Positions 1-64,000 of a DNA stretch of 64,000 bases are shown piece after piece. The DNA comes from Sutcliffiella horikoshii (GTDB lineage Bacteria; Bacillota; Bacilli; Bacillales; Bacillaceae_I). Made by a program: the position numbers and the translations under genes. The DNA lies in assembly GCF_002157855.1 (NCBI RefSeq), contig NZ_CP020880.1, positions 930,001 through 994,000 on the forward strand. The letters run 5' to 3'. Below the pieces are notes generated by a model that was given only the letters and a program-made list of their open reading frames with translations, ran no database searches and was not told where the DNA came from. How positions within the stretch are numbered: the stretch's first letter is position 1; the number at the start of each line of letters is the position of its first letter.

Positions 1-207
1 ATTTTTCTCGAAGTTAGAAGTACAGCTGAGGGCTCACAAAAATACTTTGATGATAATATGAAAGACAGTTCAATATGGAATAACATGAAAGCTGTGAAAA
101 ATGGAAACGTTTATCCCGTATCTTCAGATGTTTGGGTTGAAGGGGATGGACCTATAGGTCGCGACCAAATTATTGATCAAGTGCTGGAAGACTTAACAGG
201 AAATTAA
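1..207 (+). CDS. Siderophore ABC transporter substrate-binding protein, C-terminal end (partial)
   Basis: The window opens inside this gene; 68 codons are visible before the TAA stop. The fragment ends with features typical of the C-terminal lobe of FecB/FhuD-type periplasmic-binding lipoproteins: a helix containing SSIWNNMKAVKNGNVY, then a strand with a VSSDVW segment and a final helix ending VLEDLTGN. These proteins bind ferric siderophores outside the membrane and deliver them to a permease. The next gene encodes an FhuF-like iron reductase, which fits a siderophore-iron uptake and release locus. The specific siderophore cannot be told from this fragment. Confidence 0.75.
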   Translation: MFLEVRSTAEGSQKYFDDNMKDSSIWNNMKAVKNGNVYPVSSDVWVEGDGPIGRDQIIDQVLEDLTGN

Positions 208-222
208 TTGTATGCAAAAGGA

Positions 223-250
223 GGAAAGTCGTTGATTCAACGGCTTTTCG
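223..250 (+). terminator. Hairpin between the siderophore-binding protein gene and fhuF
   Basis: The arms AAAGTCGTTG and CAACGGCTTT pair around a 3-nt loop and are followed by a T-rich stretch. This would end or attenuate transcription of the upstream gene before fhuF. Confidence 0.6.
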
Positions 251-281
251 TTTTAGAAATTCATAAAAAGGAGTGTGTAAA

Positions 282-1064
282 ATGAGAACATATAGTGACA
301 CATTTTTAGAAGAAAATTTCTATCTTAGAAAGACTGATCATCCTAATATGCTTTTTACGGTTAATTTATATAAGTTAATTCATGAAAATAAAATGAAGGA
401 ATTCATTGATAATTTCGGGCCGAAGATTAAAGCATGCAATTCCGATGTTGTAGCTACATACTTTGCAAAATATTTAGGATGGGCATTGTCTGGGTATCAT
501 TATATACTATCACTTGGCGATACGTTTGAATTCTCATTAAAAAATACCGAACTACAAATATTCTATGATAAAAAATACGATTATTATGGGTTGTCCTTTA
601 AAATTATTGATTTTACTTTAATGCCTACCCTAACGAAAAAGCCAATAATTGAAGATTTTTATTTAAATTTCGTTACTCCCCTTTTACAAACCTTCGTAAC
701 AAGTTCCAACGTGAAAATTAGAGATCTATGGGGGCAAGTAGCTATTGGTGTCTACCATGGCCATGATAACAATTTAGAATTAGCTCAAACAGATGAAGAA
801 AAGGAATCCATATTAAATTTTTTTCAATTCATCACGAAAGAGTTAAAGCCAGGATTTTTTTCAGCAAAGAGAAATCCTCTTGATATCACCTTCAGAATGA
901 CAGAAAGTCCAACCAAACCAGGAGAACTGCAACGATTAAACCCCACCTGTTGCTTGTATTATCAAACCGAAGGAGCTACTACTATGTGCTTTGGCTGTCC
1001 AAGGATGAATGAAGAGGAACGGGATAAGAGAAGGGAAGAAATAAGAGCCAAAAATGCCGGGTAA
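282..1064 (+). CDS. fhuF: FhuF-like siderophore-iron reductase (2Fe-2S)
   Basis: A 260-residue protein whose C-terminus carries a Cys-Cys-x10-Cys-x2-Cys motif (CCLYY...CFGCPR), the [2Fe-2S] ligand pattern of FhuF-type ferric siderophore reductases. These cytoplasmic proteins reduce siderophore-bound Fe(III) so that the iron is released after import. The ATG at 282 was chosen over a GTG nine bases upstream because AAAAGGAG lies about 8 bases before it. The gene follows a siderophore-binding protein gene by 74 bp, with a hairpin between them. No clear Fur box is seen immediately upstream, so it may be read from the preceding operon. Confidence 0.8.
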   Translation: MRTYSDTFLEENFYLRKTDHPNMLFTVNLYKLIHENKMKEFIDNFGPKIKACNSDVVATYFAKYLGWALSGYHYILSLGDTFEFSLKNTELQIFYDKKYDYYGLSFKIIDFTLMPTLTKKPIIEDFYLNFVTPLLQTFVTSSNVKIRDLWGQVAIGVYHGHDNNLELAQTDEEKESILNFFQFITKELKPGFFSAKRNPLDITFRMTESPTKPGELQRLNPTCCLYYQTEGATTMCFGCPRMNEEERDKRREEIRAKNAG

Positions 1065-1313
1065 AGTAATCAAAGTACCTTAACCAAGCAAGGTGTAGAA
1101 TTTGCAAGGATTCCTTGTAGAAGTTCACTAATCGACTAAAGCTCTATTCTTTTACTTAATAGATTACTAATTCTATAAGATCAGGTATACTCTTTTTGTA
1201 ATCGAAATTTTAAATTTAAAAATGGAAATATGTTAAAGTTAGTGTATCTATATGATTGAGAGGCTAGAATGAATAAAAAATAACGCTTTACTCGCATAGT
1301 TAGGAGGAAAAAT

Positions 1314-1889
1314 ATGACAAATAATACTGCTAGTGATAAGAGTCTATCACCAGAACAAACTGTAGAATTAATATCTGCTTTAAAGAAACGGTTTGAGAAA
1401 AACATGCAACGCCATGAAGAGATTGAATGGGATAAAGTTCAGGCGAAGTTGGAAAATAGTCCAGAAAAAATTTGGTCTCTCTCCGAAATGGAACGTACCG
1501 AAGGGGAGCCAGATGTAATTGGTTATGATAAGGAAAAGGATGAGTTTCTATTTTGCGATTGCTCTAAAGAGAGTCCTAAGGGCCGCAGAAGTGTGTGTTA
1601 CGACCGCGCGGCACTAGAGGCAAGAAAAAAGTTTAAGCCGGAAAATAGTGCAATGGATATGGCCGCTGAAATGGGAATTGAACTGTTGACAGAAGAGCAA
1701 TATCGAGAGTTACAAAAGATTGGAGAGTTCGATTTAAAAACATCCAGCTGGGTGCAAACACCTGAAGAAATTAGAAAGCTTGGCGGTGCATTATTCTGTG
1801 ATCGTCGCTTTAATCACGTTTTCGTGTACCACAATGGAGCTGACTCTTACTATGGTGCACGGGGATTCCGTGGGATGCTAAGGATATAA
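1314..1889 (+). CDS. DUF4256 family protein
   Basis: A 191-residue soluble protein matching my memory of the DUF4256 family, with a charged N-terminal helix, a WSLSEMERTEGEPDV segment, an FCDCSKESP motif and a C-terminal YGARGFRG segment. No signal peptide or membrane segment is visible. The start has a good AGGAGG site seven bases upstream. The function of the family is unknown. The gene stands alone and is followed by its own terminator. Confidence 0.75.
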   Translation: MTNNTASDKSLSPEQTVELISALKKRFEKNMQRHEEIEWDKVQAKLENSPEKIWSLSEMERTEGEPDVIGYDKEKDEFLFCDCSKESPKGRRSVCYDRAALEARKKFKPENSAMDMAAEMGIELLTEEQYRELQKIGEFDLKTSSWVQTPEEIRKLGGALFCDRRFNHVFVYHNGADSYYGARGFRGMLRI

Positions 1890-1902
1890 ATATATTTTAT
1901 AT

Positions 1903-1940
1903 AGACGTAGAAGGGATACATTCTTCTGCGTCTTTTATTT
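1903..1940 (+). terminator. Rho-independent terminator after the DUF4256 gene
   Basis: The arms AGACGTAGAAG and CTTCTGCGTCT are followed by TTTATTTTTT. Confidence 0.8.
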
Positions 1941-2032
1941 TTTATATAAAAATTGGAAACTTTTCTAGCTTTTAATCGTATTTAAACAAGAGCGAATAAA
2001 CAATTATATGGTAAGGAGGCATTACATATTAA

Positions 2033-3325
2033 TTGAAAACAGTAGTCAGCAAAATATTAATAGTAGTAATTATCCCAATACTTTTCGTCCTCTGGTTTCA
2101 TAACCATAAAGTTATTAATGAGGACTATACTAAACTAACCATTAAAATGCCAAATGAGGGCGTGACAGTCATTGATGAGAAGAAACGGATTGAAGAAATC
2201 ATTGATACTATTAATGAAAGTCCACGAAGTTTTGGAACAGAAAAACCTTGGTACAACTATGAACTTGCTAGCCTTATTTTCGAAAATGAAAGTGGAGATA
2301 GCAAGGCGCTTCATTATATGACGGAGAACCAAAATATCAAAATAAGATTTGGTGAGATTGATACGGATCTAGTGTTTGAGGAAGAGGACTTTCAAGAGAG
2401 TGAGAACGCATCAGCACCTGTGATGGGGGAAGTTCAGGAAGTGATACTAGAACATGGAACCGTGGAAACATATAGCATCAATGAGCAAACGTTCGAAATT
2501 ATTCCTTATCATCAACCATATTTAGATTTCATGGAAGAGCTGGAAGCAACGCAAGGTGATCGGGAGGAACTGTTTTCAGCTCATGTCGTTAAGCCTTTCA
2601 GTAAAGAAATTTATGGCCATGAATATTCCTCCAGGGATGATCCCTTCTACGTTGCGCCAGTTAATACGGATAAAATGAAAGAAATGATTATACAACTGGA
2701 TGATCAGTATGAGGAGATTAGTAGATTTATTAAAGAGGGGTTAGAAGACTCTACCGCTTTACTGACTGGAAGCGAAAAGGTCAGAATCTATCTTCAGCCT
2801 CATAGTCCGGATTTCAATTACTTAGAAATGGGTGGGGTTGTGGCATTTGCTGCAGATAAAGATGTGATGGTTCTGCAAATCGATCCGCGAAAGTACACGG
2901 AAAAGAGTATCAAACAAACTATCGCACACGAATTCCACCATGTAGTCACAATGGAAGTCTCAGACTGGGCCTATCGTAAACATCATCTTTTGGAGCGGGT
3001 AATCATGGAAGGGAAGGCAGACACATTTGGAAAATTGGTGTATGAAGACTATGATGTTGCATGGATTGAACCTCTGAATCCTGAAGCGACGGAAAGAGTT
3101 TGGAGTTTCATTGAAGAAAATAAGGGTTCGTATGAAATGGAAGATTTGACGATGCTACATATGGGACAGCCATCATCTGGTTTTCCTAAATGGTCTAACT
3201 ACAGAATCGGGTATCGGATTATGGAAGATTTTTTGAAGCGGAATCCAGAACTCACTTTAGAGCAATGGACTGAGATGAGAGCGGATGAGATTTTGGAGTT
3301 AAGTGGATTTGGAGTGGGAGACTAA
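2033..3325 (+). CDS. Membrane-anchored DUF2268-like zinc metalloprotease
   Basis: A 430-residue protein with one N-terminal membrane segment (about residues 8-24) and a large extracytoplasmic region. It contains HEFHH (H299-E300-x-x-H303), an HExxH zinc site, followed 23 residues later by IMEGKAD, where E326 is the likely third zinc ligand in gluzincin style. This layout fits the DUF2268 predicted Zn-protease family. The start is TTG at 2033, since no in-frame ATG lies between the GGAGG at about 2014 and the hydrophobic segment. The protein encoded at 4368 is a shorter paralogue with the same zinc site. Substrates are unknown. Confidence 0.7.
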   Translation: MKTVVSKILIVVIIPILFVLWFHNHKVINEDYTKLTIKMPNEGVTVIDEKKRIEEIIDTINESPRSFGTEKPWYNYELASLIFENESGDSKALHYMTENQNIKIRFGEIDTDLVFEEEDFQESENASAPVMGEVQEVILEHGTVETYSINEQTFEIIPYHQPYLDFMEELEATQGDREELFSAHVVKPFSKEIYGHEYSSRDDPFYVAPVNTDKMKEMIIQLDDQYEEISRFIKEGLEDSTALLTGSEKVRIYLQPHSPDFNYLEMGGVVAFAADKDVMVLQIDPRKYTEKSIKQTIAHEFHHVVTMEVSDWAYRKHHLLERVIMEGKADTFGKLVYEDYDVAWIEPLNPEATERVWSFIEENKGSYEMEDLTMLHMGQPSSGFPKWSNYRIGYRIMEDFLKRNPELTLEQWTEMRADEILELSGFGVGD

Positions 3326-3347
3326 AGGAAACTTACTTTGTGGCAGT

Positions 3348-3607
3348 GAATCAAGACACGAATTGTTCCATTGAAAGGAAAAACGGTAAGAGAGAGAGCC
3401 TCTCTACGCCCGAAAAGTTGAAATGAAAGAGAAAACGGTAACAGAGAGGCCATCTCAAGACCCGAAGCATTGCTATGAAAGGGAAAACGGTAACAGAGAG
3501 GCCTTCTCAAGCCTCGAAGCATCGCTATGTAAGCAAGAACGGTAACAGAGAGGCCATCTCAAGACCCGAAAAGCTCAAATGTAAGTCAAAACGGTAACAG
3601 AAGGAGG
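3348..3607 (+). repeat. 52-bp tandem repeat array (about five units)
   Basis: The core AACGGTAACAGAGAGGCC recurs with its first base at 3382, 3434, 3486, 3538 and 3590, an exact 52-bp period, with a partial unit before the first core. Units carry substitutions but no length change. Within units a short dyad around GAGAGGCCATCTC is visible; the first unit has a longer AGAGAG/CTCTCT version. The array lies between a metalloprotease gene and a small membrane protein gene, and its last unit supplies sequence just upstream of that gene's ribosome site. No convincing reading frame crosses it. Confidence 0.9.
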
Positions 3608-3616
3608 GGATTCTGA

Positions 3617-3799
3617 ATGGGCGATGCTATTTTTCAATTTGTTGTATTTGGACTTATTATACTTGGTAGTCTATCTTTCACTCTATTTATCCGAAGGCTG
3701 CTTATTAATGCATCTTACAAAAATCAAAGATTAAAGAACATCGAGCAAAAGTTAGACATTATAATAGAGAATATGGAGAAAGTAGATTCATCTAATTAA
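3617..3799 (+). CDS. Small membrane protein, DUF4083-like
   Basis: A 60-residue protein with one hydrophobic segment (about residues 5-24), a basic FIRRLLINASYKNQR stretch and a C-terminal helix (IEQKLDIIIENMEK). Layout and sequence resemble the DUF4083 family of small Bacillus membrane proteins. A very strong AGGAGGGG site lies 7 bases before the ATG. The function is unknown. It directly follows the 52-bp repeat array. Confidence 0.65.
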   Translation: MGDAIFQFVVFGLIILGSLSFTLFIRRLLINASYKNQRLKNIEQKLDIIIENMEKVDSSN

Positions 3800-3836
3800 A
3801 TTACATATTGATGTTGTTCAAAGGAGAGAACTCACA

Positions 3837-4334
3837 ATGGAAATAAGAAAGCTAACCCCAACTGATGCAGAAAACTATAGAACCATTAGGTTGGAGGCAT
3901 TGAAAAATAAACCGGAAGCATTCAGCTCTAGTTATGAAGATGAAATAGATTATTCAGTTGAAAAATATAGAGGAAGATTTAACAATGACCACACCTACAC
4001 CTTTGGAGCTTTTAAAGGAGATAATCTGGTCGGTACGGTGACCTTAATATGTGAGACAAAGAAGAAAATCAAGCATAGAGCTACTATAGTAGCCATGTAT
4101 GTGAAGCCTGATCAAAGAAAATTAGGCGTTGGAAAAGCTCTTATGAATGAAGCAATAAACAAGGCCAAAGATTTAAAGGAGATTGAACAAATCTATCTCG
4201 CAGTGACAGCGGGAAATGAATTTGCAAAGCGGTTATATACATCACTGGGTTTTGTTACATACGGAGTAGATAGAAATGGTTTGAAGATCGAAGACACCTA
4301 TTTTGACGAAGAATTGATGGTTTTGGAGCTGTAA
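3837..4334 (+). CDS. GNAT family N-acetyltransferase
   Basis: A 165-residue GNAT-fold protein. The acetyl-CoA binding signature appears as MYVKPDQRKLGVGKALMNEA (the R/Q-x-x-G-x-G/A motif), followed by the typical C-terminal AVTAGNEFAKRLYTSLGFVTYG segment. The start ATG has AAAGGAG 11 bases upstream. The substrate cannot be predicted. It sits between two accessory genes, with no operon partner that would suggest a role. Confidence 0.85.
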   Translation: MEIRKLTPTDAENYRTIRLEALKNKPEAFSSSYEDEIDYSVEKYRGRFNNDHTYTFGAFKGDNLVGTVTLICETKKKIKHRATIVAMYVKPDQRKLGVGKALMNEAINKAKDLKEIEQIYLAVTAGNEFAKRLYTSLGFVTYGVDRNGLKIEDTYFDEELMVLEL

Positions 4335-4367
4335 CTCTTTTTTAGGGGAAATTTAAGGGGGGAGCTA

Positions 4368-5333
4368 ATGAGAGTTTTTCTTTTACTATGTCTGATTGTT
4401 CTTTCAGGTTGTGAGATGGGTACAGAAGAAGTGACAGATATGAAGGAAGAAGAATTAATTCTGAAAAATGATGTGATTGATACTTTTTTAATCAATGGAC
4501 AAGAATTTGAAATTTATCCGTGGTATGGATATTATGTTGAGTATTTGAAGGAGGACTATAGCTCAGCTGAAGCTAGGATTGACAATTTTCATAACGTCGT
4601 AGGAAACCCTTTGAGTAATGAAGTGCTGGGGTATGATTATGGTTATCAGAATAACATATACTTGAAGCCACCTTATAATAGAAACAAATTAAAAGATTAT
4701 ATTGTAAAATTAGATGAACGTCATAAAAAAATAGTAGAAGTAATTAAAGAAGCTTTGACTGATTCAACTATCCTTCTTTCAGGTGGAAATTATAAAATAT
4801 ATCTGGCTCCGTTTAATTCTGACGTGAATTCTGAAGAGTTCTTAGGAGTTACAGGATTTGCGCAACAAAACGCAATGGTTCTTATGCTAGATCCAGACAA
4901 AATATCAGACAAAAGCATTAGAGAAATTGTTGCCCATGAATACCATCACTTAGTGTATATGGAAATCTCTGATTATAACACACGGACGGCTCACCTTTTA
5001 GAAAAAGTTATTATGGAAGGAAAAGCAGAAACTTTCACCAAAATTCTTTATCCCGATTACGAAGTTCATTGGATTGAGCCATTAAGTAATGATGAAAAAG
5101 ACAGAGTCTGGAGCTTCATGGATGAGAATAAATACTCCGTTAGTGAGGAAGATTACAGTGTGCTTAACAATGGCAGCATTTCAAAGGAGCTTCCTAGTTG
5201 GTCCAACTATAGAATGGGCTATCAAATTATGCAGGAGTATTTAGAGAAAAATCCTGGTTTACCAGTAGAAGAATGGACTGTTTTAAAAGCGGTAGAGATT
5301 ATAGAAGAATTAGAATTTGAGAGTATAGAATAA
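4368..5333 (+). CDS. DUF2268-like metalloprotease lipoprotein (paralogue of the gene at 2033)
   Basis: A 321-residue protein with a lipoprotein signal peptide (lipobox LSGC, Cys15). The zinc site HEYHH (H190-E191-x-x-H194) and the likely third ligand E217 in VIMEGKAE are spaced exactly as in the protein encoded at 2033. The surrounding residues (LLEKVIMEGKA, HWIEPL, WSNYRMGYQIMQEYL) are also shared. It lacks about 110 N-terminal residues of the paralogue and is held to the membrane by lipid rather than a transmembrane helix. Two genes separate the copies, which suggests duplication followed by divergence of the anchor. Confidence 0.72.
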   Translation: MRVFLLLCLIVLSGCEMGTEEVTDMKEEELILKNDVIDTFLINGQEFEIYPWYGYYVEYLKEDYSSAEARIDNFHNVVGNPLSNEVLGYDYGYQNNIYLKPPYNRNKLKDYIVKLDERHKKIVEVIKEALTDSTILLSGGNYKIYLAPFNSDVNSEEFLGVTGFAQQNAMVLMLDPDKISDKSIREIVAHEYHHLVYMEISDYNTRTAHLLEKVIMEGKAETFTKILYPDYEVHWIEPLSNDEKDRVWSFMDENKYSVSEEDYSVLNNGSISKELPSWSNYRMGYQIMQEYLEKNPGLPVEEWTVLKAVEIIEELEFESIE

Positions 5334-5343
5334 TTAAATTAAT

Positions 5344-5379
5344 AGAACTTGTCTCACCAAGAGATAAGTTCTTTTTTTA
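5344..5379 (+). terminator. Rho-independent terminator
   Basis: AGAACTTGTCTC pairs imperfectly with GAGATAAGTTCT and is followed by seven T residues. Confidence 0.85.
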
Positions 5380-5471
5380 TTTTAATTCATAATACATTTA
5401 TTGAATATCAATAAATAATCTGATATTATACTGTTAATTAATGTAAAAGTTTTGGAGAGAGGGATGAGGAA

Positions 5472-5897
5472 TTGAAACAAACTTTATTGATATCATTTAT
5501 CCTACTGTTATTTTTATCAGGATGTAATCGATACGTAGTGGCTGATATTCCAGCGGAAGGAACTTTTCATATGACCTTAATTAATAATACTGATATCGAT
5601 GTGTACGGATATGAGGTCAGTTATTCCCAAGATGGGACACGTAGAGGCGGAAGTGGTGGAGGGCAGTATGCTGACAATTCAAAGATAAAAAAGGGGGACA
5701 CGTTTACGCTGGATTTTAATCAGGTCAATTTCCTTCCTGACAAAGAGGTGACTTTCGTAATTACTGTATTTACAGGTAAGCATCAAACGGAAAAAGTAAC
5801 GTTAAGTTCACCTGTTACCACTATGGTTTCAAATTTGGAAAGTACCTACTATGTGAAGATAGTTGGAGAAAATAAGGAAGAGTTAAGTATAAATTAG
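5472..5897 (+). CDS. Hypothetical lipoprotein
   Basis: A 141-residue protein with a clear lipobox (FLSGC, Cys18). The mature part looks like one beta-rich domain (FHMTLINNTDIDVYGYEVSYSQDG), similar in feel to small immunoglobulin-like lipoprotein domains, but I do not recognise a family. The start is TTG at 5472 with a GGAGAGAGG-type site upstream. A terminator precedes it, so it has its own promoter. Confidence 0.65.
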   Translation: MKQTLLISFILLLFLSGCNRYVVADIPAEGTFHMTLINNTDIDVYGYEVSYSQDGTRRGGSGGGQYADNSKIKKGDTFTLDFNQVNFLPDKEVTFVITVFTGKHQTEKVTLSSPVTTMVSNLESTYYVKIVGENKEELSIN

Positions 5898-6001
5898 ATG
5901 ATGAAAGGAATTGTGAAATTGGAAAAAATTGTGGAACTAATTAAGTGTTCATTTCGTATAGGTAATGAATGTAATTTTCATAAAAGAAAGTAGAGGGAAA
6001 G

Positions 6002-6764
6002 ATGAACACCAAGAAGAGATTCAGTTTCCGCAAAGCAATAAAATATATATCAGTATCATTGGTAAGTTTGGTAGTTCTGTGGATTGCGTTTCATCAAATA
6101 ATGGTTTTTTTCGAAAAGAACAAGTATCAAGCTACTGGACAACTGGTAGAAGTGGATGGTAACAATATGCATGTTCATGTAGAAGGGGAGGGACCTAAAA
6201 CTATCCTTCTACTTACTGGATTAGGGACGTCAGCGCGAGTGCTGGATTTTGAGCCGCTTAGAAGAAGTGGAGTCCATTGTCGGGATTGATCCAACACTTC
6301 CTGCTGCGGTTGATTATTTTGATGTACCTGTTCCTACCATGCCAGGCTTCCTTAGGGCTGTAGGTCCGAGTGGTATTGCAAGGATAGTGGTAGCGGGAAA
6401 TGAGGAGGATTTTTTACCACTGTCAGCAAAAGGGACATACTCCACGGAAAATCTTGAGTTAACAAAAACTTTAACTGTCTGGAATGGCTACAATAAAAAT
6501 ATCATCATGGAAGCAAATGAGATTAGTAATAATATCGCTAAAACGATTAACATGTCTTTTCCGGCCGATATACCTGTAATGATTTTTACACCGAAGGAAG
6601 AAAAGACAAACCCTGCCGGGAAATCTACCATCACCTTTTATAAAGAACAATTAGAGAATGTAGAGAAAAATAAAATTGTTCCACTCGAAGGTCATCATTA
6701 TTTACATTGGACAAATGCAGAAGAGATGAGTAAGCAAGTTGGGGAATTTATTAGCGAAAGTTAA
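6002..6764 (+). pseudogene. Alpha/beta hydrolase with internal deletion and frame shift
   Basis: Residues from 6002 give an N-terminal membrane helix and the start of an alpha/beta hydrolase fold (VEVDGNNMHVHVEGEGPKT then LLLTGLGTSARVLDFEPL, the oxyanion-hole region). The reading then shifts. The other frame, open to 6764, continues with VESIVGIDPTLPAAVDYFD, which in this family lies after the catalytic serine elbow, and ends with a plausible catalytic histidine region (PLEGHHYLHWTNAEE). About 70-80 codons carrying the GxSxG nucleophile are missing at the junction near 6255-6275. The gene is therefore almost certainly inactive. Confidence 0.75.
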
Positions 6765-6781
6765 AAAATGGGGGTATTAAA

Positions 6782-7378
6782 ATGGCCAAACAGATAAAGT
6801 GGCTGGTAATTGGATTAATAGCAATTGTCTTAGTATTTTCCCTTTTTACTTTTACCTTGTTTAAAGAATCCCGAGGTTATGCACAGTATCATTCCGAGTC
6901 ATTAATGAATGATACTTCCAGCCTGATAGGAAGCTTTCAAAGAAAACAAGAAGTCCTTCAGCAAATTATCCAAACAAGGACTTTGACACAAACTCAAGTA
7001 GATCTAATTCGAGAAGACACTTATATTCTAATAAACTATTATGAAGACTATAATCGTTTGGCGATGAATTTGGATCGATACGAAAATAAAGGATACTCCA
7101 TCGTAGATGCGGCCTTTGTAACGGAAGCAGTCTTTAACCGTAAGATAGCCGAAATTCAAGGAACAGATCAAGTGAAGGTCAAACTGGACAATGAGTTTCT
7201 TGAAAAAATAGAGTTTCTAGTCGCATTCAATGAACGTTGTCTAAATACCTTAGGAAAACATGTGCGGGGATTCGTGATTACAGATACTTCTATGGAGACG
7301 ACGGAGGAAAGGGTAGTATTAAGCGTAAATGGGATAAATGAAGATTTTTGGGTTGGAAATCTTGAAGCGTTTGGATAG
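6782..7378 (+). CDS. Hypothetical membrane-anchored protein
   Basis: A 198-residue protein with one N-terminal membrane helix (about residues 7-26). A mostly helical extracytoplasmic domain follows, rich in Gln and charged residues. A GGGGG site lies just before the ATG, and the gene starts 18 bp after the broken hydrolase. I do not recognise a family, and no catalytic motif stands out. Confidence 0.55.
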   Translation: MAKQIKWLVIGLIAIVLVFSLFTFTLFKESRGYAQYHSESLMNDTSSLIGSFQRKQEVLQQIIQTRTLTQTQVDLIREDTYILINYYEDYNRLAMNLDRYENKGYSIVDAAFVTEAVFNRKIAEIQGTDQVKVKLDNEFLEKIEFLVAFNERCLNTLGKHVRGFVITDTSMETTEERVVLSVNGINEDFWVGNLEAFG

Positions 7379-7424
7379 AGAGGCATTTGAAAAGCAAAGT
7401 GATACAGAGAGTTTAATAAATTCG

Positions 7425-7551
7425 TGAAGGTAAATCGATTGATTCCAATGTGAGAGCAATTGCTGATGGATCAATTAATACTGTTGATACAAGCTTTTGG
7501 GATACGTTAACTTTCCAGACCACAAGACAAGGTGAGGAAAGCGATGAATAA
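7425..7551 (+). pseudogene. Possible C-terminal gene remnant
   Basis: An open stretch after an in-frame TAA reads IREGKSIDSNVRAIADG then SINTVDTSFWDTLTFQTTRQ and GEESDE before a TAA at 7549-7551. It has no start codon with a ribosome site but ends directly before a strong terminator. This is what would be left if the 5' part of a gene were deleted. The family is not recognised. Confidence 0.35.
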
Positions 7552-7558
7552 ACAAAGG

Positions 7559-7595
7559 AAAAGCTCGGGGCGGTATCCGAGCTTTTTTTTTTTTG
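7559..7595 (+). terminator. Rho-independent terminator
   Basis: AAAGCTCGG and CCGAGCTTT pair around GGCGGTAT and are followed by about ten further T residues. Confidence 0.9.
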
Positions 7596-7605
7596 ATTTT
7601 GACCA

Positions 7606-8021
7606 ATGAAGACTTGAGTTTCAAAACTTTTGGGTGACAGGAGTCTTCATAATGGTAATGAAGACCGGAGTTCCAAAATTTTAGGGTGACACGCGTCTTC
7701 ATAATGGTAATGAAGACCGGAGTTCCAAAATTTTAGGGTGACAGGCGTCTTCATAATGGTGATGAAGACCGGAGTTCCAAAATTTTAGGGTGACAGGCGT
7801 CTTCATAATGGTGATGAAGACCGGAGTTCCAAAATTTTAGGGTGACAGGCGTCTTCATAATGGTAATGAAGACCTGAGCACCAATGTTTTTGAGTAACAG
7901 AAGTCTTCATAGGGCTTATGAAGACCGGAGTTCCAAAATTTTTAGGCTGTAGAGGTCTTCATCAAGGTCATGAAGACGTTAGTGCTAAGATTACCTGGTG
8001 ACAGAAGTCTTCACCAATCAC
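7606..8021 (+). repeat. 52-bp tandem hairpin array (eight units)
   Basis: ATGAAGAC begins at 7606, 7658, 7710, 7762, 7814, 7866, 7918 and 7970, an exact 52-bp period over eight units. At each junction GTCTTCAT and ATGAAGAC form a perfect 8-bp inverted repeat around a 7-nt loop, so the array is a ladder of identical hairpins. The stem is strictly conserved, while the loop (AATGGTA, AATGGTG, AGGGCTT, CAAGGTC) and parts of the spacer vary. It occupies the space between two genes and stops at the 3' end of the anti-sigma gene. Confidence 0.95.
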
Positions 8022-8770
8022 AACCCCGCAGATAAATGAATCTCCCCTTCAGGCAATTCATTCCCACTCTGAGGTTCCAACGTTATCGCAATGGTATCCC
8101 AATCTTCCAAAGCAGTCTGTTCGATGTTATGGAACACATATCCTTTACCTTGATTATCAATAGTAAAGTCGCCAGCCGGTATTGGTGAACCATCCTTCAA
8201 CAGCCAAACCTGATACACTTCGTTTCCACTAAGCTCAGGTAAGTCCTGCGTTTGGATCATGACAGATAGTGCCTGCTCTTGTTGGAAAAGTGCTGCAAAC
8301 CCGCTGCCGGCAGCATCTGATGGCTGCAATGTTACTACGTTATCAGGTTGTTTCAGTTCCTCAGCAGCTGACTCAGCTCCTTCCTCGTTTTGCAACATTA
8401 AGTAGCCGTTTCCAATCAATGAAAGCAATAGCGATGCGGCAAGTAATGTGGTTAGCCAAGGTTTCCTAGAAGCTGTAGTTTTATTAAAGGGTTCATCAAC
8501 GACTTCCTTTTTAGATGCTATAGGTGTAACTAAAACATTCTCTGAATTAACATCTTCAGCAAATACATTATTCAAAATTCGCTTCTTCATTTCTGGTGGG
8601 GGTGAGGCCTGCTCTGACACAAGGGCAACATCTCCTAACAGATCTTGAAGTTCCATTAATTCTTCCTGACATTCGGGACAGGTGGCTAAGTGCTGTTCGA
8701 ATTCTTCTCTCTCTGTTTGTGTTAGGTGACCATTGAAATAGTCCAACACTAACTCACATTTCTGACTCAT
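8018..8770 (-). CDS. Anti-sigma factor with zinc-finger and RskA-like domain
   Basis: A 250-residue anti-sigma factor. The N-terminus has the ZAS zinc motif H27-x3-C31-x2-C34 (HLATCPEC) plus an early Cys5. A membrane helix lies around residues 103-126. The extracytoplasmic C-terminus (EVYQVWLLKDGSPIPAGDF...) resembles the RskA domain of anti-sigma-K factors. It should bind and hold the ECF sigma factor encoded just upstream until a signal triggers release. Its ATG overlaps the sigma gene's stop codon as ATGA, which suggests translational coupling. Confidence 0.88.
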   Translation of the reverse strand: MSQKCELVLDYFNGHLTQTEREEFEQHLATCPECQEELMELQDLLGDVALVSEQASPPPEMKKRILNNVFAEDVNSENVLVTPIASKKEVVDEPFNKTTASRKPWLTTLLAASLLLSLIGNGYLMLQNEEGAESAAEELKQPDNVVTLQPSDAAGSGFAALFQQEQALSVMIQTQDLPELSGNEVYQVWLLKDGSPIPAGDFTIDNQGKGYVFHNIEQTALEDWDTIAITLEPQSGNELPEGEIHLSAGL

Positions 8771-9321
8771 ATACTCCCCCTCCTATCTGCAAGCAACGGT
8801 TTCAGTTTTTTCAGCGCCAGCCGTATCCTTCCCTTTACAGTCCCAAGCGGTATGCCTGTCAAATCCGCTATTTTCTGCTGGGTATAGCCTTTAAAATACA
8901 TGTAATGAACCATCTTCTTTTGGTCATCAGATAAGGTGGAGACCGCCTCTCTGATGACATTTTGCTCTTCTTTCCACTCTGTCTCTTTTTCGGTGGAGTC
9001 GTTAGATTGCAGAAATGGTTCAACATCTTCTATCGGGGCACTTTGTGTTCGTTGCTGCTTACGAATAATATCCAAGGCTTTATTACGGGCGATGGTAAAC
9101 AGCCATGATCGAAACTTCCCTTTTGACGCGTCATAGATTCCTGTTCCCTGCCAAATTTTAATAAAGACATCCTGCATCGCTTCTTCGGCAATGTCGTGGT
9201 CATTTGTTATTTTCAATAAAAAAGAATACAAGATCTTTTCGTACCTGTCGTACAGTTCTTCCAGAGCGGTTTTATCTTTTTTCCTAATCCGCTCATACAG
9301 AAGAGAGTCCTTATTCTGCAT
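8767..9321 (-). CDS. ECF-type sigma-70 family RNA polymerase sigma factor
   Basis: A 184-residue sigma factor with region 2 (ALEELYDRYEKILYSFLLKITND, then DIAEEAMQDVFIKIWQ) and region 4 (MVHYMYFKGYTQQKIADLTG, then IPLGTVKGRIRLALKKL). Length and domain content are those of the RpoE/SigK-like ECF class. A GGAG site lies seven bases before the ATG. It forms a two-gene operon with its anti-sigma partner. The target genes cannot be read from this window. Confidence 0.92.
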   Translation of the reverse strand: MQNKDSLLYERIRKKDKTALEELYDRYEKILYSFLLKITNDHDIAEEAMQDVFIKIWQGTGIYDASKGKFRSWLFTIARNKALDIIRKQQRTQSAPIEDVEPFLQSNDSTEKETEWKEEQNVIREAVSTLSDDQKKMVHYMYFKGYTQQKIADLTGIPLGTVKGRIRLALKKLKPLLADRRGSI

Positions 9322-9503
9322 AGGTTTTCTCCTTTTTTATGTGATTATCTTTATTATATCTTTGTTTATCTGTTTAAAAGAAGAAATAAGGCTTTCCTAC
9401 ATTCCTAACGGTGGAAAATGGGATTTAGATCAGTATTTTAGCATTCTAAGGTTCCTAAATAAGAAGGAGGATCCATATTTTTTACAAATGCTCTTGATTA
9501 TTG

Positions 9504-9549
9504 AGTATTACCTGTTATATAGTGTATATATAGATATAAACAGTATAAT
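9504..9549 (+). promoter_or_regulatory. Dyad operator overlapping the promoter of the YhcEFG-like operon
   Basis: CTGTTATATA (9512-9521) and TATAAACAG (9535-9543) form an inverted repeat. The symmetry extends to AGTATTA (9504-9510) and TAATACT on the right. A TATAAT -10 element lies at 9544-9549. GntR regulators of the YtrA/YhcF type bind such AT-rich dyads, so autoregulation by the GntR gene in this operon is likely. Confidence 0.5.
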
Positions 9550-9572
9550 ACTTAATAAGAGGGGGATTTATG

Positions 9573-10304
9573 ATGAACGAGCGTAGTAATGCTTGGTGGT
9601 TGGCGAAGTTTGAGATGAAGGCACAGTTAAAGGGTATTTTCTGGATGCTGTTTTTGCTTGTATTCTTAACCATGTTTTTTGTTACAGCACTTCCGATGTA
9701 TTTGGCAGAAGGGGTAGGTGCAACTTTTTTTGATTTAGCATTTATTGTTGTGTTTGGTATGGCTGTGGCTTGGATAAAGCCTAAAGAATTTCAATATCAA
9801 AAAGTTGGAGATGAAATATGGGCTTCCCCATTCTTTATCGCTTTGAACCAGTTGCCAATTACAAAAAATGAATTAGTGAATAGCAGATATATTATTTTCT
9901 TTAGTTATACCCTGCCATACTACATATCCACGTTGGCAATTATTTATATCTTTACTCCAGAATTAAGAGAGGCTGCTGCCATCCCTGAATATCTAGCTTT
10001 TTCAGCACTGTGGATTTCTATAGGATCTTCACTTGGGTTATCCTTTGCAGTCAGTGACTCCGGAGATAGAGTGACGAACAAGCAAATGTGGCTTTATGGA
10101 ATAGGCTTAACTGTTGGTGCAGTCGTGTTCTTTACATTAGCGCACTTCTTATTAGAAACGGGAATTGTTGCTTGGACCTTAGCCTTGTCTGTGAAATGGC
10201 CACTAATTGTATTGTTATTTGCAATAATATCATTCCTTCTATCGATTAATCTGTGGAAGGTTTACATGATAAGACAGATAGATAAGATGGATTATTTGAA
10301 ATAA
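9573..10304 (+). CDS. ABC-2-like membrane protein (YhcE-like)
   Basis: A 243-residue integral membrane protein with about six hydrophobic segments. It is the first gene of a three-gene unit (membrane protein, GntR regulator, ABC ATPase) that matches the order yhcE-yhcF-yhcG in B. subtilis. Two ATG codons are adjacent; the second was chosen for spacing from the AGAGGGGG site. It is likely the membrane part of an ABC exporter, perhaps for cell-envelope-active compounds, as with YtrA-type systems. The substrate is not known. Confidence 0.7.
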   Translation: MNERSNAWWLAKFEMKAQLKGIFWMLFLLVFLTMFFVTALPMYLAEGVGATFFDLAFIVVFGMAVAWIKPKEFQYQKVGDEIWASPFFIALNQLPITKNELVNSRYIIFFSYTLPYYISTLAIIYIFTPELREAAAIPEYLAFSALWISIGSSLGLSFAVSDSGDRVTNKQMWLYGIGLTVGAVVFFTLAHFLLETGIVAWTLALSVKWPLIVLLFAIISFLLSINLWKVYMIRQIDKMDYLK

Positions 10305-10319
10305 AGGGGAGGTGTGGAG

Positions 10320-10715
10320 ATGGAACTACCAATTCGCCTTTCAAAGGAATCGAGAGAGCCAATCTATCATCAAATTGAAGAGCAAATCAAAGCATTGATT
10401 GCAGGGGGACATTTGCAGAAGGGATCTCCTTTGCCATCCATTAGACTTTTATCTAAAGATTTAGAGATAAGTGTGATTACCACAAGGAGAGCTTATCAGA
10501 ACTTGGAGCATCAAGGCTTCATTATAACGACTCAAGGCAAAGGGACTTTTGTAGCGGAAGTAGAAGAGACAATGAAGGAGTCCGTAAAAATCGCCTCTGT
10601 CTACCAAGCAATTGAAAAAGCAGTAGAAACTGCAAGAAGGCATGATTATTCCTTAACGGAAATAGAGGATATTTTTCAAAAAGTGATACGTTCATTTAGG
10701 GAAAAAGGAGAGTGA
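10320..10715 (+). CDS. GntR family regulator, YtrA/YhcF type
   Basis: A 131-residue regulator with a GntR winged helix (EPIYHQIEEQIKALIAGG, then LQKGSPLPSIRLLSKDLEIS) and only a short C-terminal helical tail. That is the hallmark of the YtrA subfamily, which controls neighbouring ABC transporter genes. The start is ATG at 10320, seven bases after GGGGAGG; a GTG six bases earlier is too close to that site. It follows the membrane gene by 15 bp and the ATPase gene follows 4 bp later. Confidence 0.88.
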   Translation: MELPIRLSKESREPIYHQIEEQIKALIAGGHLQKGSPLPSIRLLSKDLEISVITTRRAYQNLEHQGFIITTQGKGTFVAEVEETMKESVKIASVYQAIEKAVETARRHDYSLTEIEDIFQKVIRSFREKGE

Positions 10716-10719
10716 GAAA

Positions 10720-11571
10720 ATGCAACATGCTTTAGTAGTTGAGAAAGTTGAAAAGCTTATTGGAGATTTTGAAATAGGGCCAATAACACTCAAATTAGAG
10801 CCTGGAACCATTACGGCTTTAGTGGGGGACAATGGTGCTGGGAAAAGCACTTTGTTAAAAATGATTATGAGGCTCGTAAAAAAGGATAGTGGGAGGATTT
10901 CTGTAACGGGGGTTGCTGATATTGACACGGAAGAGCAGTGGAAAAAGAACGTTTCTTATATGCCTCAAGCATTAACTGGAGTAGACCCTTTTACGTGCCA
11001 AAAAATCAAGGAACTTGTTTCTAGATGGTATCCTACATGGGATGAAAGCTTTTTTCAACATCTTGTTCAGGAGTTTGATATACCGTTAGGAAAAAAATAC
11101 GGGAAACTTTCTCAAGGAGTACAACAGAAGTTGAGTGTGGCAATGGCTTTAGCGAAGGATACGGAAATCTTACTCTTGGATGAACCGACATCAAATATGG
11201 ATATCCTCTCAAAAGGTAAGTTGATGAATGAACTGATGAAATGGATGGAAAGAGGAGAGAAAACTGTCATCGTGGCTAGCCATCAAGTGGATGACATCAA
11301 GAAACTGGCGGACTATATCGCGTTTATGAAAAAAGGGGACTATCTTGGTATATATGAAAAAGAAGAACTAATCGAAAACTATAAAAAGTACTGGTTCAAA
11401 GAGCCCCTCCCAACATTTCTCATCGAAGGGGAAATTGCAAGAAACGGTGATAAGGTATTGGTTTCGGAAAATGCGACCAAAACAGATCAACACCTTTTTG
11501 ATGAAGGAATTCAATGGATAGATCAACAATCCTTGGATCTTGACGAAGTGATAACGTTCAAGCTAACTTAA
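10720..11571 (+). CDS. ABC transporter ATP-binding protein (YhcG/YtrB-like)
   Basis: A 283-residue ABC ATPase with Walker A GDNGAGKST, a signature motif that reads LSQGVQQKLS rather than the usual LSGGQ, and Walker B EILLLDEPTSNMD. A C-terminal extension of about 70 residues follows, as seen in YtrB/YhcG-type proteins. It should energise the membrane protein encoded two genes upstream. The three genes are almost contiguous, so they form one operon. Confidence 0.88.
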   Translation: MQHALVVEKVEKLIGDFEIGPITLKLEPGTITALVGDNGAGKSTLLKMIMRLVKKDSGRISVTGVADIDTEEQWKKNVSYMPQALTGVDPFTCQKIKELVSRWYPTWDESFFQHLVQEFDIPLGKKYGKLSQGVQQKLSVAMALAKDTEILLLDEPTSNMDILSKGKLMNELMKWMERGEKTVIVASHQVDDIKKLADYIAFMKKGDYLGIYEKEELIENYKKYWFKEPLPTFLIEGEIARNGDKVLVSENATKTDQHLFDEGIQWIDQQSLDLDEVITFKLT

Positions 11572-11611
11572 GTATTTTTTCTTCAATGACTTATTTGGAA
11601 AATTTGCTCGC

Positions 11612-11640
11612 TTGACTCTGCCTCCTTCGTAGCGTACTTT
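11612..11640 (+). promoter_or_regulatory. Candidate sigma-A promoter of glcT
   Basis: TTGACT (11612-11617) and TACTTT (11635-11640) are 17 bp apart, about 30 bp before the glcT ribosome site. The -10 match is weak. Confidence 0.4.
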
Positions 11641-11679
11641 AGTATATATTGCAGTTTTAGATACACCGGAGGAATGGCC

Positions 11680-12510
11680 ATGCGTGTAAAGAAAGTCTTG
11701 AATAACAATGTATTGATTGCTGCCCATCCCGAGTACAATGAAGTGATCCTGACAGGAAAAGGAATTGGCTTTGGGAAACGTACGGGTGAGGATATTTCCG
11801 TCGAGAGTGCGGAAAAGTTCTTTGTGCTGCGTGACCAGAAAGAGCAGCAACAATATAAACAGTTACTTAGTTATGTCGATGAGTCATTCATCGGGTTGAT
11901 GAATGAATGTATAGAGAGAATAGAAAAACGTTTTGAGGTTCGGTTGAATGAACATATCCATGTCGGCTTGACGGACCATCTTTATTTTGCCGTAAAAAGA
12001 ATTCAACAGGGGCTGGATATAAAAAATCCCTTCCTGACTGAAACGGAACTCGCCTACCCAAAAGAATATACGGTGGCACTTGAAATTGTCCAGTGGTTAA
12101 ATGAGAAGCTTGGGGTCTCGGTTCCAGTGGGAGAAGTAGGGTTCATTACATTACACATCCATAGCGCGTTAACCAACCGTGAATTGTCTGAGGTTAACAA
12201 ACATACACAGTTGATCAGCAGAATGGTGGATGTCATAGAGGAATCCCTGAAAATCTCTGTAGACCGGGCAGATGTAAACTACTTGAGACTCATTCGTCAT
12301 TTTCACGCGTCGATTGAAAGGGTGCAAAAAGACGAGAACCGTCCTGAAAATCAGGAAGCGCTCGCAAAAGTGTTGCAAGCCGAATACCCTGTGTGCTACA
12401 ATCTAGCATGGAAATTAATTAAAATTATGCAGCAGAACTTACACAAGCCAGTTCCAGATGCTGAGGCAGTTTACCTGACCCTACATTTGCAAAGGCTTGC
12501 AAAACAATAA
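11680..12510 (+). CDS. glcT: PtsG operon antiterminator GlcT
   Basis: A 276-residue BglG-family antiterminator: an N-terminal RNA-binding CAT domain (VKKVLNNNVLIAAHPEYNEV then ILTGKGIGFGK) followed by two PRD domains with conserved histidines (GEVGFITLHIHSAL and LRLIRHFHASIERV). In the presence of glucose, unphosphorylated GlcT binds the RAT RNA and prevents termination ahead of ptsG. Start ATG 11680 was chosen because GGAGG at 11668-11672 is seven bases away; another ATG at 11674 is too close. It lies directly upstream of the RAT and ptsG, as in B. subtilis. Confidence 0.93.
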   Translation: MRVKKVLNNNVLIAAHPEYNEVILTGKGIGFGKRTGEDISVESAEKFFVLRDQKEQQQYKQLLSYVDESFIGLMNECIERIEKRFEVRLNEHIHVGLTDHLYFAVKRIQQGLDIKNPFLTETELAYPKEYTVALEIVQWLNEKLGVSVPVGEVGFITLHIHSALTNRELSEVNKHTQLISRMVDVIEESLKISVDRADVNYLRLIRHFHASIERVQKDENRPENQEALAKVLQAEYPVCYNLAWKLIKIMQQNLHKPVPDAEAVYLTLHLQRLAKQ

Positions 12511-12528
12511 AATATCCAAAACACTTTT

Positions 12529-12560
12529 TTCACGTGTTACTGGTCATGCAGGCATGAGCG
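12529..12560 (+). promoter_or_regulatory. RAT: GlcT ribonucleic antiterminator target
   Basis: The segment contains ACGTGTTACTGGTC and ends in AGGCATGAG, closely resembling the B. subtilis ptsG RAT. Its 3' half is also the 5' arm of the terminator that follows, so binding of GlcT and terminator formation exclude each other. Confidence 0.8.
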
Positions 12561-12644
12561 GAAGAAAGCGTAAACGAAGAAACATGGTAGAAGTCTATCT
12601 ACCTTTCCTTCGTGTACCTTTTCTTTTCACTCATGCCTTTTTGT
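12550..12644 (+). terminator. Conditional terminator in the ptsG leader
   Basis: AGGCATGAG (12550-12558) pairs with CTCATGCC (12630-12637), followed by TTTTT. The inner arms GAAGAAAGCG...AACGAAG and CTTCGTG...TTTTCTTTTC extend the long stem. Confidence 0.8.
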
Positions 12645-12693
12645 ATTGCACAGGTTCTACAATTGCATATAAAAATACTTAGGAGGAACACAT

Positions 12694-14736
12694 ATGTTTA
12701 AGAAATCATTCGGTTTACTGCAACGTATCGGTAAAGCCCTTATGCTTCCTGTCGCATTGCTTCCGGCAGCAGGGATACTGCTTGCATTCGGTAATGCCAT
12801 GCAAAACCCGAACTTAACAAGTCGCCTCGGCTTTTTAGAGGCAGATTCAATCGTGCTTCTGGCACAAATCATGGAACAGGCAGGAAACATCGTATTTGCA
12901 AACCTGCCATTGCTATTTGCCGTCGGTGTAGCTATAGGGCTTGCTGGAGGAGACGGGGTTGCCGGTCTTGCAGCAATGATCGGTTACTTAATTATGAACG
13001 TTACCATGAGTGTTATCAGTGGAGTTACCGCTGATCAGGTCGGAAGTGACCCTGCGCTTGCGAATGTTTTAGGAATTCCGACCCTTCAAACCGGTGTGTT
13101 CGGCGGTATCATAGCCGGGGTTCTCGGTGCTTATATGTACAATAAATTTTACAATATTGAAATGCCATCTTATTTAGGATTCTTTGCCGGGAAGCGTTTC
13201 GTTCCGATTGTAACAGCAGCTTCCGCACTTGTTCTTGGAATTGTCATGAACTTCATTTGGCCATTCGCGCAAGAGGGATTAAATACATTCTCTTATTTTA
13301 TGACAGAATCAAACCGTACATTGGCAGCATTTATTTTCGGTGTCATTGAACGTGGACTGATTCCATTTGGCTTGCATCATATTTTCTATTCTCCATTCTG
13401 GTTTGAATTTGGTTCTTACACAAACGCGGCGGGAGAATTGGTTCGCGGTGACCAACGTATTTTCATGGAGCAGGTGAAAGACGGTGCCGAACTTACGGCA
13501 GGAACGTTCATGACTGGTAAATTCCCATTCATGATGTTCGGTCTTCCAGCTGCAGCGCTAGCAATCTATCACTGCGCACGTCCAGAAAACAAGAAGTTTG
13601 TAGCAGGTATCATGGGTTCTGCTGCATTAACATCTTTCTTAACAGGTATCACAGAACCACTTGAGTTCAGTTTCTTATTCGTAGCACCGGTATTATTCGG
13701 AATTCACGCAGTGTTTGCAGGACTTTCCTTCATGGTCATGCATATTTTAGATGTAAAAATCGGAATGACATTCTCCGGTGGTGTCATTGACTACATTCTA
13801 TTTGGTATCCTTCCAAATGCAACAGCATGGTGGTTGGTAATCCCTGTTGGTCTAGTATTCTCGGTTATTTACTACTTCGGGTTCCGCTTTGCAATCAAGA
13901 AGTTTAACTTGATGACTCCAGGTCGTGAGGAAAAAACAGAGGAAGCGGAAGCTGGTACTGGTTCCGTTGATGAACTGCCATTCGGAGTACTAGAAGCACT
14001 TGGCGGAAGAGAAAACCTTACAAACCTTGACGCTTGTATCACTCGTCTTCGAGTAAGTGTTAAAGACGTTGAACAGGTAGATAAAGAGCGCTTGAAAAAA
14101 TTAGGTGCAGCAGGCGTTATGCAAATTGACCGCAACATCCAAGCAATTTTCGGACCACGTTCTGAAACGATCAAAGGACAGATTCAAGATATCTTGAGTG
14201 GAAAAACGCCAGTGAAGCAAGAAGTGGCGGCAACATCTGAAACTATGTCGGCGGATGCTGGTGCAGTTACTACTTCATCTTCATCAGAGTTTGACGTAGT
14301 TATGCCGATGACTGGTAAACTACTACCTATTTCTGAAGTTCCAGATAAGATTTTCTCACAAAAAATGATGGGTGACGGTTTTGCCATTGAACCAACGGAT
14401 GGAAAAGTGGTTTCACCTGTTGCAGGTAAGATCGTGAACCTGTTCCCGACAAAACATGCAATCGGTATTGAAACGGCTGACGGCCGCGAAGTTCTTGTCC
14501 ATGTGGGAATCGATACAGTTAACTTAAAAGGAAAAGGTTTTGAAAGTTTAGTAGAACAAGGAGACACAGTGGAGCAAGGACAAGCGTTACTGAACGTAGA
14601 CCTGCGCATTGTGTCAGAAGAAGCGACATCCATTATCACACCAATCATCTTTACAAACTTGGCTGCTGGAGAAGCAGTTGAGATCAAGGATGGGAGTGTA
14701 AGAGTTGGGGAAAAGGGTCGCATAACAATTTCTTAA
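12694..14736 (+). CDS. ptsG: Glucose-specific PTS permease IICBA
   Basis: A 680-residue PTS transporter that imports and phosphorylates glucose. The IIC membrane domain covers about residues 1-400. IIB follows, with its phosphorylated cysteine C448 in [15 protein letters not shown] comes last, with the phosphorylated histidine H603 in [14 protein letters not shown]. The domain order and length match B. subtilis PtsG. An AGGAGG site precedes the ATG. Expression is controlled by GlcT through the RAT and terminator in its leader. A strong terminator follows the gene. Confidence 0.96.
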
Positions 14737-14751
14737 AGTGGCAAAAACAAG

Positions 14752-14789
14752 TAGAACCGTTGCATATTATGCTGCAACGGTTCTTTTTT
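14752..14789 (+). terminator. Rho-independent terminator after ptsG
   Basis: AGAACCGTTGCA and TGCAACGGTTCT form a perfect stem followed by six T residues. Confidence 0.95.
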
Positions 14790-14800
14790 GTGGAAAAAGA

Positions 14801-15034
14801 TTATCCCTGTTTCATCAAAAGGGAGTGAGCTTTTACTACTTTTTTTTCTAAATAATCTATTGAATAGTTACCAGTGGGATCTGTTACATCAACCACAGCT
14901 CTTGATAAGTTATCTATAACTAGGTGCAGCAATTCCAGATCTTTTTCCTCAAGCTTATGTTTGTTGACTTCATCCATAATTTCTTGTGCAAGTCCCTGTA
15001 TCTTCCTGAGTCGATAATCGTTCACGTTTTTCAA
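14801..15034 (-). CDS. Hypothetical 77-residue protein
   Basis: A small, mostly helical soluble protein (LRKIQGLAQEIMDEV, ELLHLVIDNLSRAVVDV) without a recognised family. The TTG start at 15034 has an excellent GAGGAGGG site seven bases upstream, which supports it as a real gene. It is convergent with ptsG and divergent from the Fur-controlled flavodoxin operon, sharing that intergenic region. Confidence 0.6.
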   Translation of the reverse strand: MKNVNDYRLRKIQGLAQEIMDEVNKHKLEEKDLELLHLVIDNLSRAVVDVTDPTGNYSIDYLEKKVVKAHSLLMKQG

Positions 15035-15118
15035 GTAAACCCTCCTCTTTTAAATGACATTCACAAAAAGAGTATATGTACTAAAATGAGATTCTTTCTC
15101 AAAAATTATATAAAACAA

Positions 15119-15177
15119 TTGACACTGATAATCATTATCAACTATGATTAAAGTGTGTTAATTGAAAACAATTATCA
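15119..15177 (+). promoter_or_regulatory. Fur-controlled promoter of the ykuNOP operon
   Basis: TTGACA at 15119-15124 and TATGAT at 15143-15148 form a sigma-A promoter with an 18-bp spacer. TGATAATCATTATCA (15126-15140), a perfect 7-1-7 Fur box, fills that spacer. A second, imperfect box (TGAAAACAATTATCA) lies at 15163-15177. Repression under iron sufficiency follows directly from this arrangement. Confidence 0.9.
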
Positions 15178-15194
15178 ACTAGAGGTGATCTAGA

Positions 15195-15665
15195 ATGCGG
15201 ATATTTATTGGATATGTAAGTATGTCGGGAAACACAGAAGACATTGCAAATATTTTGCAGGATGAGTTGCTTGCAAAAGGCTGCGAGGTTGTCTTGGAGT
15301 GTCTAGATACAGTAGATGTAGAGGAAATCACAACCTATAACGGTATTTTTATTGGTTCCTACACTTGGGGAGATGGCGATCTTCCATATGAGGCGGAGGA
15401 CTTTTATGAAGAGTTGAATGGATTAAAGTTAAACAGTATTCCTGCAGCATGCTTTGGTTCAGGAGACCACGCATATCCTAAATTTTGTGCGGCAGTGGAT
15501 ACATTTTCTCAGAAACTTAAAAGCTGTGGAGCCAACGTATATAATAAAACATTAAAGGTGGAGTCATCTCCTGAAACAGAGGAACAAGAAATGGAATGTA
15601 GACAATTTGCACATACATTCTATTCGTGGATTAAGAAAATGGAAGGAAACATTCATTATGTTTAA
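15195..15665 (+). CDS. ykuN: Flavodoxin YkuN
   Basis: A 156-residue short-chain flavodoxin. The FMN phosphate-binding loop is SMSGNTED near the N-terminus, and SYTWGDGDLP and GSGDHAYPKFC form the two flavin-ring loops. Flavodoxins replace ferredoxin as electron carriers when iron is scarce. The gene is first in an operon behind two Fur boxes and has the same arrangement as B. subtilis ykuN-ykuO-ykuP. The ATG follows an AGAGGTGAT site. Confidence 0.92.
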   Translation: MRIFIGYVSMSGNTEDIANILQDELLAKGCEVVLECLDTVDVEEITTYNGIFIGSYTWGDGDLPYEAEDFYEELNGLKLNSIPAACFGSGDHAYPKFCAAVDTFSQKLKSCGANVYNKTLKVESSPETEEQEMECRQFAHTFYSWIKKMEGNIHYV

Positions 15666-16542
15666 CAGAGGATCCACTGCTGTTTTATCTACACCTGATA
15701 TTCCATTCCTTGTTGCAGTAAAAAAATCTGGCATCTATTCATTCGAGGATGGGAAATGGTTGTTGCAGTATGGCCTTACCCAAAACATCTATAAGCTTGT
15801 AAAATTGGGTAGATTTATTTTTGGCATTGGAGATTATGGGACCATCCTACGATATGATCCATATCAGAAAAAGTGGACCCATACCACATTTTCTGTACCT
15901 CAGCGATTATGGGATATAACTGGAAACGAACAAGGACTAATCGTAACACATGGTGGGAGTAAATTATATGTTTCCAGAAATTATGGTTCAAGCTGGACTG
16001 TCGTTAAGCCATTTGCATCTCTCAATGCACCCCCATTGATTAGGTCGCTCTTTTTTTCTGATGATTATATATACATTGGTACACAAGTAAATAAGAAGCA
16101 AGGGGGCGTATGGAAGTACTCTCTCTTAACAAGGGAATTGAAACTTGTAAAAAGAGAAGATAATTCCATGGTTTCATCGATTTATATTTCAGACAGGGAC
16201 TCTATGCTCATTACAAAAGCAAACGTAAAGACTGGAGAAGGTTCTGTGGAAATGAGAAAAGCAGATAATTCGTGGATTTGTTTTAAACAGCCTCTTTCAG
16301 AGAAAGCGTTTTTGGATATATTCATGGCTAATAATAGATTGCATGCGACTACCAGCCGAGATGAATTCGGGTATTCGAGAATTTATGAGATACATAGAGA
16401 GAGTATGACATTGATTCCAATCGAGACTGTGGAAGGGCATGGATTTAGAGGAGCTGGCTTTGAAGACCAACTGTTTATTTCATCCCCAGTGGAAAGTAAA
16501 TGGATCAACAACAGATATGAAGTTCCAAGCCTACTACATTGA
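15658..16542 (+). CDS. ykuO: YkuO-like beta-propeller protein
   Basis: A 294-residue protein starting at the ATG that overlaps the last codons of ykuN, so translation is likely coupled. It shows repeating motifs typical of sialidase/YCF48-like beta-propellers (IYSFEDGKWLLQYGLTQNIY; LYVSRNYGSSWTVVKPF with an Asp-box-like S-x-N-x-G-x-x-W; IYIGTQVNKKQGG). No signal peptide is visible. Its role is unknown; its fixed place between two flavodoxins under Fur control points to a function in iron limitation. Confidence 0.82.
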   Translation: MFNRGSTAVLSTPDIPFLVAVKKSGIYSFEDGKWLLQYGLTQNIYKLVKLGRFIFGIGDYGTILRYDPYQKKWTHTTFSVPQRLWDITGNEQGLIVTHGGSKLYVSRNYGSSWTVVKPFASLNAPPLIRSLFFSDDYIYIGTQVNKKQGGVWKYSLLTRELKLVKREDNSMVSSIYISDRDSMLITKANVKTGEGSVEMRKADNSWICFKQPLSEKAFLDIFMANNRLHATTSRDEFGYSRIYEIHRESMTLIPIETVEGHGFRGAGFEDQLFISSPVESKWINNRYEVPSLLH

Positions 16543-16555
16543 TAGGAGTGACAAT

Positions 16556-17008
16556 ATGAGAATAGGAATTTTTTATGCAAGCATGTCCGGTAACACGGAG
16601 GCAATTGCGGACAGTATCACAGAAAAACTAAAGAGTCATCAGCACGAGGTTGTATTAGAGGACGTTCATAATGTCGATAATGCAATGGAGCTGTTACACT
16701 ATGATGTTACCATTTTAGGAATGTATACATGGGGGGATGGTGATTACCCAGATGAATGCTTGGACCTCGTGGAAGAATTGGAAGAAATGAATCTTGAGGG
16801 TCATTCCTTTGCAATTTTTGGCTCTGGTGATACATCGTATCCTGAATTCTGTGGTGCTCTTGACCATCTTAAAGAATTGCTTGAAAGCCGTGGGGGAAGT
16901 GTATTGGTTGATCCGCTGAAAATAGAGTTCAATCCCGAACCGGAGGATGAAGAAGAGATTATTAAATTTGTCTTAGAAGTGGTTGGGAAACTAAAGAAGT
17001 CCGCGTAA
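16556..17008 (+). CDS. ykuP: Flavodoxin YkuP
   Basis: A 150-residue flavodoxin with the FMN phosphate loop ASMSGNTEA and the loops MYTWGDGDYPD and GSGDTSYPEFC. It resembles YkuN but is more acidic. The ATG at 16556 has a TAGGAGTG site. It is third in the Fur-controlled operon, and a small fbpB-like gene follows 31 bp downstream. Confidence 0.92.
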   Translation: MRIGIFYASMSGNTEAIADSITEKLKSHQHEVVLEDVHNVDNAMELLHYDVTILGMYTWGDGDYPDECLDLVEELEEMNLEGHSFAIFGSGDTSYPEFCGALDHLKELLESRGGSVLVDPLKIEFNPEPEDEEEIIKFVLEVVGKLKKSA

Positions 17009-17039
17009 CAAGTACTTATCTATAGAAAGGACACGGATA

Positions 17040-17168
17040 ATGAGAAAGAAACTGATGCAACAACTAATAGAGCAAAACAAACAAGATATTCTAAAAGATA
17101 AAGTGAAAATGGAAAAAATACTGGATAAGATAGATCAGGCAAGAATGATAAAAGCTAATAATGAATAA
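17040..17168 (+). CDS. fbpB: FbpB-like small basic protein
   Basis: A 42-residue, highly charged helical protein (MRKKLMQQLIEQNKQDILKD is its first half). It has the leucine/isoleucine-lysine pattern of the Fur-regulated FbpB family, which in B. subtilis acts with the sRNA FsrA in the iron-sparing response. A GAAAGGA site lies 8 bases before the ATG. The location directly behind Fur-controlled ykuNOP, 31 bp after ykuP, supports the call. The assignment is by pattern and context only. Confidence 0.65.
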   Translation: MRKKLMQQLIEQNKQDILKDKVKMEKILDKIDQARMIKANNE

Positions 17169-17262
17169 ATGGTGTAGCTAACATTTGTAAGGATGTTGGA
17201 TTCCAATGTAATCCGGAGCTTATGGGCTGTGAAAGATGGGGAATAGAAAATCAAAAATTATT

Positions 17263-18381
17263 CTAATACCCCACCCCATTACTCTTATTTTTTATTCCTT
17301 TAATCCAAGTAATAATTAGGATCAGTAAAGGAAGGATAAATTGAAATGGTACATGAAGGTAAAGAGGTACCAATTCGAGCCCTATAAAGAGATGTTCTGG
17401 GAGATCTCTGGATATGACGTAGTTGCCGATAAACATCAAAGCCCCCAGAATAATGATAATGAATTTCTCTTGAAGGATGGGAAATATGTATGATACTCCT
17501 TTTGATCCTGCGATAAAAAATATAGATACTTTTACGAATCCTACGATGATAAAGGCGAAAGCAGTCAATAACTCAAGGTGTTGGATGATTCCCAGAAACT
17601 CTATCATTTCAATTGCTTTGACCAACGGATATGTATAAAGTGAAGCTACCTTTGCTCCAAGGATGGCAATGATGATTTCTGTGATGGAAATTAGAATGAA
17701 TCCGCTGAAAAGGACAGCCATCCATCCTTGCTTCATTAGTTTTTGATGGTCGTTTAGAAATGGAAATAGAACAAGAAATACAACCATCTCGCCATAAGGG
17801 AAAGTTATGTATTGGATCCACTTGCTCAAATCAAGGATTTCCAAGTCAATGATGGGTCTTATATTTTCTCCAAACATTACCCCTGACAAAAAGGAAAAAA
17901 AGACAATCAGTGCGATTAGAAGAAAGGTAAAAATAAACAAAAGCTCGGAAGTCCTTGCCACTGCCTCCAGTCCTAAAGTCGCAGCATAGCAGATTAGGCA
18001 GACGGAGACAAAAGCAATAATCCAATGATCGATATTGTAATAAAAAGTTTGAGTGATAAAGTACACGAAGTCCTTCAGTACCCTTGTACCAATATAAAGA
18101 AAATAGAGGCTGTAAAGCATTAAAATGGCTTTTCCTAAAAACTTCCCGAATGCCTGCTCCAAGAGTTTATGAAACTCCGGCCATCCATTTCTTTTTAATA
18201 GGTAGGCATAAAAGAAGAAAAGAAGAACCCCTGTTATAGCAGCTCCTGAGTTGATGAGCCAGGCGTTCTCCTCCGCTTCTAAATTGAGTCCAAGCACAAT
18301 AGAAGAACCAAGAAGGAATAGGGTTAACAATGTAATTAGCTGATAGATGGAAATCTTGGTAACGTTCATACGATACTTCAT
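17263..18381 (-). CDS. Spore germination permease, GerB family
   Basis: A 372-residue integral membrane protein with about ten hydrophobic helices, of the endospore germination permease type (GerAB/GerKB), which senses nutrients such as amino acids at the spore inner membrane. It is last in the operon, seven bases after the GerC-type gene. The order A-C-B differs from the A-B-C order of B. subtilis gerA. Which germinant it senses cannot be said. Confidence 0.9.
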   Translation of the reverse strand: MKYRMNVTKISIYQLITLLTLFLLGSSIVLGLNLEAEENAWLINSGAAITGVLLFFFYAYLLKRNGWPEFHKLLEQAFGKFLGKAILMLYSLYFLYIGTRVLKDFVYFITQTFYYNIDHWIIAFVSVCLICYAATLGLEAVARTSELLFIFTFLLIALIVFFSFLSGVMFGENIRPIIDLEILDLSKWIQYITFPYGEMVVFLVLFPFLNDHQKLMKQGWMAVLFSGFILISITEIIIAILGAKVASLYTYPLVKAIEMIEFLGIIQHLELLTAFAFIIVGFVKVSIFFIAGSKGVSYIFPILQEKFIIIILGALMFIGNYVISRDLPEHLFIGLELVPLYLHVPFQFILPLLILIITWIKGIKNKSNGVGY

Positions 18382-18387
18382 CCTAAC

Positions 18388-19587
18388 TTAGTCTAATGAA
18401 ATGGCATCTCCTGACCGTCGAATAGATACATTCGTATTAAGTTCAAATGGAATAGTAGGAAAGATGCTTGCCCATTCTCCTTCAATATCGCGCCATTTAC
18501 TTGGTTTTGAAAGATAGAGTTCCTTGGCAAATCCAATATAATCCAGGTTCTCTGCTTGGCTTTTGCGAATTAGGCTAGTAATGGAACCTTCTAGTTGGTT
18601 TCTAATCTGTTTTCTGAAAAGATCCATATTTGGATGCTCGAAACTTGTTTTACAGGTAGATTCGGTAATTCTTCCATTGGTCTTCACCTTTATGGAAATT
18701 TTGGGAGAATCTCCAGTCCAATCCACCTTGTAGCTGGTTTTAGACTTTTTGTACTGGTAGGAAAAGTATCCAGGCCCTTCTGGACAGCTGGCTTCCAATG
18801 CTCCTTCTCTCACATTATCCATCAGAAATAAGAGATCCTTGCTTTCCTCTAAACTAAGGTAATTAATCAATTTATCTTTTTTGAAATAGGACATCCCGCT
18901 TATCTCCATTTTGGATTTGGGTTGATAAGCTTCAATATTCTCCTTTTTTAAACCTACCTCCACATCACCCGCAATACTGATATAGGGAATCACATTATTC
19001 ACAACCGGATAGTTTAGAAGAAAGTTTTTTACTCTATTAGGATAGACCGGGAAGGCAAAGGAAGAGTACTCCTTGATGTTCTCTATTGTGTCCACAATCC
19101 TCTTTGATGATACTTTCTGGAATGGGGTGAACATAGCGAGAATGTCATGAGCACTCGTCTCCTTACTGACAAAAAGCATGGTATTAGAAGAAATGGTCTG
19201 CTCTAGAAACAAGTAATTCACAACATCTGCAATTCCGCGCTTCTTAGCAATCTCTTCACTTATTAAAATGACTTCGAGATCATCCATGAAAAGAAATCGC
19301 GAGAAGGATTTCTGGATATTTTGCAGCGCCTCAGTAATAGTTCTTCCACTTTCCTGGTACAAAATAAATCCTAATTTCTCTGATGCGCTGTCCTTTACTG
19401 AGGGAGCGTTAATGGCTTGTACTGTTATGAGAAAATCCTCATCTTTCATATCTACCGCAATAGCTGAGATAATGATTAAATCTCTGATAAGAGAATCTTC
19501 TGCATTTTTTCCAATAATTAGACTTGCTACAAATAAAAATAAAGAAGTAATGATTGGTAGTAAATTTTTTCTCCACATAGTATCCAT
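18388..19587 (-). CDS. Ger(x)C family germination protein lacking the lipobox cysteine
   Basis: A 399-residue GerC-type protein with an N-terminal hydrophobic segment, LIIISAIAVDMKDEDFLITVQ, and a C-terminal conserved domain. GerC proteins are normally lipoproteins with an LSGCWD-like lipobox. Here the corresponding place reads ASLIIGKNAEDSL, with no cysteine in the first 35 residues, so it should be anchored by an uncleaved helix instead. It lies six bases after the GerA gene and seven bases before the GerB gene, in one operon. Confidence 0.87.
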   Translation of the reverse strand: MDTMWRKNLLPIITSLFLFVASLIIGKNAEDSLIRDLIIISAIAVDMKDEDFLITVQAINAPSVKDSASEKLGFILYQESGRTITEALQNIQKSFSRFLFMDDLEVILISEEIAKKRGIADVVNYLFLEQTISSNTMLFVSKETSAHDILAMFTPFQKVSSKRIVDTIENIKEYSSFAFPVYPNRVKNFLLNYPVVNNVIPYISIAGDVEVGLKKENIEAYQPKSKMEISGMSYFKKDKLINYLSLEESKDLLFLMDNVREGALEASCPEGPGYFSYQYKKSKTSYKVDWTGDSPKISIKVKTNGRITESTCKTSFEHPNMDLFRKQIRNQLEGSITSLIRKSQAENLDYIGFAKELYLSKPSKWRDIEGEWASIFPTIPFELNTNVSIRRSGDAISLD

Positions 19588-19593
19588 CAGCCT

Positions 19594-21072
19594 TTACTTT
19601 TTTCTCATAGGGTCTTCTTTGAATAGGGTTTTATCATTATTGATGATATGCTGAATCGGTAAGCGGAATATGGCATCCTTCTGGTCCTGTGGCTGGAATG
19701 GAGCCAAAGGTGATAAATATGGTACTCCGAACGAGCGTAAGGAACTGAGGTGCAATAAAAGTACAATGAGGCCAATCAAAATTCCATACAAGCCGAGCAG
19801 GGCGGCTAGAAATATGAAGCGAAAAGTCAGTCGTTTATATGCAAGTGATAGGCTGTAAATAGGTACTACACTTGACATTACATACGATGCTGCCAGTACA
19901 ACAAGTGTTGCTGGTTGAACAAGTTGTGCCTCTACTGCTAGTTGACCTAAAATGATGGAAGAGAAAATGGCCACGGTCAATACTACTCCAGAGGGAAGAC
20001 GCTGTGAACCTTCTGTAATAATGATGATGAGCCATAGGAAAACAAACACTTCAACAATTGTAGGGAAAGGCACGATTTCCCTTTGAGCGACGAGTCCAAT
20101 CAACAAACTGGTCGGAATAAGGCCTGGATGATAGAGGGTGAAGGAAATATATAAAGCAGGCAAAAGTATGGATAGCAAAAAGAAGAAAAGTCTGCCAACC
20201 CTCCTGGTATGGATGCTTCTGTTCAAGGTATAGTAATCATCAGGTGACTGAAAAAATTGAATAAATACGGATGGCACGGTTAATACAAACTGTGTTCCAT
20301 CTATGACAATGGCAATTTTGCCACTCAGTACTTCGGCGCACACCACATCCGGGCGATCAGATGAAATAGTTAAGGGAAAAAGAGATGTCGTATTATCAAT
20401 CAAGGTTTCTTCTAAATAATTTACATCTAGGACAACTGGTATATTTATGGTATCAATCTTTTTTCTTACTTCGGATAAAATTTCTTTATCCACTTCTCCT
20501 TCAATAAAAACTAATGAAATGGAGGTCTGGATGTTTGGATTTTGTATCTTTTCTACTCGAAGCAAGGGGTTCTTGATTGTTTTCCTAATGAGAGATAAAT
20601 TGTACGTTCCATTTTCATTGAAGGCGATGTTTGGCCCTGTAGAAGTACGCTGAGCTTTTGGTTCAGGGGCACTTCTTTCTGGCCATTTTGCCGTATCAGC
20701 TAGTAGACAAGTCGTTTCTCCCTCTACAAAAATGGCTGTTTTTCCGTCCAAAAGCATTTGCACGACTGTATTTATATCAGTGGCAGTCTTGATTATAGTG
20801 CTCTGAATGACTTGAAGGCGTAAGAACTCTAATATGGAATCAATAGCCTGTTGATCACTGATGGATAGAGCTGCTAGTGGGGATAAGATGAAATCTTCAA
20901 TTTTCGTAGAGTCGTTAATTCCATCTACGTAAATCAAATGGACTTTCGTATCTAGGGATGGCAGTACTAGCTCCCTTTCTTGTAAGTCAGAACTGTTTCC
21001 TAATTGATTTTTTACAGAATCAATATTCTCTGATATAGATTCCATTATTAATGCTTTCATTGAAGTCACCAT
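19594..21072 (-). CDS. Spore germination protein, GerA family
   Basis: A 492-residue GerA-type receptor subunit. A soluble N-terminal region of about 250 residues (with SDRPDVVCAEVLSGKIAIVI) is followed by several membrane helices (RRVGRLFFFLLSILLPALYI...). It is first in the three-gene ger operon and should form a nutrient receptor with the GerC and GerB proteins. The ATG at 21072 has an AAAGAGG site nine bases upstream. Expression is expected in the forespore (sigma-G), although I did not identify the promoter. Confidence 0.92.
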   Translation of the reverse strand: MVTSMKALIMESISENIDSVKNQLGNSSDLQERELVLPSLDTKVHLIYVDGINDSTKIEDFILSPLAALSISDQQAIDSILEFLRLQVIQSTIIKTATDINTVVQMLLDGKTAIFVEGETTCLLADTAKWPERSAPEPKAQRTSTGPNIAFNENGTYNLSLIRKTIKNPLLRVEKIQNPNIQTSISLVFIEGEVDKEILSEVRKKIDTINIPVVLDVNYLEETLIDNTTSLFPLTISSDRPDVVCAEVLSGKIAIVIDGTQFVLTVPSVFIQFFQSPDDYYTLNRSIHTRRVGRLFFFLLSILLPALYISFTLYHPGLIPTSLLIGLVAQREIVPFPTIVEVFVFLWLIIIITEGSQRLPSGVVLTVAIFSSIILGQLAVEAQLVQPATLVVLAASYVMSSVVPIYSLSLAYKRLTFRFIFLAALLGLYGILIGLIVLLLHLSSLRSFGVPYLSPLAPFQPQDQKDAIFRLPIQHIINNDKTLFKEDPMRKK

Positions 21073-21180
21073 CTAAACAACCTCTTTACCTCATGTATTT
21101 CCTCTTTATACCTTTCCAAAAGTCAGGATAAAATATGCGGGATATTATCTAAAACAAAAGGCCTGTCTCCACAAAAGGAG

Positions 21181-21585
21181 TCAGGCCTTGATTGTTTCTC
21201 GTCCTAGAACAACTATTTCATCATGATCAATGCTCTTCACATCATCCTGAAAGATCAGTCGTGTATTCAAACGATAGCTTATATGTTCAGTAGATGGTTC
21301 TAAAGGAGCGGGAAGCTGATAGCAAAATGGATATTCTGCCTTATCATTTGCGTCCATGCTTTTGGACATGAGTATGGTCGTTACAGCATCCACCGTTTCA
21401 ACCAAATCTCCTTGAAATTCCTTTACAAGGTCACATTCCAATCTTTTGATGTGTTGTTTTGCCCAGCCGCCTTCCACATGAAAGGCTCCTGTCACTTTTT
21501 CACCGGGATTTAGTTTATTTTTATCAAGAACTAAATCAACATGGGGAGAACCTATATTTAAGTAGCTCATTACTTTTTTTAACAT
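21181..21585 (-). CDS. Short Spo0M-like sporulation control protein
   Basis: A 134-residue protein matching the N-terminal arrestin-like domain of Spo0M (HVDLVLDKNKLNPGEKVTGA, EHISYRLNTRLIF). B. subtilis Spo0M is about twice as long; this protein ends after one domain with a normal stop. The start ATG has a GGAGG site. It may be a single-domain paralogue rather than a truncation, because no remnant of the second domain is seen downstream. Confidence 0.75.
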   Translation of the reverse strand: MLKKVMSYLNIGSPHVDLVLDKNKLNPGEKVTGAFHVEGGWAKQHIKRLECDLVKEFQGDLVETVDAVTTILMSKSMDANDKAEYPFCYQLPAPLEPSTEHISYRLNTRLIFQDDVKSIDHDEIVVLGRETIKA

Positions 21586-21728
21586 GTAGCTTGAACCTCC
21601 GAAAGGAATAATATCTTAAAGTGTTTTTGAGTTTTCGTATAGTAAAGATACGAACTAATAGAAAAAAAGTTTCACCTATATTTTTCTTATGTAAAATATA
21701 CATACCCAATCTACACATCTAGACAATC

Positions 21729-21761
21729 AAAAGCCCTCATCTATAAATAGATGAAGGCTTT
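21729..21761. terminator. Hairpin terminator after the permease gene
   Basis: AAAGCCCTCATCTAT and ATAGATGAAGGCTTT pair around AA. Read on the minus strand, it closes the permease gene with a T-rich tail. Confidence 0.8.
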
Positions 21762-21768
21762 ACATTGA

Positions 21769-23199
21769 TTAAAACAGCCATAACCCTACTAACGTTGCCA
21801 CAATCAACCCAATGATGACTGGTACAAAACTCCGCCGCACAAGCTCCATGACAGGAACCTTAGCAAATCCTGCAACTGCCACTAGGGAAGACCAGGCGAT
21901 CAAGGTTCCGCCGCCAACCCAGACAGATCCCATCTGTCCAATCGCAGCAAGAGTGGCAGCCTCCACACCAACACTCTCCCCAAGTGCACCAGCAAGTGCC
22001 CCCACAAGAGGAAGGCCTGAGAATCCAGAACCATCTAAGCCTGTTATCATTCCAATAAGCAGAATTCCAAATCCTGCAACAAAAGAACTTTCAGGAATAT
22101 AGGATTGACCGGCAAGTATGAGGTCAAACAGGAAGGAGGGAGTCTCCTCAGCAGGTGTGCCCAAGATTCTAGAAGCCAGTTCTCCGCTACCAATAAAGAA
22201 GAATCCTGCAATCGGAATAACCGGACCCATCGCCTTAAAGGCAAATAAGAAACCTTTGACGATATTGTCACTGACCGTTTGAAGGGAGGTGCGGGCGTTT
22301 AGGAAGAATGATGCTCCAATTAATAGTATCAGCGAAGCCCCACCGATTAGAGCGGCGCCGGCTCCACCTTCTAGAGAAGGAAGAACATCGGAAAACTTCG
22401 CCAGTACCATATAAATGATGATGGCAAGAAACGTGCCTGGAACCAAGATTGCAAACAGCGAGCTGTATTTGCTTTTTGTCACAGGGCCGCCTCTTGTCAT
22501 GCCATCCGTGTCACTATTCTGGTCATCTGCATTATTCCATTTTATTAGAAGCTCATTTGACGGTCGTACAATAAGCTTTCGTATGGAAATATAAGCAAGA
22601 GTGATGGCAACTACACCTGTAACAAGTGACAAGATGAACCCGCGATCAGCAACCGTTCCAATATCAACTGCAGCAGCAGTAGCGGTTAAGGATGGGGCTA
22701 TTTGAATAATGTAGTCCGATGATAAGGCCATTCCTTGACCGGCTAGTGAAATGGCAATTGCTGCCCCAATCGGTGGAAGTCCCGCTCTAATGGCAACTGG
22801 AATTAAAAGTGCTCCAACAAGTGGAACGGCTGGGGTCGGCCAGAAGAAAAGGGAAATTGCATAGGTGACAAACACTATGACCCAAAACGAGATATGCCCA
22901 TTTTTCATCACCCGTTGAAAAGGTGTAATCATTTGTTCATCAGTACCCAAGGATTTAAGTGAATGTAATAGTGCCGTCATGATAGCAATAATCAGGAAGA
23001 TATTGAACAGTTCTCCCGCTGCAACCAAGCTGGCGTTAAATATGGTTTGAAGCCCAAAAATGAACGAACCGCTGAAGATCCACCCAACTAAAAACGTTAC
23101 TAGGATGGCAGGAACCACCACATTCTGCCTGAACAGCATTGTAAAGATAATAACGAGTGTCCCAATCAAATACATCCAATGTGCTGCAGTCAACTCCAT
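21769..23199 (-). CDS. Putative IT-superfamily-like permease
   Basis: A 476-residue integral membrane protein with about twelve hydrophobic segments and a cytoplasmic loop near residues 215-245. Glycine-rich helix-breaking segments (ALSSDYIIQIAPSL, GMITGLDGSGFSGLPLVGAL, GQMGSVWVGGGTLIAW) recall the re-entrant loops of ion-transporter (IT) superfamily carriers. The substrate is not predicted. It is divergent from the amidase gene, so the two might share a substrate pathway, but that is only a guess from position. Confidence 0.65.
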   Translation of the reverse strand: MELTAAHWMYLIGTLVIIFTMLFRQNVVVPAILVTFLVGWIFSGSFIFGLQTIFNASLVAAGELFNIFLIIAIMTALLHSLKSLGTDEQMITPFQRVMKNGHISFWVIVFVTYAISLFFWPTPAVPLVGALLIPVAIRAGLPPIGAAIAISLAGQGMALSSDYIIQIAPSLTATAAAVDIGTVADRGFILSLVTGVVAITLAYISIRKLIVRPSNELLIKWNNADDQNSDTDGMTRGGPVTKSKYSSLFAILVPGTFLAIIIYMVLAKFSDVLPSLEGGAGAALIGGASLILLIGASFFLNARTSLQTVSDNIVKGFLFAFKAMGPVIPIAGFFFIGSGELASRILGTPAEETPSFLFDLILAGQSYIPESSFVAGFGILLIGMITGLDGSGFSGLPLVGALAGALGESVGVEAATLAAIGQMGSVWVGGGTLIAWSSLVAVAGFAKVPVMELVRRSFVPVIIGLIVATLVGLWLF

Positions 23200-23392
23200 C
23201 TATACCAAGCTCCTCTCTAAGGCGAACAAGCCCAAGATCTAAAAAATATATCTGTGTCATATAGCCTATGTTGGAGAGTGGGCTTTGGTGTTGATAGGGA
23301 GGACTTCATCTGGCAAATGGAATAATGTTTGATTTTGAGACAGAGGTTTATTCACCTTCATTGAGGAATAGAGTATAAAGAGGTGATAAACG

Positions 23393-24895
23393 TTGAAGAG
23401 GGAAGAATACAAAAAATATGACGGACTTGGACTGGCAGAATTGGTCAAAAAGAAGGAAGTCAAACCCATTGAACTGTTAGAAATGGCGGTCAGTGAAATT
23501 GAGACGCAAAATCCCCAACTGAATGCGGTTATCCATAGGATGTACGAGCAGGCAAGAGCTGCTGCAGAAATTGTTCCAATAGGGCAATTTGCAGGAGTTC
23601 CAATTCTATTAAAAGATATAGGTCAGGAAATAAAAAGTGAACCGAAAACGCTGGGATCTAGAGCTCTAAGCAAATATAGATCAAAAATAGACTCTGAATA
23701 TGTTAGTCGGTTAAGGAAAAGTGGCTTTCAATTTTTAGGGCAAACAAATGTACCGGAGTTTGGTTTAATGGCCATAACAGAACCTGTTGCATACGGAGCT
23801 GCAAGAAATCCCTGGAAACTTACTCACACCCCTGGTGGTTCAAGTGGCGGATCGGCTGCGGCGGTAGCGTCAGGGATGGTTCCAATTGCCGGGGCAAACG
23901 ATGGAGGAGGCTCCATTCGTATTCCAGCAGCTTACTGTGGGCTGTTTGGGTTAAAGCCTACGAGAGGAAGGACCCCTGTAGGGCCGCAACTTGGCCGTTT
24001 TTGGCAGGGGGCAGCAGTTGAACATGTGCTTACACGCACCGTAAGAGATAGCGCGGCTATCTTGGATGAGTTAAAGGGAGAAGAAAAAGGAGCGGCATTT
24101 TCCATCCCCGATTATGATGGCAGCTACTTGGATATCCTGCAACAACCAGTAGAGAAAAAGCTCCGAATTGCTTACTCTACTAAATCACCAATTGTTACAG
24201 AAGTAGATCCTGACTGTGTAGAAGCGGTCAAGAAAACGTTGGAGTATTTAGAATCAGAAGGTCATAGTATAGAAGAAATCGATGCACCAGTAGATGGGAA
24301 AAAAGTTGCCACAAGCTATCTCTCCCTCTACTTTGGAGAAGTCAGCGCCATGATTGCTGCTCTTGAGGAGATACTAGGGAGAAAAGCGACGGTGAATGAT
24401 GTGGAGCCTGCGACTTGGCTGCTTGGTCTAATCGGAAAGTCCATGTCTGCCCAAGAATTCGTCCTCAATATGAGGGAGTGGGATGTGGCTGCATATGCTA
24501 TGGAAGAATTCCATGATACCTATGATTTTTATATAACTCCTGCGACAGCCTTCCCACCTGCGAAAATTGGTGATCATAAGCTAAAGCCGCTTGAAAGCAT
24601 TGCCCTTCAAGTGACGGGGAAATTGGGATCTGCCACGCTCCTAAAGAAAATGGGCATCGTGGAACAACTCGTGCAAGAAAGTTTAAAGAGAGTCCCTTTT
24701 ACGCAGCTTGCGAATTTGACAGGGCAGCCAGCAATGTCGTTGCCGGTGCATGTAACAGAGGAAGGTCTCCCTATAGGTGTCCAGTTCATGGCAGGGCGCG
24801 GGAAAGAAGACCTGCTCTTGCAGATGGCAGGGCAGATAGAAAAAGCTGAGCTTTGGGTAGGTATGGAAGAGTTACTTTTCATTGCTGCAAAATAG
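23393..24895 (+). CDS. Amidase (amidase signature family)
   Basis: A 500-residue amidase-signature enzyme that hydrolyses an amide to acid and ammonia. The catalytic triad is visible: K74 in ILLKDIG, the cis-serine S151 in [11 protein letters not shown], and the nucleophile S174 in [11 protein letters not shown]. The TTG start at 23393 has an AGAGGTG site. It is not GatA: there is no gatC or gatB next to it, and a complete terminator follows. The natural amide is unknown. Confidence 0.9.
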
Positions 24896-24907
24896 TAGAA
24901 AAGAAGA

Positions 24908-24948
24908 GGGGAACCCGAGTAGATGTAGAAGGTGGGCTTCCCTTTTTA
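24908..24948 (+). terminator. Terminator after the amidase gene
   Basis: GGGGAACCC and GGGCTTCCC arms are followed by TTTTTACTTTTT. Confidence 0.7.
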
Positions 24949-24965
24949 CTTTTTCTTACATAATA

Positions 24966-25562
24966 TCAATCTTCTATTACTTGTATCCTTTTCTCAGATA
25001 TGATCTCACAGACATTTTCATACATCATCTCCACGCCTTCGTTGGTAGCTTCAAAGTTAAATGCTTGATCCTCGTGTATCCCCAAGTTCTCTGCTTCCTT
25101 TGCAACATCAATGTTCGCTCCCATGAAGATGAACTGCCAACTGTACTTTTCTTCTTGGTGACGAATTAACTCCTTTACTCTCGGATAGGTGAACTCTACG
25201 CTTGAATTCTCCATACCGTCAGTAGTAATGACGAAGATTACATTTCCTGGTCTTAAAGCTTTTTCAGTACGTGATAAACGGTTTCCTACGTCCAATATTG
25301 TTCTTCCGATTGCGTCCAAAAGGGAGGTGGTGCCTCTAACGTAATAGTCTTCTCTTGTTAACGTAACATTCCTCGCATCCACACCGTTCCACAGAGTTTC
25401 CACTTCATCGTCGAAAAGAACGGCGGTGACAAGTGTCTCTCCTTCATGTCTGCATTGCCTCTCTAGAAATGAGTTGAATCCTCCAATCGTGTCCTTTTCC
25501 AGGCCGCTCATTGACCCGCTTCTGTCCATTAGAAAAATAATCTCAGTTAAGTTTTTATTCAT
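24966..25562 (-). CDS. VWA domain protein
   Basis: A 198-residue protein that is essentially one von Willebrand factor A domain, with the MIDAS motif DRSGS near the N-terminus (FLMDRSGSMSG), a threonine in GTTSLLDAIG and a TDGMENSS segment. There is no signal peptide, so it is cytoplasmic. Of three nearby ATG codons, the one at 25562 is the best spaced (nine bases) from AAGGAGG. It is transcribed divergently from the helical-domain gene at 25648. Confidence 0.85.
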   Translation of the reverse strand: MNKNLTEIIFLMDRSGSMSGLEKDTIGGFNSFLERQCRHEGETLVTAVLFDDEVETLWNGVDARNVTLTREDYYVRGTTSLLDAIGRTILDVGNRLSRTEKALRPGNVIFVITTDGMENSSVEFTYPRVKELIRHQEEKYSWQFIFMGANIDVAKEAENLGIHEDQAFNFEATNEGVEMMYENVCEIISEKRIQVIED

Positions 25563-25614
25563 TTTCATCATCCTCCTTCATGCTATAATAATAACGAATA
25601 ATATCCATAAAATG

Positions 25615-25631
25615 GTCGCCTTCAAAGCGAC
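25615..25631 (+). promoter_or_regulatory. Small hairpin in the divergent 5' region
   Basis: GTCGC and GCGAC pair around CTTCAAA, just ahead of the ribosome site of the gene at 25648. It might act as an operator or as a leader hairpin. Confidence 0.35.
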
Positions 25632-25647
25632 ATTTGGAGGTAGTGGT

Positions 25648-26151
25648 ATGGTAGATAAAAAGTTTTTGGAGGAATTAGAAGAATTTATATTGCAACATCA
25701 AATAGATGATGAGCTGGAGGCAAAAGAGTACATTTGCTACAACGAATCACCTGTTTTACATGAAAAAAGTGATATCTTTGAAATTGAAGAGTTCATTAAA
25801 AACAATAAAAAGCCGACTCTGCAACAGGTCCTGTTTCAGTATATGGACCGCAATGGCGGAACAGATGCGGAAATATATAAAAAGGCCGGTTTGGACCGCA
25901 AACACTTTTCAAAAATACGAACAAACCCAGAATATCGCCCAAGAAAAACAACGATGGTGGCATTGGCTTTTGCCTTGGGACTTGATGAGGAAGAAACAGA
26001 AGACCTGCTTGGTGCCGCTGGGTATTCCTTATCCGGAAATGATATCCCAGACCTTGTAGCCAAATTCTTTCTGATGAAGGGGATCTATGACCTTGCAAGA
26101 ATGAACGAAGCGGTTGATGATATGAAATCAAAAAGTATAAGAACTATATAG
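25648..26151 (+). CDS. Hypothetical helical-domain protein, partner of the VWA gene
   Basis: A 167-residue protein. The first 60 residues are acidic and helical. Residues of about 67-160 (LFQYMDRNGGTDAEIYKKAG, then LDRKHFSKIRTNPEYRPRKT, then LGAAGYSLSG) match a helical domain that I remember as the C-terminal part of some bacterial macrodomain and signalling proteins, often encoded near VWA genes. It resembles an HTH domain but is not a standard regulator. The ATG at 25648 follows GGAGG by eight bases; the frame stays open upstream, where no better start is supported. Confidence 0.6.
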   Translation: MVDKKFLEELEEFILQHQIDDELEAKEYICYNESPVLHEKSDIFEIEEFIKNNKKPTLQQVLFQYMDRNGGTDAEIYKKAGLDRKHFSKIRTNPEYRPRKTTMVALAFALGLDEEETEDLLGAAGYSLSGNDIPDLVAKFFLMKGIYDLARMNEAVDDMKSKSIRTI

Positions 26152-26152
26152 A

Positions 26153-26200
26153 AAAGCGGAGACACAGCTTGCCAGACTAGGGGGCTGTGCTTCTTATTGT
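26153..26200 (+). terminator. Terminator-like hairpin
   Basis: GGAGACACAGC and GGCTGTGCTTCTT pair imperfectly and are followed by ATTGTGT. The T tract is weak. Confidence 0.4.
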
Positions 26201-26253
26201 GTGTTACAATCTACTTTAGAAAGTCGAAATCCACCCCGAAAGGAGAACACCAC

Positions 26254-29200
26254 ATGAACATAAAAGTAGATAAAAAACTCATCCAAGAAAGATGTGGTTC
26301 TGTTTCCTTAAAAAGCGGGGAGGCATTTCGCAGAGCGGATAAAGTGAAAATAGAAGAATGGACGAACGATAGGTGTATTGCTGTCGTTTCAACGTCTGAG
26401 GATTTCCATGTTGTCGTGACGGCGGAAGGTACGGGAGACATTCATACAAGCTGTACTTGCCCAAAGCTTGCTTCTGTAAAATTAGAATGTCAGCATATTG
26501 CAGCTGTGCTTTTGACGATCTATGAAAACCATTATTCACAACATGACCTGTCAGAAGAAGTGTTCCGACTATTCCAAGCAGATAAGAAACCATCAAGCGG
26601 CAGTCAGCTCCATTTTGAAAAAAGAGAAGTGGTAGACGTAGCATTTGCCATGAAACCGGTAGTAAAAGATAAGGAGAATTTCCTTGGTATAGGGCTATCG
26701 TTGAAACAGAGCGTTGTACAAGATCCACGTAAACTACTACAGGCCATAAAGAATGGAAAACGTAGTGACTTGTTTGATCCAGAGGTTCATTGCTTTAAAA
26801 AAGAAGTGGATGCTGTAATTCAGCATTTGATAGACATGCTTGATGATGAAAAAACATTTTTGGAGGAAATAGAGCTACTACCGCAAGAACTAATTCTCCC
26901 ACCATCCTCCTTTAGAAAAGTTGCATCGCTTTTACAGCAGGTAGATGTGGAAATGCATGTTAATAAACAGGCATACGATGGCTTTGCGTTAGTAAAAGAG
27001 CCCCTTTCCCTTCATTTTTCTTTTACAGAAGAAAATGCAAATGGGGTTGTGCTGAAGATTGATGGGCTAAACGATTTATTCGTTTTTAGAGCCTATAATA
27101 CTGTTTTCAAGAACGGTTTCTTTATTTCCTTGGACACAGATGACTGTCGTAGACTTGCTGAATTGAAACGAATGTTGGATGCTTCTAAGACAAATTCCAT
27201 CCCTATTGCTCTCAATCAAGTGCAGACGTTTGTCGAAAAGGTAGTCCCAGGCTTACGGAAACTTGGAAAAGTGGAACTTGATGAAACGGTTGCCAAACGT
27301 TTTGCCAAAACTCCGTTAGTAGCGAAGCTGTATCTGGACAGAGTAAAAAACCGGCTTTTAGCAAGTATTGAGTTTCAATATGAACAGGTGATGATCAATC
27401 CGTTAGATCCAAAAGAGCATCGCATGAACACCATGATTATCCGCGATTATGATAAGGAGCAAATAATTCTTGATTTCATGGAGGACAGTAAATTCGGAAG
27501 TACAGAAGAAGGATACTTTCTGCACAACGAAGAGTTGGAATATCAATTTCTCTATCATGTGCTACCTAAGTTGCAACGCTTTGTACAAGTGTATGCAACG
27601 ACGGCTATTAGAAATAGAATTTTCAGGGAGCCGACTAAACCCCAAATTCGTATCAGGGTAAAAAAAGAGCGGACCAATTGGCTTGAATTTAAATTTGAAA
27701 TGGATGGTATACCGGAATCCCAAATCAGGGAACTTTTAAGTGCACTGGAGGAAAAAAGAAAATATTATCGCTTGAACAATGGCTCCTTGCTTTCCTTGGA
27801 AACTAGGGAATTTGAAGAGATTCAACGCTTCTTGCAAGCCAATCCAGTACAAGATGAGGATCTAGAACAAGGTTTGAATGTGCCTATTATTAAAGGATTC
27901 AAAATGATGGACTCTGTAACAGATGATGCCGTGTTCACCTTAGAAGAAAGTTTCCGGCAATTCCTGGAGGAAATCCGTAATCCGGCTAGTGAAAATATTC
28001 CAGTTCCAAATCAAGTGGATAAGATATTAAGGGATTATCAAATACATGGATACAGATGGATGAAAACGTTGGCTCACTATGGTTTTGGCGGGATTTTGGC
28101 AGATGATATGGGACTCGGGAAAACCTTGCAGAGTATCACATTCATCCTCTCGGAGCTACCTGATATTCGCCATAAAAAATGTCCGATTTTAATTGTAACA
28201 CCATCTTCTCTTACTTATAACTGGCTTGGGGAACTAAGAAAATTTGCACCAGAGATCAACGCCTTTATTATGGATGGAACTCGTAAGGACCGAGAGCAGG
28301 CCTTTTCGCAAATAAAGGAAGTGGATGTCGTTATCACCTCGTATCCTTTGCTGCGACGCGATGTTAATCTTTATACGACTAACCATTTCCATACGGTGTT
28401 TTTTGACGAAGCACAGGCCTTTAAAAATCCAGTAACACAGACGTTTCGAGCAGTGAAAAGAGTGAAATCCGATTATAAATTTGCTCTAACAGGAACACCT
28501 GTAGAAAATTCGTTGGAAGAGCTGTGGTCTATTTTTCATGTTGTCTTTCCTGAGTTGTTTATGGGATTGAAGGAGTACAGCAATTTGACGAGAAAAACCA
28601 TTGCACGTAGGATCCGGCCATTTATGCTTCGACGGGTGAAGGAGGATGTATTGGCAGAGTTGCCGGAGAAAATCGAAAGCTTGGAATCGGTAGAGCTTTT
28701 ACCTGAGCAAAAGAAGCTTTATGCGGCCTATCTTGCAAAACTTCGACATGATACATTAAAGCATTTGAACAAAGACACATTGAGGAAAAATAAAATTCGT
28801 ATACTAGCGGGGTTAACAAGGCTCCGTCAGATTTGCTGCCATCCCTCACTTTTTGTACACGGGTATAGGGGTAGCTCTGCCAAGTTCGAAATGCTCATAC
28901 AATTGATCGAAGAGTCTCAGCGTTCAGGCAGAAGGGTGCTTATATTCTCCCAATTCACAAAGATGCTGGAGCTGATAGGGAGGGAGCTTGCCTATCAGGG
29001 ACTGCCCTATTTTTATCTTGACGGACAAACTCCTTCAGAAGAAAGGGTGGAGCGTTGTGAACGGTTCAACTCTGGGGAAAGAGACTTTTTCTTAATTTCA
29101 CTTAAGGCAGGTGGGACTGGTCTTAACCTGACTGGTGCCGATACTGTTATCTTATATGACCTTTGGTGGAATCCGGCAGTGGAAGAGCAGGCTGCGGATC

Positions 29201-29388
29201 GTGCACATCGAATGGGGCAAACCCAAACGGTCCAAGTGATTAAGCTTGTGGCACGGGGAACAATTGAAGAAAAGATGAACGAACTGCAAGATAAAAAGAG
29301 ACATTTAATAGAAGAAATCATAGACCCTGACGAGAGAGTATCAAACTCATTGACGGACGACGACATCCGAGAGATTCTTTCCATATAA
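26254..29388 (+). CDS. SWIM zinc-finger SNF2 family helicase (YwqA-like)
   Basis: A 1044-residue protein. A SWIM zinc finger (C67-x-C69-x9-C79-x-H81) lies at the N-terminus. A middle region of about 500 residues follows, then SNF2 helicase motifs: DDMGLGKTLQ (Walker A), FFDEAQAF (motif II), LTGTPVENS (III), SLKAGGTGLNLTGAD (V) and DRAHRMGQTQ (VI). The architecture and size are like the YwqA-type DNA translocases of Bacillus. The ATG at 26254 follows AAAGGAG by eight bases. The PD-(D/E)XK-like gene starts 20 bp later, so the two are probably co-transcribed. Confidence 0.9.
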   Translation: MNIKVDKKLIQERCGSVSLKSGEAFRRADKVKIEEWTNDRCIAVVSTSEDFHVVVTAEGTGDIHTSCTCPKLASVKLECQHIAAVLLTIYENHYSQHDLSEEVFRLFQADKKPSSGSQLHFEKREVVDVAFAMKPVVKDKENFLGIGLSLKQSVVQDPRKLLQAIKNGKRSDLFDPEVHCFKKEVDAVIQHLIDMLDDEKTFLEEIELLPQELILPPSSFRKVASLLQQVDVEMHVNKQAYDGFALVKEPLSLHFSFTEENANGVVLKIDGLNDLFVFRAYNTVFKNGFFISLDTDDCRRLAELKRMLDASKTNSIPIALNQVQTFVEKVVPGLRKLGKVELDETVAKRFAKTPLVAKLYLDRVKNRLLASIEFQYEQVMINPLDPKEHRMNTMIIRDYDKEQIILDFMEDSKFGSTEEGYFLHNEELEYQFLYHVLPKLQRFVQVYATTAIRNRIFREPTKPQIRIRVKKERTNWLEFKFEMDGIPESQIRELLSALEEKRKYYRLNNGSLLSLETREFEEIQRFLQANPVQDEDLEQGLNVPIIKGFKMMDSVTDDAVFTLEESFRQFLEEIRNPASENIPVPNQVDKILRDYQIHGYRWMKTLAHYGFGGILADDMGLGKTLQSITFILSELPDIRHKKCPILIVTPSSLTYNWLGELRKFAPEINAFIMDGTRKDREQAFSQIKEVDVVITSYPLLRRDVNLYTTNHFHTVFFDEAQAFKNPVTQTFRAVKRVKSDYKFALTGTPVENSLEELWSIFHVVFPELFMGLKEYSNLTRKTIARRIRPFMLRRVKEDVLAELPEKIESLESVELLPEQKKLYAAYLAKLRHDTLKHLNKDTLRKNKIRILAGLTRLRQICCHPSLFVHGYRGSSAKFEMLIQLIEESQRSGRRVLIFSQFTKMLELIGRELAYQGLPYFYLDGQTPSEERVERCERFNSGERDFFLISLKAGGTGLNLTGADTVILYDLWWNPAVEEQAADRAHRMGQTQTVQVIKLVARGTIEEKMNELQDKKRHLIEEIIDPDERVSNSLTDDDIREILSI

Positions 29389-29408
29389 GGGAGGTTGGTG
29401 TGTGAGCT

Positions 29409-30128
29409 ATGACAGAGAAGAAAAAATTATATGAAGTGGACTTGTATAAGCCTATTCAAAAGTATTTTGTGAAAGAAGGCTATGAGGTTTACGGGGAAGT
29501 GAACGACTGCGATATTGCAATGGTAAAAGGAGATGCAGTAGTGGTTGTGGAGTTGAAACTGACTTTAAATGTACAGCTTCTCATCCAAGCAACAAAAAGG
29601 CAAAAGTTAACGGATCTTGTGTATATAGCAATCCCAAAACCGTCATTTAGCAGACGTTCAAAGCGTTGGACAGATTTGTGTCATTTAATTAAGCGGCTTG
29701 ATCTGGGCTTGATTGTCGTATCATTCAGCGGGCGGGGTAAGCGTGTGGAGGTCATGTTCGATCCGGTTCCATTTGATCGGGCAAAAAGCATGCGCCAAAA
29801 TAAACGCAAGCGTGATGCGTTGTTGAAGGAAATGGACGGACGTTCTTCGGATGTGAACCTTGGGGGAAGCAATCGTGTGAAGATAAGAACTGCTTATAAA
29901 GAGAATTGCGTTAAGATTGCCTGTTATTTGGAGAAATTCGGTCCTTTGTCTCCAAAGGCACTGCGCGATTTAGGTACTGGTGAGAAAACCTCTTCTATTT
30001 TGACAAAGAACTATTACCGTTGGTTTGAACGGGTGAAACGCGGGACCTATGTGATAAGTGAAAAAGGGAAAACGGACCTTCGCGAACATATAGAGCTTGT
30101 GGAACATTTTTTGAAGGAAAAAGAGTGA
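29409..30128 (+). CDS. DUF2161 PD-(D/E)XK-like protein
   Basis: A 239-residue protein with a PD-(D/E)XK nuclease-like core: acidic residues in GEVNDCDIAMV (D35) and then VVVELKL (E48-x-K50), followed by a C-terminal winged-helix-like segment (LSPKALRDLGTGEKTSSILT). This is the DUF2161 family, annotated as putative phosphodiesterase. The pairing with a SNF2 translocase upstream suggests a DNA repair or processing unit. Activity has not been shown for the family as far as I know. Confidence 0.8.
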   Translation: MTEKKKLYEVDLYKPIQKYFVKEGYEVYGEVNDCDIAMVKGDAVVVVELKLTLNVQLLIQATKRQKLTDLVYIAIPKPSFSRRSKRWTDLCHLIKRLDLGLIVVSFSGRGKRVEVMFDPVPFDRAKSMRQNKRKRDALLKEMDGRSSDVNLGGSNRVKIRTAYKENCVKIACYLEKFGPLSPKALRDLGTGEKTSSILTKNYYRWFERVKRGTYVISEKGKTDLREHIELVEHFLKEKE

Positions 30129-30131
30129 GTC

Positions 30132-30172
30132 CGGGACCCTGTTGCGCTACTAAGTGGCGGGAGGGTCCTTTA
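30132..30172 (+). terminator. Terminator-like hairpin after the DUF2161 gene
   Basis: GGGACCCT and AGGGTCC arms are followed by TTTATAT. Confidence 0.55.
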
Positions 30173-30257
30173 TATAGGGATGGATAGTTAGGTTTATTCC
30201 CCCTATAGGAGGACGCTGAAGTCGACGTTGATATACCTACAGCGGGTATTGCGAACG

Positions 30258-30376
30258 TAAATCGGCCGATAATTCAAGGTTATCGGGCGGAAATTTTGGG
30301 GAATCGGGCGAAAATTTAAATTTACGGTCGATTATTGCGATTATCGGGCGATTTACAGGTGCAATCGGGCGATTCG
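30258..30376 (+). repeat. Array of about 21-bp repeats with TCGGGCG core
   Basis: The CGG of the core TCGGGCG, or a near copy, recurs at 30263, 30284, 30305, 30325, 30345 and 30366, spacings of 20-21 bp. The segments between are AT-rich and variable. The same core, in the opposite orientation, forms a second array at 44249-44378. The gap from 30129 to 30593 otherwise holds only a hairpin and leader sequence; no gene was seen in it. Confidence 0.85.
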
Positions 30377-30593
30377 TAATTTCTACTCCTGAAAAAGATG
30401 AAAATAAACCGCAATTTACCGAACATACCCCCACCCTAAGTCCCCAGTCCCCAACATTCAGGACTTTTGCCTCTGAACAGAACAAATGTTTTCATGTAAA
30501 ATAGCTGAAATATGGTGCGACTTAACCCGTGGTTTCCCAAACCCGAAACATCACTACACTACTACTGAAGGTCAGACAGAGGTGAAACAACAC

Positions 30594-31220
30594 ATGAATG
30601 GTACCGCACATGCAGCCATTGGGGCAGCAACAGGTTTTGCTGTGGCTAACACGCTGCAGACAACACCAACTACAACTCTTATTTTAGTCAGCTTAGGAAC
30701 TATATCAGGCCTTGTGCCAGATCTTGATATTGACGGAAAACTTCGCGGACGTATAACGTTATCCCACACGGTGACAAGAACTATTGCACAAATAATAGGA
30801 ACCATGATGATTTTATATAGTTTATATGAAGGAACATTGGAGGAAAAGTTCAGGGGGATCGGCATCGGAGCTCTTATGATTGTCATTTCCTCTCTCATCA
30901 AACAAAGACATATGCTGACCATCACTGGTGCAGGCGTTTTACTTGGCGGGATGAGCTTACAGGAAATGTGGATGATCCTTTTTGGTGTCTACATTATAAT
31001 TGCCTCCATAGTATCCCACAGAAGCTACACGCATTCCATTATTGGTACTGCTTTCTTCACTTACATAGCTTTAAAACTAGAACACTCTCTTTCTATCGAC
31101 GGAGTATTTTTAACATGCACCATTTCCTATATAAGCCATTTAGTCGCTGATATGAAAGTACTACCTTTCAATAAAAGAGGGATTAAATTGTTCCTGCCGG
31201 TTTCATCAAAGGAAATATGA
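30594..31220 (+). CDS. YdjM-like membrane-bound metal-dependent hydrolase
   Basis: A 208-residue membrane protein of the YdjM/DUF457 family. It starts MNGTAHAAIGAATGFAVA and has the conserved LVPDLDIDG and HRSYTHSIIGTAFF motifs, whose His and Asp residues are expected to bind metal, with several membrane helices. The ATG at 30594 follows AGAGGTG by nine bases. A second member of the superfamily (YfhP) is encoded at 50542. Substrates are not known. Confidence 0.85.
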   Translation: MNGTAHAAIGAATGFAVANTLQTTPTTTLILVSLGTISGLVPDLDIDGKLRGRITLSHTVTRTIAQIIGTMMILYSLYEGTLEEKFRGIGIGALMIVISSLIKQRHMLTITGAGVLLGGMSLQEMWMILFGVYIIIASIVSHRSYTHSIIGTAFFTYIALKLEHSLSIDGVFLTCTISYISHLVADMKVLPFNKRGIKLFLPVSSKEI

Positions 31221-31263
31221 AGAGAGGGCTAAGTCCAGAAATGGGCATGGCCCTTTTTCTATA
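31221..31263 (+). terminator. Terminator-like hairpin
   Basis: AGAGAGGGC and GGCCCTTTTTCT arms surround an interrupted stem. The T tract is short. Confidence 0.5.
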
Positions 31264-31382
31264 AATAAATATCCCAAAATCCAAGCATCCATACTCGACC
31301 ACTGTTTCCTCTTACTGGTATAATAAATCTAGATAGTTATGCACGTTTTCAGCATCAAAAACCAATGAAAGTGGGAGTTGCG

Positions 31383-34184
31383 GTGAGCTTTAAGAAAAAA
31401 CAATTTGTCGGTCTGGGAATTACGGTAATTTCGCTTGTTGTGCTATTGTCTGTAATTTTAATTATGACCAATTCGATGAAGACAAATATGCTGGAAATAG
31501 TAGAGGACAGGTATTACAAAGTTAACAAAGCAACTGATATTAGGCAGCTGTTCTACGAAACAGATAGACAGTTGTTGTTTGTAATAAATAGGGATGATTC
31601 GGAGGACATTACTGACAATCTAGCCAATATTGCAGAAAACAGGGAAACTGTCAGAAACAATATAGTTGAATTGGAAGCTGTACTGAATAAAAACCAGACG
31701 AAAGTTTTATTGAGGAATATTGAAGAGCGTTATAACTCTTTTTGGAGTATGGAGCAAGAAATCGTCTCTCAAATTAGTAATGGTGCTTCCAATGAAGACC
31801 TGCAAGCAATTTATGTCTCTCAACTAGATACAAGATCAGCGCTTCTGCAAGACATATCAGATTTCAAAGATTTACAGGAATCGTATATGGAAGATACTTT
31901 GGCAAGCGCCAATGAAACCTATCAAACTCTTATAATCACCATGATTGCGGCTGTGATTCTTTCATTGCTAATAATAATCATGACCACACTCTGGGTGATA
32001 CGAAGCACTAACAGAAGACTAGATGAAGTGAAGAATGGAATTAAGGACATTAACTATGATGACCTATCCACTTTGCCAAGACTTACTACAAACATAAAGG
32101 ATGAAATTGGAGAGATATCGGAAGCTTTTAACACGATGGCGTCTTCCATTGAATCCTATCATGTGAAAGAAAAACAGTTTACAGAAGAGATTGGCAGACA
32201 AAACTGGGTGCAAACGAACTCTGCCGATATTATCAACCTTTACCATCGCAATGTATCCACCGATTCGCTTGCCGAAAAGTTCATCGCCACCTTGACACCT
32301 TTGATGGATGCAAAACTTGGCGCGTTCTACCTGTTGGACGGAGAAGGAAAAGAAGGTACCTATAAGAAGGTTGCCACTTATGCTGACGGTGCGGAAGATG
32401 TTGGTGGAGAAGCATATAAGCTTCGTGAAGGATTAGTAGGGCAGTGTGCTTGGGACAAGAAGGTGATTATTCTTGAAGATGTACCTGAGGGGTATTCCGT
32501 CGTAACGACAGGAATTGGCCATATTAAACCGAAGAGCATTATCATTGCTCCTGTCATTATAAAAGATGAAGTCATTGCCGTCATTGAAATGGCAACGCTG
32601 ACAGAATTCACAAAGACACATCGCCAGCTTTTAAATAAAGTGCTTGAAACGCTAGGGATTGCTATTACGAATATTTTAGGAAGAATGGAAGTCGAGCGTT
32701 TGTTACTTGAATCACAAGCGCAGACAGAAGAGCTCCAATCTCAATCGGAAGAGTTACAGGCTCAGTCAGAAGAGTTACAAACTCAATCAGAAGAACTGCG
32801 CATGATCAACGAGCAACTTGAAGAGCGTTCACGTGATGCGGAACAGAAATCCGCTGATCTTCAAAAAGCGAAAACGGAGCTTGAAGAAAAAGCGAAACAA
32901 CTTCAACTTAGTTCCAAATATAAATCAGAGTTCTTGGCAAATATGTCCCATGAGCTGAGAACACCGCTTAATAGTATTCTACTTCTATCCGAAATGCTGG
33001 CAGAAGATCCGGAAGGCCAATTGACAGATGAACAAAGAGAGTTCTCCCGTGTTATCAATTCTTCTGGTCAGGATCTGCTGAATCTGATTAATGATATTTT
33101 GGATCTTTCCAAGGTGGAAGTGAAAAAGCTGGAAGTAATGTTTGGGGAAGTGAATGTGGAAGAGTTCATAAACCGTCTTGAGCTTCAGTTCACCCATATT
33201 GCCAAGCATAAAAAGCTGGATTACGAGATTGTTCGCGGCAATCAGTTACCGGACGTATTTTTCACGGATGAACAGCGTCTTCAACAGATTGTGAAAAATC
33301 TTTTATCCAATGCCTTTAAGTTCACAGAACAAGGAAAAGTGTCCGTAACAATTGAAAAAGCTCCAAAAAGGGTTCTTCTAAGAGCAAATGTAAATGTAGA
33401 GGCGGATACTTGGTTGAAAATCTCTGTGGAAGATACCGGTATTGGTATTTCTAAAGACAAGCAATCCCTCATCTTTGAAGCGTTCCATCAAGGCGATGGA
33501 GCGACTATGAGAAAGTACGGTGGAACTGGACTTGGCCTTTCCATCTCCAAGGAATTCTCCAACCTATTGGGAGGCAGTGTGTTTGTGGAAAGCGAAGAAG
33601 GCGAAGGGAGTATCTTCACTCTATTGATTCCTAGTCTGCCAAAAGGAATGCCTCAACTGCAAGAAGTAGAGGCAGCATGGCAAGAAGTAGCCTCCACTTC
33701 CGAGACAGAGTTGTTGGAAGAGGAAAACATGGTTCTAGATATGGCGAGGAAAGAGGAAGTCATCAGAGCGCCGCAAACAGTAGAAGAGGAAGATTTTTCT
33801 AATATCCTGAAAGGAAAGACGGTTGTAGTCGTAGATGATGACCATCGAAACGTCTATGCCCTGAACAATGCCTTGAATAAAGAGGATATGAATATCTTAA
33901 CAGCCGAGAACGGGTTGCAATGTCTGGATATTCTGCATGAAAATGAGCATGTAGATATCATTTTAATGGATATCATGATGCCGGTCATGGATGGATATAA
34001 GGCAATTAAAACGATACGTAATCTAGAAAAACATAAAGACGTTCCAATCATTGCCCTAACGGCTAAAGCGATGAAAGGTGATCGAGAAAAATGTTTGGAA
34101 GTGGGTGCTTCGGATTATATTAGTAAACCACTTAAACTAGATCAGCTATTGTCTGCCATGCGAGTTTGGGTCGCGAAAAATTAG
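31383..34184 (+). CDS. rsbK: Hybrid sensor histidine kinase, RsbK type
   Basis: A 933-residue hybrid kinase. Two membrane helices (about residues 2-25 and 185-210) flank a helical extracytoplasmic sensor. HAMP and GAF domains follow, then a coiled coil of near-identical seven-residue SEELQxQ repeats, HisKA (phospho-His about 523 in NMSHELRTPLN), an ATPase domain and a receiver (phospho-Asp about 863 in LMDIMMP). This is the layout of B. cereus RsbK, and the next two genes encode its partners. GTG 31383 is preferred over ATG 31365 because GGGAG lies five to six bases upstream of it. Confidence 0.82.
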   Translation: MSFKKKQFVGLGITVISLVVLLSVILIMTNSMKTNMLEIVEDRYYKVNKATDIRQLFYETDRQLLFVINRDDSEDITDNLANIAENRETVRNNIVELEAVLNKNQTKVLLRNIEERYNSFWSMEQEIVSQISNGASNEDLQAIYVSQLDTRSALLQDISDFKDLQESYMEDTLASANETYQTLIITMIAAVILSLLIIIMTTLWVIRSTNRRLDEVKNGIKDINYDDLSTLPRLTTNIKDEIGEISEAFNTMASSIESYHVKEKQFTEEIGRQNWVQTNSADIINLYHRNVSTDSLAEKFIATLTPLMDAKLGAFYLLDGEGKEGTYKKVATYADGAEDVGGEAYKLREGLVGQCAWDKKVIILEDVPEGYSVVTTGIGHIKPKSIIIAPVIIKDEVIAVIEMATLTEFTKTHRQLLNKVLETLGIAITNILGRMEVERLLLESQAQTEELQSQSEELQAQSEELQTQSEELRMINEQLEERSRDAEQKSADLQKAKTELEEKAKQLQLSSKYKSEFLANMSHELRTPLNSILLLSEMLAEDPEGQLTDEQREFSRVINSSGQDLLNLINDILDLSKVEVKKLEVMFGEVNVEEFINRLELQFTHIAKHKKLDYEIVRGNQLPDVFFTDEQRLQQIVKNLLSNAFKFTEQGKVSVTIEKAPKRVLLRANVNVEADTWLKISVEDTGIGISKDKQSLIFEAFHQGDGATMRKYGGTGLGLSISKEFSNLLGGSVFVESEEGEGSIFTLLIPSLPKGMPQLQEVEAAWQEVASTSETELLEEENMVLDMARKEEVIRAPQTVEEEDFSNILKGKTVVVVDDDHRNVYALNNALNKEDMNILTAENGLQCLDILHENEHVDIILMDIMMPVMDGYKAIKTIRNLEKHKDVPIIALTAKAMKGDREKCLEVGASDYISKPLKLDQLLSAMRVWVAKN

Positions 34185-34194
34185 GATATTGACA

Positions 34195-34241
34195 AAAGGG
34201 ACGGTTACGATTCGTTGGACGCGAGTAGCCGTTCCTTTTTG
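34195..34241 (+). terminator. Terminator after rsbK
   Basis: AAAGGGACGGTTAC and GTAGCCGTTCCTTTTT form an imperfect stem with a T tail. Confidence 0.75.
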
Positions 34242-34273
34242 TAAGATTTGAGATTTTGGAGGCAAGATTAAAA

Positions 34274-35101
34274 GTGGACAAGCAAGACTTGGAGTTAGAT
34301 TTATTTTTAACCGCAGTTTATCGGCTTTCGGGATTTGATTTTCGAAAATATATGAAGTCTTCCATTATGAGAAGAGTGGAAAATAGATTAAGGCTGGAAG
34401 GATTGAAAAACCTCTCTCAGCTGACAGAAAAAGTGATACACCACGATGTGTTTTTGCAAAAAGTATTAGATGACTTTTCAATCAATGTTACAGAGATGTT
34501 CCGAGATCCTACCTTTTTCTTGTCATTCAGAGAAAAGGTAATCCCTCTTTTAAGAGAATTGCCGGAAATCCGGGTATGGCATGCAGGGTGTTCTTCTGGA
34601 GAGGAAGCCTATTCCATGGCTATTCTTTTGGAAGAAGAGGGAGTTGGGCATAAGTCAAAAATCTATGCAACCGACATGAATGAGAAGATCCTGGAGAAAG
34701 CACAAAAAGGCATCATTCCTCTTTCTAAAATGAAAACTTATACGAAAAACTATATGCAAGCTGGCGGGAAAACAGCCTTTTCGGAATATTATCATTCTGA
34801 TCATCAGTTCGCGTATATTAATGAAGACTTGTTGAATAGAATTGTATTTGCACAGCATAATCTTGTGACAGACCGTTCGTTCAACGAGTTTCATATAATC
34901 GTTTGCCGGAATGTGTTGATTTATTTTAACTTGGAGCTGCAGCATAATGTCATTCAATTGTTCCAGGAGAGTCTGGGAGCAGAGGGGTTCCTTGGGCTTG
35001 GAAGCAAAGAGGCGTTGCGCCTTGATGCTCACCCTGGTTTTGAAGAGTTTGATTTGTATGATAAGATATATCGCAAAAAAAACGGAGAGCATGGATATTA
35101 A
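34274..35101 (+). CDS. rsbM: CheR-type methyltransferase, RsbM type
   Basis: A 275-residue CheR-fold SAM-dependent methyltransferase: an N-terminal helical domain (FDFRKYMKSSIMRRVENRL), the SAM motif VWHAGCSSGEEAYSMA, and FHIIVCRNVLIYF. There are no chemoreceptor genes nearby. In the B. cereus group a protein of this type, RsbM, methylates the kinase RsbK and dampens sigma-B activation, and the gene order here fits that. GTG 34274 is 11 bases after GGAGG; a TTG at 34256 would also work, so the start is uncertain. It has its own terminator. Confidence 0.8.
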   Translation: MDKQDLELDLFLTAVYRLSGFDFRKYMKSSIMRRVENRLRLEGLKNLSQLTEKVIHHDVFLQKVLDDFSINVTEMFRDPTFFLSFREKVIPLLRELPEIRVWHAGCSSGEEAYSMAILLEEEGVGHKSKIYATDMNEKILEKAQKGIIPLSKMKTYTKNYMQAGGKTAFSEYYHSDHQFAYINEDLLNRIVFAQHNLVTDRSFNEFHIIVCRNVLIYFNLELQHNVIQLFQESLGAEGFLGLGSKEALRLDAHPGFEEFDLYDKIYRKKNGEHGY

Positions 35102-35119
35102 TCCTGCTCTCCGTTTTTA
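35078..35119 (+). terminator. Terminator overlapping the end of rsbM
   Basis: AAAACGGAGAGCA and TGCTCTCCGTTTTTAT pair across the stop codon of rsbM. Confidence 0.85.
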
Positions 35120-35140
35120 TATTTAGGTTATCTAAATACA

Positions 35141-35259
35141 TTGATTTCCGTTCCAAGCGCTTCGCTTGCCTGCGAACGGTCCGTGAGCCTTCCCACTCCG
35201 TTGCGGGGTCTCATCTGTCCCTTCCTCCCGCGGGCGTCTGCGCGCTTTCCACTTCAATC
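35141..35259 (-). repeat. Dispersed inverted-end element, copy A
   Basis: One of five copies. On this strand it begins near TTGATTTCCGTTCCAAGCGC and ends near GCGCTTTCCACTTCAATCA. The ends can pair and the middle shares GGTCCGTGAGCCT and GGGGTCTCA blocks with the copies at 40506 and 59363. It lies between the convergent 3' ends of rsbM and rsbY. No gene is seen in 35102-35299. Confidence 0.85.
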
Positions 35260-35299
35260 ATTGGGATTATATTAACTGTATAATTCTACTCTAAGTTTA

Positions 35300-36442
35300 T
35301 TATTTTGCCTGTATCATTACGACGCACATATCGTCTGAGGCTTCTGTTTGCATGTCATCAGGTAAGACTAGATTAATAGGTTCTGGGATGTTTGGAAGGT
35401 CCCAGAGTTTAGAGGCAGATTTAATGAACTGAGGGTATTGATTCATGCCCACTTTTTCCATTGTTTCCACCACACCATCTGTATAAAGCATGATTTGAAC
35501 GGAATCTTTGTATGTGATTTTTGTCTTTTTAACATCCACGGTCTCAAAAAATCCAAGGGCGCATGTTCGATTAGATAGCTCCACTACTTCATCTTCATCA
35601 ACGAGTGCAAAACCTGCGGGGTGACCAGCATTCACATATTCCATTGATTTGTCATTTGTATCGATGACAAGGTAAATAGCTGTAAAATAATATGGAATTT
35701 GCTGATTGCGTAAATTCAGTGCATGCATCCATCTATTCAATTCACTGATAACAAATTCGGGGTCAGCGCATCCTCTGATGGAGTCTCGCAGTACAGAAGA
35801 GATGAACATGCATACTAAAGAAGCGGAGATACCATGTCCCATCATGTCGAGAAGGATGACTGCGTATCTTGACTTGTCAATCTTATACCAGTAGTACATG
35901 TCGCCAGCCAACTTATAAGCAGGAATATAAGAAGCTTTTACAACAAATCTGTCTTCAATGATTGGTTCACTCAACAGACTGTTTTGCACTTGCTGTGAGA
36001 GATCCAATTGGCTTTTGATCTTTTCGGCCTGTTTTTTATTTTTGTCCTTTTCCTGCTTAAGGCGAAGGACCACCCGGATACGTGCTAATAGTTCTGTCTT
36101 ATTGATTGGCTTCATTACATAGTCCAGCCCACCTGCATCCAATGCTTCTGCTACTTTATTAGAATCTTCTAACGCCGTTACAAAAATGACAGGGATGTCT
36201 TTCAGGTGTGGAATGGTCTGGAGTGTTCTACATGCTTCAATACCATCGATTTCAGGCATCATGATATCCATTAAGATAATATCAACGGGCATTTTAGGCG
36301 AAGCAGAATGGTCATTATGTAAATATGCAAACATCTCATTTGCGGATGTGAAGGATAAGTAATCTTTATATCCCGCTCTTTTTAAGATATTTTCTATAAC
36401 GAATAAATTTACTTGGTTATCATCGACAATCAGTATGCCCAT
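35300..36442 (-). CDS. rsbY: Response regulator with PP2C phosphatase domain, RsbY type
   Basis: A 380-residue protein: receiver domain (D59 in LMDIMMPEIDG, K in VMKPIN), a linker coiled coil, then a SpoIIE/RsbU-type PP2C phosphatase (LAGDMYYWYKIDKSRYAVILLDMMGHGISAS and YVNAGHPAGF). In the B. cereus group RsbY is phosphorylated by RsbK and dephosphorylates the anti-anti-sigma factor RsbV, freeing sigma-B. It is convergent with rsbK-rsbM. An exact sigma-B promoter lies upstream, so positive feedback is expected. The rsbV-rsbW-sigB genes are not in this window. Confidence 0.85.
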   Translation of the reverse strand: MGILIVDDNQVNLFVIENILKRAGYKDYLSFTSANEMFAYLHNDHSASPKMPVDIILMDIMMPEIDGIEACRTLQTIPHLKDIPVIFVTALEDSNKVAEALDAGGLDYVMKPINKTELLARIRVVLRLKQEKDKNKKQAEKIKSQLDLSQQVQNSLLSEPIIEDRFVVKASYIPAYKLAGDMYYWYKIDKSRYAVILLDMMGHGISASLVCMFISSVLRDSIRGCADPEFVISELNRWMHALNLRNQQIPYYFTAIYLVIDTNDKSMEYVNAGHPAGFALVDEDEVVELSNRTCALGFFETVDVKKTKITYKDSVQIMLYTDGVVETMEKVGMNQYPQFIKSASKLWDLPNIPEPINLVLPDDMQTEASDDMCVVMIQAK

Positions 36443-36492
36443 ATCCTTTTTTCTCCTCTATCTTTCTTAAATTGTAAACACCCCACATCTAA

Positions 36493-36518
36493 ATACCCTT
36501 TTCTAAAATGAATTAAAC
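36493..36518 (-). promoter_or_regulatory. Sigma-B promoter of rsbY
   Basis: On the minus strand GTTTAA (36518-36513) and GGGTAT (36498-36493) are separated by 14 bp. This is an exact match to the sigma-B consensus at both elements, about 50 bp upstream of the rsbY start. Confidence 0.88.
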
Positions 36519-36564
36519 CTTTTCGCAAAATATATTTTTTGTATTTATGGTGGGGGGTGTCCAT

Positions 36565-36590
36565 GTTTTGGCTATCAGGTTTAAGGGTAG
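36565..36590 (+). promoter_or_regulatory. Candidate sigma-B-like promoter of the YqcI/YcgG gene
   Basis: GTTTTG (36565-36570) and GGGTAG (36585-36590) with a 14-bp spacer resemble the sigma-B consensus (four of six and five of six bases), about 50 bp before the ATG. It is weaker than the divergent rsbY promoter. Confidence 0.45.
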
Positions 36591-36638
36591 TTTGCTTGTT
36601 AGGAAGGTTCTTTAACTACTAACTTTAGAGGTGATGTA

Positions 36639-37385
36639 ATGGAAACCGCAGTTCGTTCCACAAAAGGTAAGTTGCTGACAAAGGAACAAATGACAAATGA
36701 GAAGATTGTACCCAAATGGGTGGTGCAAGAATATAAAAATTTCCGGGAAGTTGTAACAAATAAAACATTTCCTTGTTATTTTGGAATGAGTGCAGAGAAG
36801 AAAGGGGAACTTCGGTATTCCTATATTAGTCATGATAATTGGAGTCATCTACCGGATACGTTAAAAGAATTTAACGCCCTGTTTGATCCAGAGAAGCCAC
36901 TCGTTCGACATGGACTGTTTCTTTTTGTGGAGCCAGAGAAAGAAGAAAAAACTATACCATACTATAGGGAATATTTCTGGGATATATTACAGTTTTTACA
37001 TATAAAAGATGATCAACCATGGCCTAAAGATTATCCAACAGATCCAGATCATCACCTGTGGGCCTTTTCCTTTGCAGAAGAGCCGTATTTCGTCTTCGGA
37101 AATGCTCCGGCCTACAAGCAGAGAAAGACAAGAGATTTAGGGAACAGCCTCATCCTAGGTTTCCAGCCAAGAAGGATATTTGAAGGATTGGAAGGGACAT
37201 CAAAGGGTGGTATTATGTCCCGTGAGAAGGTAAGGGAGCGTGTAGAGAAATGGGATCAGCTTCCAACACACCCTAATATCAGTCACTACGGAGACCCAGA
37301 TCATCGTGAATGGAAACAATATTTTATTGGAGACGATGTAAAACCTATGGAAGGTAAATGTCCTTTTTCTATGATGAAGAAATAG
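36639..37385 (+). CDS. YqcI/YcgG family protein
   Basis: A 248-residue soluble protein of the YqcI/YcgG family (PCYFGMSAEKKGELRYSYIS, WAFSFAEEPYFVFGNAPAY, NSLILGFQPRRIFEGLEG; it ends with GKCPFSMMKK). The function of this family is unknown; it has some features of heme- or amine-related enzymes, but I will not assign one. The ATG follows AGAGGTGATGTA. It is divergent from rsbY and may be part of the general stress regulon. Confidence 0.78.
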   Translation: METAVRSTKGKLLTKEQMTNEKIVPKWVVQEYKNFREVVTNKTFPCYFGMSAEKKGELRYSYISHDNWSHLPDTLKEFNALFDPEKPLVRHGLFLFVEPEKEEKTIPYYREYFWDILQFLHIKDDQPWPKDYPTDPDHHLWAFSFAEEPYFVFGNAPAYKQRKTRDLGNSLILGFQPRRIFEGLEGTSKGGIMSREKVRERVEKWDQLPTHPNISHYGDPDHREWKQYFIGDDVKPMEGKCPFSMMKK

Positions 37386-37496
37386 GAAGTGTCCTGCTAT
37401 CGATATTTATGTTCAGAATATTTTATCTTCTATTTAAATTTTCTGGTATGATAGATATAGATTGTCCGAAAATAACGTAGAAGGTGGCTGGCAAGT

Positions 37497-38624
37497 ATGG
37501 ACGCTGCTCAGAAACTCATTTTGTTTTTAGAAGAAAATCATGATCAATTTATCCGGAATTGGCGAAATAAAAGTGTCATTTCCGAAGATGATATATACAA
37601 GGAAGAAGTAGTTCGAAACGGCTGGCAGATGTATCAGCTAATTAAAAAAGCCATTAAAAATCCACTGACTGAAGACGAAATCATTAAGCTCGCAAATAAG
37701 ACGGCACATGAACGAGTGCAAGCTAATGTCAATATCAGCGAGTTTGTTTTCAATGTGAATACAGGTAGAAGTGAAGTGGTAAAGTGGGTATGGGATTCCG
37801 GCATTCCTAGTGAGGAACTGCAACCTTTCATTGATCAAATAAATGCTCTTTTTGACAAGTTTTCTTATCTTGCAGTTAGAAAGTACACGCAAATTAAAGA
37901 AAAACAGTTGGAAGAAAAAGAACTATATATTAACCAAACCCATAAAGAGCGACTTACTATTCTTGGACAGATGAGCTCAAGTTTTGTCCATGAATTCAGA
38001 AATCCGTTAACTTCTGTTATCGGATTCACGAGGCTCTTGCAGAACGAACTTCCTGATCATCCATATTTAGAAATAATGCGTCATGAATTGGATCAACTTA
38101 ATTATCGTATCTCTCAATTTTTACATGTTTCGAGAAAAGAGTTGATTGAGAGTAAGCGGGAAGAAGTGAATATGTCCTTCCTGTTGCAGGAGTTGGTAGA
38201 ATTCTTGTATCCGAGCTTACTAGATGGAGACGTAGTCATACAATTGGACATTGATCCTTCCATAAACATGGTTGCCAATAAAGATGAATTAAGGCAGGTT
38301 TTTCTGAATCTGATTATTAATTCAATCGATGCGCTGCAACAGATGACGGACGGATCTCGCACGATTCAAGTGGTATGTGTGGAAAACGGGGCATTTACCG
38401 AGCTGTCCATTACTAATAATGGACCGAAAATTGAAGAGGAAGCGATCCACGCAATTTTTGAACCGTTCTTTACAACTAAAGACTTAGGTACAGGGATAGG
38501 TTTGTATATTTGCAAAAAATTAATTGAAAAGCATGATGGTGAAATATATTGTCGATCAAATGATGACAAGACCAGTTTTGTTATTCGTTTACCTAACACT
38601 TTAAAAAGTGAAAAATCCTCCTAA
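37497..38624 (+). CDS. HisK_N-type sensor histidine kinase
   Basis: A 375-residue cytoplasmic histidine kinase with no membrane helix. The N-terminal 140 residues resemble the HisK_N sensor domain of sporulation-related kinases such as B. anthracis BA2291. HisKA (H165 in SSFVHEFRNPLTSV) and an ATPase domain (NLIINSIDAL, TGIGLYICKKLIEKHDG) follow. An extended -10 promoter (TGGTATGAT at about 37444) precedes it. No response regulator gene is adjacent. An orphan kinase of this kind is likely to feed the sporulation phosphorelay, but this is inference. Confidence 0.85.
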   Translation: MDAAQKLILFLEENHDQFIRNWRNKSVISEDDIYKEEVVRNGWQMYQLIKKAIKNPLTEDEIIKLANKTAHERVQANVNISEFVFNVNTGRSEVVKWVWDSGIPSEELQPFIDQINALFDKFSYLAVRKYTQIKEKQLEEKELYINQTHKERLTILGQMSSSFVHEFRNPLTSVIGFTRLLQNELPDHPYLEIMRHELDQLNYRISQFLHVSRKELIESKREEVNMSFLLQELVEFLYPSLLDGDVVIQLDIDPSINMVANKDELRQVFLNLIINSIDALQQMTDGSRTIQVVCVENGAFTELSITNNGPKIEEEAIHAIFEPFFTTKDLGTGIGLYICKKLIEKHDGEIYCRSNDDKTSFVIRLPNTLKSEKSS

Positions 38625-38648
38625 GCATCATTCAGGAGGATTTTTTTT
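38611..38648 (+). terminator. Terminator after the HisK_N kinase
   Basis: AAAAATCCTCC and GGAGGATTTTT pair around a 13-nt loop, with eight T residues. Confidence 0.92.
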
Positions 38649-38649
38649 G

Positions 38650-38678
38650 TTGACAAGCGTTAAAATATGTATTATCTT
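38650..38678 (+). promoter_or_regulatory. Sigma-A promoter of the T-box leader
   Basis: TTGACA (38650-38655) and TATCTT (38673-38678) have a 17-bp spacer, immediately after the preceding terminator. Confidence 0.75.
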
Positions 38679-38689
38679 AATAACAATAC

Positions 38690-38975
38690 TTTAACACCTA
38701 AAAGCGTTTAAGCGTTTAAGTGTGTTAGCGAAATTTAGCCGAGTAGAGCTTAGTAAATAAATAGAATGGTAGTCATGTATAAAAGTAGTTCTCCTTATTG
38801 CAGCAGATAGAGACTGGATGGTTGGTGGAAATCCAGGCGTAGTGGAAAATGAAGTACAGTACATATTTTTAAACGGCTATCCATGCAGATGAGTGGGCAA
38901 TCATTATTTTTGCCAATTAGGGTGGTACCGCGGAGCTTCTTCGTCCCTTGCTTTAGGGATGAAGAAGCTTTTTTG
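38690..38975 (+). ncRNA. T-box leader (probably tyrosine specific)
   Basis: The leader contains the T-box antiterminator sequence AGGGTGGTACCGCG (38919-38932). An intrinsic terminator follows: AGCTTCTTCGTCCC pairs with GGGATGAAGAAGCTT and then TTTT. Upstream, AGAGACTGGATGGTTGG and GGAAATCC fit the Stem I distal region, and GAAGTACAGTACAT would hold the specifier. UAC (Tyr) occurs twice there and ends in C like most specifiers; GUA (Val) is the alternative. Uncharged tRNA would promote read-through into the antiporter gene. Confidence 0.9.
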
Positions 38976-39019
38976 GTGCAAATTAACAGGTAGGCAATTT
39001 TATTTTTGGAGGGAACATC

Positions 39020-40420
39020 ATGGAGCAGCAAATACAAAAAGAAAAGATACACATTAGCGGCCTTGCAGCTCTTTTCTTGATTTTTAGCATTATCGCAATT
39101 ATTTCTATATCATTGTTTATTTTTAAAGCAGAGCCTCATATACCTATTTTTGCGAGTATCATGGTCTTGATAGCATTTTCCTTAGTTAAAGGGCATTCAT
39201 GGGACTATATTGAAACGGGCTTGAAAAATGGTTTAAAGGAAGGTCTAACCCCCATTTTATTATTTATTCTAATTGGAATATTAATCGGGGTATGGATGCT
39301 GTCTGGTACCATACCGACGTTCATCTACTATGGAGGACAGCTCATTTCCGCTCCATTCTTTCTTCCTAGCGTATTTATTATCACCGCTATTATCGGAATC
39401 AGCATCGGCAGTTCCTTCACTACAGCCGCAACGGTTGGGGTGGCCTTTATCGCACTTGGGACTGGCATGGGATTTAATCCTGCGATTGTGGCAGGAGCGA
39501 TTATTTCGGGGGCTCTTTTAGGAGATAAAATGTCACCTCTATCAGATACTACGAATATCGCCTCTGCGGTATGCAAGGTAGATTTGTTTGAGCATATCCG
39601 TCACATGTTATGGACAACCATTCCGGCAACCGTCATTTGTTTAGTGGCATTCGGATTTTTCTCTTTTGGTAATGGCGGTGGACAGGTAGGAGATTTTGCA
39701 GAATTGCCTAAGGTATTAAAAGAAGAGGGCATGGTCAGTGTTTGGGCATTATTACCAGCTGTTGTCATGTTTGGAGTGGCACTAAAGCGCGTGCCTGCAA
39801 TTTTTGTCATGATGGTCGGTATTATCGTTGGTTCTGTGATGGCATTCGTCCTTCAACCGGGAGTTCAAATGGCCCAACTTATGGATGTGATGCAAAATGG
39901 ATATACCGGGTCAACTGGAGACGAAGTGATAGACAGTATCTTGACCAAGGGTGGCATCCAAAGCATGATGTGGTCAGTATCCCTTGTGTTGCTTACCTTA
40001 AGTATGGGTGGATTAATTCAGCAGTTACGTGTAATGGAACGTTTACTAATTATGATCCAATCATTTGTAACGTCCACAGGAAAGCTGATTTTCGCTACCG
40101 TTGCAACAGCAATCGGAGTAAATGTAACAGTTGGTGAGCAGTATATGTCCATTATATTAACCGGTCAGGCCTTTGAAAAGGAATATGAAAAACAAGGAAT
40201 TGCACCAAAAAATTTAGCACGAGTACTAGAAGATGCCGGCACAGTCATCAACCCATTAATTCCGTATGGAGTAAGTGGTGTGTTCATGGCAGGGGTGCTT
40301 GAAGTACCTGTGTTGGATTACTTGCCGTATGCCCTCTTTTGCTTGGTTAGTCCTTTATTAAGCCTGTTTTATGGTTTTACGGGGATCAGTATTAGGAAAA
40401 GAGAACAAGTAAAAGGGTAA
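39020..40420 (+). CDS. NhaC-type antiporter under T-box control (probable tyrosine transporter)
   Basis: A 466-residue NhaC family membrane protein with about eleven helices and the family segments SSFTTAATVGVAFIALGTGM, GALLGDKMSPLSDTTNIAS and EDAGTVINPLIPYGVSG. NhaC proteins are named Na+/H+ antiporters. Members that sit behind a tyrosine T-box, as here, are thought to import tyrosine in exchange for ions. GGAGGG precedes the ATG by eight bases. It is a single-gene transcription unit between the T-box and a terminator. Confidence 0.85.
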   Translation: MEQQIQKEKIHISGLAALFLIFSIIAIISISLFIFKAEPHIPIFASIMVLIAFSLVKGHSWDYIETGLKNGLKEGLTPILLFILIGILIGVWMLSGTIPTFIYYGGQLISAPFFLPSVFIITAIIGISIGSSFTTAATVGVAFIALGTGMGFNPAIVAGAIISGALLGDKMSPLSDTTNIASAVCKVDLFEHIRHMLWTTIPATVICLVAFGFFSFGNGGGQVGDFAELPKVLKEEGMVSVWALLPAVVMFGVALKRVPAIFVMMVGIIVGSVMAFVLQPGVQMAQLMDVMQNGYTGSTGDEVIDSILTKGGIQSMMWSVSLVLLTLSMGGLIQQLRVMERLLIMIQSFVTSTGKLIFATVATAIGVNVTVGEQYMSIILTGQAFEKEYEKQGIAPKNLARVLEDAGTVINPLIPYGVSGVFMAGVLEVPVLDYLPYALFCLVSPLLSLFYGFTGISIRKREQVKG

Positions 40421-40436
40421 GGTTGATTGAAATCAT

Positions 40437-40479
40437 AAAAGAGCTAACAGTCATCAATATGGCTGCTAGCTCTTTTTTT
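40437..40479 (+). terminator. Terminator after the NhaC-type gene
   Basis: AAAAGAGCTAACAG pairs with CTGCTAGCTCTTTTTTT around an AT-rich loop. Confidence 0.9.
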
Positions 40480-40505
40480 AGAGGATAATAAAATATAATA
40501 ATAAA

Positions 40506-40630
40506 GTTGATTTCCGTTCCAGGCGCTTCGCTTGCCTGCGGGCGGTCCGTGAGCCTCCTCGGCTTGCGCCTGTGGGGTCTCACCTGTCCCTTCCTCCCGC
40601 GGGGTCTGCGCGCCTTCCACTCCAATCAAC
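40506..40630 (-). repeat. Dispersed inverted-end element, copy B
   Basis: It starts GTTGATTTCC and ends CCACTCCAATCAAC, so its ends are inverted (GTTGATT/AATCAAC). It is nearly identical to the copy at 59363-59487 and related to the copy at 35141-35259. It lies 26 bp after the antiporter terminator. Copy C, in the opposite orientation, follows 88 bp later; apart from these elements nothing is seen in 40480-40921. Confidence 0.9.
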
Positions 40631-40718
40631 AAGGAAGTTCCATTCAATGTAGGATTAATAAAAAGCTCTCACACTAAGTTAACTGTAAAACATAAACATT
40701 AAGTATTTGTAATTTCCA

Positions 40719-40856
40719 GCTGTGGATTGGAGCAAATGGCGAAGACTCCTACGGGGAAGTAGCGGCAATGTTGAGACCCCCCAAGCGTTGCGAGGAGGCT
40801 CAAGGTCGCCCCGTGGAAAGCGAAGCCATTTGCGGAAAGTAACAGCGGCGAGTAAC
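40719..40856 (+). repeat. Dispersed inverted-end element, copy C
   Basis: Opposite orientation to copy B. GATTGGAGCAAATGGCGAAG near the left end pairs with CGAAGCCATTTGCGGAA near the right. It contains GAGACCCC, GCGAGGAGGCTCA and GGAAAGCGAAGC, the reverse complements of blocks in copies A, B and E. It lies beside the 3' end of the gluconokinase-like gene. Confidence 0.88.
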
Positions 40857-40921
40857 CAATCATCTAAAGTTTTAGATTTAAAAGGACCAGACATATTTTG
40901 CACGATTATTCTTTATGATGG

Positions 40922-42430
40922 TCAGTATTGCAAACGATCTATTTCTGCAAATAATGGTTTATTTTTATTATATAGCTCACGGTAAAGGTGGTAATATTCC
41001 TCGTACATGACCACATTTCGGACTGTAGGCAATACCTCATGCTTTATCGGGATATATGCTTTAATGGCTTCAAGGGACTCAACTTCTCCAAGTGCAAACA
41101 TCCCAAGCCAGGCAGCGCCCCACGCCGTAGCATGTGTACTATCCGTTAAAATGACAGTCTTGCGAAAAATATCTGCTGTCATCTGTACCCATAGTGGCGA
41201 GAGAGCATAGCTACCGCTGACTATCAACTTTTTAGTAGGGTTTTCTTTTTCGTGAAGGGTTTCGTGAATCTCATACATATTGAAAATAACACTTTCCATT
41301 ACGCTGCGAATCATGTCAGCACTCGTATGAGATAGAGTGAGCCCCATCCAACCACCCTTTGCTTTAGCATTCCATTTTGGAGCACGTTCTCCATTCATAT
41401 GTGGCAGAAAAAATAGCCCGTTAGCCCCTGCGCTTGATGTTGCAGCAAGTGCTTCAAGATCTGCCACTTCCATCGTTTCTTTTTTGGTTAAGGAAGAAAA
41501 TTGTCTTGCCAGCCATTGCATTAAAATTGTACCATTGTTAGTTGCACCCCCAACGATGCGACTTTCTTTCGTAAACGCATATTGAAAGGTACGTTGTTCC
41601 GCGTCGATTGTTTTTTGGGTGGTGAATCTTCTGATAGCCCCACTGCTACCAATCGATAAGGCAGTTTCTCCTTCCTCTGTGGCGCCTACACCGATATTGG
41701 CAAGCACACCGCCACTAGCCCCGATGATAATGGGGGTGGAAGTATGTAAAAGCAATTCTTTTGCAACGCGAGTGGTAAGGGGGCCAACTTGTGTGGTACA
41801 GGGAACCACTTTGGATAGCTGAGACTCATTTATACCTGCTATGGCAAGTGCCTCCACATCCCAATGTAGTGTATAGATATTGAAAAGCCCTGTTGCAGAG
41901 GCAATAGAATAATCCACTTCCCACGTCCCGCACCATTTGTATAAGATATATTCTTTTATAGAAACAAACCGTGTTGCTTCATAGTATGGCGGATATTGAT
42001 TCTCTTTCATCCATATAAGTTTTACAAAAGGGGACATGGGATGAATGGGTGTTCCTGTTTGCTCATATAAGTCCTGTCCGTAAGACTCCTTCATAATGGC
42101 AGCCTGTGGATAGCTTCTACCGTCAGCCCAAGTAATCAGTGGCGAAATCGGTTCGTTTTGATCATTTATACAAATTAAACTGTGCATAGGAGCAGAAATA
42201 GTTAGACCAATAATATCATTTGGTGTGATTTTTAATTTACTGATGGAAGTAGAGATGGCAAGACGTGCAGCACTCTCGATCTCCAATGGATTTTGTTCAG
42301 AGTAATTAGGCTTCGGACGGTAGGTAGAATAGGCATGCTCTGATTCAGAGATCACTACTCCATTTCTATTGAAAATGACAGATCTGGTTGTGGAGGTGCC
42401 AATATCCAATCCGATGACATAGTTGCTCAT
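40922..42430 (-). CDS. FGGY family carbohydrate kinase, gluconokinase-like
   Basis: A 502-residue FGGY kinase. The N-terminal ATP-binding motif is YVIGLDIGTSTTRSVIFN. SAPMHSLICIN, ITWADGRS and the C-terminal IVSGSYALSPLWVQMTADIF segment (the position of the FGGY signature GGGA/S) agree best with gluconokinase among FGGY members. It phosphorylates a sugar acid, probably gluconate, to feed the pentose phosphate pathway. The ATG at 42430 was chosen over GTG 42442, which overlaps the GAGGTG site. The gnt regulator, permease and dehydrogenase genes are absent, so xylulokinase or another sugar kinase remains possible. Confidence 0.8.
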   Translation of the reverse strand: MSNYVIGLDIGTSTTRSVIFNRNGVVISESEHAYSTYRPKPNYSEQNPLEIESAARLAISTSISKLKITPNDIIGLTISAPMHSLICINDQNEPISPLITWADGRSYPQAAIMKESYGQDLYEQTGTPIHPMSPFVKLIWMKENQYPPYYEATRFVSIKEYILYKWCGTWEVDYSIASATGLFNIYTLHWDVEALAIAGINESQLSKVVPCTTQVGPLTTRVAKELLLHTSTPIIIGASGGVLANIGVGATEEGETALSIGSSGAIRRFTTQKTIDAEQRTFQYAFTKESRIVGGATNNGTILMQWLARQFSSLTKKETMEVADLEALAATSSAGANGLFFLPHMNGERAPKWNAKAKGGWMGLTLSHTSADMIRSVMESVIFNMYEIHETLHEKENPTKKLIVSGSYALSPLWVQMTADIFRKTVILTDSTHATAWGAAWLGMFALGEVESLEAIKAYIPIKHEVLPTVRNVVMYEEYYHLYRELYNKNKPLFAEIDRLQY

Positions 42431-42773
42431 TATGTACCACACCTCGCTTTATCGTAGTATCTTTATTTTAATCGTTGTGAGCAGTTAATATCAATCTGTT
42501 TGAAAAAGATAAGAATTATTTCAGTATAGGTATTGGGTAACGTGAAAATTAATGTTTCATGGTGCTAAAGTCATGTTTATTTGCAGTTGTGCACAGCCAG
42601 TTTTCTTGATAGACGGGATATACACACGTTTATCCACATTATCAACAACATTCTGAAAATTTATCCACAAAATACTATTCGGAATTGAATGATTTGTTTA
42701 TATTTATAAATAAGAATGTACTGTGGTTTGTAATGGCTGTTAACAAAATAAATATTGCGAACAATTTGTGAAC

Positions 42774-42804
42774 TCCATTGTAAATGATGGGAAATGGATG
42801 TATA
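42774..42804 (+). promoter_or_regulatory. Candidate promoter of the doxX gene
   Basis: TTGTAA and TATAGT with a 17-bp spacer lie just upstream of the first Rex box. The -35 match is poor. The whole stretch 42443-42934 has no gene; it holds this promoter and the Rex sites. Confidence 0.4.
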
Positions 42805-42819
42805 GTAAAGATAGAAAGT

Positions 42820-42837
42820 AAGTGAAGAACTTCACAA
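42820..42837 (+). promoter_or_regulatory. Rex box 1 (near consensus)
   Basis: AAGTGAA-GAAC-TTCACAA matches the Rex operator TTGTGAA-N4-TTCACAA except for the first two bases. It falls at the expected transcription start of doxX. Confidence 0.75.
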
Positions 42838-42891
42838 ACTTTCTAAAGCAAAAGTAAGAGAGCTAGCCGGCTAAATTTTTTTTACGGGTCA

Positions 42892-42909
42892 TTGTGAAAA
42901 ACTTCACAA
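42892..42909 (+). promoter_or_regulatory. Rex box 2 (perfect)
   Basis: TTGTGAA-AAAC-TTCACAA is an exact inverted repeat that fits the Rex consensus at every defined base. It lies 25 bp before the doxX start codon, next to its ribosome site. Rex senses the NADH/NAD+ ratio. Confidence 0.85.
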
Positions 42910-42934
42910 ACTAAAAATCTAGGAGGAGTAAATC

Positions 42935-43465
42935 ATGAAATGGTTACGTGGACCGAAAATGGCAATCCTTTGGACAGTTTTAAGAGTTTGGTTAGGGGTA
43001 CAATGGCTAAAGGCCGGTTTGCCGAAAATAGGAACATTTAATGCAGAAGGATTTCTACATGGCGCCATCGCAAAAGCGGAAGGAGCACACCCGGCGGTAC
43101 AAGGCTGGTACGCAGGATTTCTTGAGAATGTAGCGTTGCCTAACGTTGGTTTGATCAACATATTAATCCCTTGGGGCGAGGTACTTGTGGGGATTGCACT
43201 TATACTTGGCTTAGCAACGATGCCCGCACTGTTGGCGGGGGCCTTTATGAACCTGAACTTCTTACTTGCCGGAACAGTCAGCACGAACCCGGTATTATAT
43301 ACAGCAGCGATACTACTGATTGCAGCAGGTACGGCAGCTACCTTCTACGGGCTAGATCGCTTTGCGGTTAGATATATTAAAGAGAAAATGGATGAACGCA
43401 AGATGAAACGTACCGGTGGGAACGGTCGGAAGACTATGGATGGAGGGCATGCAGCAGCTCATTAA
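42935..43465 (+). CDS. DoxX family membrane protein
   Basis: A 176-residue protein with about four membrane helices and the DoxX/DoxD-like features LRVWLGVQWLKAGLPKIG and INILIPWGEVLVGIALILGL. Its charged C-terminal tail is rich in Lys, Arg and His. DoxX proteins occur with quinone- or sulfur-linked redox reactions. Two Rex boxes in front of the gene indicate that it is induced at high NADH, as under low oxygen. The AGGAGG site is strong. It is a single-gene unit with its own terminator. Confidence 0.85.
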   Translation: MKWLRGPKMAILWTVLRVWLGVQWLKAGLPKIGTFNAEGFLHGAIAKAEGAHPAVQGWYAGFLENVALPNVGLINILIPWGEVLVGIALILGLATMPALLAGAFMNLNFLLAGTVSTNPVLYTAAILLIAAGTAATFYGLDRFAVRYIKEKMDERKMKRTGGNGRKTMDGGHAAAH

Positions 43466-43487
43466 ATTAAAGAGGGTTGAATGGAAA

Positions 43488-43521
43488 GAGCGACGTAAGA
43501 TGTTTTACGTTGCTTTTTTTG
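43488..43521 (+). terminator. Terminator after doxX
   Basis: AGCGACGTAA and TTACGTTGCT pair around GATGTT, followed by seven T residues. Confidence 0.9.
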
Positions 43522-43589
43522 TTGCGGAAAAATAAAAGGGGATTATTGGATAAGTGTAGAATAGAGTAGTAATTAAGGGGGCGAGATTG

Positions 43590-43775
43590 ATGATTTTTTG
43601 GATAGTAGTCTCTATTGTAGTTGTGGCTTTTTTAGTATTCGGATATTTGTTAGATAGAAAAACTGATCGTTATAAATCCATGTCTGACAAGAAAGTGAAG
43701 GAAGGCATTGAAACGATTAAGGATGAAGCACAAAGGCAGGGGCCGGCTGATATTTCAAAGCATTTGGGACCATGA
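43590..43775 (+). CDS. Small single-pass membrane protein
   Basis: A 61-residue protein: one membrane helix (about residues 2-20), then a charged helix ending in RQGPADISKHLGP. The ATG at 43590 follows AAGGGGGCGAG. No family is recognised. It is convergent with the yfhD-like gene. Confidence 0.6.
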   Translation: MIFWIVVSIVVVAFLVFGYLLDRKTDRYKSMSDKKVKEGIETIKDEAQRQGPADISKHLGP

Positions 43776-43825
43776 TCTAATAGTGCAAATTGCAGTTACC
43801 TGAGGGTAAGTGCTTTTTTAAGTTC

Positions 43826-43868
43826 ATAAAAAATGCCGGGCATGATTTTGTTCACTCAAGCCCGACTT
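43826..43868 (-). terminator. Terminator of the yfhD-like gene
   Basis: Read on the minus strand, GTCGGGC and GCCCGGC arms are followed by ATTTTTT. Confidence 0.7.
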
Positions 43869-43878
43869 AAATGTGGAA

Positions 43879-44076
43879 CTATCTAAAGGTATCTTTCTTG
43901 CTGTTCCGTTTAATTCCAGCTGCTGATGCGCGAGCTTGTGCTTCAAGGATTTCATTATCTGCATGCTGCTCGTTCGCGAATTCTGCATCTTGTGCAGCTT
44001 TTTTCATGTTCTTAGGTACTTGTGGAAGTGATGATTTGTTCTTGCCACCAGATTGATGTCCGCGTGAACGTCCCAT
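43879..44076 (-). CDS. yfhD: YfhD family protein
   Basis: A 65-residue, very basic and glutamine-rich protein that starts MGRSRGHQSGGKNKSSLPQV, then PKNMKKAAQDAEFANE and LEAQARASAAGIK. It matches the YfhD family of small, probably spore-associated Bacillus proteins. AGGAGGG precedes the ATG by six bases. It opens the block that has the B. subtilis yfhD-ygaE gene order. Confidence 0.82.
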   Translation of the reverse strand: MGRSRGHQSGGKNKSSLPQVPKNMKKAAQDAEFANEQHADNEILEAQARASAAGIKRNSKKDTFR

Positions 44077-44248
44077 TCGAAACCCTCCTAAGAATATGCG
44101 ATAGACATTAGGTACATACGTTTGTTGACCCTTTATGTCTTCTTGAATAGGTTAACCGGAGAAGAGGAGGGTGATGTGAGGGAGATGTTGGAGAGGAAGC
44201 GTTGGTCAGAATATTGGTAGCTGTCCAGGATGTTGTTTTTTTTGCAAA

Positions 44249-44378
44249 TCGCCCGTTTATTTCTATTATCGCCCGTAATTTTAAATTTTCGCCCGATTCC
44301 TTCAAAAAGTCGCCCGTAAATCTCAATTATCGCCCGTAAAATCGAAAAATCGCCCGATTATGCTCAGATATCGCCCGA
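44249..44378 (-). repeat. Array of 20-21-bp repeats with TCGCCCG core
   Basis: The core TCGCCCG starts at 44249, 44269, 44289, 44310, 44330, 44350 and 44371 on the plus strand, seven units with spacings of 20 or 21 bp. Segments between the cores are AT-rich and not conserved. It is the reverse-complement counterpart of the array at 30258-30376 and lies between yfhD and yfhE. Nothing else is seen in 44077-44425. Confidence 0.9.
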
Positions 44379-44425
44379 TTCGAAAATCCGAGCGAGTCAA
44401 GTCCTTAGAGCGAGCCCCGGCAAAT

Positions 44426-44470
44426 GAAAAACCCTTCCCGTTAGAGCTTAACAGCCTTTAGGGAAGGGTC
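44426..44470 (-). terminator. Terminator of yfhE
   Basis: ACCCTTCCC and GGGAAGGGT arms flank a 21-nt loop and, on the minus strand, are followed by TTTTTC. Confidence 0.75.
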
Positions 44471-44503
44471 AACCAAGTCAACCAAGTAACCAAGCTAAAA
44501 AAA

Positions 44504-44626
44504 CTATCTGCGTCTTTCCGTAAAACCTCCAACTCGGTCTGCCATTTTAAACTCACGAGAGTAGGTAACTTCCTGCGTTTTGCTCAATGTAGTTTTTGTT
44601 TTTTCACGACGCTTTTTATCATTCAT
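44504..44626 (-). CDS. yfhE: YfhE family protein
   Basis: A 40-residue basic protein beginning MNDKKRREKTKTTLSKTQEV and continuing TYSREFKMADRVGGFTERRR. It matches the short YfhE family by sequence and place. AGGAGGG lies seven bases before the ATG. It sits between yfhD and yfhF as in B. subtilis and has its own terminator. The function is unknown. Confidence 0.82.
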   Translation of the reverse strand: MNDKKRREKTKTTLSKTQEVTYSREFKMADRVGGFTERRR

Positions 44627-44689
44627 CAAGAATCCCTCCTTACTATCTGCATACTAATAGTTTTAGCTAAAAGGTGGGAAAATATACTA

Positions 44690-44724
44690 AAAAACGCCTG
44701 CCCCACAACATAGGGCAGACGCGA
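44690..44724 (-). terminator. Terminator of the GNAT gene
   Basis: On the minus strand GCGTCTGCCC and GGGCAGGCG arms are followed by TTTTTT. Confidence 0.85.
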
Positions 44725-44729
44725 TATTA

Positions 44730-45293
44730 TTAAGCTTCTTTTAACTGATGCTCTTCATGCAGCACTTCGTGACCTGTGCGCAGTTTGTATAGTGTATATT
44801 GGTCGCGTGAGATTTCGTAAAGATTGTAGATATCTTCTCCGCAGTTTATTTCATCTAACAGGCTTTTACGGGTTTCATTTGCAAGAACCACATAAGGTAG
44901 CTTTTCCGCCGCTTTAGTGGAACGAACATTTACCTTGCGGATGCGCATGAAAATGGATTGAATATCGAGTTCGTAAAAGAGTTCCTCGAAGAATTGATCC
45001 TTGGCAGGCTGGTTGTAGCCTTTGCCATGGTATGGTTTGCCTAGCCAAGTGCCTAGGAAGCCAGCTCCGTCTTGCACGTCGAAAAGATTGATTGTTCCAA
45101 TTGGAGTGCCCCACTCATCAAGAATGGTACGTGAAATCAATTCTCCGCGTTCTTCTGCTTCGATGGTTTGTTTTGTTAGGAAAAGAAACTCATCGTAGGA
45201 ATACGCTTTATGACGCACAAAAGGGAAGACTTCAGGGTGCACCATTAACTCATAAAGAGTTTGAGATTCTTGGAAATCACGTTTTTTGAGCAT
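44730..45293 (-). CDS. GNAT family N-acetyltransferase with structured leader
   Basis: A 187-residue acetyltransferase of the RimJ/RimL-like GNAT branch (GTPIGTINLFDVQDGAGFLG then TWLGKPYHGKGYNQPAKDQF; VNVRSTKAAEKL). The ATG at 45293 follows TTGGAGGG by six bases. That ribosome site is itself inside a small hairpin, and a tRNA-like fold lies farther upstream. With the amidohydrolase gene, it interrupts the yfhE-yfhF order of B. subtilis. The substrate is unknown. Confidence 0.82.
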   Translation of the reverse strand: MLKKRDFQESQTLYELMVHPEVFPFVRHKAYSYDEFLFLTKQTIEAEERGELISRTILDEWGTPIGTINLFDVQDGAGFLGTWLGKPYHGKGYNQPAKDQFFEELFYELDIQSIFMRIRKVNVRSTKAAEKLPYVVLANETRKSLLDEINCGEDIYNLYEISRDQYTLYKLRTGHEVLHEEHQLKEA

Positions 45294-45301
45294 GTCTAAC
45301 C

Positions 45302-45316
45302 CTCCAATTGAGGGCA
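45302..45316 (-). promoter_or_regulatory. Ribosome-site hairpin of the GNAT gene
   Basis: On the minus strand CCCTC-AATTG-GAGGG folds so that the Shine-Dalgarno GGAGGG is paired. Confidence 0.5.
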
Positions 45317-45343
45317 GAACTGTCACGTTCACGTGAAGACTGG

Positions 45344-45442
45344 CCCACCCTCGAAATTTTTTAAATTACAAAAAATTTCGGGGTGGGAATCGAACCCACT
45401 AGAACCAGTTAAACTGGTGGCGCACCATTTGCCTTCCCTAAC
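45344..45442 (-). ncRNA. tRNA-like leader with competing hairpin
   Basis: On the minus strand, 45442-45376 can fold like a compact tRNA. An acceptor-like GTTAGGG/CCCGAAA (five of seven pairs) encloses a D-arm-like GGC...GCC, an anticodon-arm-like ACCAGTTTAACTGGT and a perfect T-arm: GTGGG-TTCGATT-CCCAC, whose loop fits the T-loop consensus. There is no CCA. The T-stem's CCCAC can instead pair with GGGTGGG at 45350-45344 in an 18-bp hairpin. The two folds exclude each other. It is either a regulatory leader or a decayed tRNA gene. Confidence 0.5.
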
Positions 45443-45528
45443 ATTTTAAACACAAATTGTTAGTTGATTTAATTTTGTTTACCTACGTATCATACTCGAT
45501 TTTATTTAAAAAAGAAACTACTTTTTTG

Positions 45529-46656
45529 TTAATTTTTTTGGTAAATTATTTCACCTTCAACCATTGTCATGACAGGCTTTGCGAGGAATTGAAAAGGGTG
45601 ATGAGACCATAGTACCAAGTCGGCATCTTTCCCTGTTTCGATACTCCCGACCCGGTCGGAAACATTCAGGTTTTTAGCAGCTGTAATGGTTATTCCCTCT
45701 AGTGCTTTTTGTTCATCTAAACCTTCCCTAACTGCCAATGCGGCACACACGTTTAAATACTGTACTGGGGTATATGGATGGTCCGTTGTAATGGAAACTT
45801 CGACACCAGCTTCTGCTAATGCTTGATAGGTTCTCCAGTTTTTGTTTTTTAGTTCAATCTTAGATCTCCTTGTCATCGTCGGACCGACGCAGACTTTCAT
45901 GTTTCGTCCTCGCAATTCGTTTGCGATCAAATGCCCTTCTGTGCAATGTTCAATCGTAAAACGTAGATTGAATTCATCTGCAAAACGGACGGCAGACATA
46001 ATATCATCAGCCCTGTGAGCATGGATGCGAACAGGAATCTTCTGTTCAAGTGCCATCACAATTGGCTTTACACGCAGGTTTTCAGGGTTGTCGTAATATT
46101 TTGCCTGATAAAAGGCTTCACGAAGCATACCCATTATTCCCATGCGGGTAATGGAATCCTTATTGCCCTGACTGTGAATGCGCTTTGGATTTTCTCCAAA
46201 AGCGACCTTGAGGCCAGCAGTTTCCTGAATGATCATTTTAGAAATGTTCACGCCATGAGTTTTGATAACCGAGGTGGTTCCACCAATCACATTCGCACTT
46301 CCCGGCATAATGTGAACGGTTATGATTCCATACTGGATGGCATCATGAAAACCAGGGTCAAAAGGATGTACTCCATCTAGTGCTCGGATATGTGGAGTCA
46401 AGGGCTCGACTGTCTCATTGGCGTCATTTCCTGCCCATCCGGTACCTTCATCATATAGGCCAAGATGTGTGTGTACATCAATAAAACCAGGCATTAAATA
46501 TTTTTCATTACATTCTATCACTTTCCCGTTTTCCGGGACGGTTAATCCTTTGCCAATCATCTTTATTTTACCGTTTTCGGTAATCACATCTCCGTTATAA
46601 ATTGGAGGTGAAGTGACGGGGTAGACGGTCGCGTTTCGAAACATAACGATTCCCAT
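45529..46656 (-). CDS. Amidohydrolase family protein
   Basis: A 375-residue metal-dependent amidohydrolase (imidazolonepropionase/prolidase-like branch). Metal-ligand motifs are visible: GFIDVHTHLG near the N-terminus, RIHAHRADD, FTIEHCTEG and TTDHPYTP. The C-terminal GSIETGKDADLVLWSHHPF closes the typical beta domain. It hydrolyses a C-N bond in an unknown, probably cyclic or amino-acid-derived, substrate. It has no signal peptide and is followed 24 bp upstream by yfhF on the same strand. Confidence 0.85.
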   Translation of the reverse strand: MGIVMFRNATVYPVTSPPIYNGDVITENGKIKMIGKGLTVPENGKVIECNEKYLMPGFIDVHTHLGLYDEGTGWAGNDANETVEPLTPHIRALDGVHPFDPGFHDAIQYGIITVHIMPGSANVIGGTTSVIKTHGVNISKMIIQETAGLKVAFGENPKRIHSQGNKDSITRMGIMGMLREAFYQAKYYDNPENLRVKPIVMALEQKIPVRIHAHRADDIMSAVRFADEFNLRFTIEHCTEGHLIANELRGRNMKVCVGPTMTRRSKIELKNKNWRTYQALAEAGVEVSITTDHPYTPVQYLNVCAALAVREGLDEQKALEGITITAAKNLNVSDRVGSIETGKDADLVLWSHHPFQFLAKPVMTMVEGEIIYQKN

Positions 46657-46679
46657 AGAAGACTCCTAATTTTCTGTCA

Positions 46680-47591
46680 TTACTTTGATTGTAATATGTC
46701 GGACAGAGCGTCATCAAGATGGGAAAATAAAAAAATATATCCTTTATCATCTAATTTTGCCGGTAGCACCTTTTGACCCTCAAGTACAAGCACACTCATT
46801 TCTCCAAAGGCAACCTTCAAAGCGAAACCAGGCGTTGGAAACCAGTGTGGGCGGCCCATCACTTTTCCAAGCGTTTTACCAAAGTCTTTCATTTGTTTTG
46901 GCTCTGGGGCCACTACATTCACAGGCCCTTCTAACTCTTTATTTTCCAAACAAAAAGCAATCGCTCCAACTACATCTTTAATATGCACCCAGGACATCCA
47001 TTGTTCACCAGAACCGATTTTCCCGCCAACAAACATTTTGTAAGGAAGCATCATCCTTGGCAGTGCACCTTCGTCTTTGTCCAAAATAATGCCAAAACGG
47101 GTAAAAACAGTGCGGACTCCATCAGCTTTCGCATGTTCCGCCTCTTTTTCCCAGGCGTACACGGTCGAAGCAAGAAAATCGGATCCTGGAGTGATGTCTT
47201 CTTCTGTAAAAGTTTGCGTTTCAGAAGTGCCGTAATAGCCAATGGCACTTGCATTCACCAAAACTTCCGGTTTATTTTGCAGCGAGCCGATAATTTTATT
47301 GATTTCTTTTGTGGATGAAATGCGGCTCTCAATTATTTTCTTTTTCTGTTCTTCCGTCCAGCGACCACTGTTGATGGATTCACCCGCTAGGTTAACAAAA
47401 GCATCCATTCCATCCAAACTTGTTTCCGGGGAGGAAGATTCTTTAAGCCACTCTACATAGGTGACATTTGCTTTTTCCTTTTTATTCGAGCTGTTTCGCG
47501 TTAAAATAAAGATAGAATGTCCTTTATCAATTAAATGGTCTGTCAGAGCTTGACCAACAAGCCCCGTACCGCCTGCAATGGCAATCTTCAT
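46680..47591 (-). CDS. yfhF: TIGR01777-type epimerase/SulA-like protein YfhF
   Basis: A 303-residue SDR-fold protein with the NAD(P) motif GGTGLVGQAL at the N-terminus. It also has the TIGR01777 family features VNLAGESINSGRWTEEQKK, ASAIGYYG, WMSWVHIKDVVGAIAF and a C-terminal DUF1731-like segment (GRPHWFPTPGFALKVAFGEM). Its enzymatic substrate is unknown. It is divergent from recX as in the B. subtilis yfhF-recX region. Confidence 0.9.
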   Translation of the reverse strand: MKIAIAGGTGLVGQALTDHLIDKGHSIFILTRNSSNKKEKANVTYVEWLKESSSPETSLDGMDAFVNLAGESINSGRWTEEQKKKIIESRISSTKEINKIIGSLQNKPEVLVNASAIGYYGTSETQTFTEEDITPGSDFLASTVYAWEKEAEHAKADGVRTVFTRFGIILDKDEGALPRMMLPYKMFVGGKIGSGEQWMSWVHIKDVVGAIAFCLENKELEGPVNVVAPEPKQMKDFGKTLGKVMGRPHWFPTPGFALKVAFGEMSVLVLEGQKVLPAKLDDKGYIFLFSHLDDALSDILQSK

Positions 47592-47699
47592 CTATATCAC
47601 CCTCCATAGAGAATATCTTACATACTATATTAGTTCTTTTCCCTAATTATCCTTTATTTAATACGGGCCAATGTGCTATGAAACGGAGTGAAAGCTTAT

Positions 47700-48500
47700 A
47701 TGGGTAAAATAACAAAAATATCAGTACAGCAAAAAAATAAAGAACGCTTCAATATTTTCTTGGACGAGGAATATGCGTTTGCTGTGTACGAAGGGACGCT
47801 ATTGAAGTTTCAGTTAATAAAAGGCAAGGAACTAGACGAGCTGGATATAGAAGAAATCCTCTTTAGTGACCAAATAAATAAGGCATATCATACGGCTGTC
47901 CACTATCTCTCTTTTCGGATGAGAACAGAGAAAGAGATCCTAGATTATTTAAAAGAAAAAGAATATGAACCGTTTGTCGGTAAAGAAATTGTCGTAAGAC
48001 TGAAGGAGCAGGGCTATTTGAATGACAGGGAATTCACAAACGCGTATGTAAGGACTCAGGTGAACACGACGTTGAAAGGACGAGGGGTCATTGTACAAGA
48101 ATTACTCGAAAAAGGCGTAAACAAAGAAATTATCGAAGAAGTGCTTGAAACGGAATATAGTAAGGAAGCAGAGATTGAGCACGCGGTAAAGCTTGTCTTA
48201 AAGTATGCACCAAAATATAAAAAAGACTCTTTTAAGATCATGATTCAAAAAGTGGAGCAAGCATTAATGAGAAAAGGATATGCTTTTTCTGTTATTAAAA
48301 TTGCGGTGGAAGAGGCGGAACTTGAAGAAGATACATCTGAAGAGTGGGAAGCAATTGCAAAACAGGCAGAAAAATACGACCGAAAATACGCAAAGCTTGA
48401 GGGGTACGAATATAAGATGAAAATGAAGGGTGCCTTGTATAGAAAGGGATTTGGGATGGACTTAATTGATCGGTGGCTGGAGGAGAATGAGGGGAATTAG
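47700..48500 (+). CDS. recX: Recombination regulator RecX
   Basis: A 266-residue RecX protein made of helical tandem repeats (SFRMRTEKEILDYLKEKEYE, IVVRLKEQGYLNDREFTNAY, YRKGFGMDLIDRWLEEN). RecX binds and modulates RecA filaments. The ATG at 47700 is nine bases after GGAGTG; the GTG at 47688 overlaps that site and is not preferred. The length agrees with the long Bacillus form. It is the conserved neighbour of yfhF and yfhH. Confidence 0.92.
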   Translation: MGKITKISVQQKNKERFNIFLDEEYAFAVYEGTLLKFQLIKGKELDELDIEEILFSDQINKAYHTAVHYLSFRMRTEKEILDYLKEKEYEPFVGKEIVVRLKEQGYLNDREFTNAYVRTQVNTTLKGRGVIVQELLEKGVNKEIIEEVLETEYSKEAEIEHAVKLVLKYAPKYKKDSFKIMIQKVEQALMRKGYAFSVIKIAVEEAELEEDTSEEWEAIAKQAEKYDRKYAKLEGYEYKMKMKGALYRKGFGMDLIDRWLEENEGN

Positions 48501-48507
48501 AGAAAAA

Positions 48508-48543
48508 CAGCCGTTTGGAACAGACCTCGTTCCAAACGGCTGC
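48508..48543. terminator. Hairpin between recX and the SDR gene
   Basis: CAGCCGTTTGGAAC and GTTCCAAACGGCTG are perfectly complementary. The T tail is on the minus-strand side, so it mainly ends the SDR gene. Confidence 0.85.
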
Positions 48544-48550
48544 ATATAAA

Positions 48551-49210
48551 CTATATCTGTATCTCCAACTTATCATCCTGAGCAATTATCATCTCCGCCA
48601 CTTCTCTGGGAGATTTTAACCTGGACTTGTCTTTAATATGATCGGTTTCATCCCAAAATGGGGTGTCCATTCCGCCCATATAAGTTGCGATAACATGGAC
48701 TTTTCCTTCTAATTCTTTTTGGAGGCTTTCGGTAAAACCGCGGACTGCAAACTTGCTTGCAACATAGACACTTTCATTGACCTTTCCTTTTTGGCCGGCA
48801 GTGGAGATGATGTTCATAATTTTGGCATCTTCTCTTTTCAACAAATGAGGAAGTAGTTCCTTTGTCAAAAAAATCGTCCCTAGTACGTTCGTTTGAATTG
48901 CTGTTTCGATCTCATCGGAATCTAATTCTGTTAACGGACCAAAGCAGCCTACACCCGCATTGTTCAGTAAATAGTCAACCTCATGTTCTGAAGTGATTCT
49001 ACCTACAATCTTCTTTACATCTTCTGCATTGCTTATATCCATTTGGTAGGCGAATGCTTTTGCCCCAACAGATTGAACTTCTTCTTTTACAGCCTCTAAA
49101 GGTTCTAACCTTCTGCCTGTCACTATAATTGAGTAACCTTTTTTCGCGTATGATAGTGCCAATTCTTTGCCGAGGCCTGTGCCTGCACCTGTAATCAGAA
49201 TGGTATGCAT
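48551..49210 (-). CDS. Short-chain dehydrogenase/reductase
   Basis: A 219-residue classical SDR: cofactor motif TGAGTGLGKE, the NNAGVG motif, and the catalytic S/Y/K set in IISTAGQKGKVNESVYVASK (Y-x3-K). Residue R in VTGRRLEP suggests NADPH use. The substrate is unknown. The ATG at 49210 is preferred over GTG 49219 and ATG 49216 for spacing, although the ribosome site is modest. It is an addition between recX and yfhH. Confidence 0.85.
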   Translation of the reverse strand: MHTILITGAGTGLGKELALSYAKKGYSIIVTGRRLEPLEAVKEEVQSVGAKAFAYQMDISNAEDVKKIVGRITSEHEVDYLLNNAGVGCFGPLTELDSDEIETAIQTNVLGTIFLTKELLPHLLKREDAKIMNIISTAGQKGKVNESVYVASKFAVRGFTESLQKELEGKVHVIATYMGGMDTPFWDETDHIKDKSRLKSPREVAEMIIAQDDKLEIQI

Positions 49211-49295
49211 GTACATCACTCTTTTCTTAATAGCTTTTTGTAATGTTAGAATCGTGCTATTCTTATTTTATATAGATTTTTTAGGGGGAAAGCAA

Positions 49296-49640
49296 GTGGA
49301 ACAGGATAAGCGCTACAGTCAAATGACACCACATGAACTGCATCAGGAAATCGCGACACTAAAAGAAAAGGCGCGAAAGGCGGAACAGCTCGGTATAGTA
49401 AATGAATTTGCGGTATTGGAACGAAAGATTACCATGGCAAAAGCTTATATGTTAGATCCAGATGACTTTAAACCAGGAGACGTGTATGAAATAGAAGGCG
49501 ATCCAGGCGTCCATTTTAAGATTACATACATGAACGGGGTTTTTGCATGGGGGCATAGAATGCAGGGCGGTACCACCAGCAAGGAAGAAGAAGGTCTGCC
49601 AATCTCCATGCTTATGAACGAAAAAAGCAAAGAAGCGTAA
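49296..49640 (+). CDS. yfhH: YfhH family (DUF1811) protein
   Basis: A 114-residue protein with an N-terminal helical hairpin (MTPHELHQEIATLKEKARKA) and a C-terminal beta domain (DFKPGDVYEIEGDPGVHFKI, WGHRMQGGTT), matching the DUF1811 family. The start is GTG at 49296 after TAGGGGG. The function is unknown. Position after recX agrees with B. subtilis. Confidence 0.88.
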   Translation: MEQDKRYSQMTPHELHQEIATLKEKARKAEQLGIVNEFAVLERKITMAKAYMLDPDDFKPGDVYEIEGDPGVHFKITYMNGVFAWGHRMQGGTTSKEEEGLPISMLMNEKSKEA

Positions 49641-49664
49641 GGCCTCTTTGCTTTTTTGTGAGCT

Positions 49665-49835
49665 TTAAGATCTTTTTCTTGTTTGTACTTCTAAGATCTG
49701 GATATTCTGAGCTTGTTGCGTCTCACCGTTTACTTGACGGAACGAGTGCTTGGAATGTGCATTAGGCTGCGGAAACGGATGGTCATTTAACGTAAAAGGA
49801 TTACTGCGTGATGGCTTGTGATTTTGTTTTGCCAT
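49665..49835 (-). CDS. YpzG-like small protein
   Basis: A 56-residue protein rich in Asn, Gln, His and Pro (MAKQNHKPSRSNPFTLNDHP, ending QVNGETQQAQNIQILEVQT and RKRS). The C-terminal QVNGETQ...QTRKRS pattern is that of YpzG-type small proteins. AGGAGG precedes the ATG by seven bases. It is convergent with yfhH and followed upstream by sspK; it may be expressed in sporulation. Confidence 0.65.
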   Translation of the reverse strand: MAKQNHKPSRSNPFTLNDHPFPQPNAHSKHSFRQVNGETQQAQNIQILEVQTRKRS

Positions 49836-49920
49836 GATAACAACCTCCTATTAGTTGGGTAGATCCGAAATTCATAGCGGCAGATAAGCTATAAACACGA
49901 AAAAACCTTATCCACAAAGT

Positions 49921-50085
49921 TTAGAATGTATCTTCTTCTCTGGCACCAGAAGCACGCATGCGCTCCTGTGGATGCGTATTAATCGTTCCATTAGCACGCT
50001 TTGAAGCATATTCAGACTTTGCACGACCTTCCCCTTCAAACTTGTTGTCATTGGGGTTTGGAAAGTTTCTCGCTTTGTTCCTCAT
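49921..50085 (-). CDS. sspK: Small acid-soluble spore protein K
   Basis: A 54-residue protein whose sequence [47 protein letters not shown] is very close to B. subtilis SspK. SspK is made in the forespore and stored in the core. GAGGAGGCG precedes the ATG. It lies between yfhH and yfhJ as in B. subtilis. The gap up to yfhJ (50086-50239) should hold both divergent promoters. Confidence 0.9.
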
Positions 50086-50239
50086 GCGACTCGCCTCCTC
50101 GGTAAGTGGATGAGGGTACCTTCAGGGAAAACTCAACCGTAAGATAACCCAACATCTATCTTTAATATTGGATTTTAGATGTGATTATATGTAATGATAA
50201 GCATAGTGAAATTAAACCAAACGAAAGCGGAGTGTTACG

Positions 50240-50509
50240 ATGGAGCAATATTTTGAACGATTGGCAGATCATCTGATGGAAAAGAACTCTGCATTAACAT
50301 ATGATAAGGCGAGAACCTGGGTGGAACTTTTATGGGAAGATTTTGAGAGCTCCTATGCAAAGGCAGGATATGAATATAAGGGAAAAGAAATGACAGAGAG
50401 AATGGTCATGCAAATCATTGACCGTCATGGAGACAGCCTTCACGAATTCTTTTCGAATAATCCCAAATATAAGCATCTCTTGAATGCAGATGATCATCTG
50501 ACACATTAA
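50240..50509 (+). CDS. yfhJ: YfhJ (WVELL family) protein
   Basis: An 89-residue helical, acidic protein containing KARTWVELLWEDFESSYAKA, the signature that names the WVELL family, to which B. subtilis YfhJ belongs. The function is unknown. A GGAG site precedes the ATG. It ends at a strong shared terminator. Confidence 0.9.
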   Translation: MEQYFERLADHLMEKNSALTYDKARTWVELLWEDFESSYAKAGYEYKGKEMTERMVMQIIDRHGDSLHEFFSNNPKYKHLLNADDHLTH

Positions 50510-50544
50510 AAAACCGCTCGCCCATCGATTGGGCGGGCGGTTTA
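50509..50544. terminator. Bidirectional terminator between yfhJ and yfhP
   Basis: AAACCGCTCGCCCA and TGGGCGGGCGGTTT pair around TCGAT; it serves both convergent genes. Confidence 0.88.
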
Positions 50545-51528
50545 GTCTATATTAGGGATAATTTCTAATTTTGTTCGCAACTTTTCCTCGCTGAAAATCC
50601 ATCCAGTATAGGAACTAATAATATTCAAATCGTGGTCAAGCTGTACGATGGCCACAAAAGGATAATAATCCTTGCTCCGGTACCTGAGATCGATGAACCG
50701 AACCTCATAATGGTCGTCGTATTCTTCCATCTCCCATCGGTACACAGGTGAGAAGGAAAGAAATGCGGAAACATTGTCGTCGAATTTTGCCGCCTCGATG
50801 ATGGCGTTTTCGGGTAGAGGTACTTTTTCAAAAGTATCATGAATGAAAATCTGATACTTGACCGCTCTTGCTACATAAAAATTATCTTTCGTAGTTATTG
50901 CCAAATGCCATTGGTTCCAATAAAGTGTCGGTGAAATCAAGGTCTGCTTTACACTTGGGATGATTTCCCTCACTTGTTGCAACACTTTTTGCTGCATCCG
51001 ATATCGCAACACATAATAGGCAATTAATATGCCGTAAATCGCCAAGAATGTGTAGCCAGGGTGAAATCCAGCTCCCCAAAGGACTAGCCCGGCGATATGA
51101 AATCCAAATATGACAGGATCAAAGGTATTAATAATCCCCAGTGCCACCCATCTTTTTGTAAAAGGTCGGAGCGCCTGTGTCCCATAAGCGTTGAAAATGT
51201 CGACAAAAACATGAAGGATTACTGCTATAAATGTCCAAATCCATAAGTAAAGAAAATTAGCTTGTGGAATGAACAAATAAATGGCCGGTGCTATTAATAG
51301 CGGCCAGAGGCATACTGCCGGAATGGAATGTGTGATTCCACGGTGATTTCTTATATATGTCGCATTATTCCTGAATTTTAAGATGGTATCCGTGTCAGGC
51401 GCCTGTGAACCAATTATTGTTCCAATCATGATAGCTGTTGCTGTTTCAGGGCTGCTTGCCACAAATGGATCTATGGTAGCCATGGAACCGATAGCAATAC
51501 CCATTACAACATGTGTTCCAGTATCCAA
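50542..51528 (-). CDS. yfhP: YfhP membrane-bound metal-dependent hydrolase
   Basis: A 328-residue protein of the YfhP/YdjM-like superfamily. It starts MDTGTHVVMGIAIGSMATID and has SQAPDTDTILKF, RNHRGITHSIPAV and HVFVDIFNAYGTQALRPF, which provide the conserved His and Asp residues. About four membrane helices are followed by a soluble C-terminal domain. The start is TTG, eight bases after AAGGAGG. In B. subtilis yfhP lies directly upstream of mutY, as here apart from one small gene. Confidence 0.9.
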   Translation of the reverse strand: MDTGTHVVMGIAIGSMATIDPFVASSPETATAIMIGTIIGSQAPDTDTILKFRNNATYIRNHRGITHSIPAVCLWPLLIAPAIYLFIPQANFLYLWIWTFIAVILHVFVDIFNAYGTQALRPFTKRWVALGIINTFDPVIFGFHIAGLVLWGAGFHPGYTFLAIYGILIAYYVLRYRMQQKVLQQVREIIPSVKQTLISPTLYWNQWHLAITTKDNFYVARAVKYQIFIHDTFEKVPLPENAIIEAAKFDDNVSAFLSFSPVYRWEMEEYDDHYEVRFIDLRYRSKDYYPFVAIVQLDHDLNIISSYTGWIFSEEKLRTKLEIIPNID

Positions 51529-51613
51529 TGGTCGGCCTCCTTCCGGTTTTTTCGGTAAAACGGATGCTTTTCTCTTTTCTATTTAGTCTGATGCAAAAGG
51601 AGTGTTTTCAAAC

Positions 51614-51931
51614 ATGATAACAAAACAGTTGCATATTTTCATTCAATATCCTATAAAGGAAACAGTGACTCTTCAATACGAAGAAACGATGCAGCGGGTT
51701 CTGCACGCTATGAATCAAATGGGAGCAAATGATTATCGCTGGACAAAAGCCGGTTCTGAAAAAGGAGCTGCTTATTATCGTGAATCTTTTTTACTTCCAA
51801 CCGAATCACATTATTTTGCCATGAAAGCATTGCGAGGTTCACAACAGAGCAACGTTTTTCATGAATTGTCCCAATTTATTGATACAGAAGCAGGTGCGGT
51901 TGAATATATAGGCTTGAAAATTTCTAGCTAA
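51614..51931 (+). CDS. Hypothetical protein between yfhP and mutY
   Basis: A 105-residue soluble protein ([40 protein letters not shown]) with a mixed alpha/beta pattern. The ATG at 51614 is 11 bases after AAAAGGAG. It ends 17 bp before mutY and is probably co-transcribed. No family is recognised. Confidence 0.6.
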
Positions 51932-51948
51932 CGACATGGAGGTTTATT

Positions 51949-53055
51949 TTGAAAAAAGAAAGTACCCATCACGAACGACTAGATGACTTTGATATATATG
52001 GTTTTCAACATGATTTAATTACTTGGTTTGAAAGGGAGCAACGAGATCTTCCATGGCGTAAAGATCAGGACCCTTATAAAGTATGGGTTTCAGAAATCAT
52101 GCTCCAGCAGACGAAAGTGGACACAGTTATCCCTTATTTTAATTCCTTTATTGAACAATTCCCAAACATCCAAAGCTTAGCGGAAGCGGAGGAAGACAGG
52201 GTATTGAAGGCTTGGGAAGGACTTGGCTACTATTCTCGTGCCCGAAATCTGCAAAGTGCAGTTAGGGAGGTGCATGAAAGCTATGCAGGGATTGTCCCGA
52301 ATACACCAAAGGAAATCTCTACGTTAAAGGGAGTAGGCCCATACACGACTGGAGCCATTCTTAGTATCGCATATGGTGTCCCAGAACCTGCCGTGGATGG
52401 AAATGTCATGCGGGTGTTATCACGGATCCTTTTGATTAGAGATGATATTGCCAAGCCTAAAACACGGAAAGTTTTTGAAGAGGTCATTCGGGATCTTATT
52501 TCAAAAGAGAACCCATCCTTTTTTAATCAAGGATTGATGGAACTCGGTGCAATGGTCTGTACACCAACCTCACCATCCTGTTTGTTATGTCCTGTTCGCG
52601 AGCATTGCCGTGCTTTTGCAGAAGGAGTTCAGCGAGAACTTCCTGTTAAAACAAAAAAGAAGTCAACAAAGCAGGTTGCGCTAGTTGCAGGGATCTTTAA
52701 AGATAAAGATGGTCGCTTTCTGATTCACCGGAGACCAAGTGAAGGCTTATTGGCAAATCTGTGGGAGTTCCCGAATTTTGTAAAAGTAGATGAGCTTGGA
52801 ACGGCGAAGCAGCAGTTACTGCAATTGATGAAAACGGAATATGGTTTGAACGTGGCACTAGGCGAATATGTATGTGATATTAAGCATGTTTTTTCTCACT
52901 TAGTATGGGATGTGAATGTGTATGTTGGAAGCTGGGACGGTGAACTTCTAGAGGGAAGTGATCTTGTCCCGGTTACGGAAGAGGAAATGAAGGAGTTTGC
53001 TTTTCCTGTTTCGCATCAGAATATGTGGAAGGAATACCTTAAAACAGTAGAGTGA
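51949..53055 (+). CDS. mutY: Adenine DNA glycosylase MutY
   Basis: A 368-residue base-excision repair enzyme that removes adenine paired with 8-oxoguanine. E49 (SEIMLQQT) and D150 ([10 protein letters not shown]) are the catalytic acids. The HhH motif is [13 protein letters not shown]204-x6-C211-x2-C214-x5-C220 binds the [4Fe-4S] cluster. The C-terminal NUDIX-like domain ([20 protein letters not shown]) recognises 8-oxoG. The start is TTG with GGAGG six bases upstream. Confidence 0.96.
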
Positions 53056-53060
53056 AAAAA

Positions 53061-53093
53061 TGAGGATCAACCTTTGTCGGTTGATCCTCCTAC
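53061..53093. terminator. Bidirectional terminator between mutY and yfhS
   Basis: AGGATCAACC and GGTTGATCCT pair around TTTGTC, with T or A runs on both sides. Confidence 0.88.
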
Positions 53094-53097
53094 ATGT

Positions 53098-53322
53098 TTA
53101 GTCGTAACTAATTCTGGTACCGTGTGTCCAATCGGCTTCATGACGTTGAAATCCGCCACGCGCTTCGATTTCCTTCACAATCTCCCTGTGAATACTTTGA
53201 CCTTCTGCATTTAAATAAGGGACCATTTGTTGCAAGGAATGGTGAAAGTAAGCCAGTTCGCTGTCTTTCCATTCTTTTTTGGAATGCATGGATAGTTCGG
53301 TCATGTCACGTCCAACGTACAT
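53098..53322 (-). CDS. yfhS: YfhS family protein
   Basis: A 74-residue protein (MYVGRDMTELSMHSKKEWKD, ELAYFHHSLQQMVPYLNAEG, ending THGTRISYD) that matches YfhS by sequence and by place between mutY and fabL. AAGGAGG precedes the ATG. It is soluble and of unknown function. Confidence 0.87.
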   Translation of the reverse strand: MYVGRDMTELSMHSKKEWKDSELAYFHHSLQQMVPYLNAEGQSIHREIVKEIEARGGFQRHEADWTHGTRISYD

Positions 53323-53391
53323 AGCTTTCTGCCTCCTTTATGGCAATGTTTATGCTGTTATTGTTTGATGATTCAATAAGCCTTATACTGA

Positions 53392-54183
<792 letters not shown>

Positions 54184-54191
54184 AATATACA

Positions 54192-54223
54192 GAAAATATT
54201 TTTTTGTTTTTTTGTCATAGTTT
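54192..54223 (+). promoter_or_regulatory. Candidate sigma-G promoter of sspE
   Basis: A GAAAATA-like -35 and CATAGTT -10 are about 17 bp apart, 40-60 bp before the sspE start. Both are weaker than consensus. Confidence 0.35.
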
Positions 54224-54266
54224 CCTTCCGAAATGGTTATCTTAAATTTCGTGGAGGTGATAAACA

Positions 54267-54470
54267 ATGGCAAACAACAACCAACAAAACCAAGCAGGTA
54301 AAACAGCTTCTGGTACAAGCGTACAACACGTGAAACAACAAAATGCTCAACAAAACCAACAACAACAATACGGTGCTGAGTATGCGAGCGAAACTAGCGC
54401 GCAACACGTGAAACAACAAAACGCTCAATCTGCAGCGAAAAAGAACCAACAAAACCAACAACAACAATAA
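54267..54470 (+). CDS. sspE: Gamma-type small acid-soluble spore protein
   Basis: A 67-residue protein of Gln, Asn, Ala, Ser and Lys, with the repeated block TS(V/A)QHVKQQNAQ and interspersed NQQQQ runs, as in gamma-type SASP SspE. The related GPR protease sites appear as YGAEYASETSAQ. It is an amino-acid store in the spore core. An AGGTGAT site precedes the ATG. Only about two repeat units are present, which makes it slightly shorter than B. subtilis SspE. Confidence 0.93.
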   Translation: MANNNQQNQAGKTASGTSVQHVKQQNAQQNQQQQYGAEYASETSAQHVKQQNAQSAAKKNQQNQQQQ

Positions 54471-54482
54471 TCAAGCAATAAC

Positions 54483-54527
54483 ACGAAGCACTCCTTATCA
54501 AACCGATAGGGAGTGCTTCTTCGTTGT
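54483..54527 (+). terminator. Terminator after sspE
   Basis: GAAGCACTCC..TATC and GATAGGGAGTGCTTC form a long stem followed by TTCGTTG. Confidence 0.8.
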
Positions 54528-54685
54528 GGAGGACGAAATTCCTGCTGGGGTCTGACCCCTTTTGCAAATTTTTTTTACTCGACAAAACTTCCCTCTGCTC
54601 AACATATGTAGTCAAAGGGTTTGGGGGGAGGGGGAGAATGTTATGGGTAGAGGGTATGGTATTTGGTAAGGAGGAGGATGTTGTG

Positions 54686-54937
54686 GTGGATAGGTTTGAT
54701 GTTGCGGTGGTAGAGCAGTTGAAGACGATGGATAGACTTTTGTTACTTCAAGGGGAGATTGAACGGAACGAAAAGGTGATAGAGCAGTTGGAACAGTTGA
54801 AGGAAGAAGCAGAAAAGCTGAGAAAACTAAAAGAAGATATTGCAAAAATGAAAGAAGAACTAGCGGAAATTCAATCAATTTTTGAAACTCAAACAGAAGA
54901 GGCAATTAAATCTTTTCACTTGCAGGAGTCAATCTAA
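54686..54937 (+). CDS. ygaB: YgaB family coiled-coil protein
   Basis: An 83-residue protein that is almost entirely coiled coil (VAVVEQLKTMDRLLLLQGEI, QLKEEAEKLRKLKEDIAKMK, IFETQTEEAIKSFH), matching YgaB in sequence and place. GTG 54686 is eight bases after AAGGAGGAGG and agrees with the short N-terminus of B. subtilis YgaB; GTG 54683 is an alternative. The frame stays open upstream, but no start with a ribosome site is seen there. Confidence 0.8.
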   Translation: MDRFDVAVVEQLKTMDRLLLLQGEIERNEKVIEQLEQLKEEAEKLRKLKEDIAKMKEELAEIQSIFETQTEEAIKSFHLQESI

Positions 54938-55106
54938 ACGGATATTTTCTTATTTAATCAGAGTTTAATTAGGACGGTGGAGCTATCTTCTTTTCATAAA
55001 GATGGCTCTTTTGTTTTAAAATCTCACGGGAACCGTTATAATAGTAGAAAATGGTTTGCTTTTAGCTGAGAAGTGCGGGCATAAAATAGAAAGAAGGGGA
55101 AGAGGA

Positions 55107-55637
55107 ATGGGTTGTCCCAAAGAAGGTGAAACAATACAAATACATAGCTATAAGCACAACGGTCACATTCATAGAGTGTGGGATGAAACGACTGTGCTTA
55201 AGGGGACGCAAAACCTTGTTATTGGTGGAAACGACAAAACCATTGTGACAGAGTCGGACGGTAGAACCTGGGTCACAAGAGAACCAGCAATTTGTTATTT
55301 TCATGGAAAGCATTGGTTCAATATCATCGGCATGATCAGAGAAGATGGAGTGTACTATTATTGCAACATCAGTTCACCATTTATAGCGGATGATGAAGCG
55401 TTGAAATACATAGATTATGACTTGGATATAAAAGTGTTCCCGGACATGACGTTTATTTTGCTAGATGAAGATGAGTACGAGAAACATCGTAAAGAGATGA
55501 ACTATCCAGAAGTAATTGATAAAATCTTAAAGAGTAATGTTCAAACGTTAATCTCCTGGATCAGGCAGCGAAAAGGTCCGTTTGCTCCCGATTTCATAGA
55601 TTTATGGTACGAGCGCTACCTCACATACCGAGGGTAG
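55107..55637 (+). CDS. ntdP: Nucleoside tri- and diphosphatase YgaC (DUF402)
   Basis: A 176-residue DUF402 protein ([69 protein letters not shown]), the length of B. subtilis YgaC. Family members hydrolyse nucleoside tri- and diphosphates with metal ions held by conserved Asp residues. The ATG at 55107 follows AAGGGGAAGAGG; an upstream in-frame extension would not have a ribosome site. Confidence 0.88.
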
Positions 55638-55729
55638 TTTTATGCAAAAGGCAACTGGTAACTTGATATGCCAGGCCTTTTTTGTTTTATGGCGAGTTAA
55701 AGCACCATATAATTAATTTGTGTTCTCTA

Positions 55730-55916
55730 GCTGTTGATTGGAGCACAGGGCGATGACTCCTCGAAAATGCTATGCATTTTCTTCGTGCGATGTATCGCTG
55801 TCGAAGCCTTCCTTGTCCTGAGGGAGATAGCGGTAGGTTGAGACAATGCAACGAAGTGAGGAGGCTCTAGCACCGCCCCTAGGAAAGCGAAGCCCAGTGT
55901 GGAAATCAACAACGGC
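55730..55916 (+). repeat. Dispersed inverted-end element, copy D (with insertion)
   Basis: It begins GCTGTTGATTGGAGCACAGG and ends GGAAATCAACAACGGC, an inverted pair. It shares GATGACTCC, GTTGAGACAA, GAGGAGGCTC and GGAAAGCGAAGCC with copy C, but carries an extra stretch of roughly 55 bp (about 55761-55820) that contains its own hairpin GAAAATGC/GCATTTTC. It fills the gap between ygaC and ygaD; the rest of 55638-55988 is featureless. Confidence 0.85.
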
Positions 55917-56003
55917 GTTTATAAGAAATAATACATACATGTTTCAAATTGAAAAGCGGAAGCTAAATAGAAAGTTAGCAGTCATCATTTGGGAGGAAGT
56001 CAA

Positions 56004-57749
56004 TTGGATAGTATAAAACGGTACATGCAATTTGTAAAACCATATCGGTGGCAAATTGTCGGTACCATCCTTATTGGAATGCTGAAATTCGGTTTGCCAT
56101 TATTAATTCCATTATTACTGAAATACGTGGTCGATGATATACTGCTGGTTGACGGTCGGTCAGCAGAGGAGAAAACGAACGAGCTGCTCATGATCATGGG
56201 GGCAATCTTCGTGACCTTTTTGGTGTTAAGACCGCCGATAGAGTACTACAGACAATATTTTGCACAATGGACAGGAAGTAAGGTCCTATATGATTTAAGG
56301 GACAAGTTGTTCGATCATATTCAAAGGCTAAGCTTGCGTTTTTATGCCAACAACCGGGCAGGTGAAGTGATTTCAAGGGTCATCCATGATGTGGAACAGA
56401 CTAAGAATTTTGTCATCACCGGTTTGATGAACTTTTGGCTCGACCTTGCGACCATTTTAATTGTCATCATTATCATGTTCCAAGTCGATATCACGTTGAC
56501 ACTTGTGTCTATCATGCTGTTCCCGTTTTATGGATTTTCGATTAAATATTTTTACAGTCGTCTCCGTCACCTAACAAGGGTGCGTTCACAGGCGCTGGCA
56601 GAGGTACAAGGTCATTTGCATGAGCGAGTCCAAGGAATGCCTGTCATCCAAAGTATGGCGATTGAAGACTATGAACAGGAGCAGTTTAAAAAACAGAACA
56701 CCAATTTTCTGCAAAAAGCATTGGACCATACAAGCTGGAATGCAAAAACTTTTGCAGTAGTGAATACGATTACGGATATTGCGCCGCTTCTAGTAATCGG
56801 CTACGCAAGTTATCAGGTTATCAATCAGGGGCTGACGGTCGGGGAAATGGTCATGTTTGTCGCCTATATTGACCGCCTTTACAATCCTTTGCGCCGGTTG
56901 ATCAACTCTTCGACAACCTTGACGCAATCCATTGCATCCATGGACCGGGTGTTTGAATTTGTGGATGAGAAATATGATATCACGGATAAGCCGAATGCCG
57001 TGGAATGTAAGACCGCACGCGGTGAAGTGAGCTTTGAAAATGTTTCTTTTAAATATGAAAAAAATGAAGAATATGTTTTGAAGAATTTGTCGTTGCAAGT
57101 AAGAGAGGGAGAAACCATTGCCCTTGTCGGGATGAGTGGTGGCGGAAAATCGACCTTGGTAAGCTTGCTGCCACGATTCTATGATGTTACAGAAGGTAAA
57201 ATTAAGCTTGATGGAGTCGACATTCGCGATGTTACCGTTCAGTCGTTACGAAAACAAATCGGAATCGTACTCCAGGACAGCATTTTGTTCAGTGATACCG
57301 TTCGTGAAAATATTGCCCTTGGAAAACCGGATGCAACGATGGATGAGATTATCGAAGCGGCCAAAGCGGCCAATGCTCATGAGTTTATATCAAACTTGCC
57401 GGAAGGCTACGAAACGAAGGTAGGAGAGCGCGGTGTGAAGCTTTCAGGTGGCCAGAAACAGCGTGTGGCCATCGCACGCGTGTTCTTGAAAAATCCGCCA
57501 ATTCTTGTAATGGATGAAGCAACATCTGCACTTGATCTTGAAAGTGAACATCTGATTCAAGAGTCACTGGAACGTTTGGCGGCCAACCGGACAACCTTTG
57601 TCGTTGCGCACCGTCTATCAACCATCACTCATGCGAGCCGCATTGTGCTGATAGAGCACGGTGAGATTGCGGAAGTCGGCTCTCACGAAGAGTTGATGAG
57701 GAAAAAAGGTCACTATTATAATTTGTTTACGATACAAGAAATAAGTTAA
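56004..57749 (+). CDS. ygaD: ABC transporter permease/ATP-binding protein YgaD
   Basis: A 581-residue half-transporter of the exporter type: six membrane helices (about residues 15-300), then an ABC ATPase with Walker A GMSGGGKST, signature LSGGQKQR and Walker B ILVMDEATSALD. It acts as a dimer and may export lipids or drugs. The TTG start at 56004 is about eight bases after GGGAGG. Position between ygaC and ygaE agrees with B. subtilis. Confidence 0.93.
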   Translation: MDSIKRYMQFVKPYRWQIVGTILIGMLKFGLPLLIPLLLKYVVDDILLVDGRSAEEKTNELLMIMGAIFVTFLVLRPPIEYYRQYFAQWTGSKVLYDLRDKLFDHIQRLSLRFYANNRAGEVISRVIHDVEQTKNFVITGLMNFWLDLATILIVIIIMFQVDITLTLVSIMLFPFYGFSIKYFYSRLRHLTRVRSQALAEVQGHLHERVQGMPVIQSMAIEDYEQEQFKKQNTNFLQKALDHTSWNAKTFAVVNTITDIAPLLVIGYASYQVINQGLTVGEMVMFVAYIDRLYNPLRRLINSSTTLTQSIASMDRVFEFVDEKYDITDKPNAVECKTARGEVSFENVSFKYEKNEEYVLKNLSLQVREGETIALVGMSGGGKSTLVSLLPRFYDVTEGKIKLDGVDIRDVTVQSLRKQIGIVLQDSILFSDTVRENIALGKPDATMDEIIEAAKAANAHEFISNLPEGYETKVGERGVKLSGGQKQRVAIARVFLKNPPILVMDEATSALDLESEHLIQESLERLAANRTTFVVAHRLSTITHASRIVLIEHGEIAEVGSHEELMRKKGHYYNLFTIQEIS

Positions 57750-57759
57750 TTTTTATGAG

Positions 57760-57813
57760 CCAACCTTTAGCGGAGAGAAGTTTTCGTTTCTTCTGCTAAG
57801 GGTTGTTTTTTTA
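57760..57813 (+). terminator. Terminator after ygaD
   Basis: AACCTTTAGCGGAGAGAAG and CTTCTGCTAAGGGTT pair imperfectly, followed by seven T residues. Confidence 0.85.
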
Positions 57814-57874
57814 TGATACGAGGAAGTTTTGGGATACTTGCGGGATTTCCAGCGGGTGTGTCTGCGTCAGTTAG

Positions 57875-57997
57875 GGGTTCTACCATTTTGAGGCGACCTT
57901 CTAACACTTTGGTAGTAATGTTCGACCGTTTATAGCTGACCTTCTACATTTCCCGGATTACCTTCTACATTTCCCAAGCCACCTTCGACAATTAAGC
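57875..57997 (+). repeat. Array of 21-bp repeats with ACCTTCTAC core
   Basis: The TTC of the core ACCTTCTAC, or a variant, recurs at 57878, 57899, 57921, 57942, 57963 and 57984, spacings of 21, 22, 21, 21 and 21 bp. The two best units share ACCTTCTACATTTCCC. The sequence is unrelated to the TCGGGCG arrays, though the period is the same. It fills the convergent gap between ygaD and ygaE. Confidence 0.85.
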
Positions 57998-58003
57998 AAT
58001 TTC

Positions 58004-58051
58004 CCCCCCAAAAAAAACACCTTCCCGCTTTAAAAAAGCAGGAAAGTGTCT
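58004..58051 (-). terminator. Terminator of ygaE
   Basis: On the minus strand GACACTTTCCTGCTT and AAGCGGGAAGGTGTT arms are followed by eight T residues. Confidence 0.88.
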
Positions 58052-59148
58052 TATTCTTCTTCATTCGCTCCAATTTCAAATTCATTATCATCCACATGAT
58101 ACTTCTGGAAGCTGTCAATCAACTTATCTAAATGCTCTAATTGGTCGCTATAATCAATGATTTTGGATACGAGCGGGAACAGGTGGTACCAGACTTCAAC
58201 GTCGCCTTCGTATTCACACCAGTTGTCTTTATGGATCATAAACTCATCAATAAATTGCTGTTTGTTAAAGCGTTCTTCTTCATACATTTCTGAAGTATTA
58301 TGCTGCTTTATTTTTCCCACGAATTTTAACAAGATCTGTTCGTGCAGGTTAACCAAGTGGTCCAATTCAGCTTTAATGTAATGCTGATACTCTACTGGCA
58401 TATGATGCAATTCGTTTTCTAACCGGTGTAGCATTTTTAAAGTAAACAATGCCCGGTTACTTGTAACGATCAACTGTCTGAAAATAACAAGCTTACGTGC
58501 TTTCGAACTTGAATTTTTTAATGTAGGAAAATAAGTTCTCTCTTCTTTATATAGCATGAAAAGTTGTTCCAGTTTCAGCACTCGTTGATGCAGCATCTCG
58601 ATGTCCGTTTTCAAAAGGTGATGTTCTGTGCCGTGACGCATGTTGATGCGAATCCACTTTAAAATGTCTTCTGTTGTTAATTTCACCTTGTAGTAAAGTC
58701 TTGTTTCATATTTTGGTGGCAAGAAAATCAGGTTGACTAGAAATGCACAAAGGATACCGATCATGACGGTGGAGAAACGTACCAGCGCAAACTCTAAAAA
58801 ATTCTCCCCGGGACTTTCCATAATCGCGATTACGGTAACTAGTGCTAGTGGGATTGTATTTTCAATTTTAAGTTTTAAGTTTATTCCAATGACAAAGATG
58901 GCGGTCAACCCGATGATAAAGGGGTCATGTCCGAATAGTAAGGAAAAAATGATGGCTAAAATTGCCCCAATCAAGTTTGCCTGTACGTGCTCGATAATGG
59001 ATTGATATGATTTATAGATGGATGGTTGGATAGCAAAGATCGCTGCGATTCCTGCAAAGAAGGGCGTGGGGACGCTGAGCCACTGTGCCACAAACAAAGC
59101 AAGGGTAATCGCGATACCGGTCTTGACTATACGGGCACCAAGTTTCAT
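58051..59148 (-). CDS. ygaE: FUSC/aromatic acid exporter-like membrane protein YgaE
   Basis: A 365-residue protein with six N-terminal membrane helices (about residues 8-145: ITLALFVAQWLSVPTPFFAG, IFSLLFGHDPFIIGLTAIFV) and a long, charged helical cytoplasmic domain. This is the aromatic acid exporter/FUSC-like family of Gram-positive bacteria that includes YgaE. The substrate is not known. An AAGGAC site precedes the ATG. It ends the block shared with B. subtilis. Confidence 0.85.
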   Translation of the reverse strand: MKLGARIVKTGIAITLALFVAQWLSVPTPFFAGIAAIFAIQPSIYKSYQSIIEHVQANLIGAILAIIFSLLFGHDPFIIGLTAIFVIGINLKLKIENTIPLALVTVIAIMESPGENFLEFALVRFSTVMIGILCAFLVNLIFLPPKYETRLYYKVKLTTEDILKWIRINMRHGTEHHLLKTDIEMLHQRVLKLEQLFMLYKEERTYFPTLKNSSSKARKLVIFRQLIVTSNRALFTLKMLHRLENELHHMPVEYQHYIKAELDHLVNLHEQILLKFVGKIKQHNTSEMYEEERFNKQQFIDEFMIHKDNWCEYEGDVEVWYHLFPLVSKIIDYSDQLEHLDKLIDSFQKYHVDDNEFEIGANEEE

Positions 59149-59303
59149 TTTAAAATAAGTCCTTTCTTGTCTTTCCGAATTTTATAGCCTATTCTTTCAA
59201 ATGTTAAACACTTAATAGTATATGTCGGAAGTGTGGTATTCATGTTATTCGATATTGTACTATACACGGTTTCCTTATGTAGCGCAAGCGGAAATTTGAC
59301 AGT

Positions 59304-59331
59304 AAAAAGCCCGCAAATTGAAGTTTGCGGG
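59304..59331. repeat. Duplicated terminator, left copy
   Basis: The 28 bases are identical to 59522-59549. They contain the stem GCCCGCAAA/TTTGCGGG preceded by AAAAA. It stands about 155 bp upstream of the ygaE start, outside any operon end, as if copied from the glutamate synthase terminator. Confidence 0.92.
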
Positions 59332-59362
59332 ACTATCTAATTTTATAATTCGCTCTTACTTT

Positions 59363-59487
59363 GTTGCTTTCCGTTCCAGGCGCTTCGCTTGCCTGCGGGC
59401 GGTCCGTGAGCCTCCTCGGCTTCGCCTGTGGGGTCTCACCTGTCCCTTCCTCCCGCGGGCGTCTACGCGCCTTCCACTGCAATCAAC
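59363..59487 (-). repeat. Dispersed inverted-end element, copy E
   Basis: It starts GTTGCTTTCCGTTCCAGGCG and ends CTTCCACTGCAATCAAC and is nearly identical to copy B at 40506-40630. It lies between two copies of a 28-bp terminator sequence. The gap 59149-59567 holds only these elements. Confidence 0.92.
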
Positions 59488-59521
59488 AAGGTTACTACAA
59501 CTCACTAAGCTTTTTTCTAGA

Positions 59522-59552
59522 AAAAAGCCCGCAAATTGAAGTTTGCGGGCTG
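59522..59552 (-). terminator. Terminator of glutamate synthase, right copy of the duplication
   Basis: On the minus strand AGCCCGCAAA and TTTGCGGGCTTTTTT form a stem with a T tail just after the stop codon. The 28 bases at 59522-59549 recur at 59304. Confidence 0.92.
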
Positions 59553-59567
59553 GGTTAGCTCAAAATA

Positions 59568-62500
59568 TCATTCTGTGGATACTGCTGGGTCTGCCTGTTC
59601 TTTGACAGGGTTGACTTGCAGGAAGAAGTTTGCCGGGTTGTCGAGCATTTGCTTGATTTCAGCGGCTTCTTCTAGTTGGTGCTGGTCTAGCAGAGATTGA
59701 TGATAGATGGATAGTAACTCCACTACATCTTTCAGGCCAGCTGCATTAAGTGGTTCGATGTTCACTTTTGCACCTTTTGCGATACGGCGTTGAAGTGCTT
59801 CTTTTGTTAAGCCCATTTCCGGCTGATGACGAAGGTAGACGGCTCCACCTGTCATCCCTGCGCAGATCCAAGGGCCAGGATCACCAAGAACAAGGCCGCG
59901 GCCATTTGTCATATACTCAAACGCAAAGCCTTTAATATTGGCGTTTACTCCAAGGTTTCCATGTTCAATAGCTGGAATTGGAGTGGTGATTTTTCCACCT
60001 ATGATCATGTCAGCTCCGGAAAGGCGGATACCTGCACGTGCATCAGCGTTTCCTTGAACAACAAGCGCTCCTTTTTGTGCACCGTAGCCAAAGCCTTTTC
60101 CAACAGAACCGTTATAGAACTTGCCGTCTTTACCTTTATATTTAAAGACGAAGATGCTTCCGCCGAATGCTGTTTTACCTATGCCGTCCTGTGCGCCACC
60201 CTCAACCTTGATGTTGATACCGGTTGAGTTGTATGCACCAAGTCCGTTACCAGGTATAGAGCCTTTGTTGTAGCGAAGTTCCACTTCAGGTAACTCCAGG
60301 TAAGAGCCGTCCAAGCGTCCGCGTACACGGTGGCAGGATACACGGCTGCCAAGGACACGCTGTTCTGCTGTTACCGCATCATATTGACGGGATTCATGCA
60401 GGTCGCTTTCTTGGTAATCCAGATATTCTGCACCAGCTGCAACTAGAAGCTTTTCCTTTTCCATGCTTGCCGCCACTTCTTTTTGTGCAAGCTGTGGTAC
60501 GTCTAACGTGTGAAGCAAGTTGGAAAGATCCAGCGATTCCAAGCCGCGCGTTTGCTCGAGAAGATCAGAGCGTCCGACGATCTCCTGCAGGTTATCAAAG
60601 CCAAGAGACGCTGTTAATGATTTCAGCTCATCACCAAAAGCAGTGAACAGGTTCATCAAGCCTTGTACGGCAAGATCTGATTGTCTAGGTACAAAGCGAC
60701 GAAGACCGTGATCCTTTGCTTGTGCTTCGGATTCAATTTGCGTTGCAATTCCAACGTGACATGTATCCAAGTGACAGCCGCGGCATGTTGTACAACCGAT
60801 GGCGATCATAGAAAGAGTTCCGAATCCAATACGGTTCGCACCTAATAGCATAACTTTCATGCAGTCAAGCGCGCTCTTGATTCCGCCGTCCGCCCAGATT
60901 TCCACTTTGTTGCGGAGACCGGATTCAATCAACGCGTTATGCGCAGCTTTTACACCAATTTCAACTGGTAAACCTACATATTGAAGGGCATGAATTCTTG
61001 CTGCCCCTGTTCCGCCGTCAAAACCACTGATCGTAATGATGTCCGCACCGGCTTTTGCGATTCCGACTGCAATTGTTCCGATATTAGGTACAACCGGTAC
61101 TTTAACCGCAACCTTCGCCTGATCGTTGGCTGTTTTCAGCTCGGCAATCATTTGCGCCAAGTCTTCAATAGAGTAGATGTCATGGTTATTGGATGGAGAG
61201 ATTAAATCCGATCCAATCGTTGCATTACGTGCTTCGGCGATCTTAGCTGTAACTTTCGATCCAGGTAAATGTCCGCCTTCACCAGGCTTTGCTCCTTGCC
61301 CAATCTTGATTTCCAATAGGTTGGAAGAGTTAAGCAGCTCGGCATTTACTCCAAAACGTCCGGATGCCACTTGTTGACCGCGCGTTTTTGGGTATTTTCC
61401 AAGCATATCTTTGATTTCTCCGCCCTCACCGTTCAAGCTGACCATGTTCAGTTTATCTGCTGCTTCCGCATATGCTCTGAACGCAATCTCGTTTTGAGAA
61501 CCAAAGGACATGGATGCAATGACGAATGGCAAGTCATGAGCTCCTACCCCGATATTCACTTTTTCTTTTGAAGGTTGTTTGCCTGAAACCTTTAAGTCAG
61601 TTAAATGACGAATGGTAATAGGATTTTTCGTTTCTTGTTCATCCAGTTTTTCACGATAGTCATCGTATGTTCCGTTCTTTGCCACGTCTCCAATTGCTTT
61701 CCAGATACGAGGGAAGAGGTGGAACGACTTGCCTGGACGAGCCTTTTCATCTTCAAAGTCCACTGCGCGTTCTGCAGCATCCTCTTTTAATTTTGTAAAA
61801 TTAAAGCCGAGTTTATCAGAGCCAAGGAAATTGACGATTCCAAGTGCTTCCTCGACTTCTTTATGAAGGCCAATTGCCGAGAACAAGCGACCGTATCCTC
61901 GTAACTCATGAATTCCAATCGTAGAAATGACTTTTTCCATTCCTTTAGTCAGTGCTCCGAAAAGGTTCACAACAGGCTTAGTTGTCTCATCACTAACAGT
62001 TCCAAATAGTAGGTATGGACTGATGGCATTTGCCCCAAGTCCGATTGCGACCATCACATCATGAAGGGAACGGATGGCACCGGAACGAAGCAATAGTGCA
62101 CATTTACGACGATATTGATGTTGAACCAACTCTTCATTAATGGCTGCCGTCACAAGATGAGGGTCTAACCAAAGCTGGCCATCTTTGTGTGCTTGGGCAT
62201 CATCAATGATCAATAAGGTTTTGCCGTCTTTTACGGCGTCCACCGCTTCTGCTTTTAGACGGTCTAAAGCTGAAGGAATATCTTCATCTGAACCACAGGT
62301 AGCATTAACGTAATAGGTCAGTCCTTGTGATTGGAACTGGTTTACTAGCTGATCGTAGGAAGGTTGCCCCAGTTCTGCGGCGCAATCCATGCCAACCTGG
62401 CCTTCTACTAATAATGGAGAAAGGAGTTCCATTGTGTAGCCGTTTGGTACTAGGTCTTCTTTTTGGAGGGCTGGACGGGCACCAAGAACCGTTCTTGTGG

Positions 62501-64000
62501 AAAAGTGTTCTGTCTCACGGTCACGGTCGATTGCTGGATTCGTTACAACCGCTACGCTTTCTTTTATAAAATCAGCGATATTGTTGCGGCCAGGATTCAT
62601 GGCAGCAAGCGGTACGTCATGACCAAGGGAACGGATCGGTTCTGCACCTTTTTCCGCCATCTGTTCGATTAACTGGATATGCTCCCGGTCCCAACCGAAA
62701 GCTGCGTAATGTCCGTTATGCACTTTTGCAAGTGGAGCGGTAGACACATAGGTATCAAGTTTTGGTGCATTCAGACGTTCAGCGAATCCTTCCACAGCAA
62801 ACTTCTCGTTCATACGCTGATAGACTTCTTCTTGATACGCATGATAGTCATACACTTTAATCGTATCGCCATCCCATTTCATCCCAACTTTTTCACCAGG
62901 AGAGAAAGGCTTCGGCTCTGCCGTGTATTCCGTTGTCGGAATGATACCCGGTTCTGACGAAAAATAATACGAAGTCTCTGTCTGAAGCATCCAAACTGGA
63001 CGAAGCCCGAGCGCATCTAGACTGAATACTGCTTCGTCTTTGTTACGGGAAATGATGCCTGCAGGACCTTGTGCAAAGTGGCCCCAAGTTTCACGTACAT
63101 ATGTGTAAAGGTCCTGTAAATGAGCAGGATAGCTTTTAATTTCATTGACAATCGGCGGGAAGACGATATCTAGTGCTTCAAAAAGCGTAAAACCGTCGCG
63201 AGAAATCAACGTATCAATCGTTCTATTTAAGTCCTGAGAATCACTTCCGCCATTAGTTAGTGGCACACCAATCATTGTTGCTTCATCACGTAGCTTAGCA
63301 ATCGTATTGATCTCACCGTTATGACCTAGGACGCTAAATGGTTGCACACGAAAAAAGTTAGATAGTGTATTGGTAGAATAGCGGTTATGCCCAAGCGTCA
63401 TAGCAGATGCAACAAGCGGGTTTGCCAAGTCATGATAGAATTTTGGCAAAATATCGCCGGCACCCATTACTTTGTAAACCGCATGGTAGTTCGATAGGGA
63501 TGCAACATGTACGTCATCATTTTTTTCGATCTCAATGGCAGCATGGAACAGGTGCGCTTGTGTGCACTCTTGTTTTTCTGAAACTAAAGCAATCTGCCAG
63601 AACACCGGATCTTGGATGATAGCAATCGGTCCTAATGCTTCAGAAGATGTCACGGTATCAGAAGCAAAAACTAGTTTAAGAGATGCTTTTTCTAAAATGC
63701 TTGTAATCTCGCTTTTCACTTGGTCCACATCAACATGGTGATTGATGAAGAAGTGACCGACTACAAAATCTTCGCGATCTACAAGGGAAGCGTCCTCGCC
63801 GACTTTCTCGAGTTTTTCTTTCCAAAGTGCACGGGGGATATCTATGTGAATGCCGACACCGTCGCCTTCACCGTTAATGAAACCGGCACGATGGTTCATT
63901 TTGACTAACGCATCTATACAGTCGTCGATATTTTTCTTTGTTGGGATTTTTTTCTTTTCAATAGCGGATACAATACCACATGCATCGTGTTCTGCGTTGT
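59568..64000 (-). CDS. gltB: Glutamate synthase large subunit (5' end outside window)
   Basis: About 1,477 codons are visible; the gene runs past the right edge. The visible N-terminus contains HDACGIVSAIEKK, whose Cys is the glutaminase nucleophile, followed by the amidotransferase domain. The FMN domain and the [3Fe-4S] motif CTTCRGCHLDTCHVG follow, then the C-terminal GXGXG beta helix (GGSIFVFKYKGK, GALVVQGNADARAGIRLSGA). It makes glutamate from 2-oxoglutarate and glutamine. The glutaminase region RAGFINGEGDGVGI differs from the usual GSDPNTGDGAG type, suggesting a separate subfamily. B. subtilis calls the large subunit GltA. Confidence 0.93.
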   Translation of the reverse strand, partial: NAEHDACGIVSAIEKKKIPTKKNIDDCIDALVKMNHRAGFINGEGDGVGIHIDIPRALWKEKLEKVGEDASLVDREDFVVGHFFINHHVDVDQVKSEITSILEKASLKLVFASDTVTSSEALGPIAIIQDPVFWQIALVSEKQECTQAHLFHAAIEIEKNDDVHVASLSNYHAVYKVMGAGDILPKFYHDLANPLVASAMTLGHNRYSTNTLSNFFRVQPFSVLGHNGEINTIAKLRDEATMIGVPLTNGGSDSQDLNRTIDTLISRDGFTLFEALDIVFPPIVNEIKSYPAHLQDLYTYVRETWGHFAQGPAGIISRNKDEAVFSLDALGLRPVWMLQTETSYYFSSEPGIIPTTEYTAEPKPFSPGEKVGMKWDGDTIKVYDYHAYQEEVYQRMNEKFAVEGFAERLNAPKLDTYVSTAPLAKVHNGHYAAFGWDREHIQLIEQMAEKGAEPIRSLGHDVPLAAMNPGRNNIADFIKESVAVVTNPAIDRDRETEHFSTRTVLGARPALQKEDLVPNGYTMELLSPLLVEGQVGMDCAAELGQPSYDQLVNQFQSQGLTYYVNATCGSDEDIPSALDRLKAEAVDAVKDGKTLLIIDDAQAHKDGQLWLDPHLVTAAINEELVQHQYRRKCALLLRSGAIRSLHDVMVAIGLGANAISPYLLFGTVSDETTKPVVNLFGALTKGMEKVISTIGIHELRGYGRLFSAIGLHKEVEEALGIVNFLGSDKLGFNFTKLKEDAAERAVDFEDEKARPGKSFHLFPRIWKAIGDVAKNGTYDDYREKLDEQETKNPITIRHLTDLKVSGKQPSKEKVNIGVGAHDLPFVIASMSFGSQNEIAFRAYAEAADKLNMVSLNGEGGEIKDMLGKYPKTRGQQVASGRFGVNAELLNSSNLLEIKIGQGAKPGEGGHLPGSKVTAKIAEARNATIGSDLISPSNNHDIYSIEDLAQMIAELKTANDQAKVAVKVPVVPNIGTIAVGIAKAGADIITISGFDGGTGAARIHALQYVGLPVEIGVKAAHNALIESGLRNKVEIWADGGIKSALDCMKVMLLGANRIGFGTLSMIAIGCTTCRGCHLDTCHVGIATQIESEAQAKDHGLRRFVPRQSDLAVQGLMNLFTAFGDELKSLTASLGFDNLQEIVGRSDLLEQTRGLESLDLSNLLHTLDVPQLAQKEVAASMEKEKLLVAAGAEYLDYQESDLHESRQYDAVTAEQRVLGSRVSCHRVRGRLDGSYLELPEVELRYNKGSIPGNGLGAYNSTGINIKVEGGAQDGIGKTAFGGSIFVFKYKGKDGKFYNGSVGKGFGYGAQKGALVVQGNADARAGIRLSGADMIIGGKITTPIPAIEHGNLGVNANIKGFAFEYMTNGRGLVLGDPGPWICAGMTGGAVYLRHQPEMGLTKEALQRRIAKGAKVNIEPLNAAGLKDVVELLSIYHQSLLDQHQLEEAAEIKQMLDNPANFFLQVNPVKEQADPAVSTE

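Follow-up and report, generated by a model that had tools for sequence, protein, structure and literature searches.

The ladder of inverted repeats that lies behind an anti-sigma factor gene of Sutcliffiella horikoshii is, in a reading that we hold with about even confidence, one of a number of dispersed, REPIN-like palindromic DNA elements that are set at a spacing of five helical turns and are probably read by a putative factor. The ladder was found in a window of 64,000 nucleotides, by which we mean the whole stretch of DNA that was analyzed, and it was followed through its own genome, its genus, and the order Bacillales.

Anatomy of the ladder and of its unit

The ladder consists of eight 45-bp inverted repeats of the form ATGAAGAC-N29-GTCTTCAT and seven 7-bp linkers (window 7606-8014). 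Its ATGAAGAC arms start at positions 7606, 7658, 7710, 7762, 7814, 7866, 7918, and 7970; every step is exactly 52 bp, which bears out the strict period noticed in an earlier sequence-only reading. The units, to which no strand is assigned, span 7606-7650, 7658-7702, 7710-7754, 7762-7806, 7814-7858, 7866-7910, 7918-7962, and 7970-8014, and the last of them ends in GTCTTCAC, an arm with one mismatch. Between 7643 and 7977 there are seven exact junctions GTCTTCAT-N7-ATGAAGAC, likewise without strand, whose linkers lie at 7651-7657, 7703-7709, 7755-7761, 7807-7813, 7859-7865, 7911-7917, and 7963-7969. The earlier reading had counted eight hairpins with a 7-nt loop and had let the ladder run to 8021. 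The number eight holds for the 45-bp units, but exact junctions number seven, and the last unit ends at 8014; an end at 8021 includes the anti-sigma stop codon.

That stop codon (8018-8020, minus strand) is 3 bp from the array. It ends the gene of an anti-sigma factor (RskA_C, zf-HC2; 8018-8770, minus strand), which lies behind the gene of its partner, an ECF sigma factor (8767-9321, minus strand), so the ladder does adjoin the 3' end of an anti-sigma gene as first described. A hairpin recognized by eye, AAGCTCGG...CCGAGCTT with a T run on the plus strand (7561-7594), is read as the putative terminator that would follow the array in the anti-sigma transcript. Folding of the array as single-stranded DNA gives a z of -7.7, and RNA folding of 7560-8021 on the minus strand, with the terminator, gives a z of -11.7. 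A known RNA family was rejected, given that Rfam returned no match in the window at the gathering threshold, all matches at E<=10 staying below the gathering score. Before the terminator, window 7420-7551 resembles by eye the DNA beyond the terminator of relatives (L225, L229, and L233); it has no long ORF here and, by eye, is perhaps a gene remnant. Judging by the translation, window 6002-6764 may hold a frameshifted alpha/beta-hydrolase-like gene, which is spread over two overlapping ORFs of different frame.

Arrays from many loci point to the unit. The 120 loci L054-L173 were all used for array ends, gene orientation and terminators, GC-skew polarity, and arm spacing and ORF overlap, and 80 of them for the pairing of 73 bodies, the comparison of purine and coding strands, the ORF background, and wobble counts by gene direction. 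Among 132 arrays with both edges visible, the first arm is ATGAAGAC in 90 (42 otherwise) and the last arm is GTCTTCAT in 93 (39 otherwise), about 30% of array ends being out of unit phase. Complete 45-bp units are thus the usual make-up of an array; this indicates an inverted repeat around a 29-bp body as the unit, unlike the hairpin with a 7-bp loop of the earlier reading. Exact arms that face each other at a distance of 0-20 bp are 7 bp apart in 72 of 75 own-genome cases and in 478 of 480 cases from the 120 loci, which were fetched by a pattern demanding a 52-bp pair and are therefore biased in spacing. The 29-bp body is somewhat looser than the 7-bp linker, with a length of 28 or 30 bp in 20 of 509 cases from the same 120 loci. 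The step between neighboring junctions is 52 bp in 67 of 69 cases at own-genome loci, which were picked by a single junction and supplemented by two arrays from random stretches.

Arms and bodies were compared between species at three orthologous loci. Modal arm identity is 0.94 at the anti-sigma locus, 0.97 at malY, and 0.91-0.94 at glcF, against 0.73, 0.74, and 0.65, respectively, for the bodies; units were recognized with up to three mismatches per arm, which slightly favors the arms. The body is exactly 29 bp long in 108 of the 114 units recognized at these loci (search range 28-30). With arms at 0.91-0.97 and bodies at 0.65-0.74, the earlier proposal of constraint on the stem and its spacing is upheld, and loops and spacers are confirmed to vary more than stems. 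Neither outcome that the earlier reading had named as refuting was seen: stems do not decay as fast as spacers, and further copies run to hundreds of sites within the genus, with some in other genera. Mere recent duplication is excluded as an explanation of the ladder.

Beyond the 8-bp core, positions 9-11 are paired in 0.58, 0.44, and 0.48 of 73 non-redundant bodies, compared with 0.36, 0.31, and 0.27 expected. In a test on 85 arrays that took in all loci collected by then, ignored kinship, and included eight non-canonical arrays picked for a 7-bp loop, these three pairs exceeded shuffles with z values of 6.0, 4.2, and 4.1; pairs inward of position 11 showed no excess. Slid registers gave z values between -4.7 and 4.0, with register -2 reaching up to 4.0, so that covariation at pairs 9-11 is support and not proof. 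Changes in the arms of ordinary arrays are mostly single, uncompensated mismatches, which argues for constraint on the arm sequence in addition to pairing. Linkers are identical at 4.9 of 7 positions within an array and at 2.1 of 7 between different arrays, and, by eye, degradation appears strongest in edge units. There is no 7-bp target-site duplication: flanking 7-mers match the nearest linker at 2.6 of 7 positions, against 2.1 of 7 for the linkers of different arrays.

Unit number differs between species at orthologous sites. Ten orthologues of the anti-sigma locus were aligned (G011 and a partial match, G009, were left out); the motif AGCTCGG follows the stop codon in all 10, and in 8 of them the array stands after the stop codon and ahead of the terminator, inside the transcription unit. 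Unit number, which the sequence-only reading had proposed to compare, ranges from 0 to 8 between species: none in G010 and G013, one in G003, and 2, 4, 5, 7, or 8 in the others. No array stands behind the anti-sigma stop in G001 or in G015 (Bacillus tianshenii DSM 25879). At malY, the array lies beyond the terminator as judged by eye, 28 to 60 bp from the stop codon among six species. At glcF, where one of 15 orthologues (L261) is cut by a contig end and was excluded, species differ in having an array of the ATGAAGAC type, arrays of other stem types, or no array. A three-gene tree places G010 (14 sites) and G013 (3 sites) beside G012 (Bacillus sp. RO1, 198 sites) and G005 (S. horikoshii CH28_1T, 179 sites), with support of 98 and 100. 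On the simplest reading, the G010/G013 lineage lost most of the ATGAAGAC stem family; it retains 52-bp arrays of other families.

Spread and period of the arrays

The ladder is not isolated. A search of the whole genome for the junction motif, as the earlier reading had proposed, found 93 exact GTCTTCAT-N7-ATGAAGAC sites and none for the reversed control pattern; exact 45-bp units number 103. Among the matches listed, all array positions fall at or below 2.84 Mb, with most of the second replichore outside this range. Within Sutcliffiella, 13 of 16 genomes have junction sites, 3 to 198 each. A sample of the order showed a patchy distribution, with exact tandem pairs in 18 of 397 genomes and 5 of 132 genera; among the matches listed, named genomes with such pairs include members of Neobacillus, Mesobacillus, Ureibacillus, Lysinibacillus, Halalkalibacter, and Metabacillus. 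The ATGAAGAC arm recurs across genera, at loci that were themselves found by ATGAAGAC. Like REP and REPIN sequences, the arrays are dispersed, high in copy number, and extragenic: none of 121 overlaps an ORF of at least 150 aa by more than 30 bp, and 18 touch an ORF of at least 80 aa. A coding repeat was rejected because 52 is not a multiple of 3. A phage or plasmid origin was also rejected; viral_contigs contained no exact tandem match to the array, and BLAST against plasmids gave no array match, in a search where masking may hide repeats.

The period is common to arrays found without reference to sequence. In 1.889 Mb of stretches chosen regardless of repeats, 38 of 50 non-coding tandem arrays with a period of at least 30 bp have a period of 52 bp, and 2 have one of 53 bp; draft-genome stretches in this sample often start at contig ends, where repeats gather, so that array densities from the drafts are overestimates. 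Six genomes (the own genome, G000, with G002, G004, G011, G016, and G017) were sampled inside one long chromosome record (about 1.1 Mb, with a few record-start stretches and small contigs included) and yielded 11 non-coding arrays of period 51-53; in this sample, G011 and G017 had none. Three period-52 arrays were excluded from the 1.889-Mb sample as coding. At L197, L312, and L318, arrays lie inside ORFs of at least 150 aa that nearly coincide with the array and may be made by the repeat itself.

Among 40 arrays of period 51-53, 17 have a stem that was matched by at most 2 of 100 shuffles, and the best loop is 7 nt long in 12 of these 17. Grouped by eye, 52-bp arrays belong to several stem families, namely ATGAAGAC, ATGACGAC, CTATTGGACA or ATAGA, CGGTA-N2-AGAGAG, and others. 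Arrays with other arms are still palindromic, as in CTCTTCAT/ATGAAGAG, TCCCATAG/CTATGGGA, TCCAATAG/CTATTGGA, and, in the 1.889-Mb sample, GTCGTCATA/TATGACGAC; some others pair imperfectly. B-DNA has about 10.4 bp per turn, and 52 bp correspond to about five turns; we infer helical phasing from the number 52 alone.

Further tandem arrays were seen alongside these. The window holds a second 52-bp array of other sequence (AACGGTAACAGAGAGG...CCCGAA) at 3372-3601, and similar arrays occur in G010 and G013 (L308, L312, and L316). A 53-bp family, GGGGTCAACAGAG...TTTGGTAACCCC, is present at L181:1799-2089 and at L304 and has also been struck by an IS256-type element. Separate short tandem arrays with periods of 20-21 bp (and 41-42 bp), near two and four helical turns, occur in 9 of 10 genomes examined; instances include window 44248-44356 and 30260-30316 as well as L175, L177, L182, L209, L217, L218, and L219.

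Genes, replication, and insertion sequences around the arrays

The gene context is codirectional for 81 of 121 arrays, convergent for 30, and divergent for 10; the background of ORFs, taken from a smaller locus set, is 282 codirectional, 69 convergent, and 77 divergent. Four of the ten divergent arrays (L008, L016, L020, and L022) adjoin an inserted IS. Across 141 gene-to-array relations, a terminator precedes the array in 83 and lies only after it in 10; none was detected in 48, where readthrough is therefore possible. The action on mRNA that had been suggested may thus hold at the anti-sigma locus, with the array before the terminator in 8 of 10 orthologues, but it is not supported as a general role. 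A role in mRNA only fits this locus better than the family, for which it is unlikely. The link to the anti-sigma gene looks incidental, since the same arrays follow many unrelated genes. Among codirectional arrays with a clear bias, 44 of 55 have their purine-rich body strand as the coding strand. Counted by array, arm transitions do not favor G-U pairs in the sense transcript (26 versus 25), and counted by unit they tend the opposite way (41 versus 71). Sorted by purine strand, wobble counts are 60 versus 84 overall, driven by a single GTCCTCAT variant in Sutcliffiella and RO1 loci (12 versus 42) and opposite in sense in Mesobacillus (12 versus 6); we do not take them as evidence for either strand.

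The own genome has its GC-skew switch between 1.90 and 2.10 Mb, and of its 25 array pieces, all at or below 2.84 Mb, 24 have the purine-rich strand as leading strand; mean leading-strand purine content of intergenic DNA is 0.53 (169 regions). Turned by replichore, most of these 25 pieces share one polar, purine-rich body consensus, to which the ladder itself (7606-8014), L006, and one array of L018 fit poorly. In G004 (Bacillus horikoshii FJAT-14233), 20 of 20 arrays are oriented with replication, one of them inside the switch zone. Local GC skew, applied only to arrays with clear bias and skew, gave agreement with replication in 57 of 59 arrays at Sutcliffiella and RO1 loci (some of them from G004), 15 of 17 in a mixed group, 4 of 4 in Lysinibacillus, and 2 of 2 in Ureibacillus. 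Neobacillus (4 of 8), Mesobacillus (5 of 9), an A. macyae MAG (5 of 9), and B. tianshenii (1 of 3) did not show such orientation, the last being a member of the same genus given that NCBI places tianshenii in Sutcliffiella; as a general rule, orientation with replication was rejected on these grounds. Of 24 clear arrays that lie between convergent genes in mixed taxa, 19 have a polarity in line with local GC skew.

Two insertion sequences of the own genome are associated with arrays. All eight copies of an IS256-type element (415 aa, Transposase_mut) sit in or beside 52- or 53-bp arrays, and they strike arrays of different sequence (L298-L305, L016, L020, and L181); 8-bp duplications such as CGATGAAG and AACAGAGA were seen by eye at its insertions. 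An IS3-type element (L292-L297) has four of six copies in or beside such arrays, and all six of its flanks end in TGAA. The own genome has only one Y1_Tnp gene (L174, 4.006 Mb). The 3.3-kb locus around it contains neither ATGAAGAC nor GTCTTCAT, and the palindrome AGGGGTCAGACCCCT lies upstream of it. A RAYT linked to the arrays was rejected for the own genome, its sole Y1 gene standing beside another palindrome, and no trans-acting factor for the arrays was identified. A motif like AGGGGTCAGACCCCT, AAGGGGTCTGACCC, is repeated at L194:5942-6041.

Readings of the arrays and comparison with known systems

In the reading that we prefer, a unit would comprise 8 strongly conserved base pairs per arm, about 3 covarying base pairs, and an unpaired body, and units placed head to tail with a 7-bp linker would produce the 52-bp repeat of about five B-DNA turns. 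Constraint would act on them mainly as DNA, through arm sequence and geometry, and not as part of one mRNA. A sequence-selective factor may read the arrays as duplex or hairpin and would need the units on one face of the helix. Recombination or slippage between units would lengthen and shorten the arrays, and a putative enzyme may have helped them, as REPIN-like, non-autonomous elements, to reach new sites; the sole basis for enzyme-driven dispersal is that the arrays are dispersed, homologous, and variably present.

It seems unlikely to us that the arrays are instead mRNA elements, that is, hairpin ladders of 3' untranslated regions that would make decay slower, stop 3' exonucleases, or serve as the target of an RNA-binding protein. 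Strong RNA folding at the ladder (z of -11.7) and its place between stop codon and terminator in 8 of 10 orthologues would suit such a role, as would the position of arrays behind genes (81 codirectional, 30 convergent, and 10 divergent of 121), the coincidence of purine-rich and coding strands in 44 of 55 codirectional arrays, and the 48 of 141 relations with no terminator detected on either side. Yet a terminator comes before the array in 83 of 141 relations and only after it in 10, sense-strand G-U bias is missing, the window has no Rfam match at the gathering threshold, arrays between convergent genes keep their GC-skew polarity (19 of 24), and a spacing of exactly 52 nt has no obvious reason in RNA. 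We give similarly little credence to neutral satellite DNA, in which functionless duplications would be homogenized by unequal exchange while template-switch correction, a mutational process acting on imperfect palindromes, would keep the arms paired. Period 52, often with a 7-bp linker, recurs in unrelated stems and several genera, which speaks against it, as do the recurrence of the ATGAAGAC arm across genera (at loci found by ATGAAGAC), replication polarity, and array ends that are mostly in unit phase. Length changes are also rare in the 29-bp bodies (108 of 114 unchanged), whereas the distance from malY stop to array varies from 28 to 60 bp. Neutral satellite DNA would, for its part, account for units that are alike within an array (linkers 4.9 versus 2.1 of 7), edge units that look most degraded by eye, unit numbers that vary between species down to none, and a ATGAAGAC family that can be lost (14 sites in G010 and 3 in G013 versus 179 and 198 in relatives).

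Least probable in our view is a recombination site. The core site of a tyrosine recombinase has inverted arms around a 7-bp overlap region, and 11-bp inverted arms with a 7-bp center would resemble it, with a recombinase that expands and shrinks the arrays. The covarying stem ends at 11 bp, exact arms facing each other stand 7 bp apart (72 of 75 cases in the own genome, 478 of 480 elsewhere) and the body length is somewhat looser, linkers are alike within arrays and different between them, and unit number is labile, all of which such a site would explain. Most arrays, however, end in body phase, so that their outermost arms have no partner across a 7-bp center; a single-unit locus exists (G003), although one complete core site or more would be expected to survive the action of a recombinase; and no recombinase gene was linked to the arrays.

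Beyond the preferred reading of REPIN-like elements, we put forward a broader one tentatively, with somewhat less than even confidence. The 52-bp register may be a sequence-independent rule, by which unrelated palindromic families in Bacillales are built to five turns, often with a 7-bp linker, as one class of elements made or read by an undescribed machinery that would measure helical phase and, in Sutcliffiella, the direction of replication. In the Bacillales arrays, the sequence changes and the 52-bp unit stays through several stem families, and a geometry that is kept while the sequence changes points to a factor able to sense the shape or phase of DNA. Unit counts of 0, 1, 2, 4, 5, 7, and 8 at orthologous loci, together with near relatives that have 3-198 sites of one family and still keep other families, make a builder or reader directly testable. 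The 52-bp arrays are also a target for an IS256-type element.

Proteobacteria are well known to carry intergenic palindromic repeats, whose spread is ascribed to a domesticated transposase. We found no description of 52-bp arrays in the literature covered by our search, which lay outside most subscription papers and all preprints. As regularly spaced palindromic repeats, the arrays are like CRISPR, but their spacers are alike within an array and not unique, the arrays are many per genome and scattered, and none of four neighboring proteins scanned is a Cas protein. Unlike MITEs, they have no 7-bp target-site duplication. Bcr1, Bant-1, Bhal-1, and Bhal-2 are stem-loop repeats of 72-167 bp in Bacillus, and the word "tandem" is absent from the main text on these families (PMC2267715). 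The arrays share with them the nature of stem-loop repeats in Bacillus relatives and, going by the listed sizes and that wording, would differ from them, with identity to Bhal-1 still possible.

Parallels are also offered by the REP and BIME sequences of the GTAG and CGTC superfamilies, which are high-copy extragenic palindromes, partly in tandem (PMC3733652; PMC2817692). The arrays differ from these in their fixed 52-bp register, their Bacillales host, and the absence of a GTAG or CGTC tag from the consensus of own array pieces as judged by eye. An insertion sequence sits in the 52-bp palindrome arrays just as ISPpu9 sits in REPs (PMC8450116). REPINs of Pseudomonas fluorescens are intergenic inverted pairs that may form hairpins in single-stranded DNA or mRNA (PMC3116915). 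The arrays likewise have conserved inverted arms around a variable spacer and may form a hairpin, but unlike REPINs they have no associated RAYT in the own genome. Since that family is defined in part by an associated RAYT and a GTAG tag, and neither is present there, we describe the arrays as resembling REPINs and do not call them members. P. fluorescens genomes are reported to have several types of REP sequence each, some in ordered tandem arrays that are forward in one part of the genome and reverse in another, most units being single and spacings being 71-184 bp (PMC3116915). The ordered tandem REP arrays of P. fluorescens are the closest precedent (PMC3116915); in comparison with them, tandem arrays of 45-bp units at 52 bp are the usual form here, and their period is common to unrelated stems.
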